From assembly GCA_905181785.1 (NCBI GenBank), contig CAJIZC010000005.1, positions 1 through 64,000 of the forward strand: a DNA stretch of 64,000 bases. Direction: 5' to 3'. Both the position numbers and the translations under genes were made by a program. The first letter of the stretch is position 1. Every line of letters starts with the position of its first letter. Of the stretch, positions 1-64,000 are shown one piece after another. The stretch is from an uncultured Candidatus Poseidoniales archaeon. Its GTDB lineage: Archaea > Thermoplasmatota > Poseidoniia > Poseidoniales > Poseidoniaceae. The notes under the pieces were generated by a model. The model saw only the letters and a program-made list of their open reading frames with translations, was not told the DNA's origin and ran no database searches.

Positions 1-161
1 CAATCGAGTCCCTCGGATAAATAATCGAGATGTTCAAAGTGCCCATGATCGTTCTTTATTTCATTCTTGAAATAGGTGCCAGTGAGCTTAACGTGGGCTG
101 GAACTTTCGAAACAATGCTTTGTCCGATGAAACCGGAAGCACCAAGCAAAAGCACCCTCAT
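1..161 (-). CDS. NAD(P)-dependent epimerase/dehydratase-like protein (N-terminus only)
   Basis: Only the first 53 codons lie in the window. The gene starts with ATG at 161 and runs off the left edge. The N-terminus MRVLLLGASGFIGQSIV is a beta strand followed by the GxSGFIG dinucleotide-binding loop of extended short-chain dehydrogenases, the family of sugar-nucleotide epimerases and dTDP-4-dehydrorhamnose reductases. The substrate cannot be told from this fragment. It lies in the same direction as the ParB-like gene that ends at 287, with 125 bases between them, so it may have its own promoter. Confidence 0.7.
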   Translation of the reverse strand, partial: MRVLLLGASGFIGQSIVSKVPAHVKLTGTYFKNEIKNDHGHFEHLDYLSEGLD

Positions 162-286
162 AATTTTGTCGAACCAATCGTATGAATTGAAATTACCGAT
201 TTATCAAGGAAAAAACAAAGCGCTGGTGCCTCACCCACATTCACTTGAATGGCAATAATGGCATTACCAGACATCGTGGTTACAAC

Positions 287-721
287 TCAAACCTCAGGCG
301 TGGTTTGAGCAGGCTGTGCGAGCACTTCGAGTGGCACGTGGATTGGAGGAAGGTGATCTGCAATGCGGTGCCTGCTTGTTTTGGGAGGGAAAACTTCGTT
401 GGAAAGACTCATCGCGATCACCTCTTGCTTGGTCAGGCTTTCAAGTTCAGCAGAAGGCCAAACATCGACTTCAATGCTCTCATCAGCAAGGTAATCCACG
501 GCAATTACGGGAATTTGAGCGAGGTTGAGTTCCCCTGCTATGGAATACCGATGATGGCCATCCAAAATAGCCCCAGTGCGCTTGTCGACGATCAGTGGTT
601 TTGTGTACCCCCCCCAGCGTTTGGTCATCTCGAGCAACTTGTCTCGATTTCGAGGCTTAATCTCTTCATGCGGCTTCAGCCATTCTACCGGTACCAATTG
701 CACGTCCTCTTCGTCCCACAT
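287..721 (-). CDS. ParB/sulfiredoxin-fold protein, similar to archaeal free serine kinase SerK
   Basis: This 144-residue protein has the core motif LDGHHRY (about residues 53-59), preceded by KPHEEIKPRN and KPLIVDK. That is the ParB/Srx fold seen in archaeal ADP-dependent serine kinases of the SerK type and in ParB-like regulators. In SerK proteins the DGHHR segment and an acidic residue in the preceding helix form the nucleotide and serine site, and both are present here. There is no helix-turn-helix domain, so chromosome partitioning is unlikely. The family is clear; serine kinase activity is an inference from motif and length. It is divergent from the CCA-adding enzyme gene. Confidence 0.65.
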   Translation of the reverse strand: MWDEEDVQLVPVEWLKPHEEIKPRNRDKLLEMTKRWGGYTKPLIVDKRTGAILDGHHRYSIAGELNLAQIPVIAVDYLADESIEVDVWPSAELESLTKQEVIAMSLSNEVFPPKTSRHRIADHLPPIHVPLEVLAQPAQTTPEV

Positions 722-794
722 TATCCCCTGCGAACGGCTTGTGTGCGATAATGCTATTCATGCATCGGCCGTGGTCGTGGATGGAAGGAAACCC

Positions 795-2165
795 ATGCCT
801 GCACCTCCAGCGCCCTCCCCGTTGCCAGTCATGGGGGATGCACCGAGCGCTCCACTTCCGCCTTCACTCGTGGCCTGGGTGGAGTCTTTACCCGAAGAAA
901 TCAACTCAATCATCGCAACTGTTGCCAGCCATGGTGGCGGAATTTGGATCGTTGGCGGAGCTGTTCGTGATGCCTTTTTGGGCCTTGATTTGGCTGGCAG
1001 AGACATCGATTTCGCTGTGTCGTTAGGGCCAACTGAAATGGTGGACTTGTTTCCAGACGCCATCCCCACAGGCATCGACTATGGCACGTTGACTTTGCGA
1101 GGCAAGGATGGAGGGTTCTACGAAGCAACCACATTGCGAACCGAGTCAGAATACGCAGATGGAAGACGCCCGGAAGTGGTTGAGTTCGGCACATCACTCC
1201 TCGGTGATCTCGAGCGGCGAGATTTCACCTTCAACGCCATGGCCATCGATGTAGGTCGTCGCCTCTTGCACGACCCGTTCAACGGCTTGAAGGACTTACA
1301 ACAAGAGCAAGTAAAGGCCGTTGGTCAAGCCTATCAACGCCTGGCTGAAGACGGATTACGCATCCTCCGGGCCTACAGATTCCTCGACCGTGGCGCCGCC
1401 GGCGTTTGGCGGTTTGATGTCGAACTCGCCGATGCCCTCAAGCAGCACCGTTCCATGTTGGCAGGGGTTACAAACGAACGAATATGGATGGAATGGAAGA
1501 AGATTTTGGGCGGTTCGAACGCTGCCGATGTGATTGAGCGAATGGCCCGCGATGGCGTGCTCGATCGGTTTTTACCCGGTCAATGGCGAACTCAATCGCA
1601 TCGCATGTTCGCTCAACGGCACGCGTTGTGTAAAGGCTTAACCGGACTCGAACGGTTCGCCTTGTTGCTCTGCGAGAACGACTCTATAGAGGTTGAGTCG
1701 ACGCTCAAACAACTGAAACTTTCGAACAAGGAACGAAATGAAGTTCAAGAAATACACCACCGGTTCGGAAGGGTTCCCGAAGGAAGTAAAGCTGCGATGC
1801 GCGTGTTTCGCTCGGTTCTTCAACAGCGAACTGCAACGCATTTGAAACTGGAAATTGTTCTTCGGGAGTCTGGGCTCCATGTGGCCCATATGGACCCATC
1901 AACACCTGATGAATTGAGCGACCTTATCGATGCGGTTGAGGCGTTGGCACCGCTCTCTGCTGGCGACGCCTCCATCGTCGACGGTCATTGGATCATGGAA
2001 CGAACTGGACTTGGAAAGGGGATTGCCTTGGGGCGATTGAAGATGTGGCTTCATCGATTGCAAATCGAGCGCGACCTGTCCGATGAAGCAGCGGTTGAAT
2101 CTGTGCTCTGTGGCCTTAATTGGGAACATGAAAACCACGCATTATGGCCCAAGGTTGAATTTTAG
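795..2165 (+). CDS. CCA tRNA nucleotidyltransferase / poly(A) polymerase family, class II (bacterial type)
   Basis: The 456-residue protein should add or repair the 3' CCA of tRNAs. Motif A is intact: IVGGAVRDAFLG (about 52-63) followed by GRDIDFAV with the metal-binding D70 and D72. Motifs RRDFTFNAMAID, LHDPFNGLKDL and RLAEDGLRILRAYRF follow, which together define class II enzymes of bacteria and eukaryotes. Archaea normally use the unrelated class I enzyme, so this is a likely transfer. I chose ATG 795 because GGAAGGAAA precedes it and the upstream in-frame extension has no similarity and overlaps the divergent gene; ATG 831 is an alternative. The one tRNA gene in this window already encodes CCA, so a repair role is possible. 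Confidence 0.85.
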   Translation: MPAPPAPSPLPVMGDAPSAPLPPSLVAWVESLPEEINSIIATVASHGGGIWIVGGAVRDAFLGLDLAGRDIDFAVSLGPTEMVDLFPDAIPTGIDYGTLTLRGKDGGFYEATTLRTESEYADGRRPEVVEFGTSLLGDLERRDFTFNAMAIDVGRRLLHDPFNGLKDLQQEQVKAVGQAYQRLAEDGLRILRAYRFLDRGAAGVWRFDVELADALKQHRSMLAGVTNERIWMEWKKILGGSNAADVIERMARDGVLDRFLPGQWRTQSHRMFAQRHALCKGLTGLERFALLLCENDSIEVESTLKQLKLSNKERNEVQEIHHRFGRVPEGSKAAMRVFRSVLQQRTATHLKLEIVLRESGLHVAHMDPSTPDELSDLIDAVEALAPLSAGDASIVDGHWIMERTGLGKGIALGRLKMWLHRLQIERDLSDEAAVESVLCGLNWEHENHALWPKVEF

Positions 2166-2222
2166 CCAGCCGGCATCATGTTGATGAAAGAGAACCTTGC
2201 TACCTAAATCGAGGCGAACCCC

Positions 2223-3449
2223 ATGTCAGACCGTGTCATACAAGAAATCGAACAACGAATGGCTCAGAAAGGAATCGACTTGAATCTGTTAAGCGATCAA
2301 GAATTATCCACCGTAGCGGAGCGTTTCCTAGGAGATGCACCTCCCGGCCACCTGCCTCGTGAGACGGTGATTGCCACGCTCAAAGGTCAAAAAGAGATTC
2401 AAGACTGGGCCATGGGAATCAAAACTCGAGTTGCAGCAGCTGCATCTGAACAAATGACCGACGCTACGCGGGCAGCCGTGACCCAAGCGCGTAATGCTTA
2501 CCAAGGAAGAATAGAATCCGATCCTAGACTGGCTATGATCACTGAAAAGTTCGGTGAATGGTTGAAGGAATCGAATTACAATGCGGCACAACTCACCGCA
2601 ATGGCTGATGCCAATCAAGACGGCATGATCAGCAACGAAGAGATTCTAAATTTAATCCGAACCATGTCCAACGCTGAACCTCCGGGTTGGGTCGCGGACC
2701 TTGTCGCAAAGCATATTGATGCTGATGGAAATGGAATGATCACGTTACCAGAGTGGTGGGCCTTCTTGGAATCCATTGGTTTTGAAAACGCAGCACCTGC
2801 TCTGCCTGAACCGATGATCCCAGAACCTGTACTTGCAGAACCCGAGCCTGCTCCCGAGCCGCTGACAACGACGCAAGTGGTTCCAGAGCCAGCACCTCAA
2901 CCAGCAACCGATGCGCTCGCCGGAATGGCCAACAACGCCTATGCAACACCCGCAACACCAGCCAAGAAAGAAATCGTCGCCCCGGCTGCAGTTGCAGTCG
3001 CTGCCGTCACAGCATCGGCGGCAATCGCCTCTGCCGCACAACCCGAGGTTGCTGCTGCGCCAACCACGCCGGTGATTCAGGATACACAATCAGCGCCTTC
3101 AACTGAACTTGCTACAGGCCACGTGGGCATTATTGAATCTCTATGGGATGCACGATTGCTTTCGGAATTCAATGCCATCGTCGCTCAATCCACTTCACAA
3201 ACCTCCACCATCAAGGTCGAAAAGGTGGAAAGGACCCTCATGGCCACCGGAGAATACCGTGGCGGACAGACCATCACCGGAACACTCGATGGAAGCGAAC
3301 ACACGGTCACCATGAGGTTCCCCGTGTCAGAAACTGAATTTGTTGAAGGGCTCAAGAAGGGCCAAATGGTCAAATCTGAAGGCGTTATCTATCGCTGGTC
3401 AGGTGCTCTCAAGCAGGCCAACCTTGAGTCAACAGGCGCACGCCTGTGA
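2223..3449 (+). CDS. EF-hand protein with Pro/Ala-rich linker and unknown C-terminal domain
   Basis: 408 residues, function unknown. An N-terminal helical region (1-120) leads to two canonical EF-hand loops: DANQDGMISNEE (129-140) and DADGNGMITLPE (166-177), both with acidic or Asn ligands at positions 1, 3, 5 and Glu at 12. A Pro/Glu-rich segment (195-230) and an Ala/Val-rich stretch (about 250-280) follow; the latter could be a weak membrane segment or a low-complexity linker. The C-terminal part (about 295-408) contains YRGGQTITGTLDG and a beta-rich pattern that might be an OB-like fold. The loop spacing of 37 residues and the W/LPE flanks closely match the EF-hand pair in AtpI of this window. 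Confidence 0.7.
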   Translation: MSDRVIQEIEQRMAQKGIDLNLLSDQELSTVAERFLGDAPPGHLPRETVIATLKGQKEIQDWAMGIKTRVAAAASEQMTDATRAAVTQARNAYQGRIESDPRLAMITEKFGEWLKESNYNAAQLTAMADANQDGMISNEEILNLIRTMSNAEPPGWVADLVAKHIDADGNGMITLPEWWAFLESIGFENAAPALPEPMIPEPVLAEPEPAPEPLTTTQVVPEPAPQPATDALAGMANNAYATPATPAKKEIVAPAAVAVAAVTASAAIASAAQPEVAAAPTTPVIQDTQSAPSTELATGHVGIIESLWDARLLSEFNAIVAQSTSQTSTIKVEKVERTLMATGEYRGGQTITGTLDGSEHTVTMRFPVSETEFVEGLKKGQMVKSEGVIYRWSGALKQANLESTGARL

Positions 3450-3452
3450 TGT

Positions 3453-4622
3453 TCACTTCAAGGCACGTGCGATGACAATCCGCTGGACTTCCTGCGTTCC
3501 TTCATAGATTTGAGTGATCTTGGCATCCCGGAAGAACCGTTCAACAGGGAATTCTTTGGTGTAGCCGTAGCCACCAAGCACCTGAATCGCTCGTTCACTG
3601 ACCCACATGGCCGTGTCACCTGCGAATAGTTTTGCCATGCTGGCTTCCTTCGAATGCCGTGGTCCACCGTTCTCGTAATGCTGTTGCTTAACCCAAGAGG
3701 CCTGATAAATCAACAGGCGAGAAGCTTCGATGCGCGTGGCCATGTCTGCGAGGTAGGCCATGATCATCTGGTGGTGGGCGATTGGTTTTCCGAACGCTTC
3801 TCGCTCGTGCGCGTACTTCAGAGCCGCTTCGAAGGCGCCTTGGGCAATACCAAGCGCCTGGGCAGCAATGCCGATCCGGCTGTTGTCAAGGGCGTTCATG
3901 GCAATTGGGAAACCATTGCCGACGCCTTTGATGACGTTTCCAACAGGGACCTTACAGTCATTGAGAATCAGCGTGCATGTGTCCGAAGAGCGAATGCCGA
4001 GTTTGTCTTCCTTCTTTCCGACTGAGAACCCTTCGAAGTTTGAATCGACAATGAAAGCGGTGGAACCACCGTGCTTTTTCACGCCGTAATCGGGGTGGTC
4101 GACATCTTTGGCGAAGAGAACGAGGATTTTGGCTTGTGCGCCGTTGGTGACCCACATCTTTTCGCCGTTGAGGATGTAATGCTGGCCATCGTCTGAGAGT
4201 TTGGCTTTGCAGGTCATGGCTGCTGCGTCAGTGCCTGCGCCGGCTTCGGAAAGTGAGTAAGCGCCTACTTCACCTGCTGCGAGCCGAGGAAGGTATTCTG
4301 ATTTCTGCTCTTCATTGCCGTGAAGGGCAATGGTTTTCGAACAAAGACCAACGTGAACGCAGTACATTACTGCAAACGAAGGGTCAACCCGCGCCAACTC
4401 TTCGACAATAATTGACTCGGAGATGTCGTCAACAGGCGATCCGCCGTAGGCTTCGGGAATGGTGACGCCTTGAAGGCCATATTCGATGAATTGTTGCCAT
4501 TCTTCACTCGGAGGAATTTGTTGCTGGTCCCGGTGTTCCACGGTGAGCGAAAGAACGCTCTCTGCGAAGTCACGGACCATCTCTCGAATCATTTGCTGTT
4601 CTTCGCTTTCGCCGTAGTCCAT
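3453..4622 (-). CDS. Acyl-CoA dehydrogenase
   Basis: This 389-residue protein is full length for the FAD-dependent acyl-CoA dehydrogenase family, which oxidises acyl-CoA to enoyl-CoA in fatty-acid or branched-chain amino-acid breakdown and passes electrons to an electron-transfer flavoprotein. Visible motifs are YSLSEAGAGTDAAAM and KMWVTNGAQA (flavin and substrate binding), RIGIAAQALGIAQGAFE, and the C-terminal VLGGYGYTKEFPVER and IYEGTQEVQRIVIARAL, where the Glu before the Gly-Thr pair sits at the usual catalytic-base position. It is divergent from the GcvH-like gene and convergent with the EF-hand gene, ending 3 bases from it. Chain-length preference cannot be read from sequence. Confidence 0.9.
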   Translation of the reverse strand: MDYGESEEQQMIREMVRDFAESVLSLTVEHRDQQQIPPSEEWQQFIEYGLQGVTIPEAYGGSPVDDISESIIVEELARVDPSFAVMYCVHVGLCSKTIALHGNEEQKSEYLPRLAAGEVGAYSLSEAGAGTDAAAMTCKAKLSDDGQHYILNGEKMWVTNGAQAKILVLFAKDVDHPDYGVKKHGGSTAFIVDSNFEGFSVGKKEDKLGIRSSDTCTLILNDCKVPVGNVIKGVGNGFPIAMNALDNSRIGIAAQALGIAQGAFEAALKYAHEREAFGKPIAHHQMIMAYLADMATRIEASRLLIYQASWVKQQHYENGGPRHSKEASMAKLFAGDTAMWVSERAIQVLGGYGYTKEFPVERFFRDAKITQIYEGTQEVQRIVIARALK

Positions 4623-4704
4623 GTTCGTCCCCGTGCAGTGGAAAACGCCGACTCACTTAACCCGTTTGACGAAAATTCACGAGGTGCGGATTTGGCTCAA
4701 ATTG

Positions 4705-4712
4705 AAATATGA
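4705..4712 (+). promoter_or_regulatory. Candidate TATA box for the GcvH-like gene
   Basis: AAATATGA lies in the 124-base divergent gap, about 38 bases before ATG 4747. A transcript starting about 26 bases downstream would have a short leader containing the GGGAG before the start codon. Seen by eye; no experimental support. Confidence 0.35.
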
Positions 4713-4746
4713 TGGTGATGGGGGCGTTTTACTGGGAGTGCCCCTT

Positions 4747-5148
4747 ATGGATGAAGAAGTAGTAGAATTCAGTGTCGCACACAATCGAAAATATTCACGA
4801 GACCATCTATGGTATCAGGAAAAAGATGACCGCTTGATGATTGGCGTGAGCGAATTTTTAGCCGTTGAAATCGGGGAAGTTCTCCGTGTCATTCTGCCGC
4901 AAGCTGAGAACGAAATCGATGAAGGTCGAGACATGTTCTCAATTTGGACCGCAGAAGAAAAGGTGGCTTTCCCTTCCATGTTCTCCGGCGTGATTGCTGA
5001 AGTGAACGGTGAAGTCGAAATCAACCCCGACCTCGTCAACGATTCGGCCTATGACCACGGTTGGATCATCATCATCGAACCACACGAAATGGACCTTGAG
5101 AACCTTCTCGAGCCTGATGAGTACGTCGAATTCCTCGCCGAACTTTGA
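4747..5148 (+). CDS. Glycine cleavage H-protein-like (lipoyl domain) protein
   Basis: 133 residues. The N-terminus HNRKYSRDHLWYQ and MIGVSEFLAVEIGEVLRVILP match the H-protein signature (KYTKEHEWV...GITDYAQ..LGDIVFVELP type). The lipoyl hairpin region reads TAEEKVAFPSMFSGVIAEVN. Lys72 is the only lysine available at that turn, but the distance from Lys to the conserved Ser-Gly is 8 residues rather than the usual 10. No other glycine-cleavage gene is nearby, so it may serve glycine cleavage encoded elsewhere, or act as a lipoate carrier or relay protein. ATG 4747 was chosen because GGGAG precedes it and the homology starts there; the upstream in-frame extension is not H-protein-like. Confidence 0.7.
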   Translation: MDEEVVEFSVAHNRKYSRDHLWYQEKDDRLMIGVSEFLAVEIGEVLRVILPQAENEIDEGRDMFSIWTAEEKVAFPSMFSGVIAEVNGEVEINPDLVNDSAYDHGWIIIIEPHEMDLENLLEPDEYVEFLAEL

Positions 5149-5184
5149 GTAAAGGTCATACCCTGCCACGCTGGCCATTTGGCC

Positions 5185-5760
5185 ATGAGCGACGCACTTC
5201 AGCGCCTGCGAACCAGCCTCGCAAACGCGCCTGTGATTTGGAAAGGTGACTATCCTTACTTCATCCACCCCATCACAGACGGCGTGCCGCGCCTTGACCC
5301 CGAAGTGCTCAAAGCGGTCACAGATCTATCGGAAGCGGCCATCGACTGGTCAGGCATCGACCTCATTCTCGGCATCGAAGCCATGGGCCTGCCCCTGACG
5401 GCCCCTCTGAGCGTTCGCACGGGCGTGCCGCTTGTCATCGGGCGGAAACGTTCCTACGGGCTTGACGGTGAGGTGGTTATCGATCAGGCAACAGGTTATT
5501 CCAAGCAGCCAATGTACCTCAACGACATTGCACCCGGAGAGCGCCTTGCCATTGTGGATGATGTGCTTTCAACCGGTGGAACGCTGCGCGCTGTAATCGA
5601 AGGGGTCAAGGCGACTGGAGCCACGGTTGGCCATATCCTCGTGGTTGTAGAGAAAGGCCCTGGTTTGAAGCAATTGCAAGACGATTATCCAAGCATAAAA
5701 ATCGATTCATTGGTCCGCCTTGAGATGGACGGTGGCAACGTGATTGTCCTCGATGATTAA
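5185..5760 (+). CDS. Purine phosphoribosyltransferase (archaeal HGPRTase/APRTase-like)
   Basis: 191 residues, type I phosphoribosyltransferase fold. The PRPP-binding loop is LAIVDDVLSTGGTLRAV, and LILGIEAMGLPLTAPLS and PLVIGRKRSYGLDGEVV resemble the archaeal hypoxanthine/guanine phosphoribosyltransferase group. It should salvage a purine base to the nucleoside monophosphate using PRPP in the cytoplasm. ATG 5185 is preferred over an in-frame TTG two codons earlier. It follows the GcvH-like gene by 36 bases. Base specificity (adenine versus hypoxanthine or guanine) is not settled by sequence. Confidence 0.75.
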   Translation: MSDALQRLRTSLANAPVIWKGDYPYFIHPITDGVPRLDPEVLKAVTDLSEAAIDWSGIDLILGIEAMGLPLTAPLSVRTGVPLVIGRKRSYGLDGEVVIDQATGYSKQPMYLNDIAPGERLAIVDDVLSTGGTLRAVIEGVKATGATVGHILVVVEKGPGLKQLQDDYPSIKIDSLVRLEMDGGNVIVLDD

Positions 5761-5786
5761 ATCGCCTTCATAGAGGGTGCATTGAT

Positions 5787-5807
5787 GAGGGGGGGGCGAG
5801 CCCCCTC
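5787..5807 (+). terminator. GC-rich hairpin between the phosphoribosyltransferase and dph2 genes
   Basis: GAGGGGG pairs with CCCCCTC across a 7-base loop, ending 14 bases before the dph2 start. It could be a transcript-end structure for the upstream gene or a structured leader of dph2. No T-run follows, so a classical archaeal terminator is not clear. Confidence 0.3.
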
Positions 5808-5821
5808 TCACGGGGACGACT

Positions 5822-6931
5822 ATGGATTTAGACCGCCACGACTTCCAACTTGACAAGTTGATGGAGCGCATTCAAGCCAATGACAATCGTTTGATTGCCT
5901 TGCAAATTCCAGAGGGCTTGAAAATGCAAGCGCTCGAAATGATGGACACCATCGAGACTGAAACAAGCGCTAAGGTCGTGCTTGCGGCAGATCCGTGCTA
6001 CGGTGCCTGTGACCTCGTGCATGACAAGATGAAAATGATGGGTGTCGAATTGGTGGCGCACATGGGGCACTCCCAAATGAACATCGAATCTGGAATGCCA
6101 ACCCAATTCATTGACGTCACCTACGACGGCGATCCAGAATTGACACCTGTGATTCCATTCCTGGAAGCTCACAAGGCCATGGCGGAAAAGCGCATGGCCA
6201 ATCAGGCCAATTCAGAAGGCATTTCAGAAGAAGAAGCGCAAGAGCGATTCATGGATGCTGTGGGCCGCATGGCCCCCCTCACCGACACGAAACTTGGCTT
6301 GGTCGGCTCGATTCAACACTTGCACCTGCTTCCTGAATTCCACGACCGCCTCGAAGAGGCTGGTTACAACGTGACAATCCCAATCGGAGGCGCACGCCTT
6401 TCGTTCCCGGGCCAAGTGCTCGGCTGCAATTACTCCGGTGACGACGATTCAATCGGCCACTATCTGTTCCTTGGCTCTGGAGACTTCCACCCCATTGGCC
6501 TCGTGCTCCACACGGGCAAGCCCTTGGCCATGCTCGACCCTTACACGGGTGATGCTGAAGAAATGTCCCTCGAACGAATTGAGCGAATCCTCCGCCAACG
6601 CTCCGGCTTGATCATGGCGTGCGGGGACGCACAACGGTTCGGTATTCTCATCGGTGAAAAACCAGGGCAAATGCGCCGCACCCTCGCCCTGAGGATGAAG
6701 CGCATGCTGGAAAGCCACGGCAAGAAAGGCTACTTGCTTGCGTTGGAACACATCGGCCCTGATTTGATCGACTTCTATCCAGTGGATGCTTTTGTCAACA
6801 CCGCATGCCCGCGCATTGCCATCGACGATGCCGTTCGCTACAGCAAACCTCTGATCACACCGTTTGAGCTTGAAGTGGCCCTTGGTGAGAAAAAGTGGGA
6901 AACTGGTTACCAGTTTGATGAAATTCCCTGA
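5822..6931 (+). CDS. dph2: Diphthamide synthesis radical enzyme, 2-(3-amino-3-carboxypropyl)histidine synthase
   Basis: 369 residues. Archaeal Dph2 transfers the 3-amino-3-carboxypropyl group of S-adenosylmethionine to a histidine of elongation factor 2, using a [4Fe-4S] cluster in a non-canonical radical mechanism. The three cluster cysteines known from the family are present: Cys59 in DPCYGACD, Cys202 in VLGCNYSG and Cys329 in NTACPRIAIDD. Length fits the family (about 340-370). An insert of about 25 residues around 115-145, rich in Glu and Ala, is longer than usual. It stands between the purine salvage gene and orc1/cdc6 with its own short upstream gap. Confidence 0.92.
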   Translation: MDLDRHDFQLDKLMERIQANDNRLIALQIPEGLKMQALEMMDTIETETSAKVVLAADPCYGACDLVHDKMKMMGVELVAHMGHSQMNIESGMPTQFIDVTYDGDPELTPVIPFLEAHKAMAEKRMANQANSEGISEEEAQERFMDAVGRMAPLTDTKLGLVGSIQHLHLLPEFHDRLEEAGYNVTIPIGGARLSFPGQVLGCNYSGDDDSIGHYLFLGSGDFHPIGLVLHTGKPLAMLDPYTGDAEEMSLERIERILRQRSGLIMACGDAQRFGILIGEKPGQMRRTLALRMKRMLESHGKKGYLLALEHIGPDLIDFYPVDAFVNTACPRIAIDDAVRYSKPLITPFELEVALGEKKWETGYQFDEIP

Positions 6932-7019
6932 GCAGGTTGCCGAGACCCACCCAAACCCCTAATGTTGGGCGTTGAGCAAACCGTATGTTCAAGAACGGTT
7001 GGCGTAAGGATTGGATGTT

Positions 7020-8219
7020 ATGGCAAGTTACCTTGACCGAATTGGGGCAGGCGCTGTGCTTGCCGATCCAGAAGTCTTGGATTTCGATTGGATGCCCCCC
7101 GAACTTGTCGGGCGCGACCCTGTACAACGTGAACTGGCAGCCAAGTTCTCGACCTTGGCGCATCACGAAGGGGCTGGCCGAGCCGTCATCACTGGACCGG
7201 TTGGAAGTGGAAAGACCGTGCTTGCAGACACCTTCTGCCGTGACATTCAACGCCACCTTGCAGGCAGACGCAACGTGCGTTCTGTCAAGGTGAACTGCCG
7301 CAACGCATCCACAAGCATGCGTGTGGTTCAACGAATCTTGCATCTGCTGGACCCCGGCCACCCTGACAGAGGCCTGTCGATGGGCGAACTGTTGCTCAGT
7401 TTGCGCCGTTTGTTGCGCAGGGAGGCATCTCATCTCATCGTGGTGCTCGATGAAGTCGATCACATGCTGCGAAGAAGCGGTGATGATTTGCTTTACCAAC
7501 TGCTCCGGATTGACGAAGATCAAGAAGGAAAAGGGACCATGTCGTTGATCCTCATCAGCCAGGAACAAGTGCTCGACGTGCTCGAAACGGCCGTCATCTC
7601 AAGAATGGGCGCCTCAAACCACATCAAAATTCAGCCCTACAGCGTCGAGGGGTTGGAGGCAATTGCCTTGCAACGAGCTGAATTGGGCCTCGTGCCGGGC
7701 ACTTGGACCCCTGAAATCATCAGGTTGATCGCCGAAAAGGCGGGATTGACCGGCGATGCCCGAAGGGCGATTGAACTGCTCAACGCTGCCGTCGAGCGCT
7801 GTGAATTCCGCCAAGATGGCCACAATGAGCCCTACATCATCGTCGAGGACATTCACGAACCCTCCAACACCTCAATTGCGACGTCTGGAAGCAACCTCGA
7901 AACGATTGACGATCTCAACACACACGCCATGTTGGTGCTGCTGGCGATGTGCCGGCGCCTCACCAACCAAGAAACGATGACGACCGGCGATGTGGAACAA
8001 CTCTACGCCGTGGTGTGTGAAGAGTATGATGTCAAAATGAAGAGCCACACCACCGTCTGGAAGTACCTCAAAGATTTCGAAACACGGCAACTGACCGTCT
8101 CCCGCGTGGCTACAATCGGTGGAGGGCGTGGCCGAACAACCCACTTGAGCATGCCTCATTTCTTACCAAAAGACCTTGCAAGCCGGCTCGAAATGCTCTT
8201 GAAAAAGCAATTCCGCTGA
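7020..8219 (+). CDS. cdc6: Orc1/Cdc6 replication initiator (AAA+ ATPase)
   Basis: 399 residues. The Walker A motif GPVGSGKT (Lys65) and Walker B LIVVLDEVDHM (Asp144, Glu145) are intact, followed by the AAA+ lid region with LTGDARRAIELLNAA (the sensor-2 region of Orc1/Cdc6 proteins, GDARRA) and a C-terminal winged-helix domain (about 300-399) for origin DNA. It should bind origin recognition boxes and load the MCM helicase. ATG 7020 is preferred over TTG 7011 because AAGGA sits 9 bases upstream of it. Archaeal origins often lie beside this gene, but I saw no clear origin recognition box repeats in the 88-base gap upstream. Confidence 0.92.
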   Translation: MASYLDRIGAGAVLADPEVLDFDWMPPELVGRDPVQRELAAKFSTLAHHEGAGRAVITGPVGSGKTVLADTFCRDIQRHLAGRRNVRSVKVNCRNASTSMRVVQRILHLLDPGHPDRGLSMGELLLSLRRLLRREASHLIVVLDEVDHMLRRSGDDLLYQLLRIDEDQEGKGTMSLILISQEQVLDVLETAVISRMGASNHIKIQPYSVEGLEAIALQRAELGLVPGTWTPEIIRLIAEKAGLTGDARRAIELLNAAVERCEFRQDGHNEPYIIVEDIHEPSNTSIATSGSNLETIDDLNTHAMLVLLAMCRRLTNQETMTTGDVEQLYAVVCEEYDVKMKSHTTVWKYLKDFETRQLTVSRVATIGGGRGRTTHLSMPHFLPKDLASRLEMLLKKQFR

Positions 8220-8295
8220 GTGAAAACCCGTTTGGGTTCATACGGTGGGGCTAAATACGGGTCGATGGTCGGAAGGTCGTTCTAGAGGTGTAGAA

Positions 8296-8787
8296 ATGGC
8301 TGTTGGACAACAAGGAGAATTCGTCGCCGTCGTCAATGACACGGACCCCACCAGTGGTGGAAAGTCCTACTCGCTGAAAATCAGTGGAAATAATCACGCC
8401 CAACTTTTGGGTAAAAAAATCGGGGATACCGTTGATGGAATCTTCGTTGGCGAGGGTGAACAGACCCTCTCTGGTTACAAATTGCAAATCACTGGCGGCT
8501 CCGACAAGACCGGAACCCCACTTCGACGTGACCTTGAAGGCGGATCTCGCCAAGCAGTCCTTGTCACACGGTCTGTTGGATTCAAAGGACACAACCTCGT
8601 GTTCAAGACGAAGGGCGGCGAAAAGAAGCGTTTCCGCTACAAGCCTGATGGCCTACGCAAGCGCCGATACTTCCGTGGCAACACCGTCAACCAAGACACA
8701 CGCCAAATCAACCTCAAAGTCATCGATTCGGGCAACAAGTCCCTTGCTGACATCCTCTCTGCTGGTAGCGAAGAAGCATCGGAGTGA
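8296..8787 (+). CDS. rps6e: 30S ribosomal protein S6e
   Basis: 163 residues; the small-subunit protein eS6 of archaea and eukaryotes. KIGDTVDG, YKLQITGGSDKTGTPLRRDL and the basic GGEKKRFRYKPDGLRKRRYFRG are characteristic of the family. The N-terminus at ATG 8296 is supported by GAGGTG five bases upstream. It lies 39 bases before the aIF2-gamma gene, an arrangement common in archaeal genomes, and the two plus the PIN-domain gene probably form one translation-related operon. The C-terminal 20 residues after NLKVID are archaeal-length, without the long phosphorylated tail of eukaryotic S6. Confidence 0.93.
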   Translation: MAVGQQGEFVAVVNDTDPTSGGKSYSLKISGNNHAQLLGKKIGDTVDGIFVGEGEQTLSGYKLQITGGSDKTGTPLRRDLEGGSRQAVLVTRSVGFKGHNLVFKTKGGEKKRFRYKPDGLRKRRYFRGNTVNQDTRQINLKVIDSGNKSLADILSAGSEEASE

Positions 8788-8826
8788 AACCCGAGAGGGC
8801 TTTCGAGATAATGGAGTGAAGGAAGC

Positions 8827-10065
8827 ATGGCACGAGCGCTTCCAGCACAACCACAAGTTAACATCGGTCTAGTCGGCCACGTCGACCACGGAAAAACGAC
8901 TTTGACGCAAGCGCTGTCAGGGGTTTGGACCGATACACACTCCGAAGAACGTAAGCGTGGTATCTCGATTAAACTCGGCTACGCAGACACTGCTTTTTAC
9001 AAAACCAAGGAAGGTCAATTCTATCCAACTGGACGGCGCCCTGACGGTGCAGAAGATGTGGCAGAGGAATTGCAGCGAGTCGTTTCATTTGTTGACGCTC
9101 CTGGCCACGAGACCTTGATGGCCATCATGATCACGGGTGCATCGATTATGGATGGCGCAATGTTGATGGTTGCAGCAAACGAAACGTGCCCCCAACCCCA
9201 AACTCGAGAACACCTGATGGCGCTTGAAATCGCAGGGATCGAAAACATCGTCATCGTTCAAAACAAGATCGACCTTGTTACACGCGAGCGAGCGCTTGAA
9301 TCTCATGCTGAGATCTCAGCATTCCTTGACGGCACCATCGCTCAAAACGCCCCAATTATCCCCGTATCTGCCCACCATGACGTCAACCTCGACATTCTAA
9401 TCGATGCCATCGAGAAGACCATTCCTACCCCCGACCGCTCCAGCGATAAGCGCTCAATCATGCACGTAGCTCGCTCTTTCGACATCAACCGTCCAGGCAC
9501 CCGCCCGACGAAACTTCGCGGTGGTGTGATTGGAGGCAGCATTGTTGAAGGGAACTTCAAACTTGGCGATGAGATCATCATCGGTCCTGGTCGTAAAATC
9601 GAGCAAGGCAACAAAACTCATTGGGAACCAATCGCAGCAACCGTAAGCAGCATGCAAGGCGGCGGTCTCGACCTTGAGGCAATGCACGCAGGTGGATTGT
9701 GTGGCATGGCGACAATGCTCGACCCTTCGATCACAACATCCGACAACCTCTCAGGCCAAGTGGTCGCCCGTAAAGGCGATCTACCCGACGTACGAACATC
9801 CGTTAATATCTCGATTAAGTTGATGGAAACAATGGTTGCCGGTGAAGGTGAAGCCCCTGAAAAGATTCACCCGTTGCGCAACAATGAGATGCTGATGATC
9901 AACGTGGCAACCGCAACTTCAGTTGGTGTGACGAAGAGCGCAGAGAAGGGGCGAGCAACCCTTGACCTTCGGCTCCCAATCTGCGCCGACCCCGGCCAGC
10001 GAGTTTCCCTTTCCCGTCGCGTCGGCACACGCTGGCGATTGATTGGATACGGCACGATTGAATGA
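8827..10065 (+). CDS. eif2g: Translation initiation factor aIF2 subunit gamma
   Basis: 412 residues. The GTPase carries GHVDHGKTTL (G1, residues 17-26), DAPGHE (G3, 91-96) and NKIDL (G4), then EF-Tu-like domains 2 and 3, as expected of the subunit that delivers initiator Met-tRNA to the ribosome. Between switch 1 and switch 2 most archaeal and eukaryotic gamma subunits have a small zinc-binding knuckle with four cysteines; here that stretch (about 52-85) has no cysteine at all. It is preceded by GGAGTGAAGGAAGC and followed 33 bases later by the PIN-domain gene. Confidence 0.95.
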   Translation: MARALPAQPQVNIGLVGHVDHGKTTLTQALSGVWTDTHSEERKRGISIKLGYADTAFYKTKEGQFYPTGRRPDGAEDVAEELQRVVSFVDAPGHETLMAIMITGASIMDGAMLMVAANETCPQPQTREHLMALEIAGIENIVIVQNKIDLVTRERALESHAEISAFLDGTIAQNAPIIPVSAHHDVNLDILIDAIEKTIPTPDRSSDKRSIMHVARSFDINRPGTRPTKLRGGVIGGSIVEGNFKLGDEIIIGPGRKIEQGNKTHWEPIAATVSSMQGGGLDLEAMHAGGLCGMATMLDPSITTSDNLSGQVVARKGDLPDVRTSVNISIKLMETMVAGEGEAPEKIHPLRNNEMLMINVATATSVGVTKSAEKGRATLDLRLPICADPGQRVSLSRRVGTRWRLIGYGTIE

Positions 10066-10098
10066 ATTCATTCCGCCTCATCGATGTGGAGAGGAATC

Positions 10099-10482
10099 AT
10101 GCAACAAATTCTCGTCGACGCATGCGGCTGGGTTGCTGTTGTTGATTCGGGAATGAATTTCGATTCAGAAGTGCTCAACATTCTTGGACGACCTCAGTTG
10201 CTCTTGTTACCAAAAGTGATTGAAGAACTTCGTCAACTCGATGCACTTAGACCCCGTGGCAAGAAACTCTTACTGGAATTGCTGACCGCAAAATCGGAAA
10301 GAGTCGAGCCAAGACCAGATGCAGGCGAACACACAGACGATCAGTTGGTTGATCTGGCTCGGGCCTCTGCCATGACCGTACTTACCGTAGATGTTCAGCT
10401 CAAGCGAAGGCTGTTTGAACGGGCTGTGCCTGTCTTGGAAGTAACCAAAAAGAAACGCCTCCGGCTCATCGAAGGGCTATAG
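10099..10482 (+). CDS. PIN-domain ribonuclease-like protein (Fcf1/Utp24-type)
   Basis: 127 residues. The PIN fold is indicated by an N-terminal ILVDACGW with the first metal-binding Asp, LPKVIEELRQL with the conserved Glu, HTDDQLVDLA and MTVLTVDVQLKRRLFE with further acidic residues. PIN proteins encoded next to aIF2-gamma and S6e in archaea resemble the eukaryotic rRNA-processing nucleases Fcf1/Utp24, so a role in pre-rRNA cleavage is a reasonable inference. A VapC toxin role is less likely because no antitoxin gene is adjacent. GGAGAGG precedes ATG 10099. Confidence 0.7.
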   Translation: MQQILVDACGWVAVVDSGMNFDSEVLNILGRPQLLLLPKVIEELRQLDALRPRGKKLLLELLTAKSERVEPRPDAGEHTDDQLVDLARASAMTVLTVDVQLKRRLFERAVPVLEVTKKKRLRLIEGL

Positions 10483-10586
10483 AACGGGATGAGCAGAAGA
10501 TTTTGGAGGATGTTCCACCTCATCCTTCCGCTCAGAGTGAAAAAACCCTGAGATGAAGTGGTAACAACCTATGCCGGTAGGAACTT

Positions 10587-10594
10587 CATATACC
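10587..10594 (+). promoter_or_regulatory. TATA box of a leaderless promoter (CATATACC)
   Basis: CATATACC is centred 25-26 bases before ATG 10615, the spacing expected between an archaeal TATA box and the transcription start, so the mRNA probably begins at the start codon. No Shine-Dalgarno sequence is present. The same ten bases, CATATACCAT, occur at 61262 at an equivalent distance from another regulator start. Confidence 0.6.
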
Positions 10595-10614
10595 ATTAAT
10601 TTCACGTTGTTGTT

Positions 10615-11025
10615 ATGCCCAATGTGGAGACATTTGTTGATGGTCAAGACGAAACTCGAGATGAGATTAATCTCGACCACATCAAGACTGTTGCGGAGGC
10701 ACTGGTCGACTTAGGCAATCCCAAGCCGGCGGTGAGGGTGTTGCTTTGTTTACATATTCATGGAACTATATCGAGTAAGGAATTACAATCGTATTGTCAA
10801 CTTCGTCAGCCTGAGATCAGCAACGCTGTGAATAAACTCGCTGAACTCTCCTTCCTCGAAATTCAAAAATCCCCGAACAAAGGACGGGGGCGCCCACACC
10901 ACATCTACCGATTGAGTAAGCCAATCGATGAGTGCGTTCAACATTTCATGAGAGAAACCGAATTGCGAATTCAGCGCATGAGCAAAAAACTCGAGAATGT
11001 ACGTCTCCTCTCTCAAGACTTGTAA
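10615..11025 (+). CDS. Winged-helix transcriptional regulator
   Basis: 136 residues. Residues about 25-110 form a winged helix: AVRVLLCLHIHGTISSKEL, then LRQPEISNAVNKLAELSFL as the recognition helix, and a basic wing NKGRGRPHHIYRLSKP. The C-terminal 30 residues (ETELRIQRMSKKLENVRLL) look like a dimerising coiled coil. This is the general MarR/TrmB/GntR-like architecture of single-domain archaeal regulators. The target is unknown. Transcription is probably leaderless from the TATA box at 10587. It is convergent with the DUF357 cluster, so it is not obviously the local regulator of that cluster. Confidence 0.7.
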   Translation: MPNVETFVDGQDETRDEINLDHIKTVAEALVDLGNPKPAVRVLLCLHIHGTISSKELQSYCQLRQPEISNAVNKLAELSFLEIQKSPNKGRGRPHHIYRLSKPIDECVQHFMRETELRIQRMSKKLENVRLLSQDL

Positions 11026-11028
11026 GCA

Positions 11029-11328
11029 TCAAGGCAGCGTGAACAAAACGTCATCGCCATGCCCGTCAAGAAGGCCGAGTTTTACCCCTGCATCAATCCA
11101 AGCATGAGCGTAGTTAATCGCTCCAAAAGCCCTCACTCGGTCTCCTATGTTGAGAAAATGTTGGGCATCAAAGGCATAATCATCGGCCATTCGAAGCATG
11201 ATCATCAACTGTTCGGATTCAGGAGTGCCCTCCGCATGAATCGGGGTTGCTTTTGCGCGTGCTCTTCGAGTGATATCGAGGTATTTCTCCACCCGGTCAT
11301 TGGATACTTGGTCCATTGATTCGCTCAT
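11029..11328 (-). CDS. DUF357 family protein
   Basis: 99 residues matching the archaeal DUF357 family of small helical proteins: RVEKYLDITRRA, MLRMADDYAFDAQHFLNIGD and AFGAINYAHAWIDAGVKLGLLD are family signatures. The function is unknown. Its ATG overlaps the stop of the beta-propeller gene upstream (TGATG), so the two are translationally coupled, and that gene in turn overlaps the AAA-like gene in the same way. This conserved-looking coupling is the best clue to its role. Confidence 0.8.
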   Translation of the reverse strand: MSESMDQVSNDRVEKYLDITRRARAKATPIHAEGTPESEQLMIMLRMADDYAFDAQHFLNIGDRVRAFGAINYAHAWIDAGVKLGLLDGHGDDVLFTLP

Positions 11329-12374
11329 TCGCCGCCCTCCTTTTGCCGCTTAAGCAAGCGACGTACGTCTTCAGTTCGTCCGAGTGCACCGTAGAGCTCA
11401 ACTGCTCTCGAGAGCCGACCTTCATCCTCCGCAGTTTGTGCACGAGCGAACAACGATCGGCGCTCTTCCCAATTTTTAGCCAACGCAGCCTCTGCTGCTG
11501 CTTCGTAACGCCCTTGGCGTTCTGCTTGAGCCAAATGAGGCGCTGTCCAGCGACGAACCAGGCCATCTCTGGTGGCTGTCGCCATAGCATCTGGCGTCAG
11601 TCCTACGAGTAAATCCCCTAGGTTCATGCCTTGCCCCAACATTTGGGATGCTTCTGAATCCTCTGCCGAACTCGAAAGGTGGTGAAGATGCCCTTCGATA
11701 CCGAGCACCCACCATCCATCGGCACTGCGAACCCCTTCCATTGGTTCGAGCGAGTCATGTTCGACGCGTTCAAGCGCATCCCACCCAAACGGATGAGGGA
11801 CGCCTTCCCAAATTCCGCCATCGCTGGCTTGCATGAGCAAACGGCCTTGCATCAAGGGCGTGACCCAACTCCAAATTCGGTCTTCAAGGCATCGCTTCTG
11901 ATCGTTGTGTGCCAATCGGGCGCACCACAATCGGCCGTCATCGGCCTGCCACATCATGTGCTCTCGATCGAGCCAACCAAGCAGACGGCGTACTTTGCCG
12001 CTTTCGAGGCGCCTGAGACCCCTTCCTTCGTGTGAAAAGAGGTGAAGGTGCCCTTTGCGGCCAGAGAGGATCCAACCGCCTCCTGGGCGTGCTGAGACGT
12101 CTGTGAAGCCCCCTGTCGTTGAGCGACCTTCGTGAAGCATCGTTCCGTCGCTGGTTGAAAGAACATAGAAACCGTGAGCTGCGAGGACTGCGACAACCCC
12201 GTTGTTGACGCGCACAGCATGCGCTTTGAACGGAAGCTCAATTCGCCAACGAATGGCTCCATCAACTTCGAGCATGAATAAATCCAGCCCGCTGCTGACG
12301 ATCATTCCGCCTTCGGCAGCGGTGATTGCAGCAATGCGGTTTGGTGCTTGCCACGACCAAGTAATCGACCACAT
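11325..12374 (-). CDS. Beta-propeller (WD40/PQQ-like) protein with helical C-terminus
   Basis: 349 residues, not recognised as a named family. Repeating four-strand units of about 40 residues are visible, each with a WxW, GxxxV or aspartate-turn pattern (for example ITAAEGGMIVSSGLDLFMLE, GVVAVLAAHGFYVLSTSDG, GWILSGRKGHLHLFSHEG, GWWVLGIEGHLHHLS), giving an intracellular propeller of six or seven blades. The last 60 residues are helical (EAALAKNWEERRSLFARAQ, LYGALGRTEDVRRLLKRQ) and resemble a tetratricopeptide-like tail, suggesting a scaffold. ATG 12374 overlaps the TGA of the upstream gene, and its own stop overlaps the DUF357 start. No signal peptide is seen. Confidence 0.6.
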   Translation of the reverse strand: MWSITWSWQAPNRIAAITAAEGGMIVSSGLDLFMLEVDGAIRWRIELPFKAHAVRVNNGVVAVLAAHGFYVLSTSDGTMLHEGRSTTGGFTDVSARPGGGWILSGRKGHLHLFSHEGRGLRRLESGKVRRLLGWLDREHMMWQADDGRLWCARLAHNDQKRCLEDRIWSWVTPLMQGRLLMQASDGGIWEGVPHPFGWDALERVEHDSLEPMEGVRSADGWWVLGIEGHLHHLSSSAEDSEASQMLGQGMNLGDLLVGLTPDAMATATRDGLVRRWTAPHLAQAERQGRYEAAAEAALAKNWEERRSLFARAQTAEDEGRLSRAVELYGALGRTEDVRRLLKRQKEGGE

Positions 12375-14302
12375 CAAGCCTCACCTCCCTTTGCGCCCCA
12401 GACTTTGAGTTGAGCCTTTGCGGTGGACGTCATGGTGTAAAAACGACTTCTTCCAACGGTACGGGCGTTCAAAACCCCACCCTTGAGCAGGCGGCTGGAA
12501 ATTTGAGAAAGTCTTGAGCGTTTGACGTTTAGATCGGCAAGAAGCGTTTTGTCAGAAGGCGAATACTTTCGTTGTTCAGCAACAGCCAGAACTGCCATTT
12601 CATTGGCGTTGAGGTTGGAAAGAAGCGCCACGTCCAATGGGTGCTCTTCATGATTTGTCACTGGCTTGTGTTGCAGGCCAGCGAGTGCATCGATGAACCC
12701 GCGTTGTGAGGCAAGAGTGTTTGTTTGACCTCCATTGGAGATTGCGCTGACTAAGGCTTGAACGGCTTGAGTCAGTGTGGCCAGTTGGGCTGGTGATTCA
12801 TCCAACGGAGCAGGTGAGTGGAATGGAACATAATCCATGTTGGAAAGTTCTGTGTTTTCAACAAAAACTTCCTCCTCTTGTGCCTCAAAAAAGCCCACTT
12901 CATCATGAATCAGCTCTGCAGACGGTTCAACTGGTGGGTCAATCGTTTCTTCTTCCAACGGTGGCAAGCCTGAAAAAGCATCTTGTGGATTTCCTGCAAT
13001 CCACAATTCAGTGCCCGAATCTTCTTCATCAACAGGTGCAGCATGTGCGTCGCGTATTCGGCCAACTATGCTGGAAAACATACCGCTGATCGCCGGCGGA
13101 CCGGGATCGGCCACTGCGGCAACAAATTCTGGTGTTTGAGGCAGTGCCTTGAATGGGATTTCGGGGAGTTCCTCATCCGTAGAGATCTGTTCATCAAGTT
13201 GTTCGAGGTTGAGTTCAAAACCGAGCATGTTGTCGAGTATTTTGACATCATCTTCCACATCCCTCATGCTTTGTCGTTCCGTCCAAGGCGTTGATGCATC
13301 GAGGATCTCGCCGTTCCCTTCATCGATGGACTGAATTGGTTCAGGTGCAACTATGACGTCTGCATCCTCTTCTTCATGCTCATTTTCTTCATACCCACCA
13401 AGCGCTGGATTGGATTCTGCAATCGGGTTTGAAGCGGCCTCTTCTTCCAACAAGGCACCATCGTCCATGGGCTGGAAACTAGGAACAATCGGAGGCGCAT
13501 CCAAGCTGAGGATGCGATCGATGCCAGCCAGAGAACTCGGGTTCAATGAGGCGTCCACGGCGTTACGTAGTGTTCTGATGATCCGCCCAGGGTTCCCATG
13601 AGATTTATCGCGCAAATGGCGGGCATCCTCCACCGAAAGAAGAAATTCTTCATTGCTCACGCTCTTGACCCTGCTTTCGACCAAGGCTTGGATTTCATCG
13701 ATTGTAAAGGGCTCAAGGTGATGATTGCTGTCGAACATGTGGTGCAATTGGTCAGGAAATTGTGCTTTTTGCATCGTTTCAATCACCACAACAAGGACAC
13801 ACTGGACCCGATTGAGTGCGGCTCCAGCGGACGTCAAGGCTTGTGTAAGCAGATTCATTTCGACGCCTTGTGCATCGATTACAATCAACGGTAGGCTTTG
13901 ATTGTGGGCGCGAGAAGCATCGACCAATTTCTGTACAACTTGCGACCAACCAGTGGGTGCTTCAGTGCCTGTTAATTGGAAATATGCCTCCCGAAGCAGT
14001 CCTAAGGCCGGATTCTGGTGCGAGATGTGGTCGATATGAACCGAGGTGGGAGCGTGGTTGGAAAGGCAGCGGAGCAATGACGATCTGCCGGAGCCCATTT
14101 CACCTGAAAGCAGGACACGTCGAACTGATTTGAAACGAATATACTGCAACATAGCGTTCTTTTGATGCACCCGCCCTACAAGCAGGTGGCTTTGGCTCGC
14201 CTCAAGAGGCAGCGTTGAGAATGGGTTCGACGAAAGAGGCGGCAGATCAATTTCTATTCCCTCGACTTCCATGAACCGAGCAACGGCAGAGGGGTATTTC
14301 AT
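12374..14302 (-). CDS. AAA-like ATPase with altered P-loop and C-terminal winged helix
   Basis: 642 residues. The N-terminal 270 residues follow an Orc/AAA pattern: LVGRVHQKNAMLQY, P-loop GEMGSGRSS (67-75), LPLIVIDAQG as the Walker B strand, then a lid with SHGNPGRIIRTLRNAVD. The Walker A lysine is replaced by Arg73 and there is no Glu after the Walker B Asp, so ATP hydrolysis is doubtful. Residues 280-520 are acidic and probably disordered. The C-terminus (about 570-640) is a winged helix, ALLSNLNANEMAVLAVAE and LNVKRSRLSQISSRLLKGGV, like archaeal MarR-type DNA binders. It heads the three-gene overlapping cluster; the gap upstream holds dense inverted repeats. Function unknown. Confidence 0.6.
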   Translation of the reverse strand: MKYPSAVARFMEVEGIEIDLPPLSSNPFSTLPLEASQSHLLVGRVHQKNAMLQYIRFKSVRRVLLSGEMGSGRSSLLRCLSNHAPTSVHIDHISHQNPALGLLREAYFQLTGTEAPTGWSQVVQKLVDASRAHNQSLPLIVIDAQGVEMNLLTQALTSAGAALNRVQCVLVVVIETMQKAQFPDQLHHMFDSNHHLEPFTIDEIQALVESRVKSVSNEEFLLSVEDARHLRDKSHGNPGRIIRTLRNAVDASLNPSSLAGIDRILSLDAPPIVPSFQPMDDGALLEEEAASNPIAESNPALGGYEENEHEEEDADVIVAPEPIQSIDEGNGEILDASTPWTERQSMRDVEDDVKILDNMLGFELNLEQLDEQISTDEELPEIPFKALPQTPEFVAAVADPGPPAISGMFSSIVGRIRDAHAAPVDEEDSGTELWIAGNPQDAFSGLPPLEEETIDPPVEPSAELIHDEVGFFEAQEEEVFVENTELSNMDYVPFHSPAPLDESPAQLATLTQAVQALVSAISNGGQTNTLASQRGFIDALAGLQHKPVTNHEEHPLDVALLSNLNANEMAVLAVAEQRKYSPSDKTLLADLNVKRSRLSQISSRLLKGGVLNARTVGRSRFYTMTSTAKAQLKVWGAKGGEA

Positions 14303-14340
14303 CTTTGAGGGCTTTTCGAGACCCTTGGGACACGTTAGGA

Positions 14341-14434
14341 ACCGTTATTCGCAAAACGGGCGGCAGTTAAGGACCGTTTTTAACGGGTTTTTAACGCACC
14401 CCTAACGCGTTATCAAAACCGTTAGACCCGTTAA
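14341..14434. repeat. Cluster of GTTA/TAAC inverted repeats in the intergenic region
   Basis: Within 94 bases there are at least six copies of a TAACGG/TAACGC-type word on both strands: CCGTTA at 14342, TAACGG at 14381, TAACGC at 14392, the perfect 10-base palindrome TAACGCGTTA at 14403-14412, CCGTTA at 14419 and CCGTTAA at 14428. TTAACGGGT (14380-14388) and ACCCGTTAA (14426-14434) form a perfect 9-base inverted repeat around the palindrome. The cluster lies between the divergent AAA-like and HMG-CoA reductase genes. It could be a multi-site operator or an initiator-protein binding region; the sequence alone does not decide. Confidence 0.6.
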
Positions 14435-14555
14435 TCACGGTAGCAAATGCCCGCTTCAACAACCGCGTCCAATTCATTGACCGCTTGGCCAATCAGGCGT
14501 GGGCGTGCGATTGCTTGATGGGGTCAGCGCATGTGCAACACCTGAGGCGAACCAC

Positions 14556-15854
14556 ATGCCAGTAGAAAACAGTCGATTAGGCGGCTTTTTCCGCCATTCA
14601 GTAGCTGAACGTCGCCAAATAGTTGCAGATCTAGCCAACCTCACACCAGAGCAAATCGATGCACTGAGCGCTTGCGGAGAACTTGATGAAACCGCAGCAG
14701 ACCGTATGATTGAGAACGTGATTGGGACCATGTCCCTCCCGGTCGGTGTTGCAACCAATTTTGTGGTCGACCAAAAGCACTACCTCGTGCCATTTTGCCT
14801 CGAAGAATCAAGCGTAGTTGCCGCCGCCTCAAACATGGCAAAACGATGCTTGGCCCACGGTGGATTTCGATCCAACAACGACGCCCCTATGATGATCGCT
14901 CAACTGCAAATTATGGCTTGCTCAGACCCTAAAGCGGCTGAAAACGCACTGCATCAAGCCAGTGAAGAGTTAATGGCGCTTTGCAACAGCCTTCCATCGA
15001 CCATGATTCGACTCGGCGGAGGGTGCAAAAGAATCGAGACTCGAACGATTCAGACCCTCAGTGGACCAATGGTGATTTTGCACATTGTCGTCGATTGCCG
15101 CGATGCAATGGGAGCGAACGCCGTCAACACAATGGCAGAATTGATCGCACCCCGCGTCGAGGCACTCACCCAAGGCAGGGTGCATTTGAAAATTCTTTCC
15201 AACCTCGCAGTTCATCGTTTAGCACGCATAGAAGCCACCTTCACACCGGAAGAGATTTCCGATGATGGAACGAAGGAGAACGGCCTCGAAGTGATTCAAG
15301 GCATCTTAGAAGCCCACCACTTCGCCTTAGCCGACCCGTTTCGTGCAGCAACTCACAACAAGGGCGTCATGAACGCCATCAGCAGCGTCGGTTTAGCCTG
15401 CGGACAAGACTGGCGGGCCATCGAAGCAGGATGCCACGCTTATGCTGCATTCGGAAAGGAGCACTATGGCTCGATGACGGACTGGCAGCGAACTGAAGAG
15501 GGCAACCTCCTAGGCCGCATTGAGACGCCAATGGCCGTGGGCATCGTTGGAGGCGCCTCAAAGGTCCATCCAGCCGCTCAAGCAAACCTTGCCATCCTTG
15601 GTGTAGAATCAGCACAGGAACTAGCGGGGATCATCGCTGCTTCTGGATTGGCTCAGAACCTCGGGGCGCTAAGAGCGCTTGCTACAAAGGGCATTCAAGC
15701 AGGCCACATGAAGCTCCATTCAAGGAACATGGCCGTCAGCGCTGGCGCCATAGGTGATGAAATCGAAATCATTGCCCAAAGGTTGCAAAAGGTGGACGGT
15801 CCAAAAACGCAGACTGTCGTAGAACAACTGTTGAGCGCCCTTCGAACAGAATGA
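14556..15854 (+). CDS. hmgA: HMG-CoA reductase, class II (bacterial type)
   Basis: 432 residues. It reduces 3-hydroxy-3-methylglutaryl-CoA to mevalonate, the committed step to archaeal isoprenoid lipids. Class II features are visible: RLGGFFRHSVAERRQIV, IENVIGTMSLPVGVATNF, CRDAMGANAVNTMAE (catalytic Asp), GQDWRAIEAGCHAYA and the C-terminal GHMKLHSRN with the catalytic His. Most archaea use class I; Thermoplasmatales and Archaeoglobales are known to have a class II enzyme of bacterial origin, so this fits a Thermoplasmatota host. ATG 14556, after GAGGCGAACC, was chosen over an upstream in-frame GTG. It is convergent with scpB, ending 3 bases from its stop. Confidence 0.93.
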   Translation: MPVENSRLGGFFRHSVAERRQIVADLANLTPEQIDALSACGELDETAADRMIENVIGTMSLPVGVATNFVVDQKHYLVPFCLEESSVVAAASNMAKRCLAHGGFRSNNDAPMMIAQLQIMACSDPKAAENALHQASEELMALCNSLPSTMIRLGGGCKRIETRTIQTLSGPMVILHIVVDCRDAMGANAVNTMAELIAPRVEALTQGRVHLKILSNLAVHRLARIEATFTPEEISDDGTKENGLEVIQGILEAHHFALADPFRAATHNKGVMNAISSVGLACGQDWRAIEAGCHAYAAFGKEHYGSMTDWQRTEEGNLLGRIETPMAVGIVGGASKVHPAAQANLAILGVESAQELAGIIAASGLAQNLGALRALATKGIQAGHMKLHSRNMAVSAGAIGDEIEIIAQRLQKVDGPKTQTVVEQLLSALRTE

Positions 15855-15856
15855 AC

Positions 15857-16465
15857 TCACTCTTCCTCGAGAAGAGGGAGCGTGGCTTGAACAAACCCGT
15901 CAATTTCCCCTTCCTCTTTGAGCACGGAGGCATCGGTCATGCCATCAAGCATGCCTGAACCCTTGACTTGCTCCCTAAACCATTGTTTGACCTTCTTACG
16001 GTCGGTGTATGGGCATCCAAATGCTTCTGAAAACCGACGCGTCGTGATCAGGCGTCGAGTGTTTCCATCCTTGCGCCGGTCAATCATCCCCAATTGGGCC
16101 AACTCCCGAACGTAATCGTAGGCTTTCTGCCCAAGCAATTCAACCAACCGGGACTGAGCCATCGGTTGGTGATAGGCAACCAGTGCCGCAGCCTTGAGGA
16201 GTTTTTGTGGAATTTCAGTTTTGGTTTCCTTCGGCAAATGGTTTGCAATGTCGGGTTTGACTTCAATGGCCCAACGATCTCCAACTTCAGCGACTTGCAG
16301 TGCGCCTCCTCGCCGACGTTTGAGGGTCGAGCGAAGCGAGTACAATGAATCAAGCATCTCATCCTCATCATAGCCCAAAGCCAGAGATAAATCTGCAACC
16401 GTCATCGAACGGCCTGCGCCAAACAAGGTTGCTTCCAAGAGGGTATCAAGTGGCACTTCTGACAT
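15857..16465 (-). CDS. scpB: Segregation and condensation protein ScpB
   Basis: 202 residues. Tandem winged helices are typical of ScpB: LLEATLFGAGRSMTVADLSLAL and YSLRSTLKRRRGGALQVAEVGDRWAI in the first half, then LLKAAALVAYHQPMAQSRLVELLG and DYVRELAQLGMIDRRKD in the second, close to the canonical pattern in which AL..IAY.QPI is conserved. ScpB dimers bind the ScpA kleisin and regulate the SMC ATPase. It is the last gene of the smc-scpA-scpB operon, starting 9 bases after scpA with GAGGGATTATT before the ATG. The C-terminal 25 residues are acidic. Confidence 0.88.
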   Translation of the reverse strand: MSEVPLDTLLEATLFGAGRSMTVADLSLALGYDEDEMLDSLYSLRSTLKRRRGGALQVAEVGDRWAIEVKPDIANHLPKETKTEIPQKLLKAAALVAYHQPMAQSRLVELLGQKAYDYVRELAQLGMIDRRKDGNTRRLITTRRFSEAFGCPYTDRKKVKQWFREQVKGSGMLDGMTDASVLKEEGEIDGFVQATLPLLEEE

Positions 16466-16474
16466 AATAATCCC

Positions 16475-17770
16475 TCATTCCACTAACCAATCGTGTGGCT
16501 CAAATGCTTCACTCTTATTGAGCGTAGTGCCTTCATTCTCCAATGGAGCAGCCCCTTCGCCTACCACATCCGTTTGAACGGCTTCTGCCATTTCTGGCGG
16601 TGCGGGGGCAGAGGATGCCGAGGAATGTGGGCCTTGTGGCTCAGCAGCCTCAGTCGCCTTCTGTGCTTTGCGAGCAGCGACTTCTTCTGCCTTCTGAGCT
16701 TTCTCAGCACGCCGTTGAGCATGCCGGACAGAGCCTGAGTCTTGAGATTGTATCCGGTCCGATTCATCTTCTTGATTGCCTTCGACCAGCGTTTTGATTT
16801 CTTCAAACGTTTCGATTTGAGGCCAAGCGTCTTCCAAGCAAATCACACCGCCTGGCACGCTGTCTTGAGTGATTGATGCAAAGCCCCGGTGGGTGAGGAA
16901 TAAACCTGCGATGAACGATGCGACCTTGGCCTCATCATCATAGCCTTCAGGCACGGATCCAAATGTAGATTCGAGTATATCCGACAGTGCGACCATCACT
17001 TCAGTGACTGGAACTTTATTCGAGCCAGTGGCCAAACAAGTGCGACGAAGTGCAGTCCAGCAACGCTGAATGTCGCCTTCGAGGTCTTCATTGTGCATCC
17101 GACCACCCACATCTGAAAGGTACTCCTGAAGTTCCAATTCATGAGCGATCCTGTTTTCTTCTCGCAATCGCAAGGCTTCTGCGTCATCCGCTGCATCCTT
17201 GAATGCGGAAAGCAACTCACCAAGGGTCACTGGCCGACCTTCTTCCCGTCGAACCCTTTCATCAAACAGCGTTGGTAGCAATTCATCAGCTTCCCCTTGC
17301 AGGATGGAGTTGGTGAAGTGGAAGGCTTCGTCCTCGTAGTCCGCTTCCCAGCCGAAATCAGAGCCATCGTCCCATATTTCTTCTTCTTCAACCGCTTGAA
17401 CTCGATCAAAGAGAACTGCCGCTTGTTGATTCAAGACTTCCCAAGAGAGGCGAATCAAGCGACCACACGCTGGTAAGTCGAGCGCTGAGGCTTCGTTTTT
17501 CACCCTGAGGGTGAACACTTTGAGAAAACTCGACAGATCGACGTTCCAAGGATCAAGTTCTTCCTCACGAACGAGCGAAAGAACGAGTGCCACCGAGCGA
17601 TCAAAGGGGTCGATGAGGGTTTGATGTTCTGCCTCCTCTGTTTCGGCAATCGCTAAGATTCGGTCAGCAAACTGTGTCGCATCGGAAGATGCTTCACCGG
17701 ATGCAAGCAGTTGATCCATCACGTCTTGACGGAGGAACCACTTGTCCAAAACTGCTTGCTGTTCAACCAT
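16475..17770 (-). CDS. scpA: Kleisin subunit ScpA of the SMC complex
   Basis: 431 residues, longer than typical ScpA (about 250). The N-terminal kleisin domain has LIDPFDRSVALVLSLVREEELDPWNVDLSSFL, shown here in two parts: FDRSVALVLSLVREEELDPW and NVDLSSFL, matching the FxGPLxLLLxLIxxxxLDPWDI signature, and LRLSWEVL-like helices. The C-terminal winged helix (about 245-330: VPVTEVMVALSDILESTF, AGLFLTHRGFASITQD) would contact the SMC head. The last 100 residues are Ala/Glu-rich and probably disordered. GAGGTGAGTTT precedes the ATG, 9 bases after the smc stop, so translation is probably coupled. Confidence 0.85.
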   Translation of the reverse strand: MVEQQAVLDKWFLRQDVMDQLLASGEASSDATQFADRILAIAETEEAEHQTLIDPFDRSVALVLSLVREEELDPWNVDLSSFLKVFTLRVKNEASALDLPACGRLIRLSWEVLNQQAAVLFDRVQAVEEEEIWDDGSDFGWEADYEDEAFHFTNSILQGEADELLPTLFDERVRREEGRPVTLGELLSAFKDAADDAEALRLREENRIAHELELQEYLSDVGGRMHNEDLEGDIQRCWTALRRTCLATGSNKVPVTEVMVALSDILESTFGSVPEGYDDEAKVASFIAGLFLTHRGFASITQDSVPGGVICLEDAWPQIETFEEIKTLVEGNQEDESDRIQSQDSGSVRHAQRRAEKAQKAEEVAARKAQKATEAAEPQGPHSSASSAPAPPEMAEAVQTDVVGEGAAPLENEGTTLNKSEAFEPHDWLVE

Positions 17771-17779
17771 AAACTCACC

Positions 17780-20700
17780 TCACTGCAGTTCTTCTTCTTC
17801 CTCTGGAGCCTCTTCTATAGAGATTTCCTGCTCTGCCTCACGGACGGCGCCCGCAACCTCTTGATAGGCTTCGATGTCTTCGGTCATCTCAGCTGTACGT
17901 TCTGATAATCCTGAAAGCGTCTGTTCTTCATCGTCTTCTTCCGCCATGTGAGGGAGTAAGCCGCCCAAACTAGCAGGAGCAGGCAATGCTTCGGGAACCT
18001 CTGGCATTTCGTGCTCAGCAGCGCGTGCTTCTTCGATTCGGGAATGGTTCTTTTCATTGTCCTTCTCTGCCTCAGCAAGCGCTTTCTCGCCCAGAGCAAT
18101 CGCTCGCTCGCGATCGAAATCCACGATGCGGCGACTGCAACCATCGCCGCCATGGGTAATCCCAATGTGGTGATCGGCCAAGCGCAAGGAGACCTTTCGT
18201 AGCGTGACCATGATGAATTGGGCGCGCTTGCTGCGTTCCCTGCACATCATGGCAATGCGCTCTGCGTTGTAACCGTCGAGGTTTTGGTCGACTTCATCAA
18301 AGTAGTAGAATGGACTTGGGTCGTAATCTTGAATGGCGAAAATCAACGCCAATGCAGCCATGGATTGCTCCCCACCGGACAGTTGGTGGCGGGTGACCTT
18401 AGCGGATTTGCCCCTGGGTTGCGCCCATAGTTCCAATCCACCTTTGAATGGCTCATCCTTGTTTTCGAGGAACAACTCACCGCGGCCACCATCGCTGAGG
18501 GATTTGTAGGCGACTTTGAAATTCTCATTGACCTTCACCAAGACATTTAGCAAACGTTCTTTTCGCTGTGCTTCCAATTTATCCGTCACATCCAGCAGGT
18601 GCTTTCGACGCGATTGGAGCGTCTTGAAATCGTCCTTCATTCCGGCAAGACGAGCTTCGCAAGCGTCAAACTGTTCGATGGCGAGCATGTTGACTGGACC
18701 ATATTCATCGAGCCTTCGTTGTAGCCGTCGCTCGCGTTTTTCAGCGTCACCAAGGCTCGGCAAAACTGCATCCTCATCTGCTGGCTGGTAGCCATGTTCG
18801 ATTAACTCCTGAAGGGTTTCAGCAAGGGTGATGTCCTTTTGAGCCAAAGCCCGACCGATTTCGATGCTCATGTTCTTCCGGGATTGGGCTTCTTGCGCTT
18901 TCTGTTGCAGTTCTGCCTTGAGCGCACTGCGCTCTTCAATCAGTTGAACACGTTCGTCCTCAAGCCCTTGATTTTCCTCAAGGAACTCTCGGCGTTCGCT
19001 TTCTTTCTCTGCCAATGCAATGGTGTCCGAGGCAACCTGGCCTTGGAGTTCATCCATGCGCTCGCTTCTTCCAAGTGCGGTGGTATTGATCGTGTTAATG
19101 CGCGTTCCGCATTCATCAATCCTCGTTTGAAGCAAACTGCGATGCCCTGAATCACTGGAAAGGGATGCTTCGGCCTTAGCTTTGAGACCCTCTGCTTCAA
19201 CTCGTTTGACTTCTGTGGCATGCAGCCGATCTTTGAGATGGACGGGGCTTGCGTCTTCAAGCGTCGTTTGGGCGCTTTTACGCCCTTGATTTGCTGCTGC
19301 CAAAGCGGCTTGAGCAGCATCCAATGTTTTGAGGTGATTCGCACCTTCGATTTCCAAATCGTTGAGGCGCTTTTCTGCAGCACCAACGGCGCCAAGGGCC
19401 GAGGTGTGGTTCGATTGGGCTTGCTTATGTGTCGCTTTCCACTCAGAGAGGCGATCCGAGTGGTCATTGTTGGAGAGGTCGTTGATGATTTTTCGAATTT
19501 CGGACTGTTGCCTGCGAGCGTCGATAAGAGCGCCGTTGACGGTGTCTGCCATCAGGCGGAAACGCTCTACGTCAGCGGCGAGGGTTTGAACTTCATTGGC
19601 CCCCTGAATGTTGCCACCAAACGAAGTGGTCATCTTTCTCTTTGCGCCCCCAACCATGGCTCCACCCGCTTCGGTAACGTCGCCTCGCAAAGTGACCAAA
19701 CGGACGCCACCCATGTTCGCACGTGCTGTTGCAAGGCTATCGACGATCAGAGTGTTGCGCAACACGAAACGGATTGCGATGTCGATTCTTGGATCGTAGT
19801 CCAGCAGTTCATTTGCAAAACCGATTACACCTGGTTTCTTCGCAATCATCGTTGCACGGCCTGCTGGCCTTGTGTTGTTGAGTTTGTTAAGAGGGAGGAA
19901 GGTTGCCCGACCAGCTTTGTTTTGTGAAAGCCACTGGATGGCCCTTGCGGCCACTTCATCGTTGTCAACGACCACAGAAGTCATTCCACCACCAATCGCC
20001 GTAGCAAGTGCGTCAGTGTGGTTTGCATCACGTGGCTCACACAACTCTGCAACCGTTCCAATGATTCCAGAAAGTTCACCTTTGTCTCGTGCGGCTAAAA
20101 CCGCTGCAGCTCCACCGGCCATGCCTTTAGCCCCGGCCCGATTTTCCATCTCTGCTTTGGCAGAGGAGAGTTTCCTTTCAGTCTCCCGAAGCCGAGTTTC
20201 TACAGCTTGTGATTCTTCAACCAAATTGGCTTCGGAACGTTGAGCGACATGGAGCTTTTTAGCAAGGGCCGTACGGTCTTGCTCTGGTGCGTTGGCGTTG
20301 AGTTCATCGCCTTCATGCTGCGACTCACCAAGAGCCAACCTTGCGGATTCTGCGGCCTCTTGGACTTCACTGAGTTGCTCGCCAAGCATTTCTGCCTGGG
20401 TTGCAACGCGATTGACTTCGGTTTGGGCTGCAACGAGGGCGGTCTGTGCCTGATCAGCAGCAGCCGTGGCTGCGGCTAAGGCACGGGTCAACTCTGCACT
20501 GGCAGAGCCTGAGGATTTCAATGCCTCTTGCACTGAGATCTCTTCTTCTCTGGCTTCACTAAGGGCCACCAGGGCATCTTGGAGATCTTGTTCTGCTGCT
20601 TCGAGGCCGTTGTCGAATTCTTCAAGGTCGCTGAGCGTAGCCGCTAGAGATTCCGCAAGCTGAGTCAATTCAATGGCTTCCTCAGCGTCTTTATCAGCCG

Positions 20701-21670
20701 AATCATCAAGTCGGTCTTGATTGGTAGCGATGCGGATTTGCAATTCATTGATGGCGCCCATCAAGCCGTTGTTGTCGCCACCGAGCAAATCCTCAATCTG
20801 CTTCTGAAGCGTACCAATTTGGTCGTCCAGTGAAACAATGACTTTGTCACCTTTCCTCACTTGATCCAGAAGAACTTCCGCTTCTTCTTCGATCCGAACC
20901 CTTTCACCGACCTGATACTTTCGTTCTGCTTGCTGGCTAGCGTACTTGGCTTGGGCTGAGAGTTGGCGAGCTGTCTTCAGTTCTTCAACCAAATCAGCGA
21001 CCTTCAAAGCCAGGTCTTTCTCCTTTGTGAGGTCCTTAAGCCGCGCTTTCTGCTCGTCTTCGAGCAGGCCGATTCGTTCGATGTAGCCTTCAACGCTCGT
21101 ACGTTGCTTCTCTGCTTTTCGAATCTCATCATCGTAAGAGGTGACTCCAGCCACCCCGTCGAGTACTTTTCGGCGTTCTTTCGCTGTCATTTTGGCAAGT
21201 CGTGTAACGTCGCCTTGGAGCACGATGTTGTAGCCGTCTGGGCGTGCATTTGCTGAACTGAGCAGCCTGTGAAATGCTTTCTGGGTGCTGTCTTGCCCGT
21301 CCAACATGTAATCGGTGACGATGTTGTTTCCTTTTGTCAAACGCACAGCACGGCTCATTCGAACTTCTTCTTGATCAATGGGGAGCCGGCGGCGCCCGCT
21401 GGCAAGAAGCGGGTTTGCAAAAACAAGGGTGACTTCACAAGCTCTCGCTGGTTTGTTGTTTTTCCCGCCGTTGAAAATCAAGTCTTTGGCATTTTGAGCA
21501 CGAATCACCTTGTTCGAGCGCGGTCCAAGAACGAATTGAATAGCGTCGCCACAATTCGATTTACCTGAACCGTTGGGCCCCGTGATTGCCGTAAATCCAC
21601 GGTCCATGGGGATGGTAAGTTCACCCTTGAACGATTTGAAATTTGAAACTTCCAATGCTTTGAGATACAT
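17780..21670 (-). CDS. smc: Chromosome segregation ATPase SMC
   Basis: 1,296 residues. Walker A GPNGSGKSN lies near the N-terminus (about 32-40). Two long coiled coils flank the hinge (about 520-640: GIIGTVAELCEPRDANHTDA, GGGMTSVVVDN). The C-terminal head has the signature LSGGEQSMAALAL and Walker B PFYYFDEVDQNLDG. It organises and segregates the chromosome together with ScpA and ScpB encoded directly downstream. It is about 100 residues longer than usual because of an acidic tail after the head (last 120 residues, ending EEEEELQ). An AT-rich candidate promoter, GAATTAAATCC, lies at 21690-21700. Confidence 0.95.
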   Translation of the reverse strand: MYLKALEVSNFKSFKGELTIPMDRGFTAITGPNGSGKSNCGDAIQFVLGPRSNKVIRAQNAKDLIFNGGKNNKPARACEVTLVFANPLLASGRRRLPIDQEEVRMSRAVRLTKGNNIVTDYMLDGQDSTQKAFHRLLSSANARPDGYNIVLQGDVTRLAKMTAKERRKVLDGVAGVTSYDDEIRKAEKQRTSVEGYIERIGLLEDEQKARLKDLTKEKDLALKVADLVEELKTARQLSAQAKYASQQAERKYQVGERVRIEEEAEVLLDQVRKGDKVIVSLDDQIGTLQKQIEDLLGGDNNGLMGAINELQIRIATNQDRLDDSADKDAEEAIELTQLAESLAATLSDLEEFDNGLEAAEQDLQDALVALSEAREEEISVQEALKSSGSASAELTRALAAATAAADQAQTALVAAQTEVNRVATQAEMLGEQLSEVQEAAESARLALGESQHEGDELNANAPEQDRTALAKKLHVAQRSEANLVEESQAVETRLRETERKLSSAKAEMENRAGAKGMAGGAAAVLAARDKGELSGIIGTVAELCEPRDANHTDALATAIGGGMTSVVVDNDEVAARAIQWLSQNKAGRATFLPLNKLNNTRPAGRATMIAKKPGVIGFANELLDYDPRIDIAIRFVLRNTLIVDSLATARANMGGVRLVTLRGDVTEAGGAMVGGAKRKMTTSFGGNIQGANEVQTLAADVERFRLMADTVNGALIDARRQQSEIRKIINDLSNNDHSDRLSEWKATHKQAQSNHTSALGAVGAAEKRLNDLEIEGANHLKTLDAAQAALAAANQGRKSAQTTLEDASPVHLKDRLHATEVKRVEAEGLKAKAEASLSSDSGHRSLLQTRIDECGTRINTINTTALGRSERMDELQGQVASDTIALAEKESERREFLEENQGLEDERVQLIEERSALKAELQQKAQEAQSRKNMSIEIGRALAQKDITLAETLQELIEHGYQPADEDAVLPSLGDAEKRERRLQRRLDEYGPVNMLAIEQFDACEARLAGMKDDFKTLQSRRKHLLDVTDKLEAQRKERLLNVLVKVNENFKVAYKSLSDGGRGELFLENKDEPFKGGLELWAQPRGKSAKVTRHQLSGGEQSMAALALIFAIQDYDPSPFYYFDEVDQNLDGYNAERIAMMCRERSKRAQFIMVTLRKVSLRLADHHIGITHGGDGCSRRIVDFDRERAIALGEKALAEAEKDNEKNHSRIEEARAAEHEMPEVPEALPAPASLGGLLPHMAEEDDEEQTLSGLSERTAEMTEDIEAYQEVAGAVREAEQEISIEEAPEEEEELQ

Positions 21671-21849
21671 CCCATTCCCTCATAATCGAGAATTAAATCC
21701 TCGACCTTATCCGCGACACCCGTTCGCGACAGGTCTTAAAGAATCCGAGAGATACAGCCCCAGTGCATCGGTTTTGAGCCCTCCTCTGCCAAAGCCAGAG
21801 CACTGTAAAATGAATCGGAAATCAAAGAATCAAGGGCGAAGTGAAAGGC

Positions 21850-22638
21850 TCACAGTGTGCCTTTTTGCTTGCATTTTTTACATCCGCCACCAGCGCAAAA
21901 CGGACATGTAGCATAGACCTTTACGCCTTTATTTTTCTTTTTCTGCATCTGGAGGCGCGAATCCTTTTGCATAATTTTGGAACGCGTGATGCGTTTGTTG
22001 GAACCTGTTCGCATTTGCAGTGGGGCCGCAACGGACCCGAATTTAGTACGAAACTCATTGGCCATAGTTCGCCGCTTGGTTATTTTTTCATTCGCTTGGG
22101 TGATCGCCTCGGCCTCCCAATATTTTGGACCCATCATGAGAACACAACCTGAAAGAGCCACGAGAATTTGGAGCCACAGCGCTGAAATAAAGCCGCCAGG
22201 GATTAAATCTGCTAAACCGTTTGAATCTATTTGGACAGGTATCACGCCCAATCGATCCATGACCGCCATCGAAAAGAGGAATACACCCGCAACAAAAGCC
22301 CCTTTGTAGAAACGGTCTTGCTTCGTGCCGACACGTGCCAATTTAATCCGCCCTGAAATCAAGACAAACAAGGAGGGGCCCATCGTAAAGAAGTCCATTC
22401 CCGACCATTCTCCAGCAGGTACGAAGCAAGTCGTAGCGCTGTCTTCGGCAAGAAGTGCCTCAAGCCGTTCAAAGGGAGGGAGGCAATCTGGCTCTGTGAG
22501 TTGAGAGAGGTCTAATTTCTCCTTTGGAGCCCCATCAATTATCTCTGGAGCCAGAACGCCAAATTGTGCATTCGCCGTCACGGCTGCAACGATGGCGACC
22601 GCGAGCAGCGTACCGATGAGGACACGAACACTCGCCAT
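21850..22638 (-). CDS. Membrane protein with C-terminal CxxC zinc-ribbon
   Basis: 262 residues, not recognised. The N-terminus is a signal peptide or signal anchor (VLIGTLLAVAIVAAVTANA). Two or three further hydrophobic segments follow (GPSLFVLISGR, GAFVAGVFLFSMAVM, ISALWLQILVALSGCVLMM). A basic region and a C-terminal CPFCAGGGCKKCKQKG (C-x2-C-x4-C-x2-C) look like a compact zinc ribbon of DnaJ-like spacing on the cytoplasmic side. ATG 22638 was chosen because the signal sequence begins there; the upstream in-frame extension overlaps nadB on the other strand. It is divergent from nadB and about 180 bases from smc. Confidence 0.6.
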   Translation of the reverse strand: MASVRVLIGTLLAVAIVAAVTANAQFGVLAPEIIDGAPKEKLDLSQLTEPDCLPPFERLEALLAEDSATTCFVPAGEWSGMDFFTMGPSLFVLISGRIKLARVGTKQDRFYKGAFVAGVFLFSMAVMDRLGVIPVQIDSNGLADLIPGGFISALWLQILVALSGCVLMMGPKYWEAEAITQANEKITKRRTMANEFRTKFGSVAAPLQMRTGSNKRITRSKIMQKDSRLQMQKKKNKGVKVYATCPFCAGGGCKKCKQKGTL

Positions 22639-22730
22639 GGCAAGGTTAGATAACCCCCGGTCATAGTGATATCGCTCAGCGATGGGGTGAAATGGACGGG
22701 CCACTACAGTCCAAACAACGGGGTTCATGC

Positions 22731-24356
22731 ATGGCGCACATTGCAATCATCGGAAGTGGCATTGCGGGCCTCTTTGCGGCGTTACGCCTCGGTGACGCTG
22801 GCCATGAGGTGACGGTTGTTACCAAGCAACGTCCAAGCGACTCCTCAACCAATTGGGCCCAGGGTGGAATTGCTGCAATTCTGGACAAAACCGACGGCCT
22901 TGGGCTCGAATCCCACATTAAGGACACGTTGGCATGTGGCGACGGATTGTGTGACAAAACCGTCGTCCGAAGCATCATTACAGAAGCCTCTGAACGAATA
23001 CAAGACTTGCTGAACATTGGTGTGCGATTTGAGACAGATGACGATGGAGCATTCAACCTCGTCCGCGAAGGCGGGCATTCAAAGCGAAGGATCTTGCATG
23101 CAAAGGATGCAACAGGGAAAGAAATTGAGCGGGCGCTCACCCAAGGGGCCGCACAACATCCAAAAATCAACATCAAACCCAATACATTAGCCATTGATTT
23201 AGTGCAAACAAAACATGGATTTCCAACGCATGGGATTTCCGGCGTTTGGTGCCTTGATCAAGTAAGTGGAGAAATGCTTACTTTGCCAGCGGATGTTGTT
23301 TTCTTGGCAACTGGTGGCGTTGGTCAGTTATGGGCAAACACAACCAACCCGTCGGTGGCTACTGGTGACGGATTGGCAATGGCCTACAGAGCGGGTGCTG
23401 CCGTCAAGGACATGGCCTTCATCCAATTCCACCCCACTGCTTTGGCTCGACCCGACGACCGGCCCTTTTTGATCACAGAAGCGGTTCGAGGCGAAGGGGG
23501 AGTGATCCTCGACGAGAAGGGGCTCAAGGCATGGAAAAAGGCTCAAGCAACCGCCAAGGAAAGTGGAACATCGATGCCTTTGCCAGAACAGTTTTCATTC
23601 ACCCTCGAACATTCCCCGCTTGGCTCCATGGCCACCCGAGACATTGTTGCTCGTGCCATTGATCAAAACATGAAGCGGACCGGGTCAGCGCACGTTTACC
23701 TTGTTACCGCCCACCTCGACAAAGCACATCTGCTCGACCATTTCCCCACCATTCAAGGGCGTTTGAATCGGCATGGATTGGAATTGGGAGTTGATGCATT
23801 ACCGGTCGCTCCAGCAGCCCATTACGTCGTAGGTGGTCTTGCAGTGGACGCAATTGGCCGACCTCATGACCGCGAAACCGGTCAAATCATACCAGCACTC
23901 TACGCGATTGGTGAGGTTGCGTGTACGGGCATGCATGGAGCCAACCGTTTGGCATCGAACAGTTTGCTCGAAGCCGTGGTCTATGCTGCACGGGCCGCAG
24001 ACCACATCATTGAATCGAATACCCCGGAAGGAAACAAAGTGTTGCCAACATGGAGGGCTGACGGCTTAACGGACCTTGTTGAGCATGCCCCCGCAATGAA
24101 TGACAGAGCAGCGTTGCGCGCTACGATGTCACAAGAAGTTGGGATTGTAAAACGAAACGATCGATTACATCGCGCACAACGGCGCTTGGCGTTGCTTTCA
24201 GATGAAGTGGATATGATTTGGAAAAAGGCAATGCCGACGCGTGAAATTGTAGAGTTGCGCAACATGACCCTCGTAGGTCAGTTGGTGATTGAAGATTCAT
24301 TGAGCCGCACTGAAAACCGCGGTTTGCACTTCAACGCTGATTTAGATCTGGCGTGA
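22731..24356 (+). CDS. nadB: L-aspartate oxidase
   Basis: 541 residues. This flavoprotein oxidises L-aspartate to iminoaspartate, the first step of de novo NAD synthesis. The FAD-binding IAIIGSGIAGLFAALR is at the N-terminus. STNWAQGGIAAI, the EGGHSKRRILHAKDATG segment, and CTGMHGANRLASNSLLEAVVYA (the HGANRLASNSLLE stretch) are diagnostic of NadB against succinate dehydrogenase. A C-terminal helical domain follows (RAALRATMSQEVGIVK). No quinolinate synthase or nadC gene is seen in the window. Its last 26 bases overlap the 3' end of the convergent ketopantoate reductase gene. Confidence 0.92.
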   Translation: MAHIAIIGSGIAGLFAALRLGDAGHEVTVVTKQRPSDSSTNWAQGGIAAILDKTDGLGLESHIKDTLACGDGLCDKTVVRSIITEASERIQDLLNIGVRFETDDDGAFNLVREGGHSKRRILHAKDATGKEIERALTQGAAQHPKINIKPNTLAIDLVQTKHGFPTHGISGVWCLDQVSGEMLTLPADVVFLATGGVGQLWANTTNPSVATGDGLAMAYRAGAAVKDMAFIQFHPTALARPDDRPFLITEAVRGEGGVILDEKGLKAWKKAQATAKESGTSMPLPEQFSFTLEHSPLGSMATRDIVARAIDQNMKRTGSAHVYLVTAHLDKAHLLDHFPTIQGRLNRHGLELGVDALPVAPAAHYVVGGLAVDAIGRPHDRETGQIIPALYAIGEVACTGMHGANRLASNSLLEAVVYAARAADHIIESNTPEGNKVLPTWRADGLTDLVEHAPAMNDRAALRATMSQEVGIVKRNDRLHRAQRRLALLSDEVDMIWKKAMPTREIVELRNMTLVGQLVIEDSLSRTENRGLHFNADLDLA

Positions 24357-25278
24357 GCGCCTCAATCATGGCGCTCAGCATGTGATTCATTGGAGCTCGT
24401 ACGCCGATTCGTTCACCCCTTTCAACCACCGCTTGATTTAGATAAGCAACTTCGGTGATGCGCCCTGCTCTTACATCCTGCAGCATGCTGCATTGGTTTT
24501 CAGCGGTTGACTCAAGCACCCTTTGCAAATGATGTTCAAGTTCAAGATCATCTGGCAGGGGCACTCGCTCTGCGCGAGCGATTGAAGCCCCTTCGAGCAT
24601 GGTCTCTAGCGCAGAAGAGAACAAACTAGGGGCGAGCAAGGCCCCGTTTTCAACCCCTGCAAGAGCCGCTATTGGGTTAATGGCGATGTTGAGCAAGACC
24701 TTCATCCAAACTGCAGCAGGTCCGTTGTCAGTCCATTCAGCCTGAACACCAGCGCGCACAAGTGCGTTGAGCAAAGGCTCCACTTGGCCCTTAGTCGGCC
24801 CACCTTGCAGATGGCCGAGGACCACCGTTCCTGCTCCTGCGTAATGGACCACTCCTGGGTTTGGGCGCCAACTGGCGTAGGTTGTTGTTCCTGCAACAAC
24901 CCGGTGAGGACCTAAAATGGCGGCGCATGTTTCAGCGTGACCAAGCCCGTTGCTGAGAGAGACCACCACACCAGCAGGGGACAGCAATCGAAGAGCTAGG
25001 GACGCCAGTTGTTCGGTTGATTTCGCTTTACCAGTGAGGAACACCGCATCCATTGTCCCGTCAAGAGTGGATGGAACGCCGACTTCTTCCAAAGTAAACA
25101 GAGCTTGGTTGGCAGGGAGTTTGAATGGCTCAAGCCCTTTCACTTCCAATCCATTGGCAACCATCATTGCTCCATGTTCTCCTTTCCCATGGATCATCAA
25201 TTCAACACCTGTGGCTCGGGAAATCAATCCGCCCAACAAGGAGCCAAGTGAGCCGGCGCCGAGCACTGCGATTCTCAT
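24331..25278 (-). CDS. panE: 2-dehydropantoate 2-reductase-like protein
   Basis: 315 residues. It probably reduces ketopantoate to pantoate for coenzyme A synthesis with NADPH. Motifs: IAVLGAGSLGSLLGGLISRA for the dinucleotide, VVSLSNGLGHAET, RVVAGTTTYAS, and WMKVLLNIAINPIAALAG with the Lys and Asn of the active site, then the C-terminal helical domain. It lies 9 bases after the stop of the membrane protein gene, with GAGGCGAAACC as ribosome-binding site, so both are in one transcript that may extend from the ATP synthase operon. Its 3' end overlaps nadB by 26 bases. The family also contains other reductases, so substrate is inferred. Confidence 0.82.
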   Translation of the reverse strand: MRIAVLGAGSLGSLLGGLISRATGVELMIHGKGEHGAMMVANGLEVKGLEPFKLPANQALFTLEEVGVPSTLDGTMDAVFLTGKAKSTEQLASLALRLLSPAGVVVSLSNGLGHAETCAAILGPHRVVAGTTTYASWRPNPGVVHYAGAGTVVLGHLQGGPTKGQVEPLLNALVRAGVQAEWTDNGPAAVWMKVLLNIAINPIAALAGVENGALLAPSLFSSALETMLEGASIARAERVPLPDDLELEHHLQRVLESTAENQCSMLQDVRAGRITEVAYLNQAVVERGERIGVRAPMNHMLSAMIEALTPDLNQR

Positions 25279-25287
25279 GGTTTCGCC

Positions 25288-27831
25288 TCACACATAACTG
25301 CCCAGATGAATGACAATTCGACCTTCAAGGTGCTCGAACCACATGGTTGAGATTGCCGCAGAACTTGGTTCAAATTCAAATTGATTGTCGCCCGGTGCAA
25401 GGGAAGAAGGTGAAGATATCGAGGCCCATTGTGCGCCGTTTCCTTCGAAGTTGAGTTGGACAGGAACGCTTGTATTGCCCGGATTATAGAAATTAAACGA
25501 TCCACCCTCGCTATGGAGAAGCGTGCCGTTGGTCGCTGCCATCCAAGCGTTTGACCACATGCGATGTACAACTTCTGAGCGAATCAAGATGACTTCTGGC
25601 CCTTGCTCTACAGTGAAGTTGAGTCGGGCCAAGGGAGAGAATGGCTCGGAGCACACCAAAATTGTGGCTTGATCTGGCATCAAAACTGTTAGGTTTCGAG
25701 CCCCGTTGGAAATGGAAGGTATGCTTGAAATATCCCTCACTTCAAGGTCCCATACCCAGTCACCCTCTGCAGGAGGCAGCGGTGTACCCAGCGTTGCGTT
25801 GAGGGGGCAGGCTTCTCCAGTTGCGCTTAACAACGTCCCTGCACCCAACTCAAAGCCCCAACCGGTGGTGGTTTGGTTGGTGATGGTCCAACCTGAATTC
25901 GGTACGACCGCCTTCATGGGCAACGCAGGTGAACCGGCATGATACCCGACCCCATCAAGGATAAGCATGTCAAGGGTTGAACCTTGGAGGACAACTGGAT
26001 CCACCCCCCGCAGGCAGATGCGTTCTGGACGTTCCTCAAACGATGCTGTAAGCCCTTCGTGGCCCTCAATCCAATGGAGGCGCGCCTCGAGGTCGAAGGC
26101 TCCCTGAGCGTTTGGAATCGAGGCATTCACAACCTCCTTGCCAAGTCCACCGAGCAGAACACAACGCTTTAGCTCGCCTTCTTCTTCGATGAAGAACCAA
26201 GATGAAGCGACAAAGACCTCGGCTTCGGGTTGCACGGTGACATCGAAGACACTGAGTTCTCCTTTGGAGGACGTGAGAATCCCGAACGTGCTCGAAATCG
26301 GAGCGTCCCCGAGACCACCCCAAACCATGTTCAGCGTGACTGTAGCCACGGTACTTGGCGGCAGCACGCTTCCGCAGCCACCTTCAGAAATGGAATTGGA
26401 ATCTTCTCCATCGCAATCCCATGAAAGCGTCCATGCGTTCAAATCTGTGTCGTAACGGTCCTCCAACACCGCCCAATTTCGTTCAATAGAGGAGGGGTTG
26501 GTGGCTTTTATGGTGAATTCAGCACTCCAAGTTTCGTTGTCCAATGCAGCCTGAGAATATTCTTCAATGGTGTAGTAGATTTCGTCATCCCAGTTGTCAT
26601 CAACTGCGAATGGTACTTGCTGAGGCAAAGCCAAGAGAACAATCAACAGGGCGACTAGGCCCATGTTTTTCATGGAGGAGTGGTCGAGACCTTGCGGTTC
26701 GTCGAGGACAATTGGAGTTCTCCGATCGGATCCCATGAACAAAAGCAAGGGGATGGACAACGACAGGACAAGCAGCCAAATGTTGAGCCCATTAAACGCA
26801 TCAAACATGTACGCAAAGGCAAGAAGGAGCAGGAAGATGAAAATTTGATTGGAACTGCTGCGTGCTTCTCCGTGCCCAGCACGAGCAACCATCAGACGAC
26901 CACCAGGGAAGGTTGGAATTGGCAGCATGGAAAGGCAACCAAAGAAGGTCAGCATTGCACCGACATGCACGAATGGATGCGCCCAGACCAAGCGTTGACT
27001 GTAGCCCTCACCCAAGGTCAATTCGCTCATCAACTCGACCGCAAGGGGTGGATAAGCCACGTTTTGCTGAGCGGTGATGGCAATGAAATCAGGGGTAAGC
27101 CAAAGGCCGATGCTCCAGAAGGCCATGCCAAGCGTCACTAAGGTTGCAGGGACACTAACTGCGGACCAGCCGAGGGCCTTCCTGTTTGGCCATAGCCGTG
27201 CATCCATTCGGGGAAGCGAAGGAATAAGAAAGAGACCAAACGGCCAGATCAGCATGGATTTGGATAAGGCCCCAAGGCTCCAAAGGGCGATCGAGGGCTC
27301 GGGAACCGGCACAATGTGCCCCACTCGGAGGCCAAGTCGCCCAGCGATGTATTTTTGCAAATGAGAGGCAATGAAAAGAGAAGCGAGAACGGGAATGGTG
27401 TAACCGAGAACCGCATCGATGAAAATCGAGTCAGAAAACCAGCCACCTGCAGGGGTCGCTCCATCGATCCAATAGGCCCCGGCAAGGGTCAACGTCAATC
27501 CGCTTAGGGCCCACATGAGCCAGTGGAAGGTTCGGACTGGAAATTGACGCTCAGGCACCGGTAAGATCTGAATCACCCATGGGTCATCGATCAGGAGTTT
27601 ACCCATCCAGCCCAACTTAGCCAAATGCGTATTCAAATTCAGAAGTTGGTCATGAGGGTCTCGTTCCTCTTTCGTTGAAACATTCCAAGCCGGTAACACG
27701 GTGCCACCAATGGCGCCGTGGACATGGAAAAAGCGCTCAAGAATGGATTGAAGGAGGTCTTGTTGGGACCAAAGCGACTTGTGAGCCTCCATGGCTTCCA
27801 ATGACGCAAGGGGCTCCTCTTCGTTGCTCAT
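25288..27831 (-). CDS. Site-2-protease-like membrane protein lacking all zinc ligands, with large extracytoplasmic domain
   Basis: 847 residues. Residues 60-340 follow the plant EGY/cyanobacterial site-2 protease layout: an N-terminal LGWMGKLLIDDPWVIQILP domain, then membrane segments. The HExxH helix reads ASHLQKYIAGRLGLR, so the two His and the Glu are Ser156, His157 and Lys160 in aligned order. The second motif, normally LPxxPLDGGR, reads LPIPTFPGGR with Pro309 for the metal-binding Asp. All three zinc ligands are lost while the scaffold remains, so it is probably an inactive homologue with a binding or chaperone role. Residues about 415-847 are Ig-like, extracytoplasmic and rich in NxT/S. 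It lies 94 bases downstream of atpD in the same direction. Confidence 0.65.
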   Translation of the reverse strand: MSNEEEPLASLEAMEAHKSLWSQQDLLQSILERFFHVHGAIGGTVLPAWNVSTKEERDPHDQLLNLNTHLAKLGWMGKLLIDDPWVIQILPVPERQFPVRTFHWLMWALSGLTLTLAGAYWIDGATPAGGWFSDSIFIDAVLGYTIPVLASLFIASHLQKYIAGRLGLRVGHIVPVPEPSIALWSLGALSKSMLIWPFGLFLIPSLPRMDARLWPNRKALGWSAVSVPATLVTLGMAFWSIGLWLTPDFIAITAQQNVAYPPLAVELMSELTLGEGYSQRLVWAHPFVHVGAMLTFFGCLSMLPIPTFPGGRLMVARAGHGEARSSSNQIFIFLLLLAFAYMFDAFNGLNIWLLVLSLSIPLLLFMGSDRRTPIVLDEPQGLDHSSMKNMGLVALLIVLLALPQQVPFAVDDNWDDEIYYTIEEYSQAALDNETWSAEFTIKATNPSSIERNWAVLEDRYDTDLNAWTLSWDCDGEDSNSISEGGCGSVLPPSTVATVTLNMVWGGLGDAPISSTFGILTSSKGELSVFDVTVQPEAEVFVASSWFFIEEEGELKRCVLLGGLGKEVVNASIPNAQGAFDLEARLHWIEGHEGLTASFEERPERICLRGVDPVVLQGSTLDMLILDGVGYHAGSPALPMKAVVPNSGWTITNQTTTGWGFELGAGTLLSATGEACPLNATLGTPLPPAEGDWVWDLEVRDISSIPSISNGARNLTVLMPDQATILVCSEPFSPLARLNFTVEQGPEVILIRSEVVHRMWSNAWMAATNGTLLHSEGGSFNFYNPGNTSVPVQLNFEGNGAQWASISSPSSLAPGDNQFEFEPSSAAISTMWFEHLEGRIVIHLGSYV

Positions 27832-27925
27832 AACCTCGCCTCATCTTCAAGGGGGCAAGCCTCCCACATCAATGAATCCCTCATGGTTTTCAAACCCAAG
27901 GGCAACAAGAAGTGGGCGAAAGGCC

Positions 27926-28543
27926 TCACTTGTTCTTGAATCGCTTGAGACGGAAGGTTTCTTCACGTTCCATTTCTTCAAGTCGAAGTTGAATAAACAC
28001 TCGTGCTTCTTCAAGTTCAGGGATGACCTTGAACTCCAAAGCATTGACACGTCGCTTTGTTGCTTCGATTTCTTGAAGCAGGCGCTTGAGGGTGGCCTCC
28101 ATTTCGGAGGCACGAACGATCTTTTCAATCAAGTTTCCAAAGGATTCGCCTGCTTCATCGATGTAGGGTGATGAACCAATGTAGCCAACACCACGCTCTT
28201 GGAATGTGGATTTGAGGTTGGTACCGCTGACGCTCGGAACGACAACACCCATGATGTTTCGGCGTTCGACCTCAACTTCAGGATGCCCTGTGTTGGCGAT
28301 TGCTGCTGCACGAACTGCCAGACCACCTTCGATAGCGTTGGCCAAATCGATTCGTTGCTTGGCCAAACGGTAGGTAGCGGTCAAGTCGCGCTTTGCTTCA
28401 ATCATGGTCGCCAAGAGTTGACGGAATTCGTGGAACAGGCCGTCCCGCTTCATCTTCAACAGCTTGTACCCGTTCTTGGTTTGCTTGATGCGCCCCTTGA
28501 GTTTAATCAACTCACTGCGGGTTGGCTTGATGTCGAGTGCCAT
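27926..28543 (-). CDS. atpD: A-type ATP synthase subunit D
   Basis: 205 residues. Subunit D is the central rotor shaft, a long antiparallel coiled coil inside the A3B3 head. The N-terminus IKPTRSELIKLKGRIKQTKNGYKLLKMKRDGL is the family hallmark, given here as its two halves IKPTRSELIKLKGRI and KNGYKLLKMKRDGL, and the C-terminal helix LLQEIEATKRRVNALEFKVI is also typical. Length is normal. It is the last gene of the operon, after atpB with 33 bases between and GGAGGCAAAGAAC before the ATG. Confidence 0.95.
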   Translation of the reverse strand: MALDIKPTRSELIKLKGRIKQTKNGYKLLKMKRDGLFHEFRQLLATMIEAKRDLTATYRLAKQRIDLANAIEGGLAVRAAAIANTGHPEVEVERRNIMGVVVPSVSGTNLKSTFQERGVGYIGSSPYIDEAGESFGNLIEKIVRASEMEATLKRLLQEIEATKRRVNALEFKVIPELEEARVFIQLRLEEMEREETFRLKRFKNK

Positions 28544-28576
28544 GTTCTTTGCCTCCAGTTTTGATGTTTAGCCGAT

Positions 28577-29956
28577 TCAAGACCGGTTGTCTGGGTGGTA
28601 CTTGTCAATCCACTTCTGGTCAAGTCGCACGAGGTACTTGGTGTCGATTGAGGACATCAAGGACCAGCAAAGGTCAAGGGTTTCTTCGATGGAACGGTCT
28701 TCGTCTCGGGTTTGGCGAAGGAACTTGTCTTCGAACACACCGGAGAAGTCCAGCAGTTGCTTGTCCCGTTCGTTGAGTGCGTCTTCACCGACAATTGCAA
28801 CGAGGCCACGAAGTTCACGGCCTTGTGCGTATGCAGCGTACATTTGGTCGGACACCGACTTGTGATCTTCACGGGTGGTTTTCTCACCGATGCATGAACC
28901 CATCAATCGAGAGAGCGATGGAAGCACGTTGATCGGCGGATAGATACCCTGTTGGTGCAGTTCACGAGAGATAACAATCTGACCTTCGGTGATGTAACCA
29001 GAAAGGTCCGGAATCGGGTGAGTGATATCGTCACCAGGCATGGTCAAAATTGGGAATTGAGTGATTGAACCCTTCTTGCCCTTGACGAGACCTGCCCGTT
29101 CGTAGAGCATTGCCAAATCTGTGTACATGTAACCGGGGTAACCACGTCGTCCTGGAACTTCTTCTCGAGCAGCACCAATTTGACGAAGAGCGTCACAGTA
29201 GTTGGTCATGTCCGTGTAAATCACCAGAACGTGCTTGTCCTTCTCAAACGCCAAGTATTCAGCAGCGGTCAAAGCAAGACGTGGTGTAATGATTCGCTCG
29301 ACGGCTGGGTCGTCGGCCAGGTTGACGAACAACACAGCGCTTTCGAGTGCACCAGTGCGCTCCAAATCGGAACGGAAAAAGTTGTACTCTTCAGCGGTGA
29401 TACCCATAGCGCAGAACACAACGACGAAATCTTCATCAGAATCCTTGAGTTTTGCCTGTCGGGCGATTTGCAGAGCAATGTCGTTGTGTGGAAGACCTGA
29501 TGCCGAGAAAATTGGCAACTTCTGTCCACGGACAAGACTCGTACAAAGATCGATTGCGGAAACACCAGTTTGGATGAAATCGTTTGGACTCTGTCGGCTG
29601 TATGGATTGATTGCAGCGCCGATGATGTCTTTTGTTTCTTCAGCAACAATTTCTGGTCCACCGTCACGAGGCCGTCCAGCACCGTCGAGAATTCGACCGA
29701 TGAGGTCGGTGCTCACTGGGAGCTTGAAAACGTCGCCCATGAAGGTAACACCAGCTTCTCGGTCGATCTTGGAGGTTCCTTCGAACACTTGAACGATGAC
29801 AAGGTCATCGGAGGTGTCGAGCACTTGTCCGTTCTTGATGGTACCATTGGTGAGTCGTAGGGTAACGATTTCTCCAAAAGCCACAGGTTCAGTCTTGTTC
29901 AAAAAGACCAGAGGTCCTTTCACGTCGGTAATGGTTCGGTATTCTTTTCCAGTCAT
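28577..29956 (-). CDS. atpB: A-type ATP synthase subunit B (regulatory head subunit)
   Basis: 459 residues; the non-catalytic nucleotide-binding subunit alternating with subunit A in the hexameric head. [21 protein letters not shown], the [16 protein letters not shown] segment (where a catalytic subunit would have the P-loop), [15 protein letters not shown] and [15 protein letters not shown] are diagnostic. Its P-loop region lacks GxxxxGKT, as expected for B. CTGAGGAGAGG lies before the ATG; it follows atpA by 13 bases. Confidence 0.96.
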
Positions 29957-29969
29957 GATATTCCTCTCC

Positions 29970-31709
<1,740 letters not shown>

Positions 31710-31737
31710 TTTTATTTCCTCCATTTTGGTTGGAACA

Positions 31738-32037
31738 TTACTTCCAAAGGTCGACTCCAATTGCCTTGCGAATCGTGTCACGCAAGGTTGTGTCTTCTTC
31801 CGTTCCAATGCCAAGCACGGTCGGAGAGACGGATGCCGAGAGTTGGTCGCGAAGACGCTCTGGCAGTTCAGCGAGGATTGCGGAGTCAACCACGACAATC
31901 CCGACGCTCTTGTTGTTGAGTAGTGATTTGAAAGTGGAGATCATAGCCTCTTCACTTTCGGGGTTATGCAAGACGTCGACGCCTGCAAGTTGGAAACCAA
32001 GGGTGAATTCTGGTGTACCTACAATTGCGATATCCAT
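31738..32037 (-). CDS. atpF: A-type ATP synthase subunit F
   Basis: 99 residues; the small Rossmann-like subunit on the central stalk. [19 protein letters not shown] and the [20 protein letters not shown] segment match the family. ATG 32037 is preferred to the in-frame GTG at 32046 because GAGGTG lies six bases before the ATG. It sits between atpC and atpA as in other archaeal operons. Confidence 0.92.
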
Positions 32038-32047
32038 GTCATTCACC

Positions 32048-33091
32048 TCAGTTCAATATGTGTGCTTCCAGCACATCGGTTGGCAAGCCCGCCAAGCGGC
32101 CTCGCACAATAAGTCTCAAGTCGTTCACTTCTTGCACTTTCGTAGCAATATAGTGGATGACAGGTAAAGCAGACACTGGATGCAAGAAACTCATGCGCGC
32201 CATCTTCTTGTGTTCGCGTTCTTTTAGCCATGTCACAACGGCGTCAAGGCTTCGAGTTTCGTTTGATGTGGCAAGAGCTTCTTCGAACGCAGCACCGTCA
32301 AATCGAGGGGCATTGCGGAGCATGTCCAGCATAGCGTCTTTTCCACCGGTAGCAATGGCGGAGAAGGCTCGCTTGGGCAAGATCTTGCCGCCCGGAAGAA
32401 GCAAGTCTACAATTTGTTCGTTTGACAACCCAACGGCCTTGGCTTCAAGGACGTTGAGGATGTTGCGGTGATCGATTTCACTTGCCACCAAATCCTTGAG
32501 GAATCGAACATCAGGTCCTTTTCCAGTTAGGGCTTTGAGAGCGTTTGTGAAGTAGTGGCGATCAAGAGCGTCTTCATACTCGGAGAGTCGAGCATCTTCA
32601 GGAACAGCATTGAGCGCAGATCCAAAGGATTTACGTCGCATTTGGACCGCAGCGGAACGCAGATCGTCTGCATTCTCGATGATTTTGATCCATGGTGTGT
32701 TGATGTCGTTCAAGTCCGGAAGGATTGAATTGGTCACCTTTTCAAGTTCCACATCGTTCACGACAGCGCGCAACACAACCTTTGCGTTGTGATATTCGTA
32801 GCGTGAAGTGTAGATTTCGACCATGCCACGAATCTTACCGTTGCACAGGCCGACCATCTTGTCGAGTTCATGTTCTAAGTTGTGAGTGAGGGCAGCTTCA
32901 ACCAAATCACCGCCGGTCAAACGACCTGCGTACATATCCATCTCAGCTCGGTAACCAATGTCGCCAATGGCTACGGTCAACTGATCTGGAGATTGGCTGA
33001 TGAGTTGGCGCAGACGGGCACGGTCCGCAAGTTTCTGCCGACGAGCCTTCGCTCGGGCAGCAACGTAGGGTGTGTTTCCGTTCATGACCAT
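32048..33091 (-). CDS. atpC: A-type ATP synthase subunit C
   Basis: 347 residues, homologous to V-ATPase subunit d, the funnel that joins the central stalk to the membrane ring. RAEMDMYAGRLTGGDLVEAAL, the YEYHNAKVVLRAVVND segment and LADRARLRQLIS fit the family, which is mostly helical with three similar lobes. GAGGGATTAAG precedes ATG 33091. Gene order atpE-atpC-atpF is conserved. Confidence 0.9.
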   Translation of the reverse strand: MVMNGNTPYVAARAKARRQKLADRARLRQLISQSPDQLTVAIGDIGYRAEMDMYAGRLTGGDLVEAALTHNLEHELDKMVGLCNGKIRGMVEIYTSRYEYHNAKVVLRAVVNDVELEKVTNSILPDLNDINTPWIKIIENADDLRSAAVQMRRKSFGSALNAVPEDARLSEYEDALDRHYFTNALKALTGKGPDVRFLKDLVASEIDHRNILNVLEAKAVGLSNEQIVDLLLPGGKILPKRAFSAIATGGKDAMLDMLRNAPRFDGAAFEEALATSNETRSLDAVVTWLKEREHKKMARMSFLHPVSALPVIHYIATKVQEVNDLRLIVRGRLAGLPTDVLEAHILN

Positions 33092-33100
33092 CTTAATCCC

Positions 33101-33661
33101 TCATTCAAACAAAATTGTTGTCGTCGAACTCAATTGGTCTTTCCAAGACTTGTCGAGCAATGTATCAAATCGCATGTCGTAAGAAACAGAGCCGTCGGTG
33201 GCTTCGAGAATAAAGCCTCCAATGCCGTCGACTGCATCGCCCATGCCTCGCTTTCCGGCGAGTTCTGAAAGTGCTTTGCGGTCCATTTCCACAGGTCGGA
33301 CATTGAAGTCCTTACCAATGTCATCGGCCTTGGCCATCAGGGACTTGAGCAAGCTTGCTCGTCCCTTCATTTTCGGACTGCTGAGTTCTGCTCGAGTTGC
33401 TGCCAGGGTTTCGTCCAGCACCTTTCGGCGTGCGACGAGAATTTCTTTCTGGTTGGCTTGGCGAGCGCTTGCAACGACTTCACGAGCAATTTGAGTTGCT
33501 TCACGTTCGGTGCGAGTGGCCGCTTCTGAGCGGATCGTTGCAGCCTTTTCGGTTGCTTCTGCCACGATGACATCGGCTTCTTCTTGGGCCGTTGCAATCA
33601 TAGCATCGGCTTCTGCCTTAGCTGATTTTGAGATGTCTTTTGCGAGTGTTTCAAGCGTCAT
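33101..33661 (-). CDS. atpE: A-type ATP synthase subunit E (peripheral stalk)
   Basis: 186 residues. The N-terminal 100 residues are an Ala/Glu-rich coiled coil (AKAEADAMIATAQEEADVIV) that pairs with subunit H to form the peripheral stalk; the C-terminal globular part (AVDGIGGFILEATDGSVSYD) is the conserved cap that contacts the head. ATG 33661 is chosen because a perfect GGAGG lies 7 bases upstream. Confidence 0.92.
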   Translation of the reverse strand: MTLETLAKDISKSAKAEADAMIATAQEEADVIVAEATEKAATIRSEAATRTEREATQIAREVVASARQANQKEILVARRKVLDETLAATRAELSSPKMKGRASLLKSLMAKADDIGKDFNVRPVEMDRKALSELAGKRGMGDAVDGIGGFILEATDGSVSYDMRFDTLLDKSWKDQLSSTTTILFE

Positions 33662-33725
33662 TGTATTTCCTCCGGATGTTGATTTCAATTGGCCGGAAAA
33701 CCGGCCCTTCCATCATTGGGCTTCC

Positions 33726-34031
33726 TCATAGGAAGAGCGGTAGAGCACCGAGAATGACGATAGATTCCGGCAAAGCAGTGAAAATCAATGCTGGTCCGAA
33801 TTTGCTTCCGTCTTCTGCGAGCATACCGACAGCTGCGCTGCCAATGGCTGCTTGGGAGAGGCCGGCGCCAATTGCGGCGAGGCCGAGTGCGATACCAGCG
33901 CCAATGGCTGTGTATCCGTCACCGTCTGATGCTCCGGCTGGGTCTGCTGCTGCTGCGCCTTGAGCAACCATGGTGATGGCTGCCAAAAGGATCAGTGTTC
34001 TTAGGCTCGTTTTTAGGGTGTTTGCGTTCAT
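33726..34031 (-). CDS. atpK: A-type ATP synthase membrane rotor subunit K (c ring)
   Basis: 101 residues. An N-terminal hydrophobic segment (10-29, LRTLILLAAITMVAQGAAAA) looks like a cleavable signal. One helical hairpin follows: TM1 about 42-65 with GLSQAAIGSAAVG, and TM2 about 78-100 with FTALPESIVILGAL. Glu89 is the ion-carrying carboxylate. Gln60 in TM1 and Ser90 after the Glu are the residues that accompany Na+ binding in sodium-type c subunits, so Na+ coupling is possible. GAGGTAGCAAAT precedes the ATG. Confidence 0.93.
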   Translation of the reverse strand: MNANTLKTSLRTLILLAAITMVAQGAAAADPAGASDGDGYTAIGAGIALGLAAIGAGLSQAAIGSAAVGMLAEDGSKFGPALIFTALPESIVILGALPLFL

Positions 34032-34064
34032 ATTTGCTACCTCTGTATTTTTTGTGTCCGTGGA

Positions 34065-36467
34065 CTATGATTGACCCTCTACATGGAGGGAACGGCCGCC
34101 CAGCGGTGCGAAAGCACGGCCGGATCCGTCGTAGAATTTGCCCATCCATTCCACAAAGTGGAGGCGGGCTGCGTGAATGGTAGGAGAGAGGATGCCAAGA
34201 GCCAAAGCAAACACCTGGACGAAGAGGAAGATGACGAGGCACAACGCTGCGGTAAGGTAGCCAGATGCGCCACCGGCATCAAGGCCGGCGAGGATGTTTT
34301 CCCAGCCGAGAATGATGGAGACTTCTGCGATCTTTACGCCTGCGACACCAACCGCCATGATGCGGAGGTAAGAGAGGGTGTTTGCAAGCAGTCCGAAGGT
34401 CTCAATGGGGCCCATGATGATGCCACCGGCCCAGCCAAATCCTTCGTATATCGCCAGGCCAACGATAAGGCACAGAATTCCACCGATGAGGAGGAGGTTC
34501 CAAACGATCTGGAGTTCAAACAATTCGTTGTAGCCCATCACAAAGTTGCGGCAGACCATGAAGCCGCCGGCCAAAATCATCAGCCAAGAGCCCTTTTCGA
34601 AGAACGCTGCAGTAAATCCATGCGCCTTGTTGACGTTGGTGAATCCGATGATGAGGCCCACAAGGATATGGAAGACGCCCAAGTAGACGGCCAGCGAAAC
34701 GTACTGTTCGAGGCCGTGTCCTGCACTTGCACGGTGGAATGGCATCATGACGAATGGATGGTCTGGATCGCCGAGTCCGAGGAACACAGCGATGTTTTCA
34801 GGAAGCACGAAGAAATCGTGAGCCCAGTCATAGAAGGAAGTGAGGAACCCAATGTCAGGCCCCCATCGATACCCGTCTTTGAGGACGCCAGCGCTGTCAA
34901 ACATGCTTCCATCCCATACGAACCCAAAGCCTTCTGCAAAAATGATGCCCCATACTATGCATGAGATCCCCATCCAGCGGAGAATGGTCATTCCCTTTTG
35001 GGCGAGTGGATCCACAGCGAATGGCTTGGAACCAAGCCAAAGTGAGAGAAGAACAAGAATGAGCCCGTAGCCCCAATCGCCCAAAATCATCCCATAGATG
35101 AGAGGGAAGGTCATCATGATGAGCATGGATGGCTCAAAGGTACCGTACTTCGGCCGGCCGACAAGGTCGACAAGCAGTTCGTATGGCTGGGTTGCCTTTC
35201 CGTTTTCAAACTGAATCGGAGGCGTTGGCTCTTCGTGGTGTTCGTCGGAAGCCGGCATAGCCCGAATCATGGTGAGGGAGATGTCCAGTTCAGGCAAATT
35301 GATCTTGCCATCGCCGTCCAAATCCATAGCCTGAACCAGCGGGCCGACGTCCCAAGGTGGGAGATCTGCAACGTTAGCGCTCTTGAGCGCTTGCTGGAAT
35401 TCATAGCTGTCGATTTTACCGGAGTCGTCCAGATCCATCGACTTGAAGAATTGGAAGATTGATTGCTTGGTCCTGAGCAAATAATCAGAGAGCATCACAA
35501 GTTCTTTTGCCACATCAGGTGTTGATTCCCCATGGTCACCGTGGCCGTGGTGAGGATCCACATACGCTTCGACGCTGACGTGCGATGCGACTTTGCCAAG
35601 TTTCGACTTGACCATTTCACCTTGCGAGGTTGGGACCCAGCCGTCGAGAGCGAAGGCTTGGTCGCTTACTGCGACAAGGGTTGGAGCGGTGTAGATTGAA
35701 TCCTCGCGGGTCAAAAATTCAGAAAGCGCGACGAGCGAGCGAGCGTTTCGGTCAACCCAAGCATCCAGCGCTTCTTGAGTCGAGGCGATGGTGTTCTCGA
35801 GGGAGGTGATTTCGGAAGTGACATCGCTCAGTTTCTTAGCGGGTGAACCTTCACCTGCTGGAATCTGAACTGCTTTTGCCCCGAGTTCTGCAAGACAAAT
35901 CTGCACTTCTGCTGCGTGCTGAGTCTGGCATGCAACGGCAACGACGCCTGGTGCGCTGTGGAGGAGAATTTCGGTACCGAGGGCTGCAAAGACGCTCTTT
36001 GCCTTGCTTGCTCTGGCGGTTTCTCCAACATAGACTTCGAGTCCATCGAAGCCGCCCATGAGTTCAAGGGGGATGTCGAGGGGAGCGAGGCGCTTGAGCA
36101 CCTGCAGTTGATCGTTGAGCGTTGTGATTGAAGCCTCGCTGTCTCGAATTGTGTCGAGGTATGCGAGCGCGTCGTCGATTTTAGCCTCAAAGGTCTCGGC
36201 CAGTGCCTTGGCTTTTGCAGCAGGAACTGGCCCGTCGGTGTTCACGGCGCTGACAGCAGACAGGACGGCTCGAACTTTGGTGAGCAGAGCGCTGGTTTGA
36301 TTGGCCCCTTCGGTGGAAAGAGCTCGACCAACGCCGATTCCGTCTTGGAACTGGCCATATTCTTCAATGTGAACGCAGGAAAGCGAAGCGCAGACCCTCA
36401 GAACGTCTTCCATCTTATCGACGGGAGCCGCCACGGTGAGGCGGGACATTTCTGCGGTTGCGAACAT
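34065..36467 (-). CDS. atpI: A-type ATP synthase subunit I (stator a subunit) with inserted EF-hand pair
   Basis: 800 residues against about 650-700 usually. The N-terminal cytoplasmic arm (1-300) anchors the peripheral stalks; the membrane domain (about 445-770) has seven or eight segments and TLSYLRIMAVGVAG, in which Arg702 is the essential half-channel arginine. Between the two is an insert of about 120 residues: a His-rich stretch (DPHHGHGDHGE, 304-314), then two canonical EF-hands, DLDDSGKIDSYE (345-356) and DLDGDGKINLPE (382-393). All calcium ligand positions 1, 3, 5, 9 and 12 are suitable. This suggests Ca2+ sensing at the stator, which I do not know from other A-ATPases. Second gene of the operon, after atpH. 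Confidence 0.92.
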   Translation of the reverse strand: MFATAEMSRLTVAAPVDKMEDVLRVCASLSCVHIEEYGQFQDGIGVGRALSTEGANQTSALLTKVRAVLSAVSAVNTDGPVPAAKAKALAETFEAKIDDALAYLDTIRDSEASITTLNDQLQVLKRLAPLDIPLELMGGFDGLEVYVGETARASKAKSVFAALGTEILLHSAPGVVAVACQTQHAAEVQICLAELGAKAVQIPAGEGSPAKKLSDVTSEITSLENTIASTQEALDAWVDRNARSLVALSEFLTREDSIYTAPTLVAVSDQAFALDGWVPTSQGEMVKSKLGKVASHVSVEAYVDPHHGHGDHGESTPDVAKELVMLSDYLLRTKQSIFQFFKSMDLDDSGKIDSYEFQQALKSANVADLPPWDVGPLVQAMDLDGDGKINLPELDISLTMIRAMPASDEHHEEPTPPIQFENGKATQPYELLVDLVGRPKYGTFEPSMLIMMTFPLIYGMILGDWGYGLILVLLSLWLGSKPFAVDPLAQKGMTILRWMGISCIVWGIIFAEGFGFVWDGSMFDSAGVLKDGYRWGPDIGFLTSFYDWAHDFFVLPENIAVFLGLGDPDHPFVMMPFHRASAGHGLEQYVSLAVYLGVFHILVGLIIGFTNVNKAHGFTAAFFEKGSWLMILAGGFMVCRNFVMGYNELFELQIVWNLLLIGGILCLIVGLAIYEGFGWAGGIIMGPIETFGLLANTLSYLRIMAVGVAGVKIAEVSIILGWENILAGLDAGGASGYLTAALCLVIFLFVQVFALALGILSPTIHAARLHFVEWMGKFYDGSGRAFAPLGGRSLHVEGQS

Positions 36468-36476
36468 GGGAACAAC

Positions 36477-36794
36477 TCACTGGGAATTTACGGTTTCGAG
36501 AAGGTGTGCAACCGCCTTCTTTTGGCGGCCTGCTGCTGAGGATTCGATTGATTCGACGACCTTGTGCCCTTCCTTGGCCACGCCGTCTGCTTCCTTGTTT
36601 GCTTCACTGCGAGCAGCGTCGAGTGTGACTTGAGTATCGGCGACCGAGCCATCGGTTGCGTCGGCAACGAGTTGCACGGATTGACGCCGTGCTTCTGCTG
36701 CGATTCGACTGACTTCTGCTTGGGCGTCTGCAAGTTGCTTTTCGGCATCTTGTTCGGCTTGCTTGATTTTACGAAGGACATCGGCCATACCCAT
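36477..36794 (-). CDS. atpH: A-type ATP synthase subunit H (peripheral stalk)
   Basis: 105 residues of almost continuous coiled coil (VLRKIKQAEQDAEKQLADAQ, EANKEADGVAKEGHKVVES), as expected of the stalk partner of subunit E. It is the first gene of the ATP synthase operon. The start at ATG 36794 is supported by GGTGATTATT directly upstream; ATG 36788 two codons later is possible. Confidence 0.85.
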   Translation of the reverse strand: MGMADVLRKIKQAEQDAEKQLADAQAEVSRIAAEARRQSVQLVADATDGSVADTQVTLDAARSEANKEADGVAKEGHKVVESIESSAAGRQKKAVAHLLETVNSQ

Positions 36795-36829
36795 AATAAT
36801 CACCAGCATTTTCGCTGAATGGTAGGGGG

Positions 36830-36837
36830 TTTATGAG
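36830..36837 (-). promoter_or_regulatory. Candidate TATA box of the ATP synthase operon
   Basis: On the minus strand CTCATAAA lies about 40 bases before atpH ATG 36794, giving a predicted transcript start near 36807 and a leader of about 13 bases that holds GGTGA. It lies within the 91-base gap after the methyltransferase gene, whose end is followed on the minus strand by a T5 run near 36861. Confidence 0.4.
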
Positions 36838-36885
36838 GCTAATGGGGGAGCCTCCATCGCCAAAAAGAGCCATTGCTCGCATTGT

Positions 36886-37677
36886 TCATCGCTTTGGCTT
36901 GGTGCCACGGAATCGACTCGCCATCGCAAACGGCCATAGCAATCGCCCCTGAACCTCTTGGTAGCCAACTTCTTTGATCATCGTACGATAGTACCCATTT
37001 GTACCATAGTGAGAATAGGTGTTTGCAAGGCCTTTCCAAGGATGATTTTTGTCTTTTGTCACAAACCGAGCAAGCCACTGAACGACGGTTGCCATCCAAA
37101 TCCGCCCTGCCAGACCGTGCAACCAATTGGCTTTTCCAGCGTCACAGATGACAAGTTGCCCACCAGGTTTGAGCACCCGATAGATCTCTTCAAGGCCCTT
37201 GCGTTTGTCTTGAAAATCTCTGAAGGAAAACAAACAGAACACGACATCGTAGGTGTCGTCAGGAAGCGGGATGGCTTCTGCGATGGCTTCGACGTAATCC
37301 GCCGGCGCCTCGCCTCGAGCGAGTCGGGCCGCATCCACTCGTTTTTTAGCAACCTTGAGCATTTCAGGAGACGGGTCCAAGCAGGTGACATCAAGCCCAA
37401 CGAGATCTTCTGCAAATGAGCCAGGTCCACAACCAACCTCCAGAACTTTCATGCCGGCTTCTGCGTGATTGCGCACGTTTCTTCGCCACCTTTTGTCTTG
37501 GCCGAAGGTCATGAGTTTGTTCACTCGGTCGTAATTTGGAATCGTCGCTTCAAGTTGCGCTTCAAGAAGGGTCCAAGCCTCCAAATCAATGCCAGAGGGG
37601 TCGTAACCTCCGGTTGCTGCTCGGCTTCCCATGGTGGTTGCGCACCTGCCAACCTCTTTGGACATGTCGCCGAGCAT
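36886..37677 (-). CDS. UbiE/MenG-like SAM-dependent methyltransferase
   Basis: About 263 residues from ATG 37677. Class I methyltransferase motifs: VLEVGCGPGSFAEDL (SAM binding), VTCLDPSPEMLKVAKKRVD, AEAIPLPDDTYDVVFCLFSF and IYRVLKPGGQLVICDAGK. YDRVNKLMTFGQDKRWRR near the N-terminus is the UbiE/MenG signature (YDxxNxxxSxGxxxxWR), so methylation of a demethylquinone in respiratory quinone synthesis is the best guess. The start is uncertain: the upstream KaiC-like gene ends at 37712, GGAGGG lies at 37705-37710, and TTG 37704, ATG 37677 and ATG 37665 are all possible. Confidence 0.8.
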   Translation of the reverse strand: MLGDMSKEVGRCATTMGSRAATGGYDPSGIDLEAWTLLEAQLEATIPNYDRVNKLMTFGQDKRWRRNVRNHAEAGMKVLEVGCGPGSFAEDLVGLDVTCLDPSPEMLKVAKKRVDAARLARGEAPADYVEAIAEAIPLPDDTYDVVFCLFSFRDFQDKRKGLEEIYRVLKPGGQLVICDAGKANWLHGLAGRIWMATVVQWLARFVTKDKNHPWKGLANTYSHYGTNGYYRTMIKEVGYQEVQGRLLWPFAMASRFRGTKPKR

Positions 37678-37711
37678 CTCAACCGCAATTCGGCCGCAGA
37701 ACAACCCTCCG

Positions 37712-38515
37712 TCAAGCGATGCGCTCGACGGTTTCTGGAGTGATTCCTTCTTCTGGCGTCACTCGGAAAACGAGGATTTTCAAATTTTCAGGGGCGTTTC
37801 GGAATTTAGAAACGATCATCGAAGTTTCGAAATCGGTACCGATGGTTCGCACTTGGAAGGAAAGCACCATGTCAGCAATGGTGGACAATTCTTGCTTGAT
37901 GGAAGCGTCAAGTCCGTTCGTGGAGACTGAAATCAACAGAAGACCGCGGTGGAGTTGGGCGTGTGCTTGGAGCATGCGCACCATAGCGACCACACGGGCA
38001 GGATCTTCACGTTGCAGGAAGAAATCCAGGCTGTCGACAACCGCTCGGAAGTAAGGGCCCAATGCCATGATTTCGTTGGTGACTTCAGTCAGGTAATCTT
38101 GGTTGCTTTCATCGACAAATCGAGTCTGAGCCAACCGCTGAATATCGGCGAGTTGGAAGCCCTCGAGGCGGTATCGACTGGCGAGGAGTTCCCGTTCTAA
38201 GACCGTCGAGTTGTACTCTTCTCCAATCGTTCGAACGTTGATGTCCATTGGCCAGCTGTACTTCGTGAAGATGCGGATGATTTCGGCTTGCCCTTCGTTG
38301 GTAGAAATGTAAAGGGTGTTTTCAGATTCTTCAGCAGGCGAAGTAAATTGCTTTGCGAACAATTCACTTCCAGAACCTGTGTCGGTGAAAGCAATCAACG
38401 TGAAGCCACGGGGAATACCGCCGTGCATTTCGTTGTCGAACTTCGGTACACCGAACGAACCAACCTTGCTGAAGAACTCCTCATCTTCCGGATCAAAATC
38501 GAATTTGCGTGCCAT
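37712..38515 (-). CDS. KaiC/RAD55-like protein with degenerate P-loop (third of trio)
   Basis: 267 residues of RecA/KaiC-like fold: FGVPKFDNEMHGGIPRGFTL precedes the P-loop strand, then FTDTGSGSELFA where Walker A lysine is Ser50, and AVVDSLDFFL as Walker B. The C-terminal part (ADMVLSFQVRTIGTDFETS, KFRNAPENLKILVFRVTPEEG) matches the end of KaiC domains. Without the lysine, ATP hydrolysis is unlikely; nucleotide binding is uncertain. GAGGTGAACAAGA lies before the ATG, and it follows the second trio gene by 11 bases, so all three are co-expressed. It may be a regulatory partner of the intact ATPase. Confidence 0.7.
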   Translation of the reverse strand: MARKFDFDPEDEEFFSKVGSFGVPKFDNEMHGGIPRGFTLIAFTDTGSGSELFAKQFTSPAEESENTLYISTNEGQAEIIRIFTKYSWPMDINVRTIGEEYNSTVLERELLASRYRLEGFQLADIQRLAQTRFVDESNQDYLTEVTNEIMALGPYFRAVVDSLDFFLQREDPARVVAMVRMLQAHAQLHRGLLLISVSTNGLDASIKQELSTIADMVLSFQVRTIGTDFETSMIVSKFRNAPENLKILVFRVTPEEGITPETVERIA

Positions 38516-38526
38516 TCTTGTTCACC

Positions 38527-39117
38527 TCAGTGGATAACGACCTGCCCTCGATCGATTAAATCGGTGCAATAGAGGTCGAGGTTCGACAACACCAGCGGTG
38601 GTGTCTGATCCGGTACGTTGAGGACCACAGAGAGGATTTCTCGCTGGCGGAAGGTGTTGATGAAGGTGTGAAGGTATTCGGCGAGGATTCTGTCTTCGTT
38701 GTAAATCGCCAACGCATTCACGCTGTCGAGGAAAACAAAGTTTCGCTCGGAAGAGATCGTACGAAGGATGTAAAGGGTTCTGAGCAGGACGGATTCGAGC
38801 ATGATCGGGCTGTCAACGAAATGGATGTTTGTGTATGGGACATCGGTGCCGCCAAGGATGCCGGAAGACACCAAATCAATGAATTGGATGTTAGAAACAT
38901 CCATCCCGATGGATTCGAACGCTTGAATGATTTCAACAGCGCCTCGGTTGGCGCTGATGTAAACGCCGCCCATTTCGAACATCTGCATCAATGGAATGAG
39001 GGTGCTTGCCGTCACCATGAACGCGTTGGAGTTTCCGCACCGCACCTGAACGGCGCTGTTGAGCGCTACTTCGGTAAGTTGTTCCGCAATTCGCTGATCC
39101 AATTCAAACATAATCAT
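38527..39117 (-). CDS. KaiC/RAD55-like protein without a P-loop (second of trio)
   Basis: 196 residues. The fold is recognisable from the order of strands rather than motifs: SNAFMVTASTLIPLMQMFEM where the P-loop strand should be, GGVYISANRGAVEIIQAFES (matching the YIS.NE..EII segment of KaiC-like proteins), IQFIDLVSSG, and NFVFLDSVNALAIYN as a Walker-B-like strand. No GxxxxGK is present. Start at ATG 39117 overlaps the stop of the first trio gene (ATGA), so translation is coupled. Probably a non-catalytic subunit of a hetero-oligomer. Confidence 0.65.
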   Translation of the reverse strand: MIMFELDQRIAEQLTEVALNSAVQVRCGNSNAFMVTASTLIPLMQMFEMGGVYISANRGAVEIIQAFESIGMDVSNIQFIDLVSSGILGGTDVPYTNIHFVDSPIMLESVLLRTLYILRTISSERNFVFLDSVNALAIYNEDRILAEYLHTFINTFRQREILSVVLNVPDQTPPLVLSNLDLYCTDLIDRGQVVIH

Positions 39118-39905
39118 GACCCCCATCGCGAGGTTTTGTCGCTTTGTGCGCCCCATTTGAGCATCGGTGTGAGCATGACGCCGAGTGGGGTGAGTTCGAT
39201 AGCGTGCTTTGCTCGGCTGTGAGAAGTACCACGCATCTTGACAACTTGGAGGAAACGAAGCAAATGGCCCATTCGCTCGACGTCACCCATCACGATGATG
39301 CCGTCTGCGATCGCTTCTTCAACCCCAAAGGAGGACCAGTGAGCGTTTTCTGTGGCAGAGGTGATTTCAGAGATGAGGATGGTGGTGCATCCGAGGGTTG
39401 CGAGTTTCTTTCCGAGGGTGAACAAGAAATCACGAATCAATTGCTCGGATTTAATTTTGTAGCATAGCGTGGTGACCGAGTCGATGACCAGGCGCGTCAC
39501 ACCGATGGTGTTGACAATGTCCACAATCGCTTTGATGAGTGCGTGAACGTCATCAAGTTCGAACGAGGCTTTTTCCAAACCAAGCCAAGAGTAAAGCACG
39601 TCCATATCAAAAACGTTGATCAGGCCAGAATCGACCATGTTCATGTCAAAGAAAGCGTATTGGCGAATGTTTTCGAGCAACTTCACGGAAGGCTCGGTTG
39701 CGGTAAAGTGGGCGCAAGCCTCGCCCGCAAGTGCGCCGCGAACAAGAAACTCCATGCCCAGCGTGGTCTTTCCAGAACCACAAGTTCCGGCAGCAAGCAC
39801 CGTAGAGCCGTAGGGGATTCCACCGCGCAAGATTTCATCCAGTCCATGGATACCTGTGACGCATCGGTCGCGGGTGTATACGGCGGCTGGCTGCATGGGA
39901 AACAT
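39114..39905 (-). CDS. KaiC/RAD55-family ATPase with intact P-loop (first of trio)
   Basis: 263 residues. TGIHGLDEILRGGIPYGST leads into the P-loop AGTCGSGKTTLGMEFL (Lys46) and Walker B VTRLVIDSVTTLC; LISEITSATENAHWSSFGVEE and LRFLQVVKMRGTSHSRAKHA are the late KaiC-family motifs, with HSR the usual end of the core. Such single-domain proteins (FlaH, RadB relatives) bind ATP as switches. No histidine kinase or receiver domain is attached. Start ATG 39905 was taken; ATG 39896 is possible. It heads a translationally coupled trio whose other two members lack P-loops. Confidence 0.82.
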   Translation of the reverse strand: MFPMQPAAVYTRDRCVTGIHGLDEILRGGIPYGSTVLAAGTCGSGKTTLGMEFLVRGALAGEACAHFTATEPSVKLLENIRQYAFFDMNMVDSGLINVFDMDVLYSWLGLEKASFELDDVHALIKAIVDIVNTIGVTRLVIDSVTTLCYKIKSEQLIRDFLFTLGKKLATLGCTTILISEITSATENAHWSSFGVEEAIADGIIVMGDVERMGHLLRFLQVVKMRGTSHSRAKHAIELTPLGVMLTPMLKWGAQSDKTSRWGS

Positions 39906-39989
39906 GTCCAACCAACCGGCCCGGGTTCATCAAGCAATCGCCCCCAAGGCATCGAAGCCTGTCATTGAGGTTGTGCAGCCAGGCGTCCG

Positions 39990-41066
39990 TCAAACATCGC
40001 CCGGTGAAGGGGCTTGTTCGATGAACCAAGAATCAATCGTGGTGGAATTCCCGTTCCATGCCAAGGATTGGCCAGTGACCATGAACAAACCAGTATCACC
40101 ACCCCATTCCGCCCTAAACATATCGTAAGGGCGTGCTTCGTCGACTTGGGTGTAACGAAGCTTGAGCACACCCGTTCCATCCTGCATCCCGTTAAACATT
40201 CCAACGCCCAAAAATCCCTCGACGCCGAGGTCGATAATTTGGGAAGCGTTTCCGGTTGCTTGGGAACTTGGATCACCGGTCAATAAAAGGGTATTCCCAC
40301 CCGCAATTACACCTTCTTTGAACAGGTAATCAGATGTGATGCTAGAGGAGGTGTGATTCAACGACCAACCTCGAAGAGCGATGGCGAAGTCATTCGGATT
40401 ATAGATTTCAACCCACTCAGGCCCACCGCTTGCGGGGCGGGTCATAAGTTCGGTAATGTGCAGGTCATTTGCCAGGCGCCCACCTCGGTGAACTTCAAGG
40501 ACGATTTGCCATGTTTCCCCATCTTGAATAAATTGCCGATTTGCGGTCGAAGATGCCGAGGCTGTCTTGCGTTCTGTACCTCCATCAAACAACATCAAAC
40601 CAGTGCGGTTCGAGATGTTGCTCGATACGACTTCAATAGTGAGGTGAAGGGAAAAGCCTTCATCCAGTCCTAATCCATCGATCATGCTCCCCTCTGTCAG
40701 ATTCTGGATGGCGTTGATTTTCAAGATATCAAGCGCTCCGTCGGTTACTAAACCTGCCTGTATTCGCCCATCATTAAGCGCCACTGCCGACCGTTCATGC
40801 CAATTGGAAGTGGCGTTGGCATAATCCATGCCGGTGCTGTTGGAAGGGACAAACCAACCTTCATCGGAGGTCAATCGGTCTAAACCTTGCACAGCAGAAC
40901 GGTCCAAACGGTCCACGGCTGGGTCGTTTGAACCCATTTGCAACTGCGCCAACGCCAAAAAGGCCGTCAAGATCATGAGAAATAAGACGAACGCAGAAAG
41001 AAATTCAATCACAGCCGTCAGGGCTGTTTCGTCTCGTTCAAGTGAACGAACACCCCTGCTTCGCAT
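39990..41066 (-). CDS. Membrane-anchored protein with lamin-tail domain
   Basis: About 358 residues. A short basic cytoplasmic start (MRSRGVRSLERDE) and one hydrophobic segment (AVIEFLSAFVLFLMILTAFL) resemble archaeal pilin-like or signal-anchor N-termini. The outside part has a beta-rich middle region and a C-terminal lamin-tail (LTD) domain: LHITELMTRPASGGPEWVEI, NPNDFAIALRGWSLNH and GNTLLLTGDPSS are its hallmarks. LTD domains occur in surface and extracellular nucleic-acid-associated proteins. ATG 41066 is chosen because the basic n-region begins there; TTG 41093 is possible. It precedes the KaiC-like trio by 84 bases, so they may share a transcript. Confidence 0.65.
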   Translation of the reverse strand: MRSRGVRSLERDETALTAVIEFLSAFVLFLMILTAFLALAQLQMGSNDPAVDRLDRSAVQGLDRLTSDEGWFVPSNSTGMDYANATSNWHERSAVALNDGRIQAGLVTDGALDILKINAIQNLTEGSMIDGLGLDEGFSLHLTIEVVSSNISNRTGLMLFDGGTERKTASASSTANRQFIQDGETWQIVLEVHRGGRLANDLHITELMTRPASGGPEWVEIYNPNDFAIALRGWSLNHTSSSITSDYLFKEGVIAGGNTLLLTGDPSSQATGNASQIIDLGVEGFLGVGMFNGMQDGTGVLKLRYTQVDEARPYDMFRAEWGGDTGLFMVTGQSLAWNGNSTTIDSWFIEQAPSPGDV

Positions 41067-41141
41067 GTTTTGTTGTAGTGTTCGGCGCTTCAAGAGGTTG
41101 CCGCATGGAGCAGCAAGGGAATGTAAGATTCTGGGGTTCTT

Positions 41142-41156
41142 GCCCCCTTCGGGGGC
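41142..41156. terminator. Perfect GC hairpin in the divergent gap
   Basis: GCCCCC TTC GGGGGC forms a perfect 6-base stem with a 3-base loop between the divergent lamin-tail and surface-protein genes. It lies 38 bases before ATG 41194, so it may be part of the 5' leader or separate the two promoters. Function not established. Confidence 0.3.
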
Positions 41157-41193
41157 GATGAGTCTTTGAATCCCCCCTGCGAGGCGTCATGTA

Positions 41194-44151
41194 ATGTCGA
41201 ACCGGACGCAACCATCAAGCGGCCAAAAAACGAGCAGTCTTTCCATGGTGCTCTTGCTCCTCTTGGCATCGCTCACGGGACTTATGACGCTGCCCGCTGC
41301 AAGTGCTTCGGAGAGCGGCGATGTGGCCTTGATTGAGACGATTTCACCCCTTCCCGATTCATGGGGTTCTTCTTGGGATCCGATGTCTTTTGAAGTGACC
41401 GTTGCCAATCAAGGCCTTGGCACCAGCACCAACCGTGCAACGAAGTGGTATGTATGCGAGGGGGATGTGACTGGACCAGTCTGTAAGTCTTCATACGATG
41501 CAAGCGGTTCATTCACCCTCTCCAATCTTTTCCCGGGGGCCATGGCCAACGTGACCTCCGATGCGCAATGGAACCCATCGGGAGATGAAGGCATTTTTAC
41601 CATCGTCTATGCTTTCGATTTAAGCGACCAAGACACAACCGATGACATGTTGACCTTCAACATCAACCTCACCCGCTCATTTGTGGACCTATCCGTCAAC
41701 ACCGCTCACAACCCCCTTCTGGCCCTCCAAGGCACGGCGACCTATGACGGGAGCGTCATCCTCAACACTGGAGTGGACTACATACTCGATGCAAAGGGGC
41801 AAATTAATTCATGTGGAACTTGCAACTTCGAGGCGACATTGGGGTGGCAATTGTGGACTGTTGGAGAGAACCCGGTGCTTCTCAGCGATGCCTACACCGT
41901 TGTGTCCAATCTTCCATCCTGGGGCGGTCAATCCCCATTCACAGAATCGCTTCCAGCTGTAAACAGCACCGCTGAGGGGCAGTTCACCTTGAAGTGGGGC
42001 TTATTTGGTAGCACGGGGACGCCTTATGGCGATCTGGATTCCAGCAACGATATGACCTCAATCACAATTGTATTTGATGACACCATTGACCTTCAAGCCA
42101 CCTCGATGATTCCAGCCCACGATGCAAGTTCTGCCAGCTACTTTTACGGCGAAAACATGGTCAGCACCACGATTTCAAACCTTGGAAATATGACGGTAGA
42201 ATCGGTACGGGTTGCGTTCCAGATTTACGATCCAATCGGCGAAGTGGAGTATGAAGCCTCATGCATGCTCCAAACCGTCCTCCCCGGTGAAACACGCACT
42301 TGCTCATTCAACATCACTTCCATCGGCGCCGACCGCACGTTGACGCTGCAGGTACCATCATCCCATGACGAAGGCGATGAAGGCAAGTTCAGCAACAACG
42401 CCTTGTCTGAAATTGCAGATTTGGTCGCAGGAGCCATCAATGCGAACATCGACCAAGCAAGCGCAATCGGCACATACACCACGGGAGAGGCGATTCAAAT
42501 GAGCGCTCGAACGAGTTCGACCGCTGCTGGACCACTCAATTACTCGTGGTGGGTTTCCGGTATCATCAACCTCGGCTATGGCCCTGAACTGAATGTCTCT
42601 GGTGAGAACCTAGGCCTTGGTGATCACGTCGTAACGCTAAGGGTGACCGATGTCTTTGGTGAATTGGAATCCGTTCACAAGGACATAACCGTGTACAATT
42701 ACGTCTCGCTCGATAACGGAGCGTTGTTCACAGGCCAAGCAGTCACCCGCTCTTCGGCTTACCTGAACTATGAGTCGTCGTTGCCGGTTCTTGGTACATC
42801 CTATGGTATCGGAGAAGGCAAAGAACCCTTGCTCATGCTTTCGTTCGAGGTTCTTTCAACCGTGGACGATTCTCCAGAAGTCGGGATGGACTGGATGGAA
42901 ATCCAACTCAATATGACCGAGTTGCTTCCAGAAAACATCCCACTCGAAACCGTTGATGTTCGGTACTTGCCAACCTTAGACGATTACATCTGGACCTACC
43001 TTGACCAGTACGCTGCAAACGAAGACGGCACCTTTGACGTGACCCTCACGACAAACGGCGTGATCCTCATCATCGGTGAATCACCACCAGCGAACCTCAG
43101 CACTGGCCCAATCACAAGCACACAACTCGAGGGGGGCCAACTTATGCTCAACTGGACCGCCACAGGGGATTCCAACAATCCTTATGTTGGAGGTTGGAAC
43201 ATATACAAACTCCTCCTCGTACAAGAAGCAGGAACCCTCTTCCCAAATCCTGCAAACGGCGTGAATGAGTTCATCTGGAAGGAATTGACTTCCGATTCCC
43301 TTGTCGCTACAATCGATGCTTCGGGCGACAATTGGACCGACCCGGTGCCACTTGGAAGCGGAGATTGCGCATCATACGCAATCATGCCTTCAAGCCGTGA
43401 GGGTGCACCCGACTTCCAGCACATCAACGTCAGCCTTGATGAAAACGGCCAATCCACCGCTTTCTGCGGTGATGCAGTGCCACCAGTATCCAGCATCAGT
43501 AATTTCCAATCCACCTCCACCTTCACCAACGACACTGAGTGCTACAAAATCGTCAATGATTGGAACATGTGCTACGAATTGAACCTCACTTGGACATGGC
43601 CTGAAAATGAACCCAATGGACAGCTGTTTTGGAACCTCTACCAAATTGAACAGCAGCCAAAGGACATCGATTTGCGATTTTTGACACCGATTGTCAGCAA
43701 CATGCCCTCAACACCAGGAGAAATGGGCTATTACAACCAAACGGGCCAAGAAGACGCAGACCTGCGCCCTCTGAGAGCGTATTACTTCATTCTGGCACCG
43801 GTTGATTCGGTCGGCAACGAGCAAACGCTGGCAAATTACCCTTCACCAAACGTAGAGCGGGTGTTCATCGAAGATGATTGGTGGGCCTTCAATCAACACT
43901 TGATCCCCGAACCTGAGCCAGAGCCAGAGCCGCCTCTTGGCGTTGCTTGGCTAGGCACCCTCAACGAATACATGCAAGAAGATGAATTCACAACAACTGG
44001 CTTGGCATCCCTGGTGGTGCTGGTGCTTTCCATCATCTGCTTGCCGTTGCTGTTGCAAAAGCGAAAGCGATTGAAGCGAGTCATTGCTGCACGAAACCGT
44101 CGAACGGGCATTCAATCGACGGTGGACGAATTTGATGACTTCTTTGAATGA
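41194..44151 (+). CDS. Large secreted surface protein with C-terminal membrane anchor
   Basis: 985 residues. N-terminal signal peptide (MVLLLLLASLTGLMTLPAASA), then repeated Ig-like domains of CARDB type: FEVTVANQGLGTS, and ENMVSTTISNLGNMTVESVRV are typical. A PKD-like segment (LGDHVVTLRVTDVFGELES) and fibronectin-like regions follow. Many NxS/T sites suggest glycosylation. A PEPEPEPEPP linker, one membrane segment (TGLASLVVLVLSIICLPLLL) and a basic cytoplasmic tail end the protein. It is probably a cell-surface adhesin or sensor; no enzyme domain is visible. Confidence 0.75.
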   Translation: MSNRTQPSSGQKTSSLSMVLLLLLASLTGLMTLPAASASESGDVALIETISPLPDSWGSSWDPMSFEVTVANQGLGTSTNRATKWYVCEGDVTGPVCKSSYDASGSFTLSNLFPGAMANVTSDAQWNPSGDEGIFTIVYAFDLSDQDTTDDMLTFNINLTRSFVDLSVNTAHNPLLALQGTATYDGSVILNTGVDYILDAKGQINSCGTCNFEATLGWQLWTVGENPVLLSDAYTVVSNLPSWGGQSPFTESLPAVNSTAEGQFTLKWGLFGSTGTPYGDLDSSNDMTSITIVFDDTIDLQATSMIPAHDASSASYFYGENMVSTTISNLGNMTVESVRVAFQIYDPIGEVEYEASCMLQTVLPGETRTCSFNITSIGADRTLTLQVPSSHDEGDEGKFSNNALSEIADLVAGAINANIDQASAIGTYTTGEAIQMSARTSSTAAGPLNYSWWVSGIINLGYGPELNVSGENLGLGDHVVTLRVTDVFGELESVHKDITVYNYVSLDNGALFTGQAVTRSSAYLNYESSLPVLGTSYGIGEGKEPLLMLSFEVLSTVDDSPEVGMDWMEIQLNMTELLPENIPLETVDVRYLPTLDDYIWTYLDQYAANEDGTFDVTLTTNGVILIIGESPPANLSTGPITSTQLEGGQLMLNWTATGDSNNPYVGGWNIYKLLLVQEAGTLFPNPANGVNEFIWKELTSDSLVATIDASGDNWTDPVPLGSGDCASYAIMPSSREGAPDFQHINVSLDENGQSTAFCGDAVPPVSSISNFQSTSTFTNDTECYKIVNDWNMCYELNLTWTWPENEPNGQLFWNLYQIEQQPKDIDLRFLTPIVSNMPSTPGEMGYYNQTGQEDADLRPLRAYYFILAPVDSVGNEQTLANYPSPNVERVFIEDDWWAFNQHLIPEPEPEPEPPLGVAWLGTLNEYMQEDEFTTTGLASLVVLVLSIICLPLLLQKRKRLKRVIAARNRRTGIQSTVDEFDDFFE

Positions 44152-44160
44152 AGTCAACTG

Positions 44161-44247
44161 TGGCGCGGCAGGGGAGATTCGAACTCCCGAGGTGAGACAC
44201 CACTGGATTAGCAATCCAGCGCAATGGCCAGGCTATGCGACTGCCGC
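44161..44247 (-). tRNA. tRNA-Ser (anticodon GCU)
   Basis: Read on the minus strand, the acceptor stem is GCGGCAG/CTGCCGC with discriminator G and an encoded CCA (44161-44163). The D arm pairs GCA with TGC. The anticodon arm is CTGGA TTGCTAA TCCAG, giving anticodon GCU for serine AGC/AGU codons. A long variable arm (GGTG TCT CACC) marks a class II tRNA, and the T arm is GGGAG TTCGAAT CTCCC. No intron is seen. Confidence 0.92.
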
Positions 44248-44335
44248 AGACAAAGCCGGCGACCGATGAAGCAGTCATGAACATGACGGTGGAGGCTGGA
44301 TGACCTTCCCACGAGTCAAATGAGGGACTGAGCCT

Positions 44336-45340
44336 TCAAAGGGGCCCTAGAGGACCAAGCCAAGAGGACGGTGGTACGCACACCAGAACGAGGGCGAGGT
44401 GCATCCATCCCAAGTAATACAACGAGCGGAAGAAGGATTTCGCAGCCTTCGGCATGCGTTCATGTTCGTCTGTTGGTTCAAGCGGATCGATGTCCCACAC
44501 GGATTTGGCGTACCACAAGGTAAGACCTCCAGCAATGAGCGCCCAAAGAAGCGGCAACCCGGAATTCGGCCAAAAGAAAGGAATGCTTCCTAACAAAAGC
44601 AAGCATACGCAGTATACTTTCGAAAGAAAAACGGTGTGCTCTGGGCCTCGGACTTCATTCATCATTGGAACTTCTGCCTTTGCGTATTCGCCTGAGCGGT
44701 ACAAGGCCAAAGCCCAGAAGTGCGGAGGGGTCCAAAAGAAGATGAGGGCGAAAAACAACCATGGAATCGGAGAACCAAGCGCCAACGGGTTGGTGCTTTC
44801 TAGAATCGAATCACCTGCTGCTGCTGCCCATCCAATCAGGGGAGGCGTTGCGCCTGCAATGCCGCCGATGACGATGTTTTGAGGGGATCGACGCTTGAGC
44901 CAGATCGAATAAATCAGCACATAGAAGGCAACTGAAAAGAATGACCAAAAAGCGGCTTTCCAACTGACGAGGAGAAACAAGGAAGAGCCAAGGATGGCAA
45001 TTGTCGTGCCGAACATCAAGGCGCCCTGTGGGGAGATGTGCCCTTGCGGCACAGGTCGGTTCTTGGTCCGCCTCATCAGCGGATCAATATCTGCATCATA
45101 CCACATGTTGATGGCGTTTGATCCACCAGCGGAAAGGGTCCCACCGACCACTGTAATCAGAATGGTGGTCATTGTATCAAGCCATGTCCGCTCGAGCGGG
45201 GTGATCAAATCGTGAACCAGAATGGCACAAATGGCTGTCACTTGCAGCAGAGCAATCACGCGTAGCTTCATCAGTTGTCGAAACACACTCAGCCAGCCGG
45301 GGTGGGGCGCAGGTGCCACTTCACCGACACCCAAATCCAT
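44336..45340 (-). CDS. ctaB: Protoheme IX farnesyltransferase (heme O synthase)
   Basis: 334 residues with about nine membrane segments. UbiA-family prenyltransferase with NAINMWYDADIDPLMRRTKN (the NxxxDxxxD Mg-farnesyl diphosphate site) and the second YSIWLKRRSPQNIVIGG, plus FFWTPPHFWALALY, which is characteristic of CtaB/CyoE. It makes heme O, the precursor of heme A, for a terminal oxidase. It follows ctaA by 2 bases with GGAGGAATAATC before the ATG, so the pair is an operon. The oxidase subunits themselves are not in the window. Confidence 0.94.
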   Translation of the reverse strand: MDLGVGEVAPAPHPGWLSVFRQLMKLRVIALLQVTAICAILVHDLITPLERTWLDTMTTILITVVGGTLSAGGSNAINMWYDADIDPLMRRTKNRPVPQGHISPQGALMFGTTIAILGSSLFLLVSWKAAFWSFFSVAFYVLIYSIWLKRRSPQNIVIGGIAGATPPLIGWAAAAGDSILESTNPLALGSPIPWLFFALIFFWTPPHFWALALYRSGEYAKAEVPMMNEVRGPEHTVFLSKVYCVCLLLLGSIPFFWPNSGLPLLWALIAGGLTLWYAKSVWDIDPLEPTDEHERMPKAAKSFFRSLYYLGWMHLALVLVCVPPSSWLGPLGPL

Positions 45341-45342
45341 GA

Positions 45343-46410
45343 TTATTCCTCCTCGGGAAGGGTATTGGCGTTTGATTCAGAAATGCGCATGCTAAACAGC
45401 GCCATAGAGGCGATCAACAACCCCGTGACGCCGACGACTAAATGAAGCAAAGAAATCCATTCAGGGAAGCTGTCCATCTTGGCAGCGACGATGTAGGTCC
45501 CACCAATCATGACGTTGAGCACCCAGAACCCTGCGGTCACATCGGTGATTCGACCAAATGCAGGGGTTGCACCGTGTTCCCTTGCTTCGGATCGTATTCT
45601 GGCCGAACCTGCAACAAGAACGAGCCCCACAATTAGAGCACCGAACCGATGCACCATTTGCACCAAAACGCCCGGGCCATCAAATGAAGGCAGGACACTT
45701 CCGTTGCATGTTGGCCAACCGGTTGGGAATCCAACGGAGCACCCTTGGTTGTATTGGCCTCCTGCAGTCGAAGAGACCCATGCGCCAAGGATGAGCAGGG
45801 TAAACACAGCGCCAACCATGGCGTCTACGCGACGCTTATTGGCGGCAATGAAGGCTTTTGGAAGATGGAACAGTGGGTGCTTCGAACCCTCTTTTGAACG
45901 CATTTCCATGTGCTGGAAAATGAAAGCGGCTGAAAAGATACAGGCCATCGAAAGGTGAAGCGCTACCGACCAATCCGCATTATCAAAGAACACCGTCAAT
46001 GCGCCAGCAGTGGCCTGAAGAATAAGCATGATTCCTGCAAAGAAAGCCAATTTATACGCCTTATCACCATAGGTGGAACGGCGAGAGCGGAGCAACAAGG
46101 CATTGAACAACACAGGGAGTGCAATCACCCCAACCATGGCCCTGTGAATCCATTCTGTGAATATTTCAAAGGTGGTGTAGCGGTGATCTGCGCCTCGTGA
46201 ATCAATCTCCTCAGGGTTGGCCTCCCAGTAGGCGGCTTGCTCCTCGGTGGAGATGTCAAATCCCCAAGTTCCGAAGCATTGAGGCCAGTCAGGGCACGAC
46301 TCACCAGCGTCGTTGATGCGGATTGTACCGCCTGCTACGATGATGACCAGAGCCATCCCCAACAAAACAAGAGGGAGGGTTGACGGGCGACGCCACCATA
46401 CTGCCTCCAT
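45343..46410 (-). CDS. ctaA: Heme A synthase
   Basis: About 355 residues and eight membrane segments in two four-helix halves. It oxidises heme O to heme A. GGTIRINDAGESCPDWPQC near the N-terminus, WIHRAMVGVIALPVL, ALHLSMACIFSAAF, and the second half VSSTAGG with MVHRFGALIVG and LLHLVVGVTG show the four heme-ligand His. Cysteine pairs occur in both outer loops (CPDWPQC and CSVGFPTGWPTC), as in Bacillus-type CtaA, where the first pair is redox-active. ATG 46410 is preferred; a GTG at 46443 is in frame. The ATG lies in a CCATGG palindrome shared with an in-frame ATG of the opposite-strand gene. Confidence 0.9.
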   Translation of the reverse strand: MEAVWWRRPSTLPLVLLGMALVIIVAGGTIRINDAGESCPDWPQCFGTWGFDISTEEQAAYWEANPEEIDSRGADHRYTTFEIFTEWIHRAMVGVIALPVLFNALLLRSRRSTYGDKAYKLAFFAGIMLILQATAGALTVFFDNADWSVALHLSMACIFSAAFIFQHMEMRSKEGSKHPLFHLPKAFIAANKRRVDAMVGAVFTLLILGAWVSSTAGGQYNQGCSVGFPTGWPTCNGSVLPSFDGPGVLVQMVHRFGALIVGLVLVAGSARIRSEAREHGATPAFGRITDVTAGFWVLNVMIGGTYIVAAKMDSFPEWISLLHLVVGVTGLLIASMALFSMRISESNANTLPEEE

Positions 46411-46462
46411 GGGTGAAGGTGAGAGGGGACCCCTTTTGAACACATTCCTACACCCTTACAAC

Positions 46463-47371
46463 GTGGGTAGAATACAAATCTGGCGCTCATTGCTGCTGGT
46501 CGTGGTTCTGCTCGCTTCCAGTGGTTCGGTTTTGTCGCAAGCCAAAGCCGATGAGTCCCTCTTGGAACAAGAAGGCGGGACACTCGATGTGCTTTTGCTT
46601 GATGAAGCGTGCTTGGAACAAGAGGCTTGTGAGCCAGTTCGACCTGAACACTTTGTCGAATACTTCGGAGCGGATTGGTGTGAACCTTGCAAGGTGCTCG
46701 ACGGCGATTTAGACGCTCTGGTGGACAACGAGACCTTTGTGATGCGCCATCACCCATCCCCAACCGACCTCTCATACAACTCCGATTCCTATCAGCGATT
46801 CAACCGAATGTACAGGTTGTTGTTCTTACCCAGTTTGATTCACAACGGAGATGGGCTGCTCACGGGCACAAGTCAAGCGCAGGACCTGGGACGTGTGATG
46901 AGCAACAGCACGACCGAATTTGAAGGGCTAAGTGGAGTGTCGGTGAGCAACGGCACGCTTGCATGGAACACCTCGATCAACGGCACAGTCTCCGTTTGGC
47001 GATTGGCCGATGTCGCCCATGAAACGGAACCTTACATCCACAGCGACATGGTGGTTGGAGCGTCGCACTTCAACTCGACAGCCCGGCAAGGAAACATCAG
47101 TGAATTGCTCTCCATGAACGGGACGGGGCTTGTTGTGATGTTGGAAACCGACGGGGTACGAAACCTGACGGTGAAATCCGATACGCCTGCTGCTGGTTTG
47201 GATTTGATTGAAAACGAGGATAACGGAGTCGTTTCCACGTTGGAATCGCAATCCAGAGGCACACTCGCCCTCGCTGCCACCTTTGTGCTGCTGCTCCTGT
47301 TAACCCCAGCATTGGTCATGTGGAAAAACACCGTATCCACCTCAAAGAGCCTAGGTACCGAACAAGAATAG
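46463..47371 (+). CDS. Extracytoplasmic thioredoxin-like membrane protein
   Basis: About 302 residues from GTG 46463. A signal peptide (SLLLVVVLLASSGSVLSQAKA) is followed by a thioredoxin-like domain with VEYFGADWCEPCKVLDGDLD, the CxPC active site, a beta-rich middle and a C-terminal membrane segment (LALAATFVLLLLLTPALVMW). It probably reduces or shuffles disulfides outside the membrane. Its place beside ctaA, whose outer-loop cysteines need reduction, suggests a role in oxidase or heme A maturation; that link is inference. ATG 46409 is in frame but would overlap the ctaA start codon, so the GTG just before the signal peptide is favoured. Confidence 0.65.
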   Translation: MGRIQIWRSLLLVVVLLASSGSVLSQAKADESLLEQEGGTLDVLLLDEACLEQEACEPVRPEHFVEYFGADWCEPCKVLDGDLDALVDNETFVMRHHPSPTDLSYNSDSYQRFNRMYRLLFLPSLIHNGDGLLTGTSQAQDLGRVMSNSTTEFEGLSGVSVSNGTLAWNTSINGTVSVWRLADVAHETEPYIHSDMVVGASHFNSTARQGNISELLSMNGTGLVVMLETDGVRNLTVKSDTPAAGLDLIENEDNGVVSTLESQSRGTLALAATFVLLLLLTPALVMWKNTVSTSKSLGTEQE

Positions 47372-47458
47372 GCCTTCTTCCGCTGCTCTTTGCGTGGGTT
47401 AGGTTCAAGAAGAGTAGGCAGTACGGCAGGATGCGACACTGTCGCAGGTGCATCTCTT

Positions 47459-47713
47459 ATGGTCAAGCCAGCACGACTCCACACCCGCTTCGAACGAGCC
47501 CGAATCATTGGTGCAAGAGCACTCCAAATCGGAATGGGTGCTCCCCTTTACGCAAACGAAGAAGTTCTTCGTGAAGCATTCATGGAAGAACTTGTCTCCC
47601 TTTACGGTCTTGAAGAAGCATCGGTCCGCTTCGTGTTGGACCCGCTCAAGATTGCGCTCTACGAATACGAGCATGAGTTGATTCCAATCGATATCGATCC
47701 TCACTTGGATTGA
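47459..47713 (+). CDS. rpoK: DNA-directed RNA polymerase subunit K (Rpo6)
   Basis: 84 residues, homologous to bacterial omega and eukaryotic Rpb6, which help assemble the large subunit of RNA polymerase. RFERARIIGARALQIGMGAP and LDPLKIALYEYEHELIPIDI are the family signatures. About 25 residues separate the two conserved blocks, longer than the short linker usual in archaeal RpoK. CAGGTG lies 9 bases before ATG 47459; the in-frame upstream extension lacks similarity. Confidence 0.88.
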   Translation: MVKPARLHTRFERARIIGARALQIGMGAPLYANEEVLREAFMEELVSLYGLEEASVRFVLDPLKIALYEYEHELIPIDIDPHLD

Positions 47714-47716
47714 ATC

Positions 47717-48811
47717 TTATTGACCAATTGCAAACCCGTAAAACTCGGGGTGCCCAACATCAGGGATGGCATCTCGCTTGACAAGCATCGTTCGCACGGC
47801 CCATAGGTCGACAAACACTCTGTATTTCGTGGTTGCATCAAGGTAATCAACACCACTTGAACCACCTGTACCCATTCTACGGCCAATCATACGTTCGACC
47901 ATCCTTGCGTGCGCTGAACGAAACAACAGCATTGATTGTTCGAGGCCTACAAAAGAATCGATGAGCCGCCGGGGCCAGGAAAGAAGCGGAAGTTCTGGAT
48001 AAGATTCAATGAACAACAAACCAGCCCTCGAACGGGACACTTCGCCCTCGGGCTTGAGAAACGATGTGGCTTGTTCTGTCGCAGCTTCGATGCGGGGTCG
48101 AACTTGTTCTTCGCTCCCGTGACCGATCGCTACGATGTGGGCAATGACCTCTTCACCGTGGCGCTTCATCACGCCCAGATGACTTTCAACAAAAGCCGCA
48201 ACAACTTCTTCATCTCCGTCTTGCCCTGGAAGTGAGCCGTTGACAGGGGTTCGAGCCAGCCATGCTCCAAGAGCATCATTGAGTGAAGGGGCGTTGGACG
48301 TGACCTCGAAGTTCGCGAGAACCTTATCGCTGACTTTGCCTTCAGAAGCTAGTTTTCTCATGTGAAGCAAAGGGTCCATGCCACCCATGCGTTGTTCATT
48401 TTCCAAGCCCAAGAGGACTTCAAGTTCCCTCATCTGCCATGATTCGAATCCTGAAGAGGTGCCCAGTTTATCCCTAAAAGCGAGGAAATCTTGTGGTGCT
48501 AAAGTTTCCATAACCTTCCACTGATTGGCCAGGAGGCGGAAGATTTCAGTCACCCGGTCGAGGTGGTGAACCAACCTCGGGAGGGATTTTTCTTCTACAT
48601 GCTCTTGATTGATCAGTTGGTGCGCTTCCTTCAATTCACGCAAAATCATTTTGAACCAAAGTTCGAAGGCTTGGTGGGTGATGACAAAATGCTGTTCATC
48701 GTTGCACGGTGCCGGAGCGTAGCCTTCTGGACCGTCTTGTAATTCAAGCAATTCATCCAAGCGCAGGTAGCCACCATACGTCATTCGGTGGGAGGGAGAA
48801 CCTTCGGCCAT
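47717..48811 (-). CDS. kynA: Tryptophan 2,3-dioxygenase
   Basis: 364 residues. This heme enzyme opens the indole ring of tryptophan with O2 to N-formylkynurenine, the first step of the kynurenine pathway. The signature DEQHFVITHQAFELWFKMIL contains the distal His and substrate-contacting Phe and Arg/Lys environment; RLVHHLDRVTEIFRLLANQW, LGTSSGFESWQMRELEVLLG and the C-terminal GTGGSSGVDYLDATTKYRVF are typical. No other kynurenine-pathway gene is adjacent. It is convergent with rpoK, ending 4 bases from it. ATG 48811 is taken; ATG 48784 is possible. Likely acquired from bacteria. Confidence 0.92.
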   Translation of the reverse strand: MAEGSPSHRMTYGGYLRLDELLELQDGPEGYAPAPCNDEQHFVITHQAFELWFKMILRELKEAHQLINQEHVEEKSLPRLVHHLDRVTEIFRLLANQWKVMETLAPQDFLAFRDKLGTSSGFESWQMRELEVLLGLENEQRMGGMDPLLHMRKLASEGKVSDKVLANFEVTSNAPSLNDALGAWLARTPVNGSLPGQDGDEEVVAAFVESHLGVMKRHGEEVIAHIVAIGHGSEEQVRPRIEAATEQATSFLKPEGEVSRSRAGLLFIESYPELPLLSWPRRLIDSFVGLEQSMLLFRSAHARMVERMIGRRMGTGGSSGVDYLDATTKYRVFVDLWAVRTMLVKRDAIPDVGHPEFYGFAIGQ

Positions 48812-48883
48812 GCTCCGACATCCCCAACGAGCCCTTGAACTCTTCACCCTTCGTCAGTTGCTTGATGGAGACCTAGCGACGCA

Positions 48884-49240
48884 TCAAACGGGTGCGGCCA
48901 CTTTGGTAGCGATCAGCGCACCTATTGCATAACACACCCCAGTGAGGACCATCGAAGCACCAAGCGCTGGCCAAAACTCCACCCCTCTGGTAAGCAACAC
49001 GGGCAGGGCAATGAACAGCACAAGCGATGGCACCACAAGCCACAACACCTCTTGGGAAAAAATGGCGATTTGTTCAACATCACCAGTATCGTGGTGCAGC
49101 CAAATGATGGCCATAATGGAAGCCAAAGGTAGAGAGATGAGCAAAGCACCAAACAAACTGTTTCGCTTTGCAATTTCGCTTGCTGCAACAACAATCCCTC
49201 CTGAAAGAAGAACTCGCAACAACAAATTTTGCCAAATCAT
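48884..49240 (-). CDS. DUF3147 family small membrane protein
   Basis: 118 residues with four predicted membrane segments. RVLLSGGIVVAASEIAKRNS, LLISLPLASIMAIIWLHHDTGD and WPALGASMVLTGVCYAIGAL fit the DUF3147 family of unknown function. It is divergent from purP and lies upstream of kynA in the same direction with 72 bases between them. Nothing suggests a specific role. Confidence 0.7.
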   Translation of the reverse strand: MIWQNLLLRVLLSGGIVVAASEIAKRNSLFGALLISLPLASIMAIIWLHHDTGDVEQIAIFSQEVLWLVVPSLVLFIALPVLLTRGVEFWPALGASMVLTGVCYAIGALIATKVAAPV

Positions 49241-49369
49241 CAATCACCCCCTTATGCAGGGGGTATGTCGTTCTTGCGACAAACTCGAGGTTGTATGATT
49301 GCTTTCTATTTGCCCGAGAACAGCATGTATGAACAGAACCCTCATAGAGCAAATACGGAACCCCTCGAC

Positions 49370-50482
49370 ATGGTCGTAACCGCTGATACGCTGAAAAATT
49401 GGCTCGCTGACTATGACGCTGACAACATCGTCATCGGTGTCGTCGCCTCGCACTCTTCGCTTCAAATCCTCCACGGCGCCCGAATGGAGGGGTTCAAAAC
49501 TCTAGGAATTGCGGTCGGAGAAAACCGTCGTCGCTTCTACAAAGCCTTCCCTGGTGCAGAACCAGATGAATGGTTGATGCTCGAAAACTATCGCGAAATG
49601 TTGGACCATGCTGAATGGTTCAGGGAACGCAATGTTGTGATCATCCCCCATGGCTCACTTGTGGAATACCTCGGCTCCTCGAATTTCCGCGCCCTCGAGG
49701 TGCCGACCTTCGGCAACCGAGGCATCCTCCACTGGGAAAGCAGCAGGGCACGCCAGCGCCAATGGCTCGAAAGCGGTGGATGCACCATGCCACGGGTTCT
49801 TGAAGACCCTCACGACATCGACGGCCCCGTTATTGTCAAGTACGCCGGTGCAAAAGGTGGCCGCGGCTACTTTATTGCTCGAGATTACCGCGATTTCCGC
49901 AGGAACGTCGACATTGAAGAAGAATTTACCATCCAAGAATACGTGCTTGGCTGCCGATATTACCTCCACTTTTTCTTCGACCCTACAGCAGATGATGGTT
50001 ACCAAGTCCAAGGGCGCGGTAAAAACGCTGGCAAAAACCTCGGCCGGCTTGAACTTCTTTCGATGGATCGACGCGACGAATCAAACGTGGATGAATTCTA
50101 CAAGCTTGGTTCCTTGCGCGACCTCAGAGAAATGGCCCTTGAGCCATCCTTTGTCGTGACTGGAAATCAACCGGTGGTCATCCGTGAATCACTTCTCCCG
50201 CGCGCCTTTGAAATGGCAGAAGGCACCGTTGCTGCATCGTTTGAACTTGAAGAGAACAGTCGAGGCATGCTCGGGCCTTTCTGCCTCGAAACAATTGTCA
50301 CCGACCAACTTGAATTCAAGGTGTTTGAAATTAGCGCTCGCATTGTTGCGGGTTCAAACCCGTTTGTCGGAGGATCCCCTTACTCAGACATTAATGAAAC
50401 TCGAATGTCAACAGGGCGAAGGATTGCTCGCTCCATCAGAAAGGCTGCGGATGATGAACGACTTGATGAAATTCTCTCTTGA
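49370..50482 (+). CDS. purP: Formate-dependent AICAR ligase PurP
   Basis: 370 residues. PurP is the archaeal ATP-grasp ligase that makes FAICAR from AICAR, formate and ATP in purine synthesis, replacing the folate-dependent PurH step. IVIGVVASHSSLQILHGARMEGF is the N-terminal signature, shown here as VIGVVASHSSLQILHGAR, then HGSLVEYLG, GPVIVKYAGAKGGRGYF (ATP-grasp loop), and FEISARIVAGSNPFVGGSPY near the end. ATG 49370 matches where PurP proteins begin; ATG 49325 and an upstream TTG are in frame. Confidence 0.9.
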   Translation: MVVTADTLKNWLADYDADNIVIGVVASHSSLQILHGARMEGFKTLGIAVGENRRRFYKAFPGAEPDEWLMLENYREMLDHAEWFRERNVVIIPHGSLVEYLGSSNFRALEVPTFGNRGILHWESSRARQRQWLESGGCTMPRVLEDPHDIDGPVIVKYAGAKGGRGYFIARDYRDFRRNVDIEEEFTIQEYVLGCRYYLHFFFDPTADDGYQVQGRGKNAGKNLGRLELLSMDRRDESNVDEFYKLGSLRDLREMALEPSFVVTGNQPVVIRESLLPRAFEMAEGTVAASFELEENSRGMLGPFCLETIVTDQLEFKVFEISARIVAGSNPFVGGSPYSDINETRMSTGRRIARSIRKAADDERLDEILS

Positions 50483-50494
50483 GAATCCATTCGC

Positions 50495-53400
50495 TCAATA
50501 CTTGTAACGGCGCCTCATAGCGTCTGTGGTTTTCTTTCCGCCTTGGCGTTTCTTTCTTCGATTCAAAAGGACCATACCCATTGCAATCATAAGCGCTGAT
50601 GAGACAAGGAAGATCAATTGGAAGGTTTCCACTGGTGCTGTATCGGTTTGCAATTGTACGTCCTCGCCCAACAGGCATTCTGATTGGCCGGTTTCAGGTT
50701 GAGATGTGCCAGACGGACAGCGTGTTTGTGTTGTTTGCCCTTCGATAGGAACGAAATACCCGGCATTGGCCAATTTACAATCAAAGATAGAAGAAGAGCC
50801 ATTGGTAGGGTTGTAGGTACCTACTCGACAAGGAGTTTGTCTGGTTTGACCCATTTCGCTCGCATAATGTCCGGCTTCGACTTCAAGGCATGCTTCTGAA
50901 GAATCAGATCCCATCAGCGGATTGTAAGTCCCTACGGGGCAAGCAATCTCCAGCGATTGGCCCTCAAGGTCGACATAATGCCCTCGAGAAGACCATCCAC
51001 AGGCCTCTGTGGAATTCCCTGCTTCCGTTGGGTTGAATGTACCCACTGAGCAAGGCGTTTGTTCAACAGCACCGATCATGCCCACATAAAAGCCAGAGGA
51101 GGCGTTTAGGCATGCGTTGGAAGCGTTCGAGCCAGAGGCAGGATTGTAGGTGCCAATCGAGCATGGCACCTGGCCCGCTTGGCCGGTGCGATTGACAAAA
51201 TGCCCAGGTGATGCGTCAATACAATCGGAAGCATTGATTGAACTTGCGTTTGGATTATACGTCCCAATTCCACATGCTGTTTGATTTACTTGACCTTCAA
51301 GAGGCACAAAATAACCTGGACTTGCGCTGAAACAAAATGATTGGCCTGTCGAGGATTGGTATGTCCCTCGAAGGCACTTTTCTTGGCTGGTTTGACCCGT
51401 TTGATTGACGAAATGGCCGCTGTCTGCCTCATTACAAAGGGTTTGACCAGTCTCATTTTGGTAGGTGCCGAGCTCACACTGGGTTTGATTCCATTGACCA
51501 AAGGTCGCCACATGGTGGCCGATGTCCGCGTCCACACAAGCGTTAGCATCAGAAGAGGCGTTCAGTGGATTGTAAGTGCCTCTCGAGCAAGGGGTTTGAT
51601 CGCCTTGGCCCGGTTGATCGACGAAATGCCCCCGAGTTGCTGGAAGGCACCATGTGGAGTTGTTTGCTCCACGAAGCGGATTGTATGTACCTACGGAGCA
51701 CGGTACTTCGGTGGATTGGCCAACCAGCGAAACGTAGTGACCGCGTGAAGCGTTGAGGCAGGAAGGTTGGCCCGTCTGATTTTGCAAGGTACCGATGGGG
51801 CATGCAGTTTGGTTGTACCTTCCAGTCTCATTGACGAAGTGGCCAATGTCTGCTGGTCGACAATCTGTCGGTGCGATTGAACCGTTGTCGGGGTTATAGG
51901 ATCCTTCGAGGCATGCTGTTTGGTTCACTTGGCCTGTTTCATTGGCATAATGGCCCCATTCTGCTGGCCGGCAGTCAACTTGTTCAGTTTCGTTTTGGAA
52001 GGTCCCGATGGGGCATGGTATTTGCGAAGTTTGAGCGGTCATGTTCACGAAGTGGCCCAAGTCAGAAGGAAGGCATGATTGGGAGCGTGTGCCTGGTTGG
52101 AAGGTCCCAACATCGCAAGGGGTCTGTTCGCCTTGGCCGATGAGGTCGACAAAGTGACCTGCATCAGAACCAAGGCATGCTGAGAATTGTTCTGCGCTTG
52201 TTGTCGGGTTGTAGGTACCAACGGGGCACGGTCGTTCTCCGATTTGTCCAACTTTGTCAACATAATGGCCGATGGATGCATCAGTGGGGTAGATTGCGTC
52301 GTTTGCTGGTACATATTTCCCGAGCCCTACGGTAGTGCAGACGTATCGGCCGTAGGTCGGTGCAACACATTTGGCGGCGCGCATGATGTCTTCAGGATAG
52401 GCGTCTAACGGATCGGCAACGCCGTCACCGTCTTGGTCCCCATTGTCAATGGCAAGGGAACGCGGTACCACAAGAGGAATGGTGTAGGTGAAATTGACTT
52501 GGTTTGAACTGTCATTGTTTCCAATTTGACCGGCGGTACCCTTTCCAGTGCAAGCAACGGATTGGTTATCATAGATCACACAGGTCCGATCAACGCCCGC
52601 AACGATATCGACAACCTTGCGATTGGAATCAAGTGAGGAGGGAACTAAGACTGCGTTAGAATTTGAGACCTGGGCTGCATCACCAATGCCGAGTGCCCCA
52701 TAGTTGTTTGAGCCCCAACACATTGCAGAACCGTTGCTCAATGCTGCGCAAGAATGCTCATAGCCAGCCGAAATGGAAACTGCATTTGAAATTCCACCAG
52801 AATGCGTAATCGTGAGTGGAACGTTCGAGCTCCCGATGCTACCATGTCCCAAACTACCCTGGCCCCAGCACGAAACCTGTCCGTTGTCCAAAAGAGCGCA
52901 TGTGTGGGATCGTCCGGCGGAGACATCAACTGCGGTACGCCCTGAATCGAAGGGGGCAATCAAGGTCGGGCTGCTCATGGTGACCCTGTCGCCAGTCCCG
53001 AGTTGACCGTACTCGTTTTGACCCCAACACGAAACTGAACCATTATCCAAAAGTGCGCATGAATGATCAACTCCTGTTGTGACCGAAACAGCGGTCCTGC
53101 CAGCCCCAAAACTTCCAGTAAGGGAAGGCTTTGGATCGCCAGTGCCCGTCGTGGCATCACCAAGTTGACCAAACAGATTGACACCCCAACACGAAACTGA
53201 GCCGTTATCCAGCACTGCGCATGAATGCGATCCACCCAAAGAGAGGTCAACAGCAGTGCGGCCTGCACCAAGATCACCAGTTAGTGTTGGTGATGGCACG
53301 TAGGAGGTAAATCCGTTTCCGAGGTTGTCTCCATACCCCCAACATGAAACTGACCCGTTGTCCAAGATGGCACAACTGCCCTGATTTCCACTGCTGATCT

Positions 53401-56011
53401 GCACTGCGGCCCGACCCGCTCCAAATGAGGATACCAAAACTGGTACTGAGGACCCGTTTGCTCGACCATCACCGACCCTTCCTGCCCCCCAACATGCAAC
53501 TGAACCGTTGCCAAGCAAAGCGCACGAGTGATCGCTACCGGCTGAGATTGATGAAACTGAGGGCCCAAGTGTCTTTGTCAAGACTGGTGAGGCTTGGTTT
53601 GCGATTTCCCCATTTCCGAGTTGCCCGTTGAGGCCGCCGCCCCAACATGATATTTCTCCAGAATCAAGAACGACGCACCCGTGGTATGAACCAATTGCGA
53701 GGGATGTGGCAAGCTTTCCATCACCAAAGGAAACTGTTGGCGTAGGCACGTACACTAGAGAAGAACTCCCCGTTCCGAGACGCCCAGACCCACCCTCACC
53801 CCAACAGACAACTTCGCCACTGTCAAGCAGAGCACAGATGTGGTGGTCGCCTGATGAAACTGAAACTGCAAGTTTCCCTGCACCAAATCCACTGGTTAAC
53901 CCTGGAGATGGACGCTTTGTACTTGTTCCATCCCCATTCTGGCCGTAGGCGCCTTCACCCCAGCATGAAACGTCGCCGACGTCGAGAAGAGCACAGGAAT
54001 GGTGGCTACCAACCGCAACAGAAATCGGGGTGGTGTTGGCAGGGAAAGGGTTGACTTGAACCGGGGCGTTCCTTTGGCTTTCCGTCCCGTCGCCTAATTT
54101 TCCGTAATTATTTTTGCCCCAACACATCACGTTTCCATCATCGATTAATGCACAAGCGTGATCGGAATAGAGGGACACTGAGAGGGCTTTTTTGCCCGCT
54201 CCAAAACTTGTGGTTGGCGTAGGGTCGGTTGAGGAAGTCGTGGCCCCGTTGCCAAGTTGGCCAGAAGTACCCTTGCCCCAGCACGACACTGTTCCATCAC
54301 TCAACACCGCACACGTCACCGAGGATCCTGTTGAAATCTGAACCGCCGTTCTGTTATTTCCAAAATCCCCTACGAGTGTAGGACTTGTCAAATCGACCTT
54401 CGTGTTGTTTGTAAGGTATTGCTCACCCCAACAAGAAACCGATCCATTATCCAGCAAGGCGCACGTATGCGTCCAGCCCGCATCAACAGCCTGTGCGGTT
54501 CTTCCTGCACCCAAAGAGAGGGTTGTCGCTGGTGTCAAGTGGTTTGTCTTGTCCCCGGTACCAAGTTGCCCGTTTGCGTTGTCACCCCAACACGTGATCG
54601 AGTCGTCATCAAGAATGGCGCAGGTGTGCTTGTATCCCGCTGAAAGCCCGCTTGCCTTGAAGTCAAAGCGAATCGGAGTTTCAAAGATATTAAACACGCC
54701 ATTTCCATTGAAATCCCGTTCCGAAACAGCGACTGATCTTAGCGCTGGCAGTATCGATAACGGGGTTGGCGAGGGTTGAGTTGAACCTGGAACACCAGGG
54801 GGGGCGTCGCCCCAACATGAAACTGAGAAATCATCGAGAATTGCGCATGAGTATGTGTTGCCCGAAGTGATTGAAAGAGCGGTTCTGTTCACGCCGAGGC
54901 TGGATGTCAAGGTGGGAACCAATTGCGTATTTTCCACGCCGTCATTGCCGCCTCTTCCGTTCGCGCTCACGCCCCAACATGAGACATTACCATCGTTCAG
55001 TACAGCGCAAGTGTGCTTGTGCTTTGCAGAGATCGCAACCGCTGTTCGCCCTTCTCCAAAGGGCTCAACGGCTTCTGGAGTGAGTTGGTTTGAAGTGGAG
55101 CCACTTCCCAAAAACCCGTCAAGGCCACTGCCCCAACAGACAACAGAGCCCTTGCTCAGCATTGCGCAAGTGTGTTCGTCGCCCGAGGCGAGCGCAACTG
55201 GTTTGAACGCAGAAGGAATTGCTGCGATTGGTGCGGGTGAGGAGGATGAAGCAACACCACCGTTGCCAAGTTGGCCCTTTGAGCCGTCGCCCCAGCATAG
55301 TGTGGAGCCGTTGTCAAGAATGGTACAGGTATGGTGGAGCCCGCTTGAAATGGATTTAGCACTTCGATTCTCACCCAGGGAGTCTGTAAGCTGCGGCGAA
55401 GCGGAAGAGGACGTCCCCCCGTTACCAAGTCGACCTTCGGAACCGGCACCCCAACAGGCGATGGCTCCATCGTCAAGGATTGCACAAGTGTGGGAATGGC
55501 CTGATGAAAGCGTGATTGCTTTTTGACCCGACGGGAAGGGGAGCACAGGTGAAGGAACACTGCTGGTGCTTTGCATTGCACCGTTGCCAAGTTGCCCGTC
55601 TTCGCCTTTCCCCCAACAGGAAACTGAGCCGTTATCGAGCAGAGCGCAGGTATGACGAGCCCCTGCACTGATTGCTGTTGCAGTGCGACCTGGTCCGAAA
55701 CTTGAGACATAGACCGGGATTGACTGATCGGATGTGTCGTTGTTTCCAAGTTGCCCATCCGATCCTTTACCCCAACAAGCCACCGATGCATTGTCAAGGA
55801 TCATGCACATGTGCTCAGCGCCGATTGCAATTGTGGCTTGAGTGAAAATCGATCCTTCTTGATAGCCCCCCGCATTCACTGATGCTGGAGGCGTGAGCAC
55901 AAATTGTTCTCTGTTATCTTCGAGAGGGGGTACCATTTCACCTAAACCTGCGGAGAAACTCAGCATCAACATCAACAACACGAGAAAGTAGGCTTTTCTC
56001 TGCACGCTCAT
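50495..56011 (-). CDS. Giant surface protein: about 21 RCC1-type repeats, calcium loop, 15 cysteine repeats, membrane anchor
   Basis: 1,838 residues. A signal peptide (FLVLLMLMLSFSAGLG) is followed by about 21 repeats of some 50 residues, each with SxGxxHTCALLDNGSVxCWG and GQLGNG, which matches the RCC1/BNR-type seven-bladed propeller; 21 fits three propellers. A DFNGNGVFNIFE loop separates repeats 7 and 8. DQDGDGVADPLDAYP, a thrombospondin-3-like calcium loop, ends the propellers. Then come 15 repeats of about 38 residues with GHFVNxTGQxxQTPCxxGTYNP and a second Cys, like GCC2/GCC3 ephrin-receptor-type modules, a membrane segment (IFLVSSALMIAMGMVLL) and a basic tail. GGAGAGAACCGAC precedes ATG 56011. 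Probable adhesin or matrix protein. Confidence 0.85.
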   Translation of the reverse strand: MSVQRKAYFLVLLMLMLSFSAGLGEMVPPLEDNREQFVLTPPASVNAGGYQEGSIFTQATIAIGAEHMCMILDNASVACWGKGSDGQLGNNDTSDQSIPVYVSSFGPGRTATAISAGARHTCALLDNGSVSCWGKGEDGQLGNGAMQSTSSVPSPVLPFPSGQKAITLSSGHSHTCAILDDGAIACWGAGSEGRLGNGGTSSSASPQLTDSLGENRSAKSISSGLHHTCTILDNGSTLCWGDGSKGQLGNGGVASSSSPAPIAAIPSAFKPVALASGDEHTCAMLSKGSVVCWGSGLDGFLGSGSTSNQLTPEAVEPFGEGRTAVAISAKHKHTCAVLNDGNVSCWGVSANGRGGNDGVENTQLVPTLTSSLGVNRTALSITSGNTYSCAILDDFSVSCWGDAPPGVPGSTQPSPTPLSILPALRSVAVSERDFNGNGVFNIFETPIRFDFKASGLSAGYKHTCAILDDDSITCWGDNANGQLGTGDKTNHLTPATTLSLGAGRTAQAVDAGWTHTCALLDNGSVSCWGEQYLTNNTKVDLTSPTLVGDFGNNRTAVQISTGSSVTCAVLSDGTVSCWGKGTSGQLGNGATTSSTDPTPTTSFGAGKKALSVSLYSDHACALIDDGNVMCWGKNNYGKLGDGTESQRNAPVQVNPFPANTTPISVAVGSHHSCALLDVGDVSCWGEGAYGQNGDGTSTKRPSPGLTSGFGAGKLAVSVSSGDHHICALLDSGEVVCWGEGGSGRLGTGSSSLVYVPTPTVSFGDGKLATSLAIGSYHGCVVLDSGEISCWGGGLNGQLGNGEIANQASPVLTKTLGPSVSSISAGSDHSCALLGNGSVACWGAGRVGDGRANGSSVPVLVSSFGAGRAAVQISSGNQGSCAILDNGSVSCWGYGDNLGNGFTSYVPSPTLTGDLGAGRTAVDLSLGGSHSCAVLDNGSVSCWGVNLFGQLGDATTGTGDPKPSLTGSFGAGRTAVSVTTGVDHSCALLDNGSVSCWGQNEYGQLGTGDRVTMSSPTLIAPFDSGRTAVDVSAGRSHTCALLDNGQVSCWGQGSLGHGSIGSSNVPLTITHSGGISNAVSISAGYEHSCAALSNGSAMCWGSNNYGALGIGDAAQVSNSNAVLVPSSLDSNRKVVDIVAGVDRTCVIYDNQSVACTGKGTAGQIGNNDSSNQVNFTYTIPLVVPRSLAIDNGDQDGDGVADPLDAYPEDIMRAAKCVAPTYGRYVCTTVGLGKYVPANDAIYPTDASIGHYVDKVGQIGERPCPVGTYNPTTSAEQFSACLGSDAGHFVDLIGQGEQTPCDVGTFQPGTRSQSCLPSDLGHFVNMTAQTSQIPCPIGTFQNETEQVDCRPAEWGHYANETGQVNQTACLEGSYNPDNGSIAPTDCRPADIGHFVNETGRYNQTACPIGTLQNQTGQPSCLNASRGHYVSLVGQSTEVPCSVGTYNPLRGANNSTWCLPATRGHFVDQPGQGDQTPCSRGTYNPLNASSDANACVDADIGHHVATFGQWNQTQCELGTYQNETGQTLCNEADSGHFVNQTGQTSQEKCLRGTYQSSTGQSFCFSASPGYFVPLEGQVNQTACGIGTYNPNASSINASDCIDASPGHFVNRTGQAGQVPCSIGTYNPASGSNASNACLNASSGFYVGMIGAVEQTPCSVGTFNPTEAGNSTEACGWSSRGHYVDLEGQSLEIACPVGTYNPLMGSDSSEACLEVEAGHYASEMGQTRQTPCRVGTYNPTNGSSSIFDCKLANAGYFVPIEGQTTQTRCPSGTSQPETGQSECLLGEDVQLQTDTAPVETFQLIFLVSSALMIAMGMVLLNRRKKRQGGKKTTDAMRRRYKY
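50690..52300 (-). repeat. Fifteen tandem cysteine-rich coding repeats
   Basis: DNA encoding 15 units of roughly 110 bases, each with two cysteines and the core CxxGTYNP followed by GHFV. The units vary in sequence, so they are old duplications under coding constraint rather than recent identical copies. Together they form the stalk-like part of the giant surface protein. Confidence 0.75.
52520..55800 (-). repeat. About 21 tandem RCC1-type coding repeats
   Basis: Units of about 150-165 bases recur, each containing on the plus strand a CCCCAACA(C/T)GA-like word (the Cys-Trp-Gly codons read in reverse). The last unit has CTG in place of CWG. The units are diverged but periodic over 3.3 kb. They are protein repeats, not a CRISPR array. 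Confidence 0.8.
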
Positions 56012-56048
56012 GTCGGTTCTCTCCGTCCAAATCAAACGCTTTGGTTCT

Positions 56049-57302
56049 TCAATTCCCATTTGAGTCAGCATCGCTTAACTTGTCCAAATCAGGGGCACTT
56101 GGCAATTCAAAGGAAGAGTCTGCACCCTCCCGCTGAAGGCGTTCGTTGAGTTCGTTAAGAAGTTCTGTGGATTCGGCAGAGGTATCTTGAGGGGTTGCCA
56201 GGGGCGATACATCGACGTCTTCGCCGCGCTCGAGTGCTGCAAGTTGGTCTTCAATCGCTTGCTTTCGACGACGACGTTCGGCCATGCTTGGAACCTCGAA
56301 GGTCGCCACAAGCATGATTGGATCTCCGTGGGACAAGGCGGCCTTGTATTCCATGACGTCGGGAACCCCATCATTGTCTTCATCGCTGAGAGAGTTGATG
56401 ATGACTTGGAACTTCGTTGGATCCTTAGCACGTCGCTTCTTGTGCTTTTTGTAATGGTGTACATACACTTGGTACTTGCCGGCCGGAGCAGTCCCCTCTG
56501 GCCAGTAAACGTTCTCAACAGGTTTCTTGCTTTCAGGGCGTACGTTAGCGTCGACGTCAAGTTCTCCACCGCATTTTGAAATTTTATTTCCGCCATGAAT
56601 GCGCTCTCCTGAAGGGCAGACGATATGCAAATCAAGGTCGTTAAAGTTGTTCCACATGAGTGATACTTGTACGTCTGATGAACGAGCACCTTCACGGTCG
56701 AGTCGAGCTTGTAGGTCCTTCATGGCTGCTTGAGCCGCTTGTTTCGATTGTACTGCCTCTGCGTCTCGAGCGGTCTGAATCTCATCGAGACGAGCGGCTT
56801 CGGCAGCGGCGAGTTCGGATTGGCGTTCTGCTTCCATTTGCTCAATTTGAGCCAATCGAGCCTCTGCCAGTCGACCTTCTTCCCGTTCACGGCGTCGACG
56901 TTCTGCTTCGTCTTCAGCGCGTTGTGCTTCGAGATCTGCTTCTGCTTGTGCTTCGGCGATTGCAGCCAAGCGTAGCCGTTCTGCTTCGCGTGCATTTTCT
57001 GCAACATCCTTAGCCGATCGCTCTGCTGCTTGCTTCTGAACATTCCGTTCTGCATCGAGTTGGGCCTGTCGGCCACGGGCGATATCTCGAGCGCGGCGGC
57101 GCTCTTCAACCACTGCCAATTTGGCGTTAATCTGAAGCTTAGCATTTCCAAAGCCGGGCTCTCCAGTGCCGTAGCGCAACCCTTCTGGATTCATGCCTTG
57201 ACGCATGGTGAGGTTTGCATCGCCGCGGGCCACAATATACCACAGGCCAACCCCGAATCCTCCTCCGAGAATCGCGAGCATACCGAGCGACTGTGCATCC
57301 AT
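56049..57302 (-). CDS. Membrane-anchored coiled-coil protein with YfaP/DUF2135-like domain
   Basis: 417 residues. The N-terminus has one membrane segment (LGMLAILGGGFGVGLWYIVA). Residues about 60-215 are a long Ala/Glu/Arg coiled coil. Then VQVSLMWNNFNDLDLHIVCP, HGGNKISKCGGELDVDANV and APAGKYQVYVHHYKKH match the YfaP-like (DUF2135) beta domain, often linked to von Willebrand-type surface proteins. DEDNDGVPDVME is a calcium-type loop. The C-terminus is acidic. It lies 37 bases upstream of the giant RCC1-repeat gene in the same direction, so they are probably co-expressed partners at the cell surface. Whether the coiled coil faces in or out is unclear. Confidence 0.65.
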   Translation of the reverse strand: MDAQSLGMLAILGGGFGVGLWYIVARGDANLTMRQGMNPEGLRYGTGEPGFGNAKLQINAKLAVVEERRRARDIARGRQAQLDAERNVQKQAAERSAKDVAENAREAERLRLAAIAEAQAEADLEAQRAEDEAERRRREREEGRLAEARLAQIEQMEAERQSELAAAEAARLDEIQTARDAEAVQSKQAAQAAMKDLQARLDREGARSSDVQVSLMWNNFNDLDLHIVCPSGERIHGGNKISKCGGELDVDANVRPESKKPVENVYWPEGTAPAGKYQVYVHHYKKHKKRRAKDPTKFQVIINSLSDEDNDGVPDVMEYKAALSHGDPIMLVATFEVPSMAERRRRKQAIEDQLAALERGEDVDVSPLATPQDTSAESTELLNELNERLQREGADSSFELPSAPDLDKLSDADSNGN

Positions 57303-57355
57303 TAGTCAAGCCTAACAAGACGACGCCTATTGTAGCATCGGTCAATTGGCGATGC

Positions 57356-59806
57356 TCAACTCGACAAATCTTTGACCTTCTCTATCAGATCCATTTTCCG
57401 CAATCGCCACACGCCAATAGGCGTCATAGCGACTGCAATCACAACAACGCCACCCATCAGCTGGTAAGCCACATCTGGGACAATGGTAACCGGGACAAAG
57501 AACTGCCAAGATGAGAACGACGCTGCCAATCCAACTGCGCCTCCATATGCAAACAAAACGCCAACTATACCGCCTATAATACCGATAAGCAGGCTCTCAA
57601 ACAGAAGCATCAAGCCAAGGCTGCGGGTTGATGCTCCAAGGACCCGCAACGTAGCCAATTCGAAATCACGTTCTGCTACATTCATGATCATGGTGTTGAA
57701 CATAACAACAATGGTGAACAGGAGGCCAAGGTACATCATGGTCTGGAAAATCTGGGTCTGCTGGTCCAGTAAACTGTTGATGCCATCAAGCAAGGTTTGC
57801 CGTTGAACTACACCTGTCGAGGCTTCACCAAGAGATGAGTCTACTTCCACCCCTTCAGGGAGTTCAAGGTACACCGAAGTAGCGTTTACTCCGAGAATTT
57901 CGCCCAAATCGCCACGTAAGAAATACATGGTACGGGCCAATTCTGCTGTCGATGTGCCAACGATTTCCACATCAATTGGTGCGCCATTGATGAGAACTGT
58001 TTGTTGTTCTCCAACATTCCATCCGAGGAAGCGCATGCTCCCTTCTTCCATTACAACCTGAGTGACTGCCATATTCCCAGAGGGACCCTTGCCATCCAAA
58101 AGGGACACTGCACGCATACCGCTCTCGAACGAATCAATGCCGACAAGAGTGAATATTCGCTCGATATCATCAGCATCAGCAACTGAGCCAAGAGGCATTT
58201 CAATGAGCATTTCATAATTGGCAGAATTGTTCTCTGCCCAATCAATAACGGGTTGTTCCCCATCTGCGGTAATGTAGACTTGCGCATCCCAAGTTTGGTC
58301 GTTCTCAAGACCGCCAACCATTGTCTCTTGCAATCCTGCTGACATCATTTGAATTGAACCAAACAGCATCAGAGAAATACCGACTGCGATAAATGTCATC
58401 GTAAGTCGGATCGGTTTGCGAACGCTTGAACGAATCGAAAGGCCGAGCGTTGTAGGCATCCATGAAGTGAGTTTTCGAAGGATGTTTGAGCCGACGCGCA
58501 TTTCATTTTGCCCACTCAGCACCTCAAGCGGGTCGAGTCGACTCGCTTTCCATGCAGGGAAGGCTCCGGAAAGGAACACGACAAACATGGTAGAGCCGAT
58601 GACGGTGAGATAGATTGATGACGGAATTGTACGCACTATGATTGGCATACCAACGAGGTCTTGATAGAAATCAAGCATTCCATTCATACCCCAGGGCCCT
58701 GCTAAGGCACCAAGCGAACAGCCGATTCCACCGATGACAAGAGGCGCAACAAGATAGCCGGTCATCAGCGCTGAGCGCTCGACTCCAAGCGTTCGTAAGA
58801 CGGCGATTTCCTTCGCTTGACTTTGTACTAAACGTTGTAAACTCAAGACAATCGTGATTGCTGCAATTGATGCGATCATTACGGTAAAGGGAACGGTTGT
58901 CCGCTTGGTCCCTTCCAAATCTTGTCGCATGACTTCGACCGGTTCATTCTGCCCTCGGTCTCGAACGCGTGCATCCAATTCGGTGTCAGAAAGTGAAGCA
59001 TCAACAATCCCTTTCAAAACATCAATTTCTTCCCCTTCATACTCAGGCGTATCGGGTAAATCATAGGACGGTGTTCCTTCAACATCCAAAACAATCGTGT
59101 TGCTTGTTCCAACAACATGGCCTGTCAGTCGAGCCATTCCAGTATCGGAAAGGTAGCCTACGACATATTGTCCAGATTCTGGTGGAAACAATGTCCCTTC
59201 AGGAGCCATAATGACGTGCAAAGGATGGTAGCCGGTTCCAACAACAGTGAACGTTGCACTCGCATTTCCAGCACTGATGTTCACCGTATCTCCAAGTTCG
59301 ATTTCAAGGGCCTCTGTGACATGGGCATCAATAACGATTTCATCTGCAGCAACCGCAGTTCGACCTGTTGAATACCCTTCAGGCATCCATACGCGGTCAG
59401 TGTTTGCATCGGCAGGAATACCGTGCCAGAACGAATTGATGATGTGCTCTCCAGTGTCGTTGGTGTGGAACATCGCACCTTGGGTCACGGTGCGTCCTTC
59501 ACATGATTCAAGGGGGAAGGAGGCTGTCGAACTTGATGCAAACCCGGACGCCAATGACTCACAGAAGGCATTGACTTGTTCAGAACTCCACGCAGCACTT
59601 CGGTTGTCAATCCAAAGGTCTGCCAGATTAGAACCGCTTTCTTCATCGGCTTGCATGGTGTCGTACATACCACCAAGGTTGTGCGCATAGCCTCCAAAAG
59701 TTATGCCAGCAAATACGCCAACAAACACCATCAAAACAACGGCCACAAGCCGAAGTTTTGTACGCCAAAGGCTTCTTGCCAAGCGCTTATTCAGTAGATT
59801 TGACAC
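57356..59806 (-). CDS. ABC transporter permease, MacB/LolC/FtsX type
   Basis: 816 residues. An N-terminal membrane segment (RLVAVVLMVFVGVFAGITFG), a large extracytoplasmic domain, a FtsX core (MIASIAAITIVLSLQRLVQSQAKEIAVLRTLGV, seen as IVLSLQRLVQSQAKEIAVLR), a second outside domain, and a second FtsX core (AERDFELATLRVLGASTRSL) near the end. This doubled layout fits lipoprotein or peptide exporters. GTG 59806 is preferred as the start because GGAGGT lies 6 bases before it; a GTG at 59824 overlaps the upstream stop. It forms an operon with the ATP-binding subunit and the TetR regulator upstream. Confidence 0.85.
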   Translation of the reverse strand: MSNLLNKRLARSLWRTKLRLVAVVLMVFVGVFAGITFGGYAHNLGGMYDTMQADEESGSNLADLWIDNRSAAWSSEQVNAFCESLASGFASSSTASFPLESCEGRTVTQGAMFHTNDTGEHIINSFWHGIPADANTDRVWMPEGYSTGRTAVAADEIVIDAHVTEALEIELGDTVNISAGNASATFTVVGTGYHPLHVIMAPEGTLFPPESGQYVVGYLSDTGMARLTGHVVGTSNTIVLDVEGTPSYDLPDTPEYEGEEIDVLKGIVDASLSDTELDARVRDRGQNEPVEVMRQDLEGTKRTTVPFTVMIASIAAITIVLSLQRLVQSQAKEIAVLRTLGVERSALMTGYLVAPLVIGGIGCSLGALAGPWGMNGMLDFYQDLVGMPIIVRTIPSSIYLTVIGSTMFVVFLSGAFPAWKASRLDPLEVLSGQNEMRVGSNILRKLTSWMPTTLGLSIRSSVRKPIRLTMTFIAVGISLMLFGSIQMMSAGLQETMVGGLENDQTWDAQVYITADGEQPVIDWAENNSANYEMLIEMPLGSVADADDIERIFTLVGIDSFESGMRAVSLLDGKGPSGNMAVTQVVMEEGSMRFLGWNVGEQQTVLINGAPIDVEIVGTSTAELARTMYFLRGDLGEILGVNATSVYLELPEGVEVDSSLGEASTGVVQRQTLLDGINSLLDQQTQIFQTMMYLGLLFTIVVMFNTMIMNVAERDFELATLRVLGASTRSLGLMLLFESLLIGIIGGIVGVLFAYGGAVGLAASFSSWQFFVPVTIVPDVAYQLMGGVVVIAVAMTPIGVWRLRKMDLIEKVKDLSS

Positions 59807-59820
59807 CCTAAGACCTCCAA

Positions 59821-60519
59821 TCACGCTTCTTCGTCTGAACTGTCAATCTTTTCATCCGAGATGATTTTACCACTATCAATTCGAATGACTCTGGTCGCAT
59901 ACTTGACTAAACCTTCATCGTGAGTGACGAAAACTGCGGTGATGTTCTCTTGCTTGCAAGCGTGAACCAAAGCCTCCATGACTTTGTTTGAAGTTTCGGT
60001 ATCGAGGTTTCCGGTCAATTCATCCCCAAGAAGAAGAGTTGGGCGTTTGGCGATGCTTCGAGCGATAGCAACGCGCTGTTGCTGGCCACCACTTATTTCA
60101 CCAGGAAAACGGTTCACTTCAGCTTCGAGTCCTACGAGTTTGAGTAATTCTTTGGCTCGCCCAGCATCTTTCTTCCCTGCCAATTCTTGGATGAGAAGGA
60201 TGTTTTCAAGAACCGAGAGATCTTGAAGGAGATTGAAAAATTGAAAGACATAGCCAATGTTTTCACGTCGGAATGAGGTCATTTTTTCTGAATGCTTGCG
60301 AGGCACTTCAGCGTCTTGGAAGATGTAACTTCCATCCGTCGGACTGTCGAGAGCTGACAAGCAATTGAGAAGAGTGGTTTTTCCTGAACCTGAAGGGCCC
60401 AACAGAATGACGCGCTCGCCTTCATGAATCACTAAGTCAATTCCATCAAGTGCTTTGACAACGCCTGCTGGTGTTTCGTAATGCCGTTCTAGGTTTTCCA
60501 TTTGCAATAATTTGTTCAT
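59821..60519 (-). CDS. ABC transporter ATP-binding protein, MacB/LolD type
   Basis: 232 residues. Walker A LLGPSGSGKTTLLNCL, Q-loop IGYVFQFFNLLQDLSVLEN, signature EISGGQQQRVAIARSIA, Walker B LLLGDELTGNLDTETS and the switch His in VFVTHDEGL are all present. DEPTGNLD is usual in this subfamily; here the Pro is Leu, which is not a catalytic change. ATG 60519 overlaps the TGA of the TetR gene (ATGA), with AGGTGG upstream. It powers the FtsX-type permease encoded next. Confidence 0.93.
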   Translation of the reverse strand: MNKLLQMENLERHYETPAGVVKALDGIDLVIHEGERVILLGPSGSGKTTLLNCLSALDSPTDGSYIFQDAEVPRKHSEKMTSFRRENIGYVFQFFNLLQDLSVLENILLIQELAGKKDAGRAKELLKLVGLEAEVNRFPGEISGGQQQRVAIARSIAKRPTLLLGDELTGNLDTETSNKVMEALVHACKQENITAVFVTHDEGLVKYATRVIRIDSGKIISDEKIDSSDEEA

Positions 60520-61151
60520 TTGTTCCACCTTCTTATTTCAAAGAGTTGCTTAAACATCTCAAAGAATTTGCCTGCCACTTGTTGTTCACCCAAGCGCTTT
60601 TCTTGCATTTCTTTCAACAGCCAGACCTCATATTCGGTGTTCATGCGAATGAGCACATGGAGAGGAACATCATCACGGATCGCCCCAATCTGCACCCCAT
60701 GTTCGAGAATGGCCATAAAATCACCATACTCGCTCAAGCCCTCACATTCAGCGTTCAATTTACGGAAAATGGGGTGATCGGTGCCCAGCGATACCAATTG
60801 ACGCATGAGGGACATGAGCAGCGGATGCTGAAGAACGTCATTCCACTGCTTTGATGAAATCGTCTTAATTGAGTCCCAATATGTTTGCTCGTCATCCCCC
60901 AACGGGAGTGAAGCGTTTGCGAAACCAAAACTTCCTGTTGCGTGTGCAAAAGCGTCCAGAAAACATGTGATGAACAAATCTTCCTTGTTTTCAAAATAAT
61001 AGTACATCGATCCTTTGGAAATTCCAATTTTTTGTATGATTTGGTTGTACGAGGCGCCGTCATAACCAAGCGCTGCAAATTCCTGCTTTGACACTTCAAG
61101 AATCCTCGCTTTGAGGGATTCTTCAATGGATTCATAGCGTGCGAGAGGCAT
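60516..61151 (-). CDS. TetR-family transcriptional regulator
   Basis: 211 residues. The DNA-binding domain is complete: ESLKARILEVSKQEFAALGY, DGASYNQIIQKIGISKGSMY, YYFENKEDLFITCFLDAF, matching the TetR signature in which YYHF-K-L is conserved. The rest is the helical ligand-binding domain. It begins an operon with the ABC exporter and probably represses it, being released by the exported compound, as in many multidrug or lipid exporters. ATG 61151 is chosen over in-frame starts further up, which lack similarity and lie inside the promoter. Confidence 0.85.
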   Translation of the reverse strand: MPLARYESIEESLKARILEVSKQEFAALGYDGASYNQIIQKIGISKGSMYYYFENKEDLFITCFLDAFAHATGSFGFANASLPLGDDEQTYWDSIKTISSKQWNDVLQHPLLMSLMRQLVSLGTDHPIFRKLNAECEGLSEYGDFMAILEHGVQIGAIRDDVPLHVLIRMNTEYEVWLLKEMQEKRLGEQQVAGKFFEMFKQLFEIRRWNK

Positions 61152-61182
61152 TCGACCAGTTGGTCGGACCATCCGGTCGAAT
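61150..61182. promoter_or_regulatory. Candidate TetR operator overlapping its own start
   Basis: ATTCGACC (61150-61157) and GGTCGAAT (61175-61182) are a perfect 8-base inverted repeat, with a second nested repeat CGACC AGTT GGTCG (61153-61166). They cover the region between the TATA-like element and the tetR start codon, where bound repressor would block transcription. Binding is inferred from position and symmetry. Confidence 0.5.
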
Positions 61183-61188
61183 ATAGTA
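61179..61188 (-). promoter_or_regulatory. Candidate TATA box of the tetR-ABC operon
   Basis: On the minus strand TACTATATTC is centred about 33 bases before ATG 61151, predicting a transcript start about 8 bases before the start codon. It overlaps the outer arm of the candidate operator. Confidence 0.45.
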
Positions 61189-61261
61189 TTGATGGTTGCT
61201 GGAAAGGGGATTGAACGCTGGAATGGGGCATTGAAGCACCACGCGTTGAAGAGGGCAAGCC

Positions 61262-61269
61262 CATATACC
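61262..61269 (+). promoter_or_regulatory. TATA box of a leaderless promoter (CATATACC)
   Basis: CATATACC lies 27 bases before ATG 61291, placing the transcript start at the start codon. The ten bases CATATACCAT are identical to those before the winged-helix regulator at 10615. Confidence 0.55.
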
Positions 61270-61290
61270 ATGCCTTCCTTCATTAAATTG

Positions 61291-61926
61291 ATGAGAGAAA
61301 TCCATCTGGGTTGGACGGCTGAAACCGTAGCCAATTCTGAATATGCACCGATCGCCAAAATTGCTCATTCGCTCGAAGTTGTTGGCCATCTTGACATCGG
61401 AGAAGATGGAATCAGACAACTCATCTCTCCCACCTTTTGTGAAGGGCAAGACCCCGAAAATCTGAATGAAGTCCCCTTCTTGAAGGTTGAATCGGTTTTA
61501 GGCGTAGGAGATGGGGGCTACGTTGTCGTTTGGAATTCACACCCGCTGTCCATGGCTGCGATCAAATTTCCAGACATTCACATCCTACCGCCATACACCT
61601 ACGGTGGCGAAGGAATTTCAATCAAAGTTCGAGGGGTCCCGAGTGGAATTTCAGATTTCCTAAAAGTCGCTCGGAAAATCCTCCCCCCTGATGTGGTCAA
61701 GGTTGTCGAAATGGAAAGCAATCAAAGCATCGTTGAAACATTGCTTACAGAGCGGCAAATTGAATGCATGAAAATCGCTGTATCCTCAGGGTATTATGAG
61801 CACCCAAAGAAAATCAATTTGCGGGAACTCGCAGAACTCATCGACACCCCACGCTCGACCCTTCAAGAACACCTCAGCAGAGCAGAAATTGCGATGATGC
61901 ATTGGAGTTCAGAGCAAATTGAATGA
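61291..61926 (+). CDS. Bacterio-opsin activator-like (HTH_10) transcriptional regulator
   Basis: 211 residues. The C-terminal HTH_10 domain is clear: LTERQIECMKIAVSSGYYEH, KINLRELAELIDTPRSTLQE, HLSRAEIAMM, as in halophile Bat proteins. The N-terminal 150 residues are a sensor-like alpha/beta region (HSLEVVGHLDIGEDGIRQL, YVVVWNSHPLSMAAIKFP). It probably controls nearby or metabolic genes in response to a small molecule. ATG 61291 is chosen because the TATA box at 61262 places the transcript start there; ATG 61270 lies too close to the TATA box. It is divergent from the TetR operon across a 139-base gap. Confidence 0.75.
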   Translation: MREIHLGWTAETVANSEYAPIAKIAHSLEVVGHLDIGEDGIRQLISPTFCEGQDPENLNEVPFLKVESVLGVGDGGYVVVWNSHPLSMAAIKFPDIHILPPYTYGGEGISIKVRGVPSGISDFLKVARKILPPDVVKVVEMESNQSIVETLLTERQIECMKIAVSSGYYEHPKKINLRELAELIDTPRSTLQEHLSRAEIAMMHWSSEQIE

Positions 61927-61974
61927 TTTCTTCGAGGTGCAAAGCCTTGAGAATAGAGACTGGGTGGCACCGAC

Positions 61975-62772
61975 ATGGACAAAGCAGCACGGATGGCTAA
62001 GTTGCTGCCACAAGGGCGAGGCGTCTGGATTCCAATCGACCACGGTGCTTCGGATTTCCCAATCCCTGGCTTAACCGACACCGAAGCTGTGATTCGTTCC
62101 TTGATCGCCGCCGGCGTGGATGGGATTGTCGCTCAAAAAGGTCTTGTTTCACATTACCACCACCTGTGTGAAGGGACTTCGACCTCGATGGTGATTCATT
62201 TTTCAGTATCGACCAGGCATGCTGGCCCCGACGGAGCAAACAAGGTCCTGGTTGGTCATGCTGATGAGGTCCTGCCACGTGGAGGCTTGGGTGTTTCATG
62301 CCAAGTCAACATGGGGAGCCCGAATGAGGCTCAGATGATTGAACGAATGGGTCAAATTAGCAGAGAAGCCCTTCATCACAACTTGCCAATGTTTGGCATG
62401 GTGTACGCCCGGGGTGAATACCTCAACCCAATCGAAGGGGACACAACTGGAGGCAACGCCCATGCGGTCCGGCTTGCCTTTGAACTGGGCTGTGACGCTG
62501 CTAAAACCGTGTGGAACGGGGACGCTGAAGCGTTCAAAACCATCACCTCTGCTGCACCAATTCCGGTGTTGGTTGCGGGTGGACCATCCACCGGCGACAG
62601 CCACAGCATCCTCACTATGGTTCGATCTGCGCTCGACGCAGGCGCCTCCGGGGTGTGCATGGGTCGGCAGGTGTTTGCCCATGAAAATGTCGAAGGCATC
62701 GCTCGTGCACTTGTGATGCTGGTGCATGAAAATGCCTCCGTTGAAGACGCCATGAGCGCTTGTCAACTGTGA
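61975..62772 (+). CDS. 2-amino-3,7-dideoxy-D-threo-hept-6-ulosonate synthase (AroA')
   Basis: 265 residues of the DhnA/class I aldolase family. GVWIPIDHGASDFP, AQKGLVSHY, CDAAKTVWNGD with the Schiff-base Lys and PVLVAGGPSTGD are visible. The family covers fructose-bisphosphate aldolase and the archaeal ADH synthase; the next gene encodes 3-dehydroquinate synthase II, so this is assigned as the first enzyme of the archaeal shikimate entry route, using aspartate semialdehyde and a sugar phosphate. It ends 11 bases before that gene. Confidence 0.88.
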   Translation: MDKAARMAKLLPQGRGVWIPIDHGASDFPIPGLTDTEAVIRSLIAAGVDGIVAQKGLVSHYHHLCEGTSTSMVIHFSVSTRHAGPDGANKVLVGHADEVLPRGGLGVSCQVNMGSPNEAQMIERMGQISREALHHNLPMFGMVYARGEYLNPIEGDTTGGNAHAVRLAFELGCDAAKTVWNGDAEAFKTITSAAPIPVLVAGGPSTGDSHSILTMVRSALDAGASGVCMGRQVFAHENVEGIARALVMLVHENASVEDAMSACQL

Positions 62773-62783
62773 GAGGGAACGTC

Positions 62784-63794
62784 ATGGAATTATGGATCGA
62801 CCGACGTGATGTTCCCGCCGGCGAGAAAACGTTGCCAAATGGTTTTACTCGTAGCCTCGATGGGGAAGGAATGTCCATCGAAGGAAAGAAAATTCTCCTA
62901 AACGGTGCTGTGATTGGGGCTTATATCCACATCAGAGATGGCACGAATCAAGACGATGCAAGAGCGGTGATTGGCAGCGTGGAATGGCTGTTGGTTTCGT
63001 TTGAGGACTGGTCCATGATCCCACTGGAGAATTTCATTGCTGCATCAGAAGGAACACCGACTAAAATCGCAGCACTGCTCACCGAGGCATCTCAAATCCA
63101 AGGAGCAGCTTTTGCTCTTGAACGAGGTGTGGATGCAATTGTGGTCAGCGAAACGAACGATTTGGTCGAAGCAGCACAAATCGCAATGGCGCAGCGCTTA
63201 GAACGACCTGATTCACCGGCCACGACGGCCTCCGAAGTCACCTCTGAAATCATTCCAACTGTCCTGACCATCACTTCAGTTGAAGATGGAGGACTTGGGG
63301 AACGGTATTGCATTGATTTCACTTCACTGCTCCGCCCTGGAGAAGGCATGCTCATCGGTTCTAACGCCTCAAGTTTCATGCTCGTTCATGGTGAAACTGT
63401 ATCCTCCGAATTTGTACCTGTGCGCCCGTTCAGAGTCAACGCTGGATCGCCACAATCATACACGCTGATGGCGGACGGCTCAACCAAATACCTTGCAGAA
63501 CTCTCTTCCGGTGATAACGTTACAGTGGTCAACCATGAAGGCCATTCACGCCATGTCGTTGTTGGCAGGCTTAAAATTGAACAACGCCCCCTTTTACTGC
63601 TAAAATGGATGAATGCCAACCATAAAGAGGGGCATATGTTCTTGCAGCAAGCAGAGACGGTCCGAGCCGTTGATTCATCCGGAATTCCAGTGTCAGTGAC
63701 TTCAATCTCAATTGGCGATGAAATATTCGGCTGGAACGACACAGGTGCACGCCACATTGGCGTCGCTATCTCGAGCAATGTCTTCGAGAGGTGA
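62784..63794 (+). CDS. 3-dehydroquinate synthase II (AroB')
   Basis: 336 residues. It converts the ADH product to 3-dehydroquinate by oxidative deamination with NAD+. GERYCIDFTSLLRPGEGMLIGS, EFVPVRPFRVNAGSPQSYTL and TKYLAELSSGDNV are family signatures, as is VGRLKIEQRPLLLLKW. GAGAGGGAAC precedes the ATG. Its last 17 bases can overlap the next gene if that uses ATG 63778. Confidence 0.93.
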   Translation: MELWIDRRDVPAGEKTLPNGFTRSLDGEGMSIEGKKILLNGAVIGAYIHIRDGTNQDDARAVIGSVEWLLVSFEDWSMIPLENFIAASEGTPTKIAALLTEASQIQGAAFALERGVDAIVVSETNDLVEAAQIAMAQRLERPDSPATTASEVTSEIIPTVLTITSVEDGGLGERYCIDFTSLLRPGEGMLIGSNASSFMLVHGETVSSEFVPVRPFRVNAGSPQSYTLMADGSTKYLAELSSGDNVTVVNHEGHSRHVVVGRLKIEQRPLLLLKWMNANHKEGHMFLQQAETVRAVDSSGIPVSVTSISIGDEIFGWNDTGARHIGVAISSNVFER

Positions 63795-63798
63795 AACA

Positions 63799-64000
63799 GT
63801 GGCGGTACTTGGAAACGGCAAAGCACATGGTGCTTGCAGCCTTCTTCATGCAGCAGGTTTGGGGTACGGTGCGAGCGTTGCGCTTGACTTGCCAGTTGCG
63901 GTTCGTCTGCTCGATGCTGCAAGTAAACGGACCTTAGAAGATCCTGATGGGTTGCTTAAGTGCGTGCTTGCGGCTTGGTCCAACGCCGGCCACCCTTTTC
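63799..64000 (+). CDS. Shikimate kinase, archaeal GHMP type (N-terminus only)
   Basis: The first 67 codons, running off the right edge. AVLGNGKAHGACSLLHAAGL followed by GYGASVALDLPVAVRL resembles the N-terminus of archaeal GHMP-family shikimate kinase (A...GA.TIINA...G.GAA.GI.L). Position after AroB' supports this. GTG 63799 has GAGAGGTG six bases upstream; ATG 63778 is in frame and would overlap the AroB' gene by 17 bases. It phosphorylates shikimate at O3 with ATP. Confidence 0.75.
   Translation, partial: MAVLGNGKAHGACSLLHAAGLGYGASVALDLPVAVRLLDAASKRTLEDPDGLLKCVLAAWSNAGHPF

Follow-up and report, generated by a model that had tools for sequence, protein, structure and literature searches.

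The atpI gene of a marine Poseidoniales archaeon raises the question of whether a rotary ATP synthase can carry a calcium-binding module within its own stator and, if so, whether calcium might tune the enzyme through it. We know of no rotary ATPase with direct Ca2+ control through a built-in EF-hand. The marine archaea of this group have no cultured isolates and Ca2+ signalling in archaea is little understood. The group is described as globally abundant in the title of PMC6336850. The window, i.e. the whole stretch of DNA analysed, comprises 64,000 nucleotides of assembly GCA_905181785.1 (contig CAJIZC010000005.1, positions 1–64,000), a 31-contig draft that is about 80% complete. A first-pass annotation of this sequence had placed two canonical EF-hand loops in AtpI, at residues 345–356 and 382–393, between the cytoplasmic arm and the membrane domain with Arg702. 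The relevant features are as follows:

34065–36467, minus strand: AtpI, A-type ATP synthase subunit I of 800 amino acids with the EF-hand module inserted (open reading frame; PF01496, E 4.3e-34; PDB fold 6r0z_N)
35559–36467, minus strand: N-terminal cytoplasmic stator-arm domain, residues 1–303 (AlphaFold2 model; PDB 3rrk among the fold matches)
35526–35558, minus strand: His-rich stretch, residues 304–314, part of an older linker (22 insert-less rows have a His/Asp-rich linker there)
35256–35507, minus strand: EF-hand module proper, residues 321–404, with an extra N-terminal helix, two EF-hands and an LPPW connector
35400–35435, minus strand: EF loop 1, residues 345–356, DLDDSGKIDSYE
35289–35324, minus strand: EF loop 2, residues 382–393, DLDGDGKINLPE
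35220–35255, minus strand: C-terminal linker, residues 405–416 (DEHHEE)
34068–35219, minus strand: membrane domain, residues 417–800, containing the conserved Arg702
36477–36809, minus strand: AtpH, peripheral stalk, G-like (PF16999, E 3.5e-4, under the cut-off)
33726–34031, minus strand: AtpK, c subunit, with an LPES motif (PF00137)
33101–33688, minus strand: AtpE (PF01991)
32048–33091, minus strand: AtpC, C/AC39 (PF01992)
31738–32046, minus strand: AtpF (PF01990)
29970–31898, minus strand: AtpA (PF00006, PF16886)
28577–29956, minus strand: AtpB (PF00006)
27926–28543, minus strand: AtpD (PF01813)

The host operon is complete, in the order H-I-K-E-C-F-A-B-D, with eight of the nine products over their Pfam cut-offs and AtpH under. 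AtpI itself scores 118 bits against V_ATPase_I (PF01496; curated cut-off 30.7), and its AlphaFold2 model (residues 2–800, mean pLDDT 73.5) has Thermus subunit I (6r0z_N) as its best PDB fold match, with E 2e-20 and TM scores of 0.54 and 0.65. Arg702, which we take to be the membrane arginine at the ion channel, is invariant in all 57 alignment rows (as R701 in the numbering of that alignment, whose first row begins at residue 2) and aligns with an arginine in two solved a/I chains in the PDB sequence alignments printed. The protein thus resembles Thermus 6r0z_N, A-type subunit I and V-type subunit a in fold, domain order, membrane arginine and operon; it departs from them in having an EF-hand module added where the arm leads into the membrane domain. 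AtpK of the window contains the LPESxxI motif from which Tully (2019) proposed a probably Na+-coupled A1AO ATP synthase for this group (PMC6336850, available text).

Sequence and fold confirm a canonical EF-hand pair at this position, as the first-pass annotation had claimed. Both loops are 12 residues long, with acidic or polar ligands at positions 1, 3, 5 and 9 and Glu at position 12, and AtpI exceeds the curated Pfam cut-offs for EF-hand_1, EF-hand_5, EF-hand_6 and EF-hand_7; EF-hand_8 scores under its cut-off. The strict EF-loop pattern occurs twice in AtpI; over 20,000 shuffles of its residues the mean was 0.0002 per protein, and no shuffle contained two. When the 97-residue segment was modelled in isolation, AlphaFold2 returned two helix-loop-helix units with short paired strands (mean pLDDT 82.9), the paired fold expected from the loops. 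A Foldseek comparison of this model with the PDB gave mostly EF-hand proteins among the best 50 matches, although with the weak E-values of a small domain (best E 0.02 and none under 0.001 among the matches listed). A PDB sequence search with AtpI separated the two parts of the protein: among the best 60 of 175 matches, the a/I subunits scored best over stretches away from the EF loops, and the loops themselves were matched by chains of other EF-hand proteins. Both the model and the PDB alignments place the insert after the cytoplasmic arm and ahead of the first membrane helices. In loop spacing, ligands and paired helix-loop-helix units the module resembles a calmodulin lobe, centrin or CDPK (PF13499); unlike such canonical pairs, it sits within the stator subunit of a rotary ATPase and has an extra leading helix, the LPPW connector and His/Asp-rich linkers.

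Conservation was assessed in an alignment of 56 loci plus the window, drawn from the best 80 of 122 loci after near-duplicate, truncated and frame-broken entries had been omitted. Positions 345, 347, 349, 356, 382, 386, 390 and 393 are invariant in all 35 insert-bearing rows. Loop 1 is therefore fixed at positions 1, 3, 5 and 12, with Asp (24 rows) or Glu (11 rows) at position 9 (residue 353); loop 2 is fixed at positions 1, 5, 9 and 12, with Asp (23) or Asn (12) at position 3 (residue 384), such that seven of the eight residues at positions 1, 3, 5 and 12 of the two loops are invariant. The LPPW connector prolines (P55 and P56 in segment numbering) are likewise invariant in 35/35 rows. The mean majority fraction reaches 0.75 in the module, as compared with 0.60 and 0.53 in its flanking linkers, 0.71 in the arm and 0.82 in the membrane domain. 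Median dN/dS is 0.04–0.06 for the insert as against 0.05–0.06 for the membrane domain, so overall no lower in the insert, and since synonymous sites are saturated (usable pairs 14/36, 33/78 and 5/66) these low values serve as a sign only. Judging from its sequence, the pair likely binds Ca2+.

To establish how widely AtpI carries this module, 243 Poseidoniales genomes of at least 70% completeness, drawn evenly, were searched with the insert and both its flanks. Of the 48 genomes that belong to the window's genus, 41 gave a full-length match across the insert, as against none, among the matches listed, of the 195 genomes outside it; the weakest full-length match (E 1.2e-52) is far stronger than the first of the partial ones (E 3.3e-39). 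Five of the seven exceptions within the genus (G001, G007, G112, G217 and G235) have an insert-less AtpI frame of 694–695 amino acids, and in the other two (G032 and G024) the AtpI pieces stop short of the insert. Of three same-genus genomes beyond this set, two lack the insert (G253, G255) and one bears it (G256). AtpI identity to the window ranges from 57 to 100% in a set overlapping the 48 genomes, and the insert is also present on a one-contig chromosome (L044/CM001443). The module is absent from the AtpI sequences of other genera that were read. In a sample of 117 genomes across the phylum, full-length matches came from nine, which are the sample's members of the window's genus; each of the 25 genomes that matched at all at E 1e-8 falls within the order Poseidoniales. 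Some members of the genus, as well as the other genera read, do without the module in AtpI, so it is dispensable there; and because insert-less AtpI works in close relatives, any effect of the module must be modulatory.

An AtpI tree computed after removal of the insert columns (91 sequences, 671 columns; frames under 560 amino acids, frames with N runs and duplicates left out) placed all 44 insert-bearing sequences in one clade (SH-aLRT 96.7, bootstrap 99), from which we conclude that AtpI gained the module once. The neighbouring group (100/100) is made up of seven AtpI that lack the insert, six being from the window's genus, and both lie within a clade supported at 99.4/100. A His/Asp-rich linker occupies the insert site in the 22 insert-less rows printed, which indicates that the module was placed inside an existing linker of this kind. 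This bears on the His-rich stretch at residues 304–314, which the first-pass annotation had described as preceding the loops: it does contain four histidines and does lie ahead of them, but it is better taken as part of the older linker. Its inclusion in the insertion was rejected given the linker already present in insert-less AtpI, and the histidines are probably older than the EF-hands.

The module is not confined to AtpI; a unit of about 85 residues recurs on other membrane proteins of Poseidoniales, retaining the extra N-terminal helix across host proteins and the LPPW connector in most copies. In genus g11 it lies within NuoL (PF00361, PF00662, EF-hand_1, EF-hand_5 and EF-hand_6 over their cut-offs, EF-hand_7 just under), and a NuoL match spans the module in 27 of 28 g11 genomes; in the remaining one (G213) the match begins just past it. 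The site is a loop with a conserved SVIHEVHH-like motif ahead of it and MGGL behind it. In most of 15 readable insert-less NuoL this loop is rich in His and Asp, and in the printed alignments with two solved homologues it follows the corresponding helix; it presumably faces the cytoplasm. In the four g11 genomes read for both proteins (G060, G061, G080 and G104), NuoL carries the module and AtpI does not. In the window's own genus a NuoL match reached the threshold in 55 of 59 genomes searched. In intact frames of 747–763 amino acids (776 in G246) this match breaks off around query residue 450, and a second piece, if listed, picks up again around residue 540, so that the module is absent from intact NuoL frames of this genus. 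One longer frame of 863 amino acids (G203) has a run of N at the module site. The second family has the module in genus g9, on a NuoJ-like protein of 349 residues (NuoJ E 0.001, under the cut-off), where it sits behind the NuoJ-like segment. The gene of this protein lies directly before that of a NuoL whose EF pair is divergent, at 32% identity to the AtpI insert.

The sequence in the window's genome most closely related to the insert (62% identity) forms the C-terminal tail of a polytopic protein of 659 residues. A search with this protein, tail included, gave matches in 240 of the 243 genomes of the order, some of them to the EF part alone, as appears to be the case for G031 and G021. We tentatively regard the protein as a ligand-less relative of COX1, and call it COX1-like only in that sense, given that Pfam COX1 was matched by 1 of 27 members of its family (E 8.1e-8), that the family has no invariant His and that a PDB profile search returned no match at E up to 1. 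Direct reading showed the EF tail on COX1-like proteins of seven genera of Poseidoniaceae (g1, g11, g13, g14, g15, g17 and g20); in the second family, the COX1-like matches listed stop near or before the start of the tail.

EF-domain trees, from which domains with N runs, under 70 amino acids or duplicated were left out, are weakly supported; in that of 118 sequences, two NuoL modules group with a COX1-like tail and the AtpI modules fall in two groups, one of which includes a COX1-like tail. In a subset of 45 sequences, without the divergent NuoL copy N_L198, neither monophyly of the AtpI modules (AU p 0.44) nor that of the NuoL modules (0.61) was rejected, and a single clade of AtpI and NuoL modules was borderline (AU p 0.071).

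Our preferred reading, which we hold to be an even call, is that AtpI gained its EF-hand pair once from this Poseidoniales module family and that Ca2+ loading tunes the ATP synthase. Each module would bind two Ca2+, as Glu at position 12 of both loops suggests, and would lie on the cytoplasmic side at the foot of the stator arm. Ca2+ loading could then reshape the EF pair and so shift the geometry or contacts of the arm, the linker and neighbours on the membrane part, with the result that ATP synthesis or hydrolysis would respond to cytosolic Ca2+. The module would thus act as an intrinsic regulator or brake outside the rotary chemistry, and the parallel insertion in NuoL would fit a shared cytosolic input to coupling enzymes. 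A Ca2+-regulated ATP synthase is plausible on this sequence evidence: the ligands are conserved, the same module is found on NuoL and there is precedent in the EF-hand insertion of NDB dehydrogenases. On the other side, this is a generic, travelling Poseidoniales module whose recurrence could reflect promiscuity and a generic role in binding, and the EF-like domain of mEAK-7 proved structural in the available account of it, though key ligands are missing there. If the preferred reading is true, such control would, as far as we know, be new among rotary ATPases; and the idea lends itself to a direct test, since AtpI gained the module once and the insert-less AtpI of the genus can serve as natural controls.

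A broader version, that a mobile cytosolic EF-hand module serves Poseidoniales as a plug-in Ca2+ sensor through which cytosolic Ca2+ directly gates the generation or use of ion-motive force, is more doubtful and we offer it tentatively. It would cover AtpI in the window's genus, NuoL in another genus of the family, and the NuoJ-like protein and divergent NuoL in g9. On this version the enzyme would, as far as we know, be the first rotary ATPase to carry a Ca2+ sensor of its own. The presence of the module on both ATP synthase and complex I subunits suggests that coupling takes a shared input, either cytosolic Ca2+ or a common partner. With the module in AtpI of one genus and on the respiratory chain in related genera, these cells may link energy conversion with calcium.

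One alternative is a docking domain constitutively loaded with metal (Ca2+ or Mg2+), a rigid surface that would stabilize assembly without sensing Ca2+ and that might, for example, tie ATP synthase, complex I or the COX1-like protein to one another or to a shared partner in the cytosol. Such a role would leave an identical sequence signature, and the preservation of the module on several different membrane proteins, extra helix included and LPPW connector in most, is in keeping with it, as is the invariance (35/35) of P55 and P56, which are not ligands but are as fixed as most of the ligands are. The structural EF-like domain of mEAK-7 on the V-ATPase, so far as the available text describes it, also favours docking. 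The full ligand sets kept in both loops, however, are not obviously needed for a purely structural role, and we consider docking possible rather than probable.

It is less likely again that the module is a tolerated insertion, a mobile EF-hand unit that folds and binds metal in flexible linkers without regulatory effect. Both sites, in AtpI and NuoL, are His/Asp-rich linkers, and the lineage-wise distribution, with genomes such as G001 and G007 that have an insert-less AtpI and a 747-residue NuoL, would suit such an origin. Against this, the module has been kept in 41 of the 48 same-genus genomes, with AtpI identities of 57–100% to the window in the overlapping set, its ligands are invariant in 35/35 rows and its recurrent placement on coupling enzymes argues for selection. 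An assembly chimera or mis-called frame, which the 31 contigs and about 80% completeness of the source and the odd organism labels on some relatives' records (L039, L108) might have suggested, was rejected as wholly improbable, since relatives bear the same insertion (41/48 same-genus genomes and the one-contig chromosome L044) in continuous open frames with conserved ligands.

Comparison with known systems returns to the preferred reading of a Ca2+-responsive ATP synthase. The type II dehydrogenase of NDB is non-pumping. According to the available text of PMC4587368, the EF-hand domain of plant mitochondrial NDB extends a surface loop and Ca2+ dependence has been measured; as in AtpI, an EF-hand domain is thereby set in a linker or surface loop of a respiratory enzyme. 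These external NAD(P)H dehydrogenases differ from AtpI in being unrelated, eukaryotic type II enzymes with one canonical EF-hand and an EF-like motif, as described there. AtpI has relatives without the module and carries it as an insertion in a linker, and thus shares the architecture of the NDB-like mode. The mammalian V-ATPase offers a second parallel, in that the TLDc protein mEAK-7 brings an EF-hand-like domain to a rotary ATPase; unlike the AtpI module, this belongs to a separate protein with a TLDc domain, lacks key ligands and appears, in the available text, to be structural and non-Ca2+-binding (PMC9263379). No TLDc domain was among the Pfam matches of AtpI at E up to 0.1.

The first-pass annotation had also noted that no subunit I or a of an A- or V-type ATPase was known to it with EF-hands. 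Among the matches listed in the open-access literature, no description of an EF-hand in subunit I/a or NuoL was found in the text available. The words 'calcium' and 'EF-hand' are absent from the main text of PMC6336850, and 'calcium' from those of PMC9723583 and PMC11237513, as far as these were available. Calcium-binding domains are reported in modules specific to Poseidoniaceae and Thalassarchaeaceae (PMC9258230), where the available passages on them name neither ATP synthase nor complex I subunits. The window's genome also encodes two CaCA-family exchangers, which could help to keep cytosolic Ca2+ low.

The EF-hand module, the calmodulin-like EF-hand pair inserted in AtpI, also forms the tail of a second membrane protein in the genome of the window (G000), and two further proteins of this genome carry EF-hand matches:

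L131:4777-6756 (G000:C9), 659-aa polytopic protein with the same module as in AtpI as its tail
L001:1231-3114 (G000:C11), 627-aa protein with two EF-hand pair matches
window 2223-3449, 408-aa ORF with EF-hand Pfam matches above cut-off

The 659-aa protein is tentatively assigned as COX1-like, but its family lacks any invariant histidine. A search with this protein matched 240 of the 243 Poseidoniales genomes, some of them apparently through the EF part alone. The version at locus L210 (genus g15) has a tandem pair of EF-hand modules; and in part of the window's genus (L120, L121, L122, L142 and L145) the tail is closed by a SAP-like motif, KMKKAELVELA..GTKxDL, which is odd for a membrane protein. 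The 627-aa protein has very acidic linkers and a double-zinc-ribbon-like N-terminal part (match below cut-off), and the 408-aa ORF had no Pfam match besides EF-hand at E 0.01.

EF-hand pairs were also present in complex I subunits of two other genera, g11 and g9:

L195:2485-5058, minus strand, g11 NuoL with the EF-hand module inside a His/Asp-rich loop
L198:1884-2930 (G169:C41), g9 NuoJ-like segment with an EF-hand tail and a helix-hairpin-helix-like end
L198, frame from 3225 (G169:C41), g9 NuoL with a divergent EF pair, directly after the NuoJ-like segment

The g11 arrangement recurs at L194, L196, L204 and L207. Most of the 15 readable NuoL loops lacking the insert (L248, L249, L250 and L251 among them) are themselves strongly His/Asp-rich, and this loop is possibly a metal-binding one.

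In the window, AtpK (33726-34031), the ATP synthase c subunit, contains an LPES motif, interpreted in one study as a sign of Na+ coupling (PMC6336850).

The AtpI of L126, from a genome assigned to the second family (G036), groups in the tree with those of Poseidoniaceae genera g13 and g16, which may reflect either transfer or mis-binning. Contigs L039 and L108 encode Poseidoniales AtpI in records under Flavobacteriales and Rhodobiaceae names, and are likely to be mislabelled records or mixed bins.
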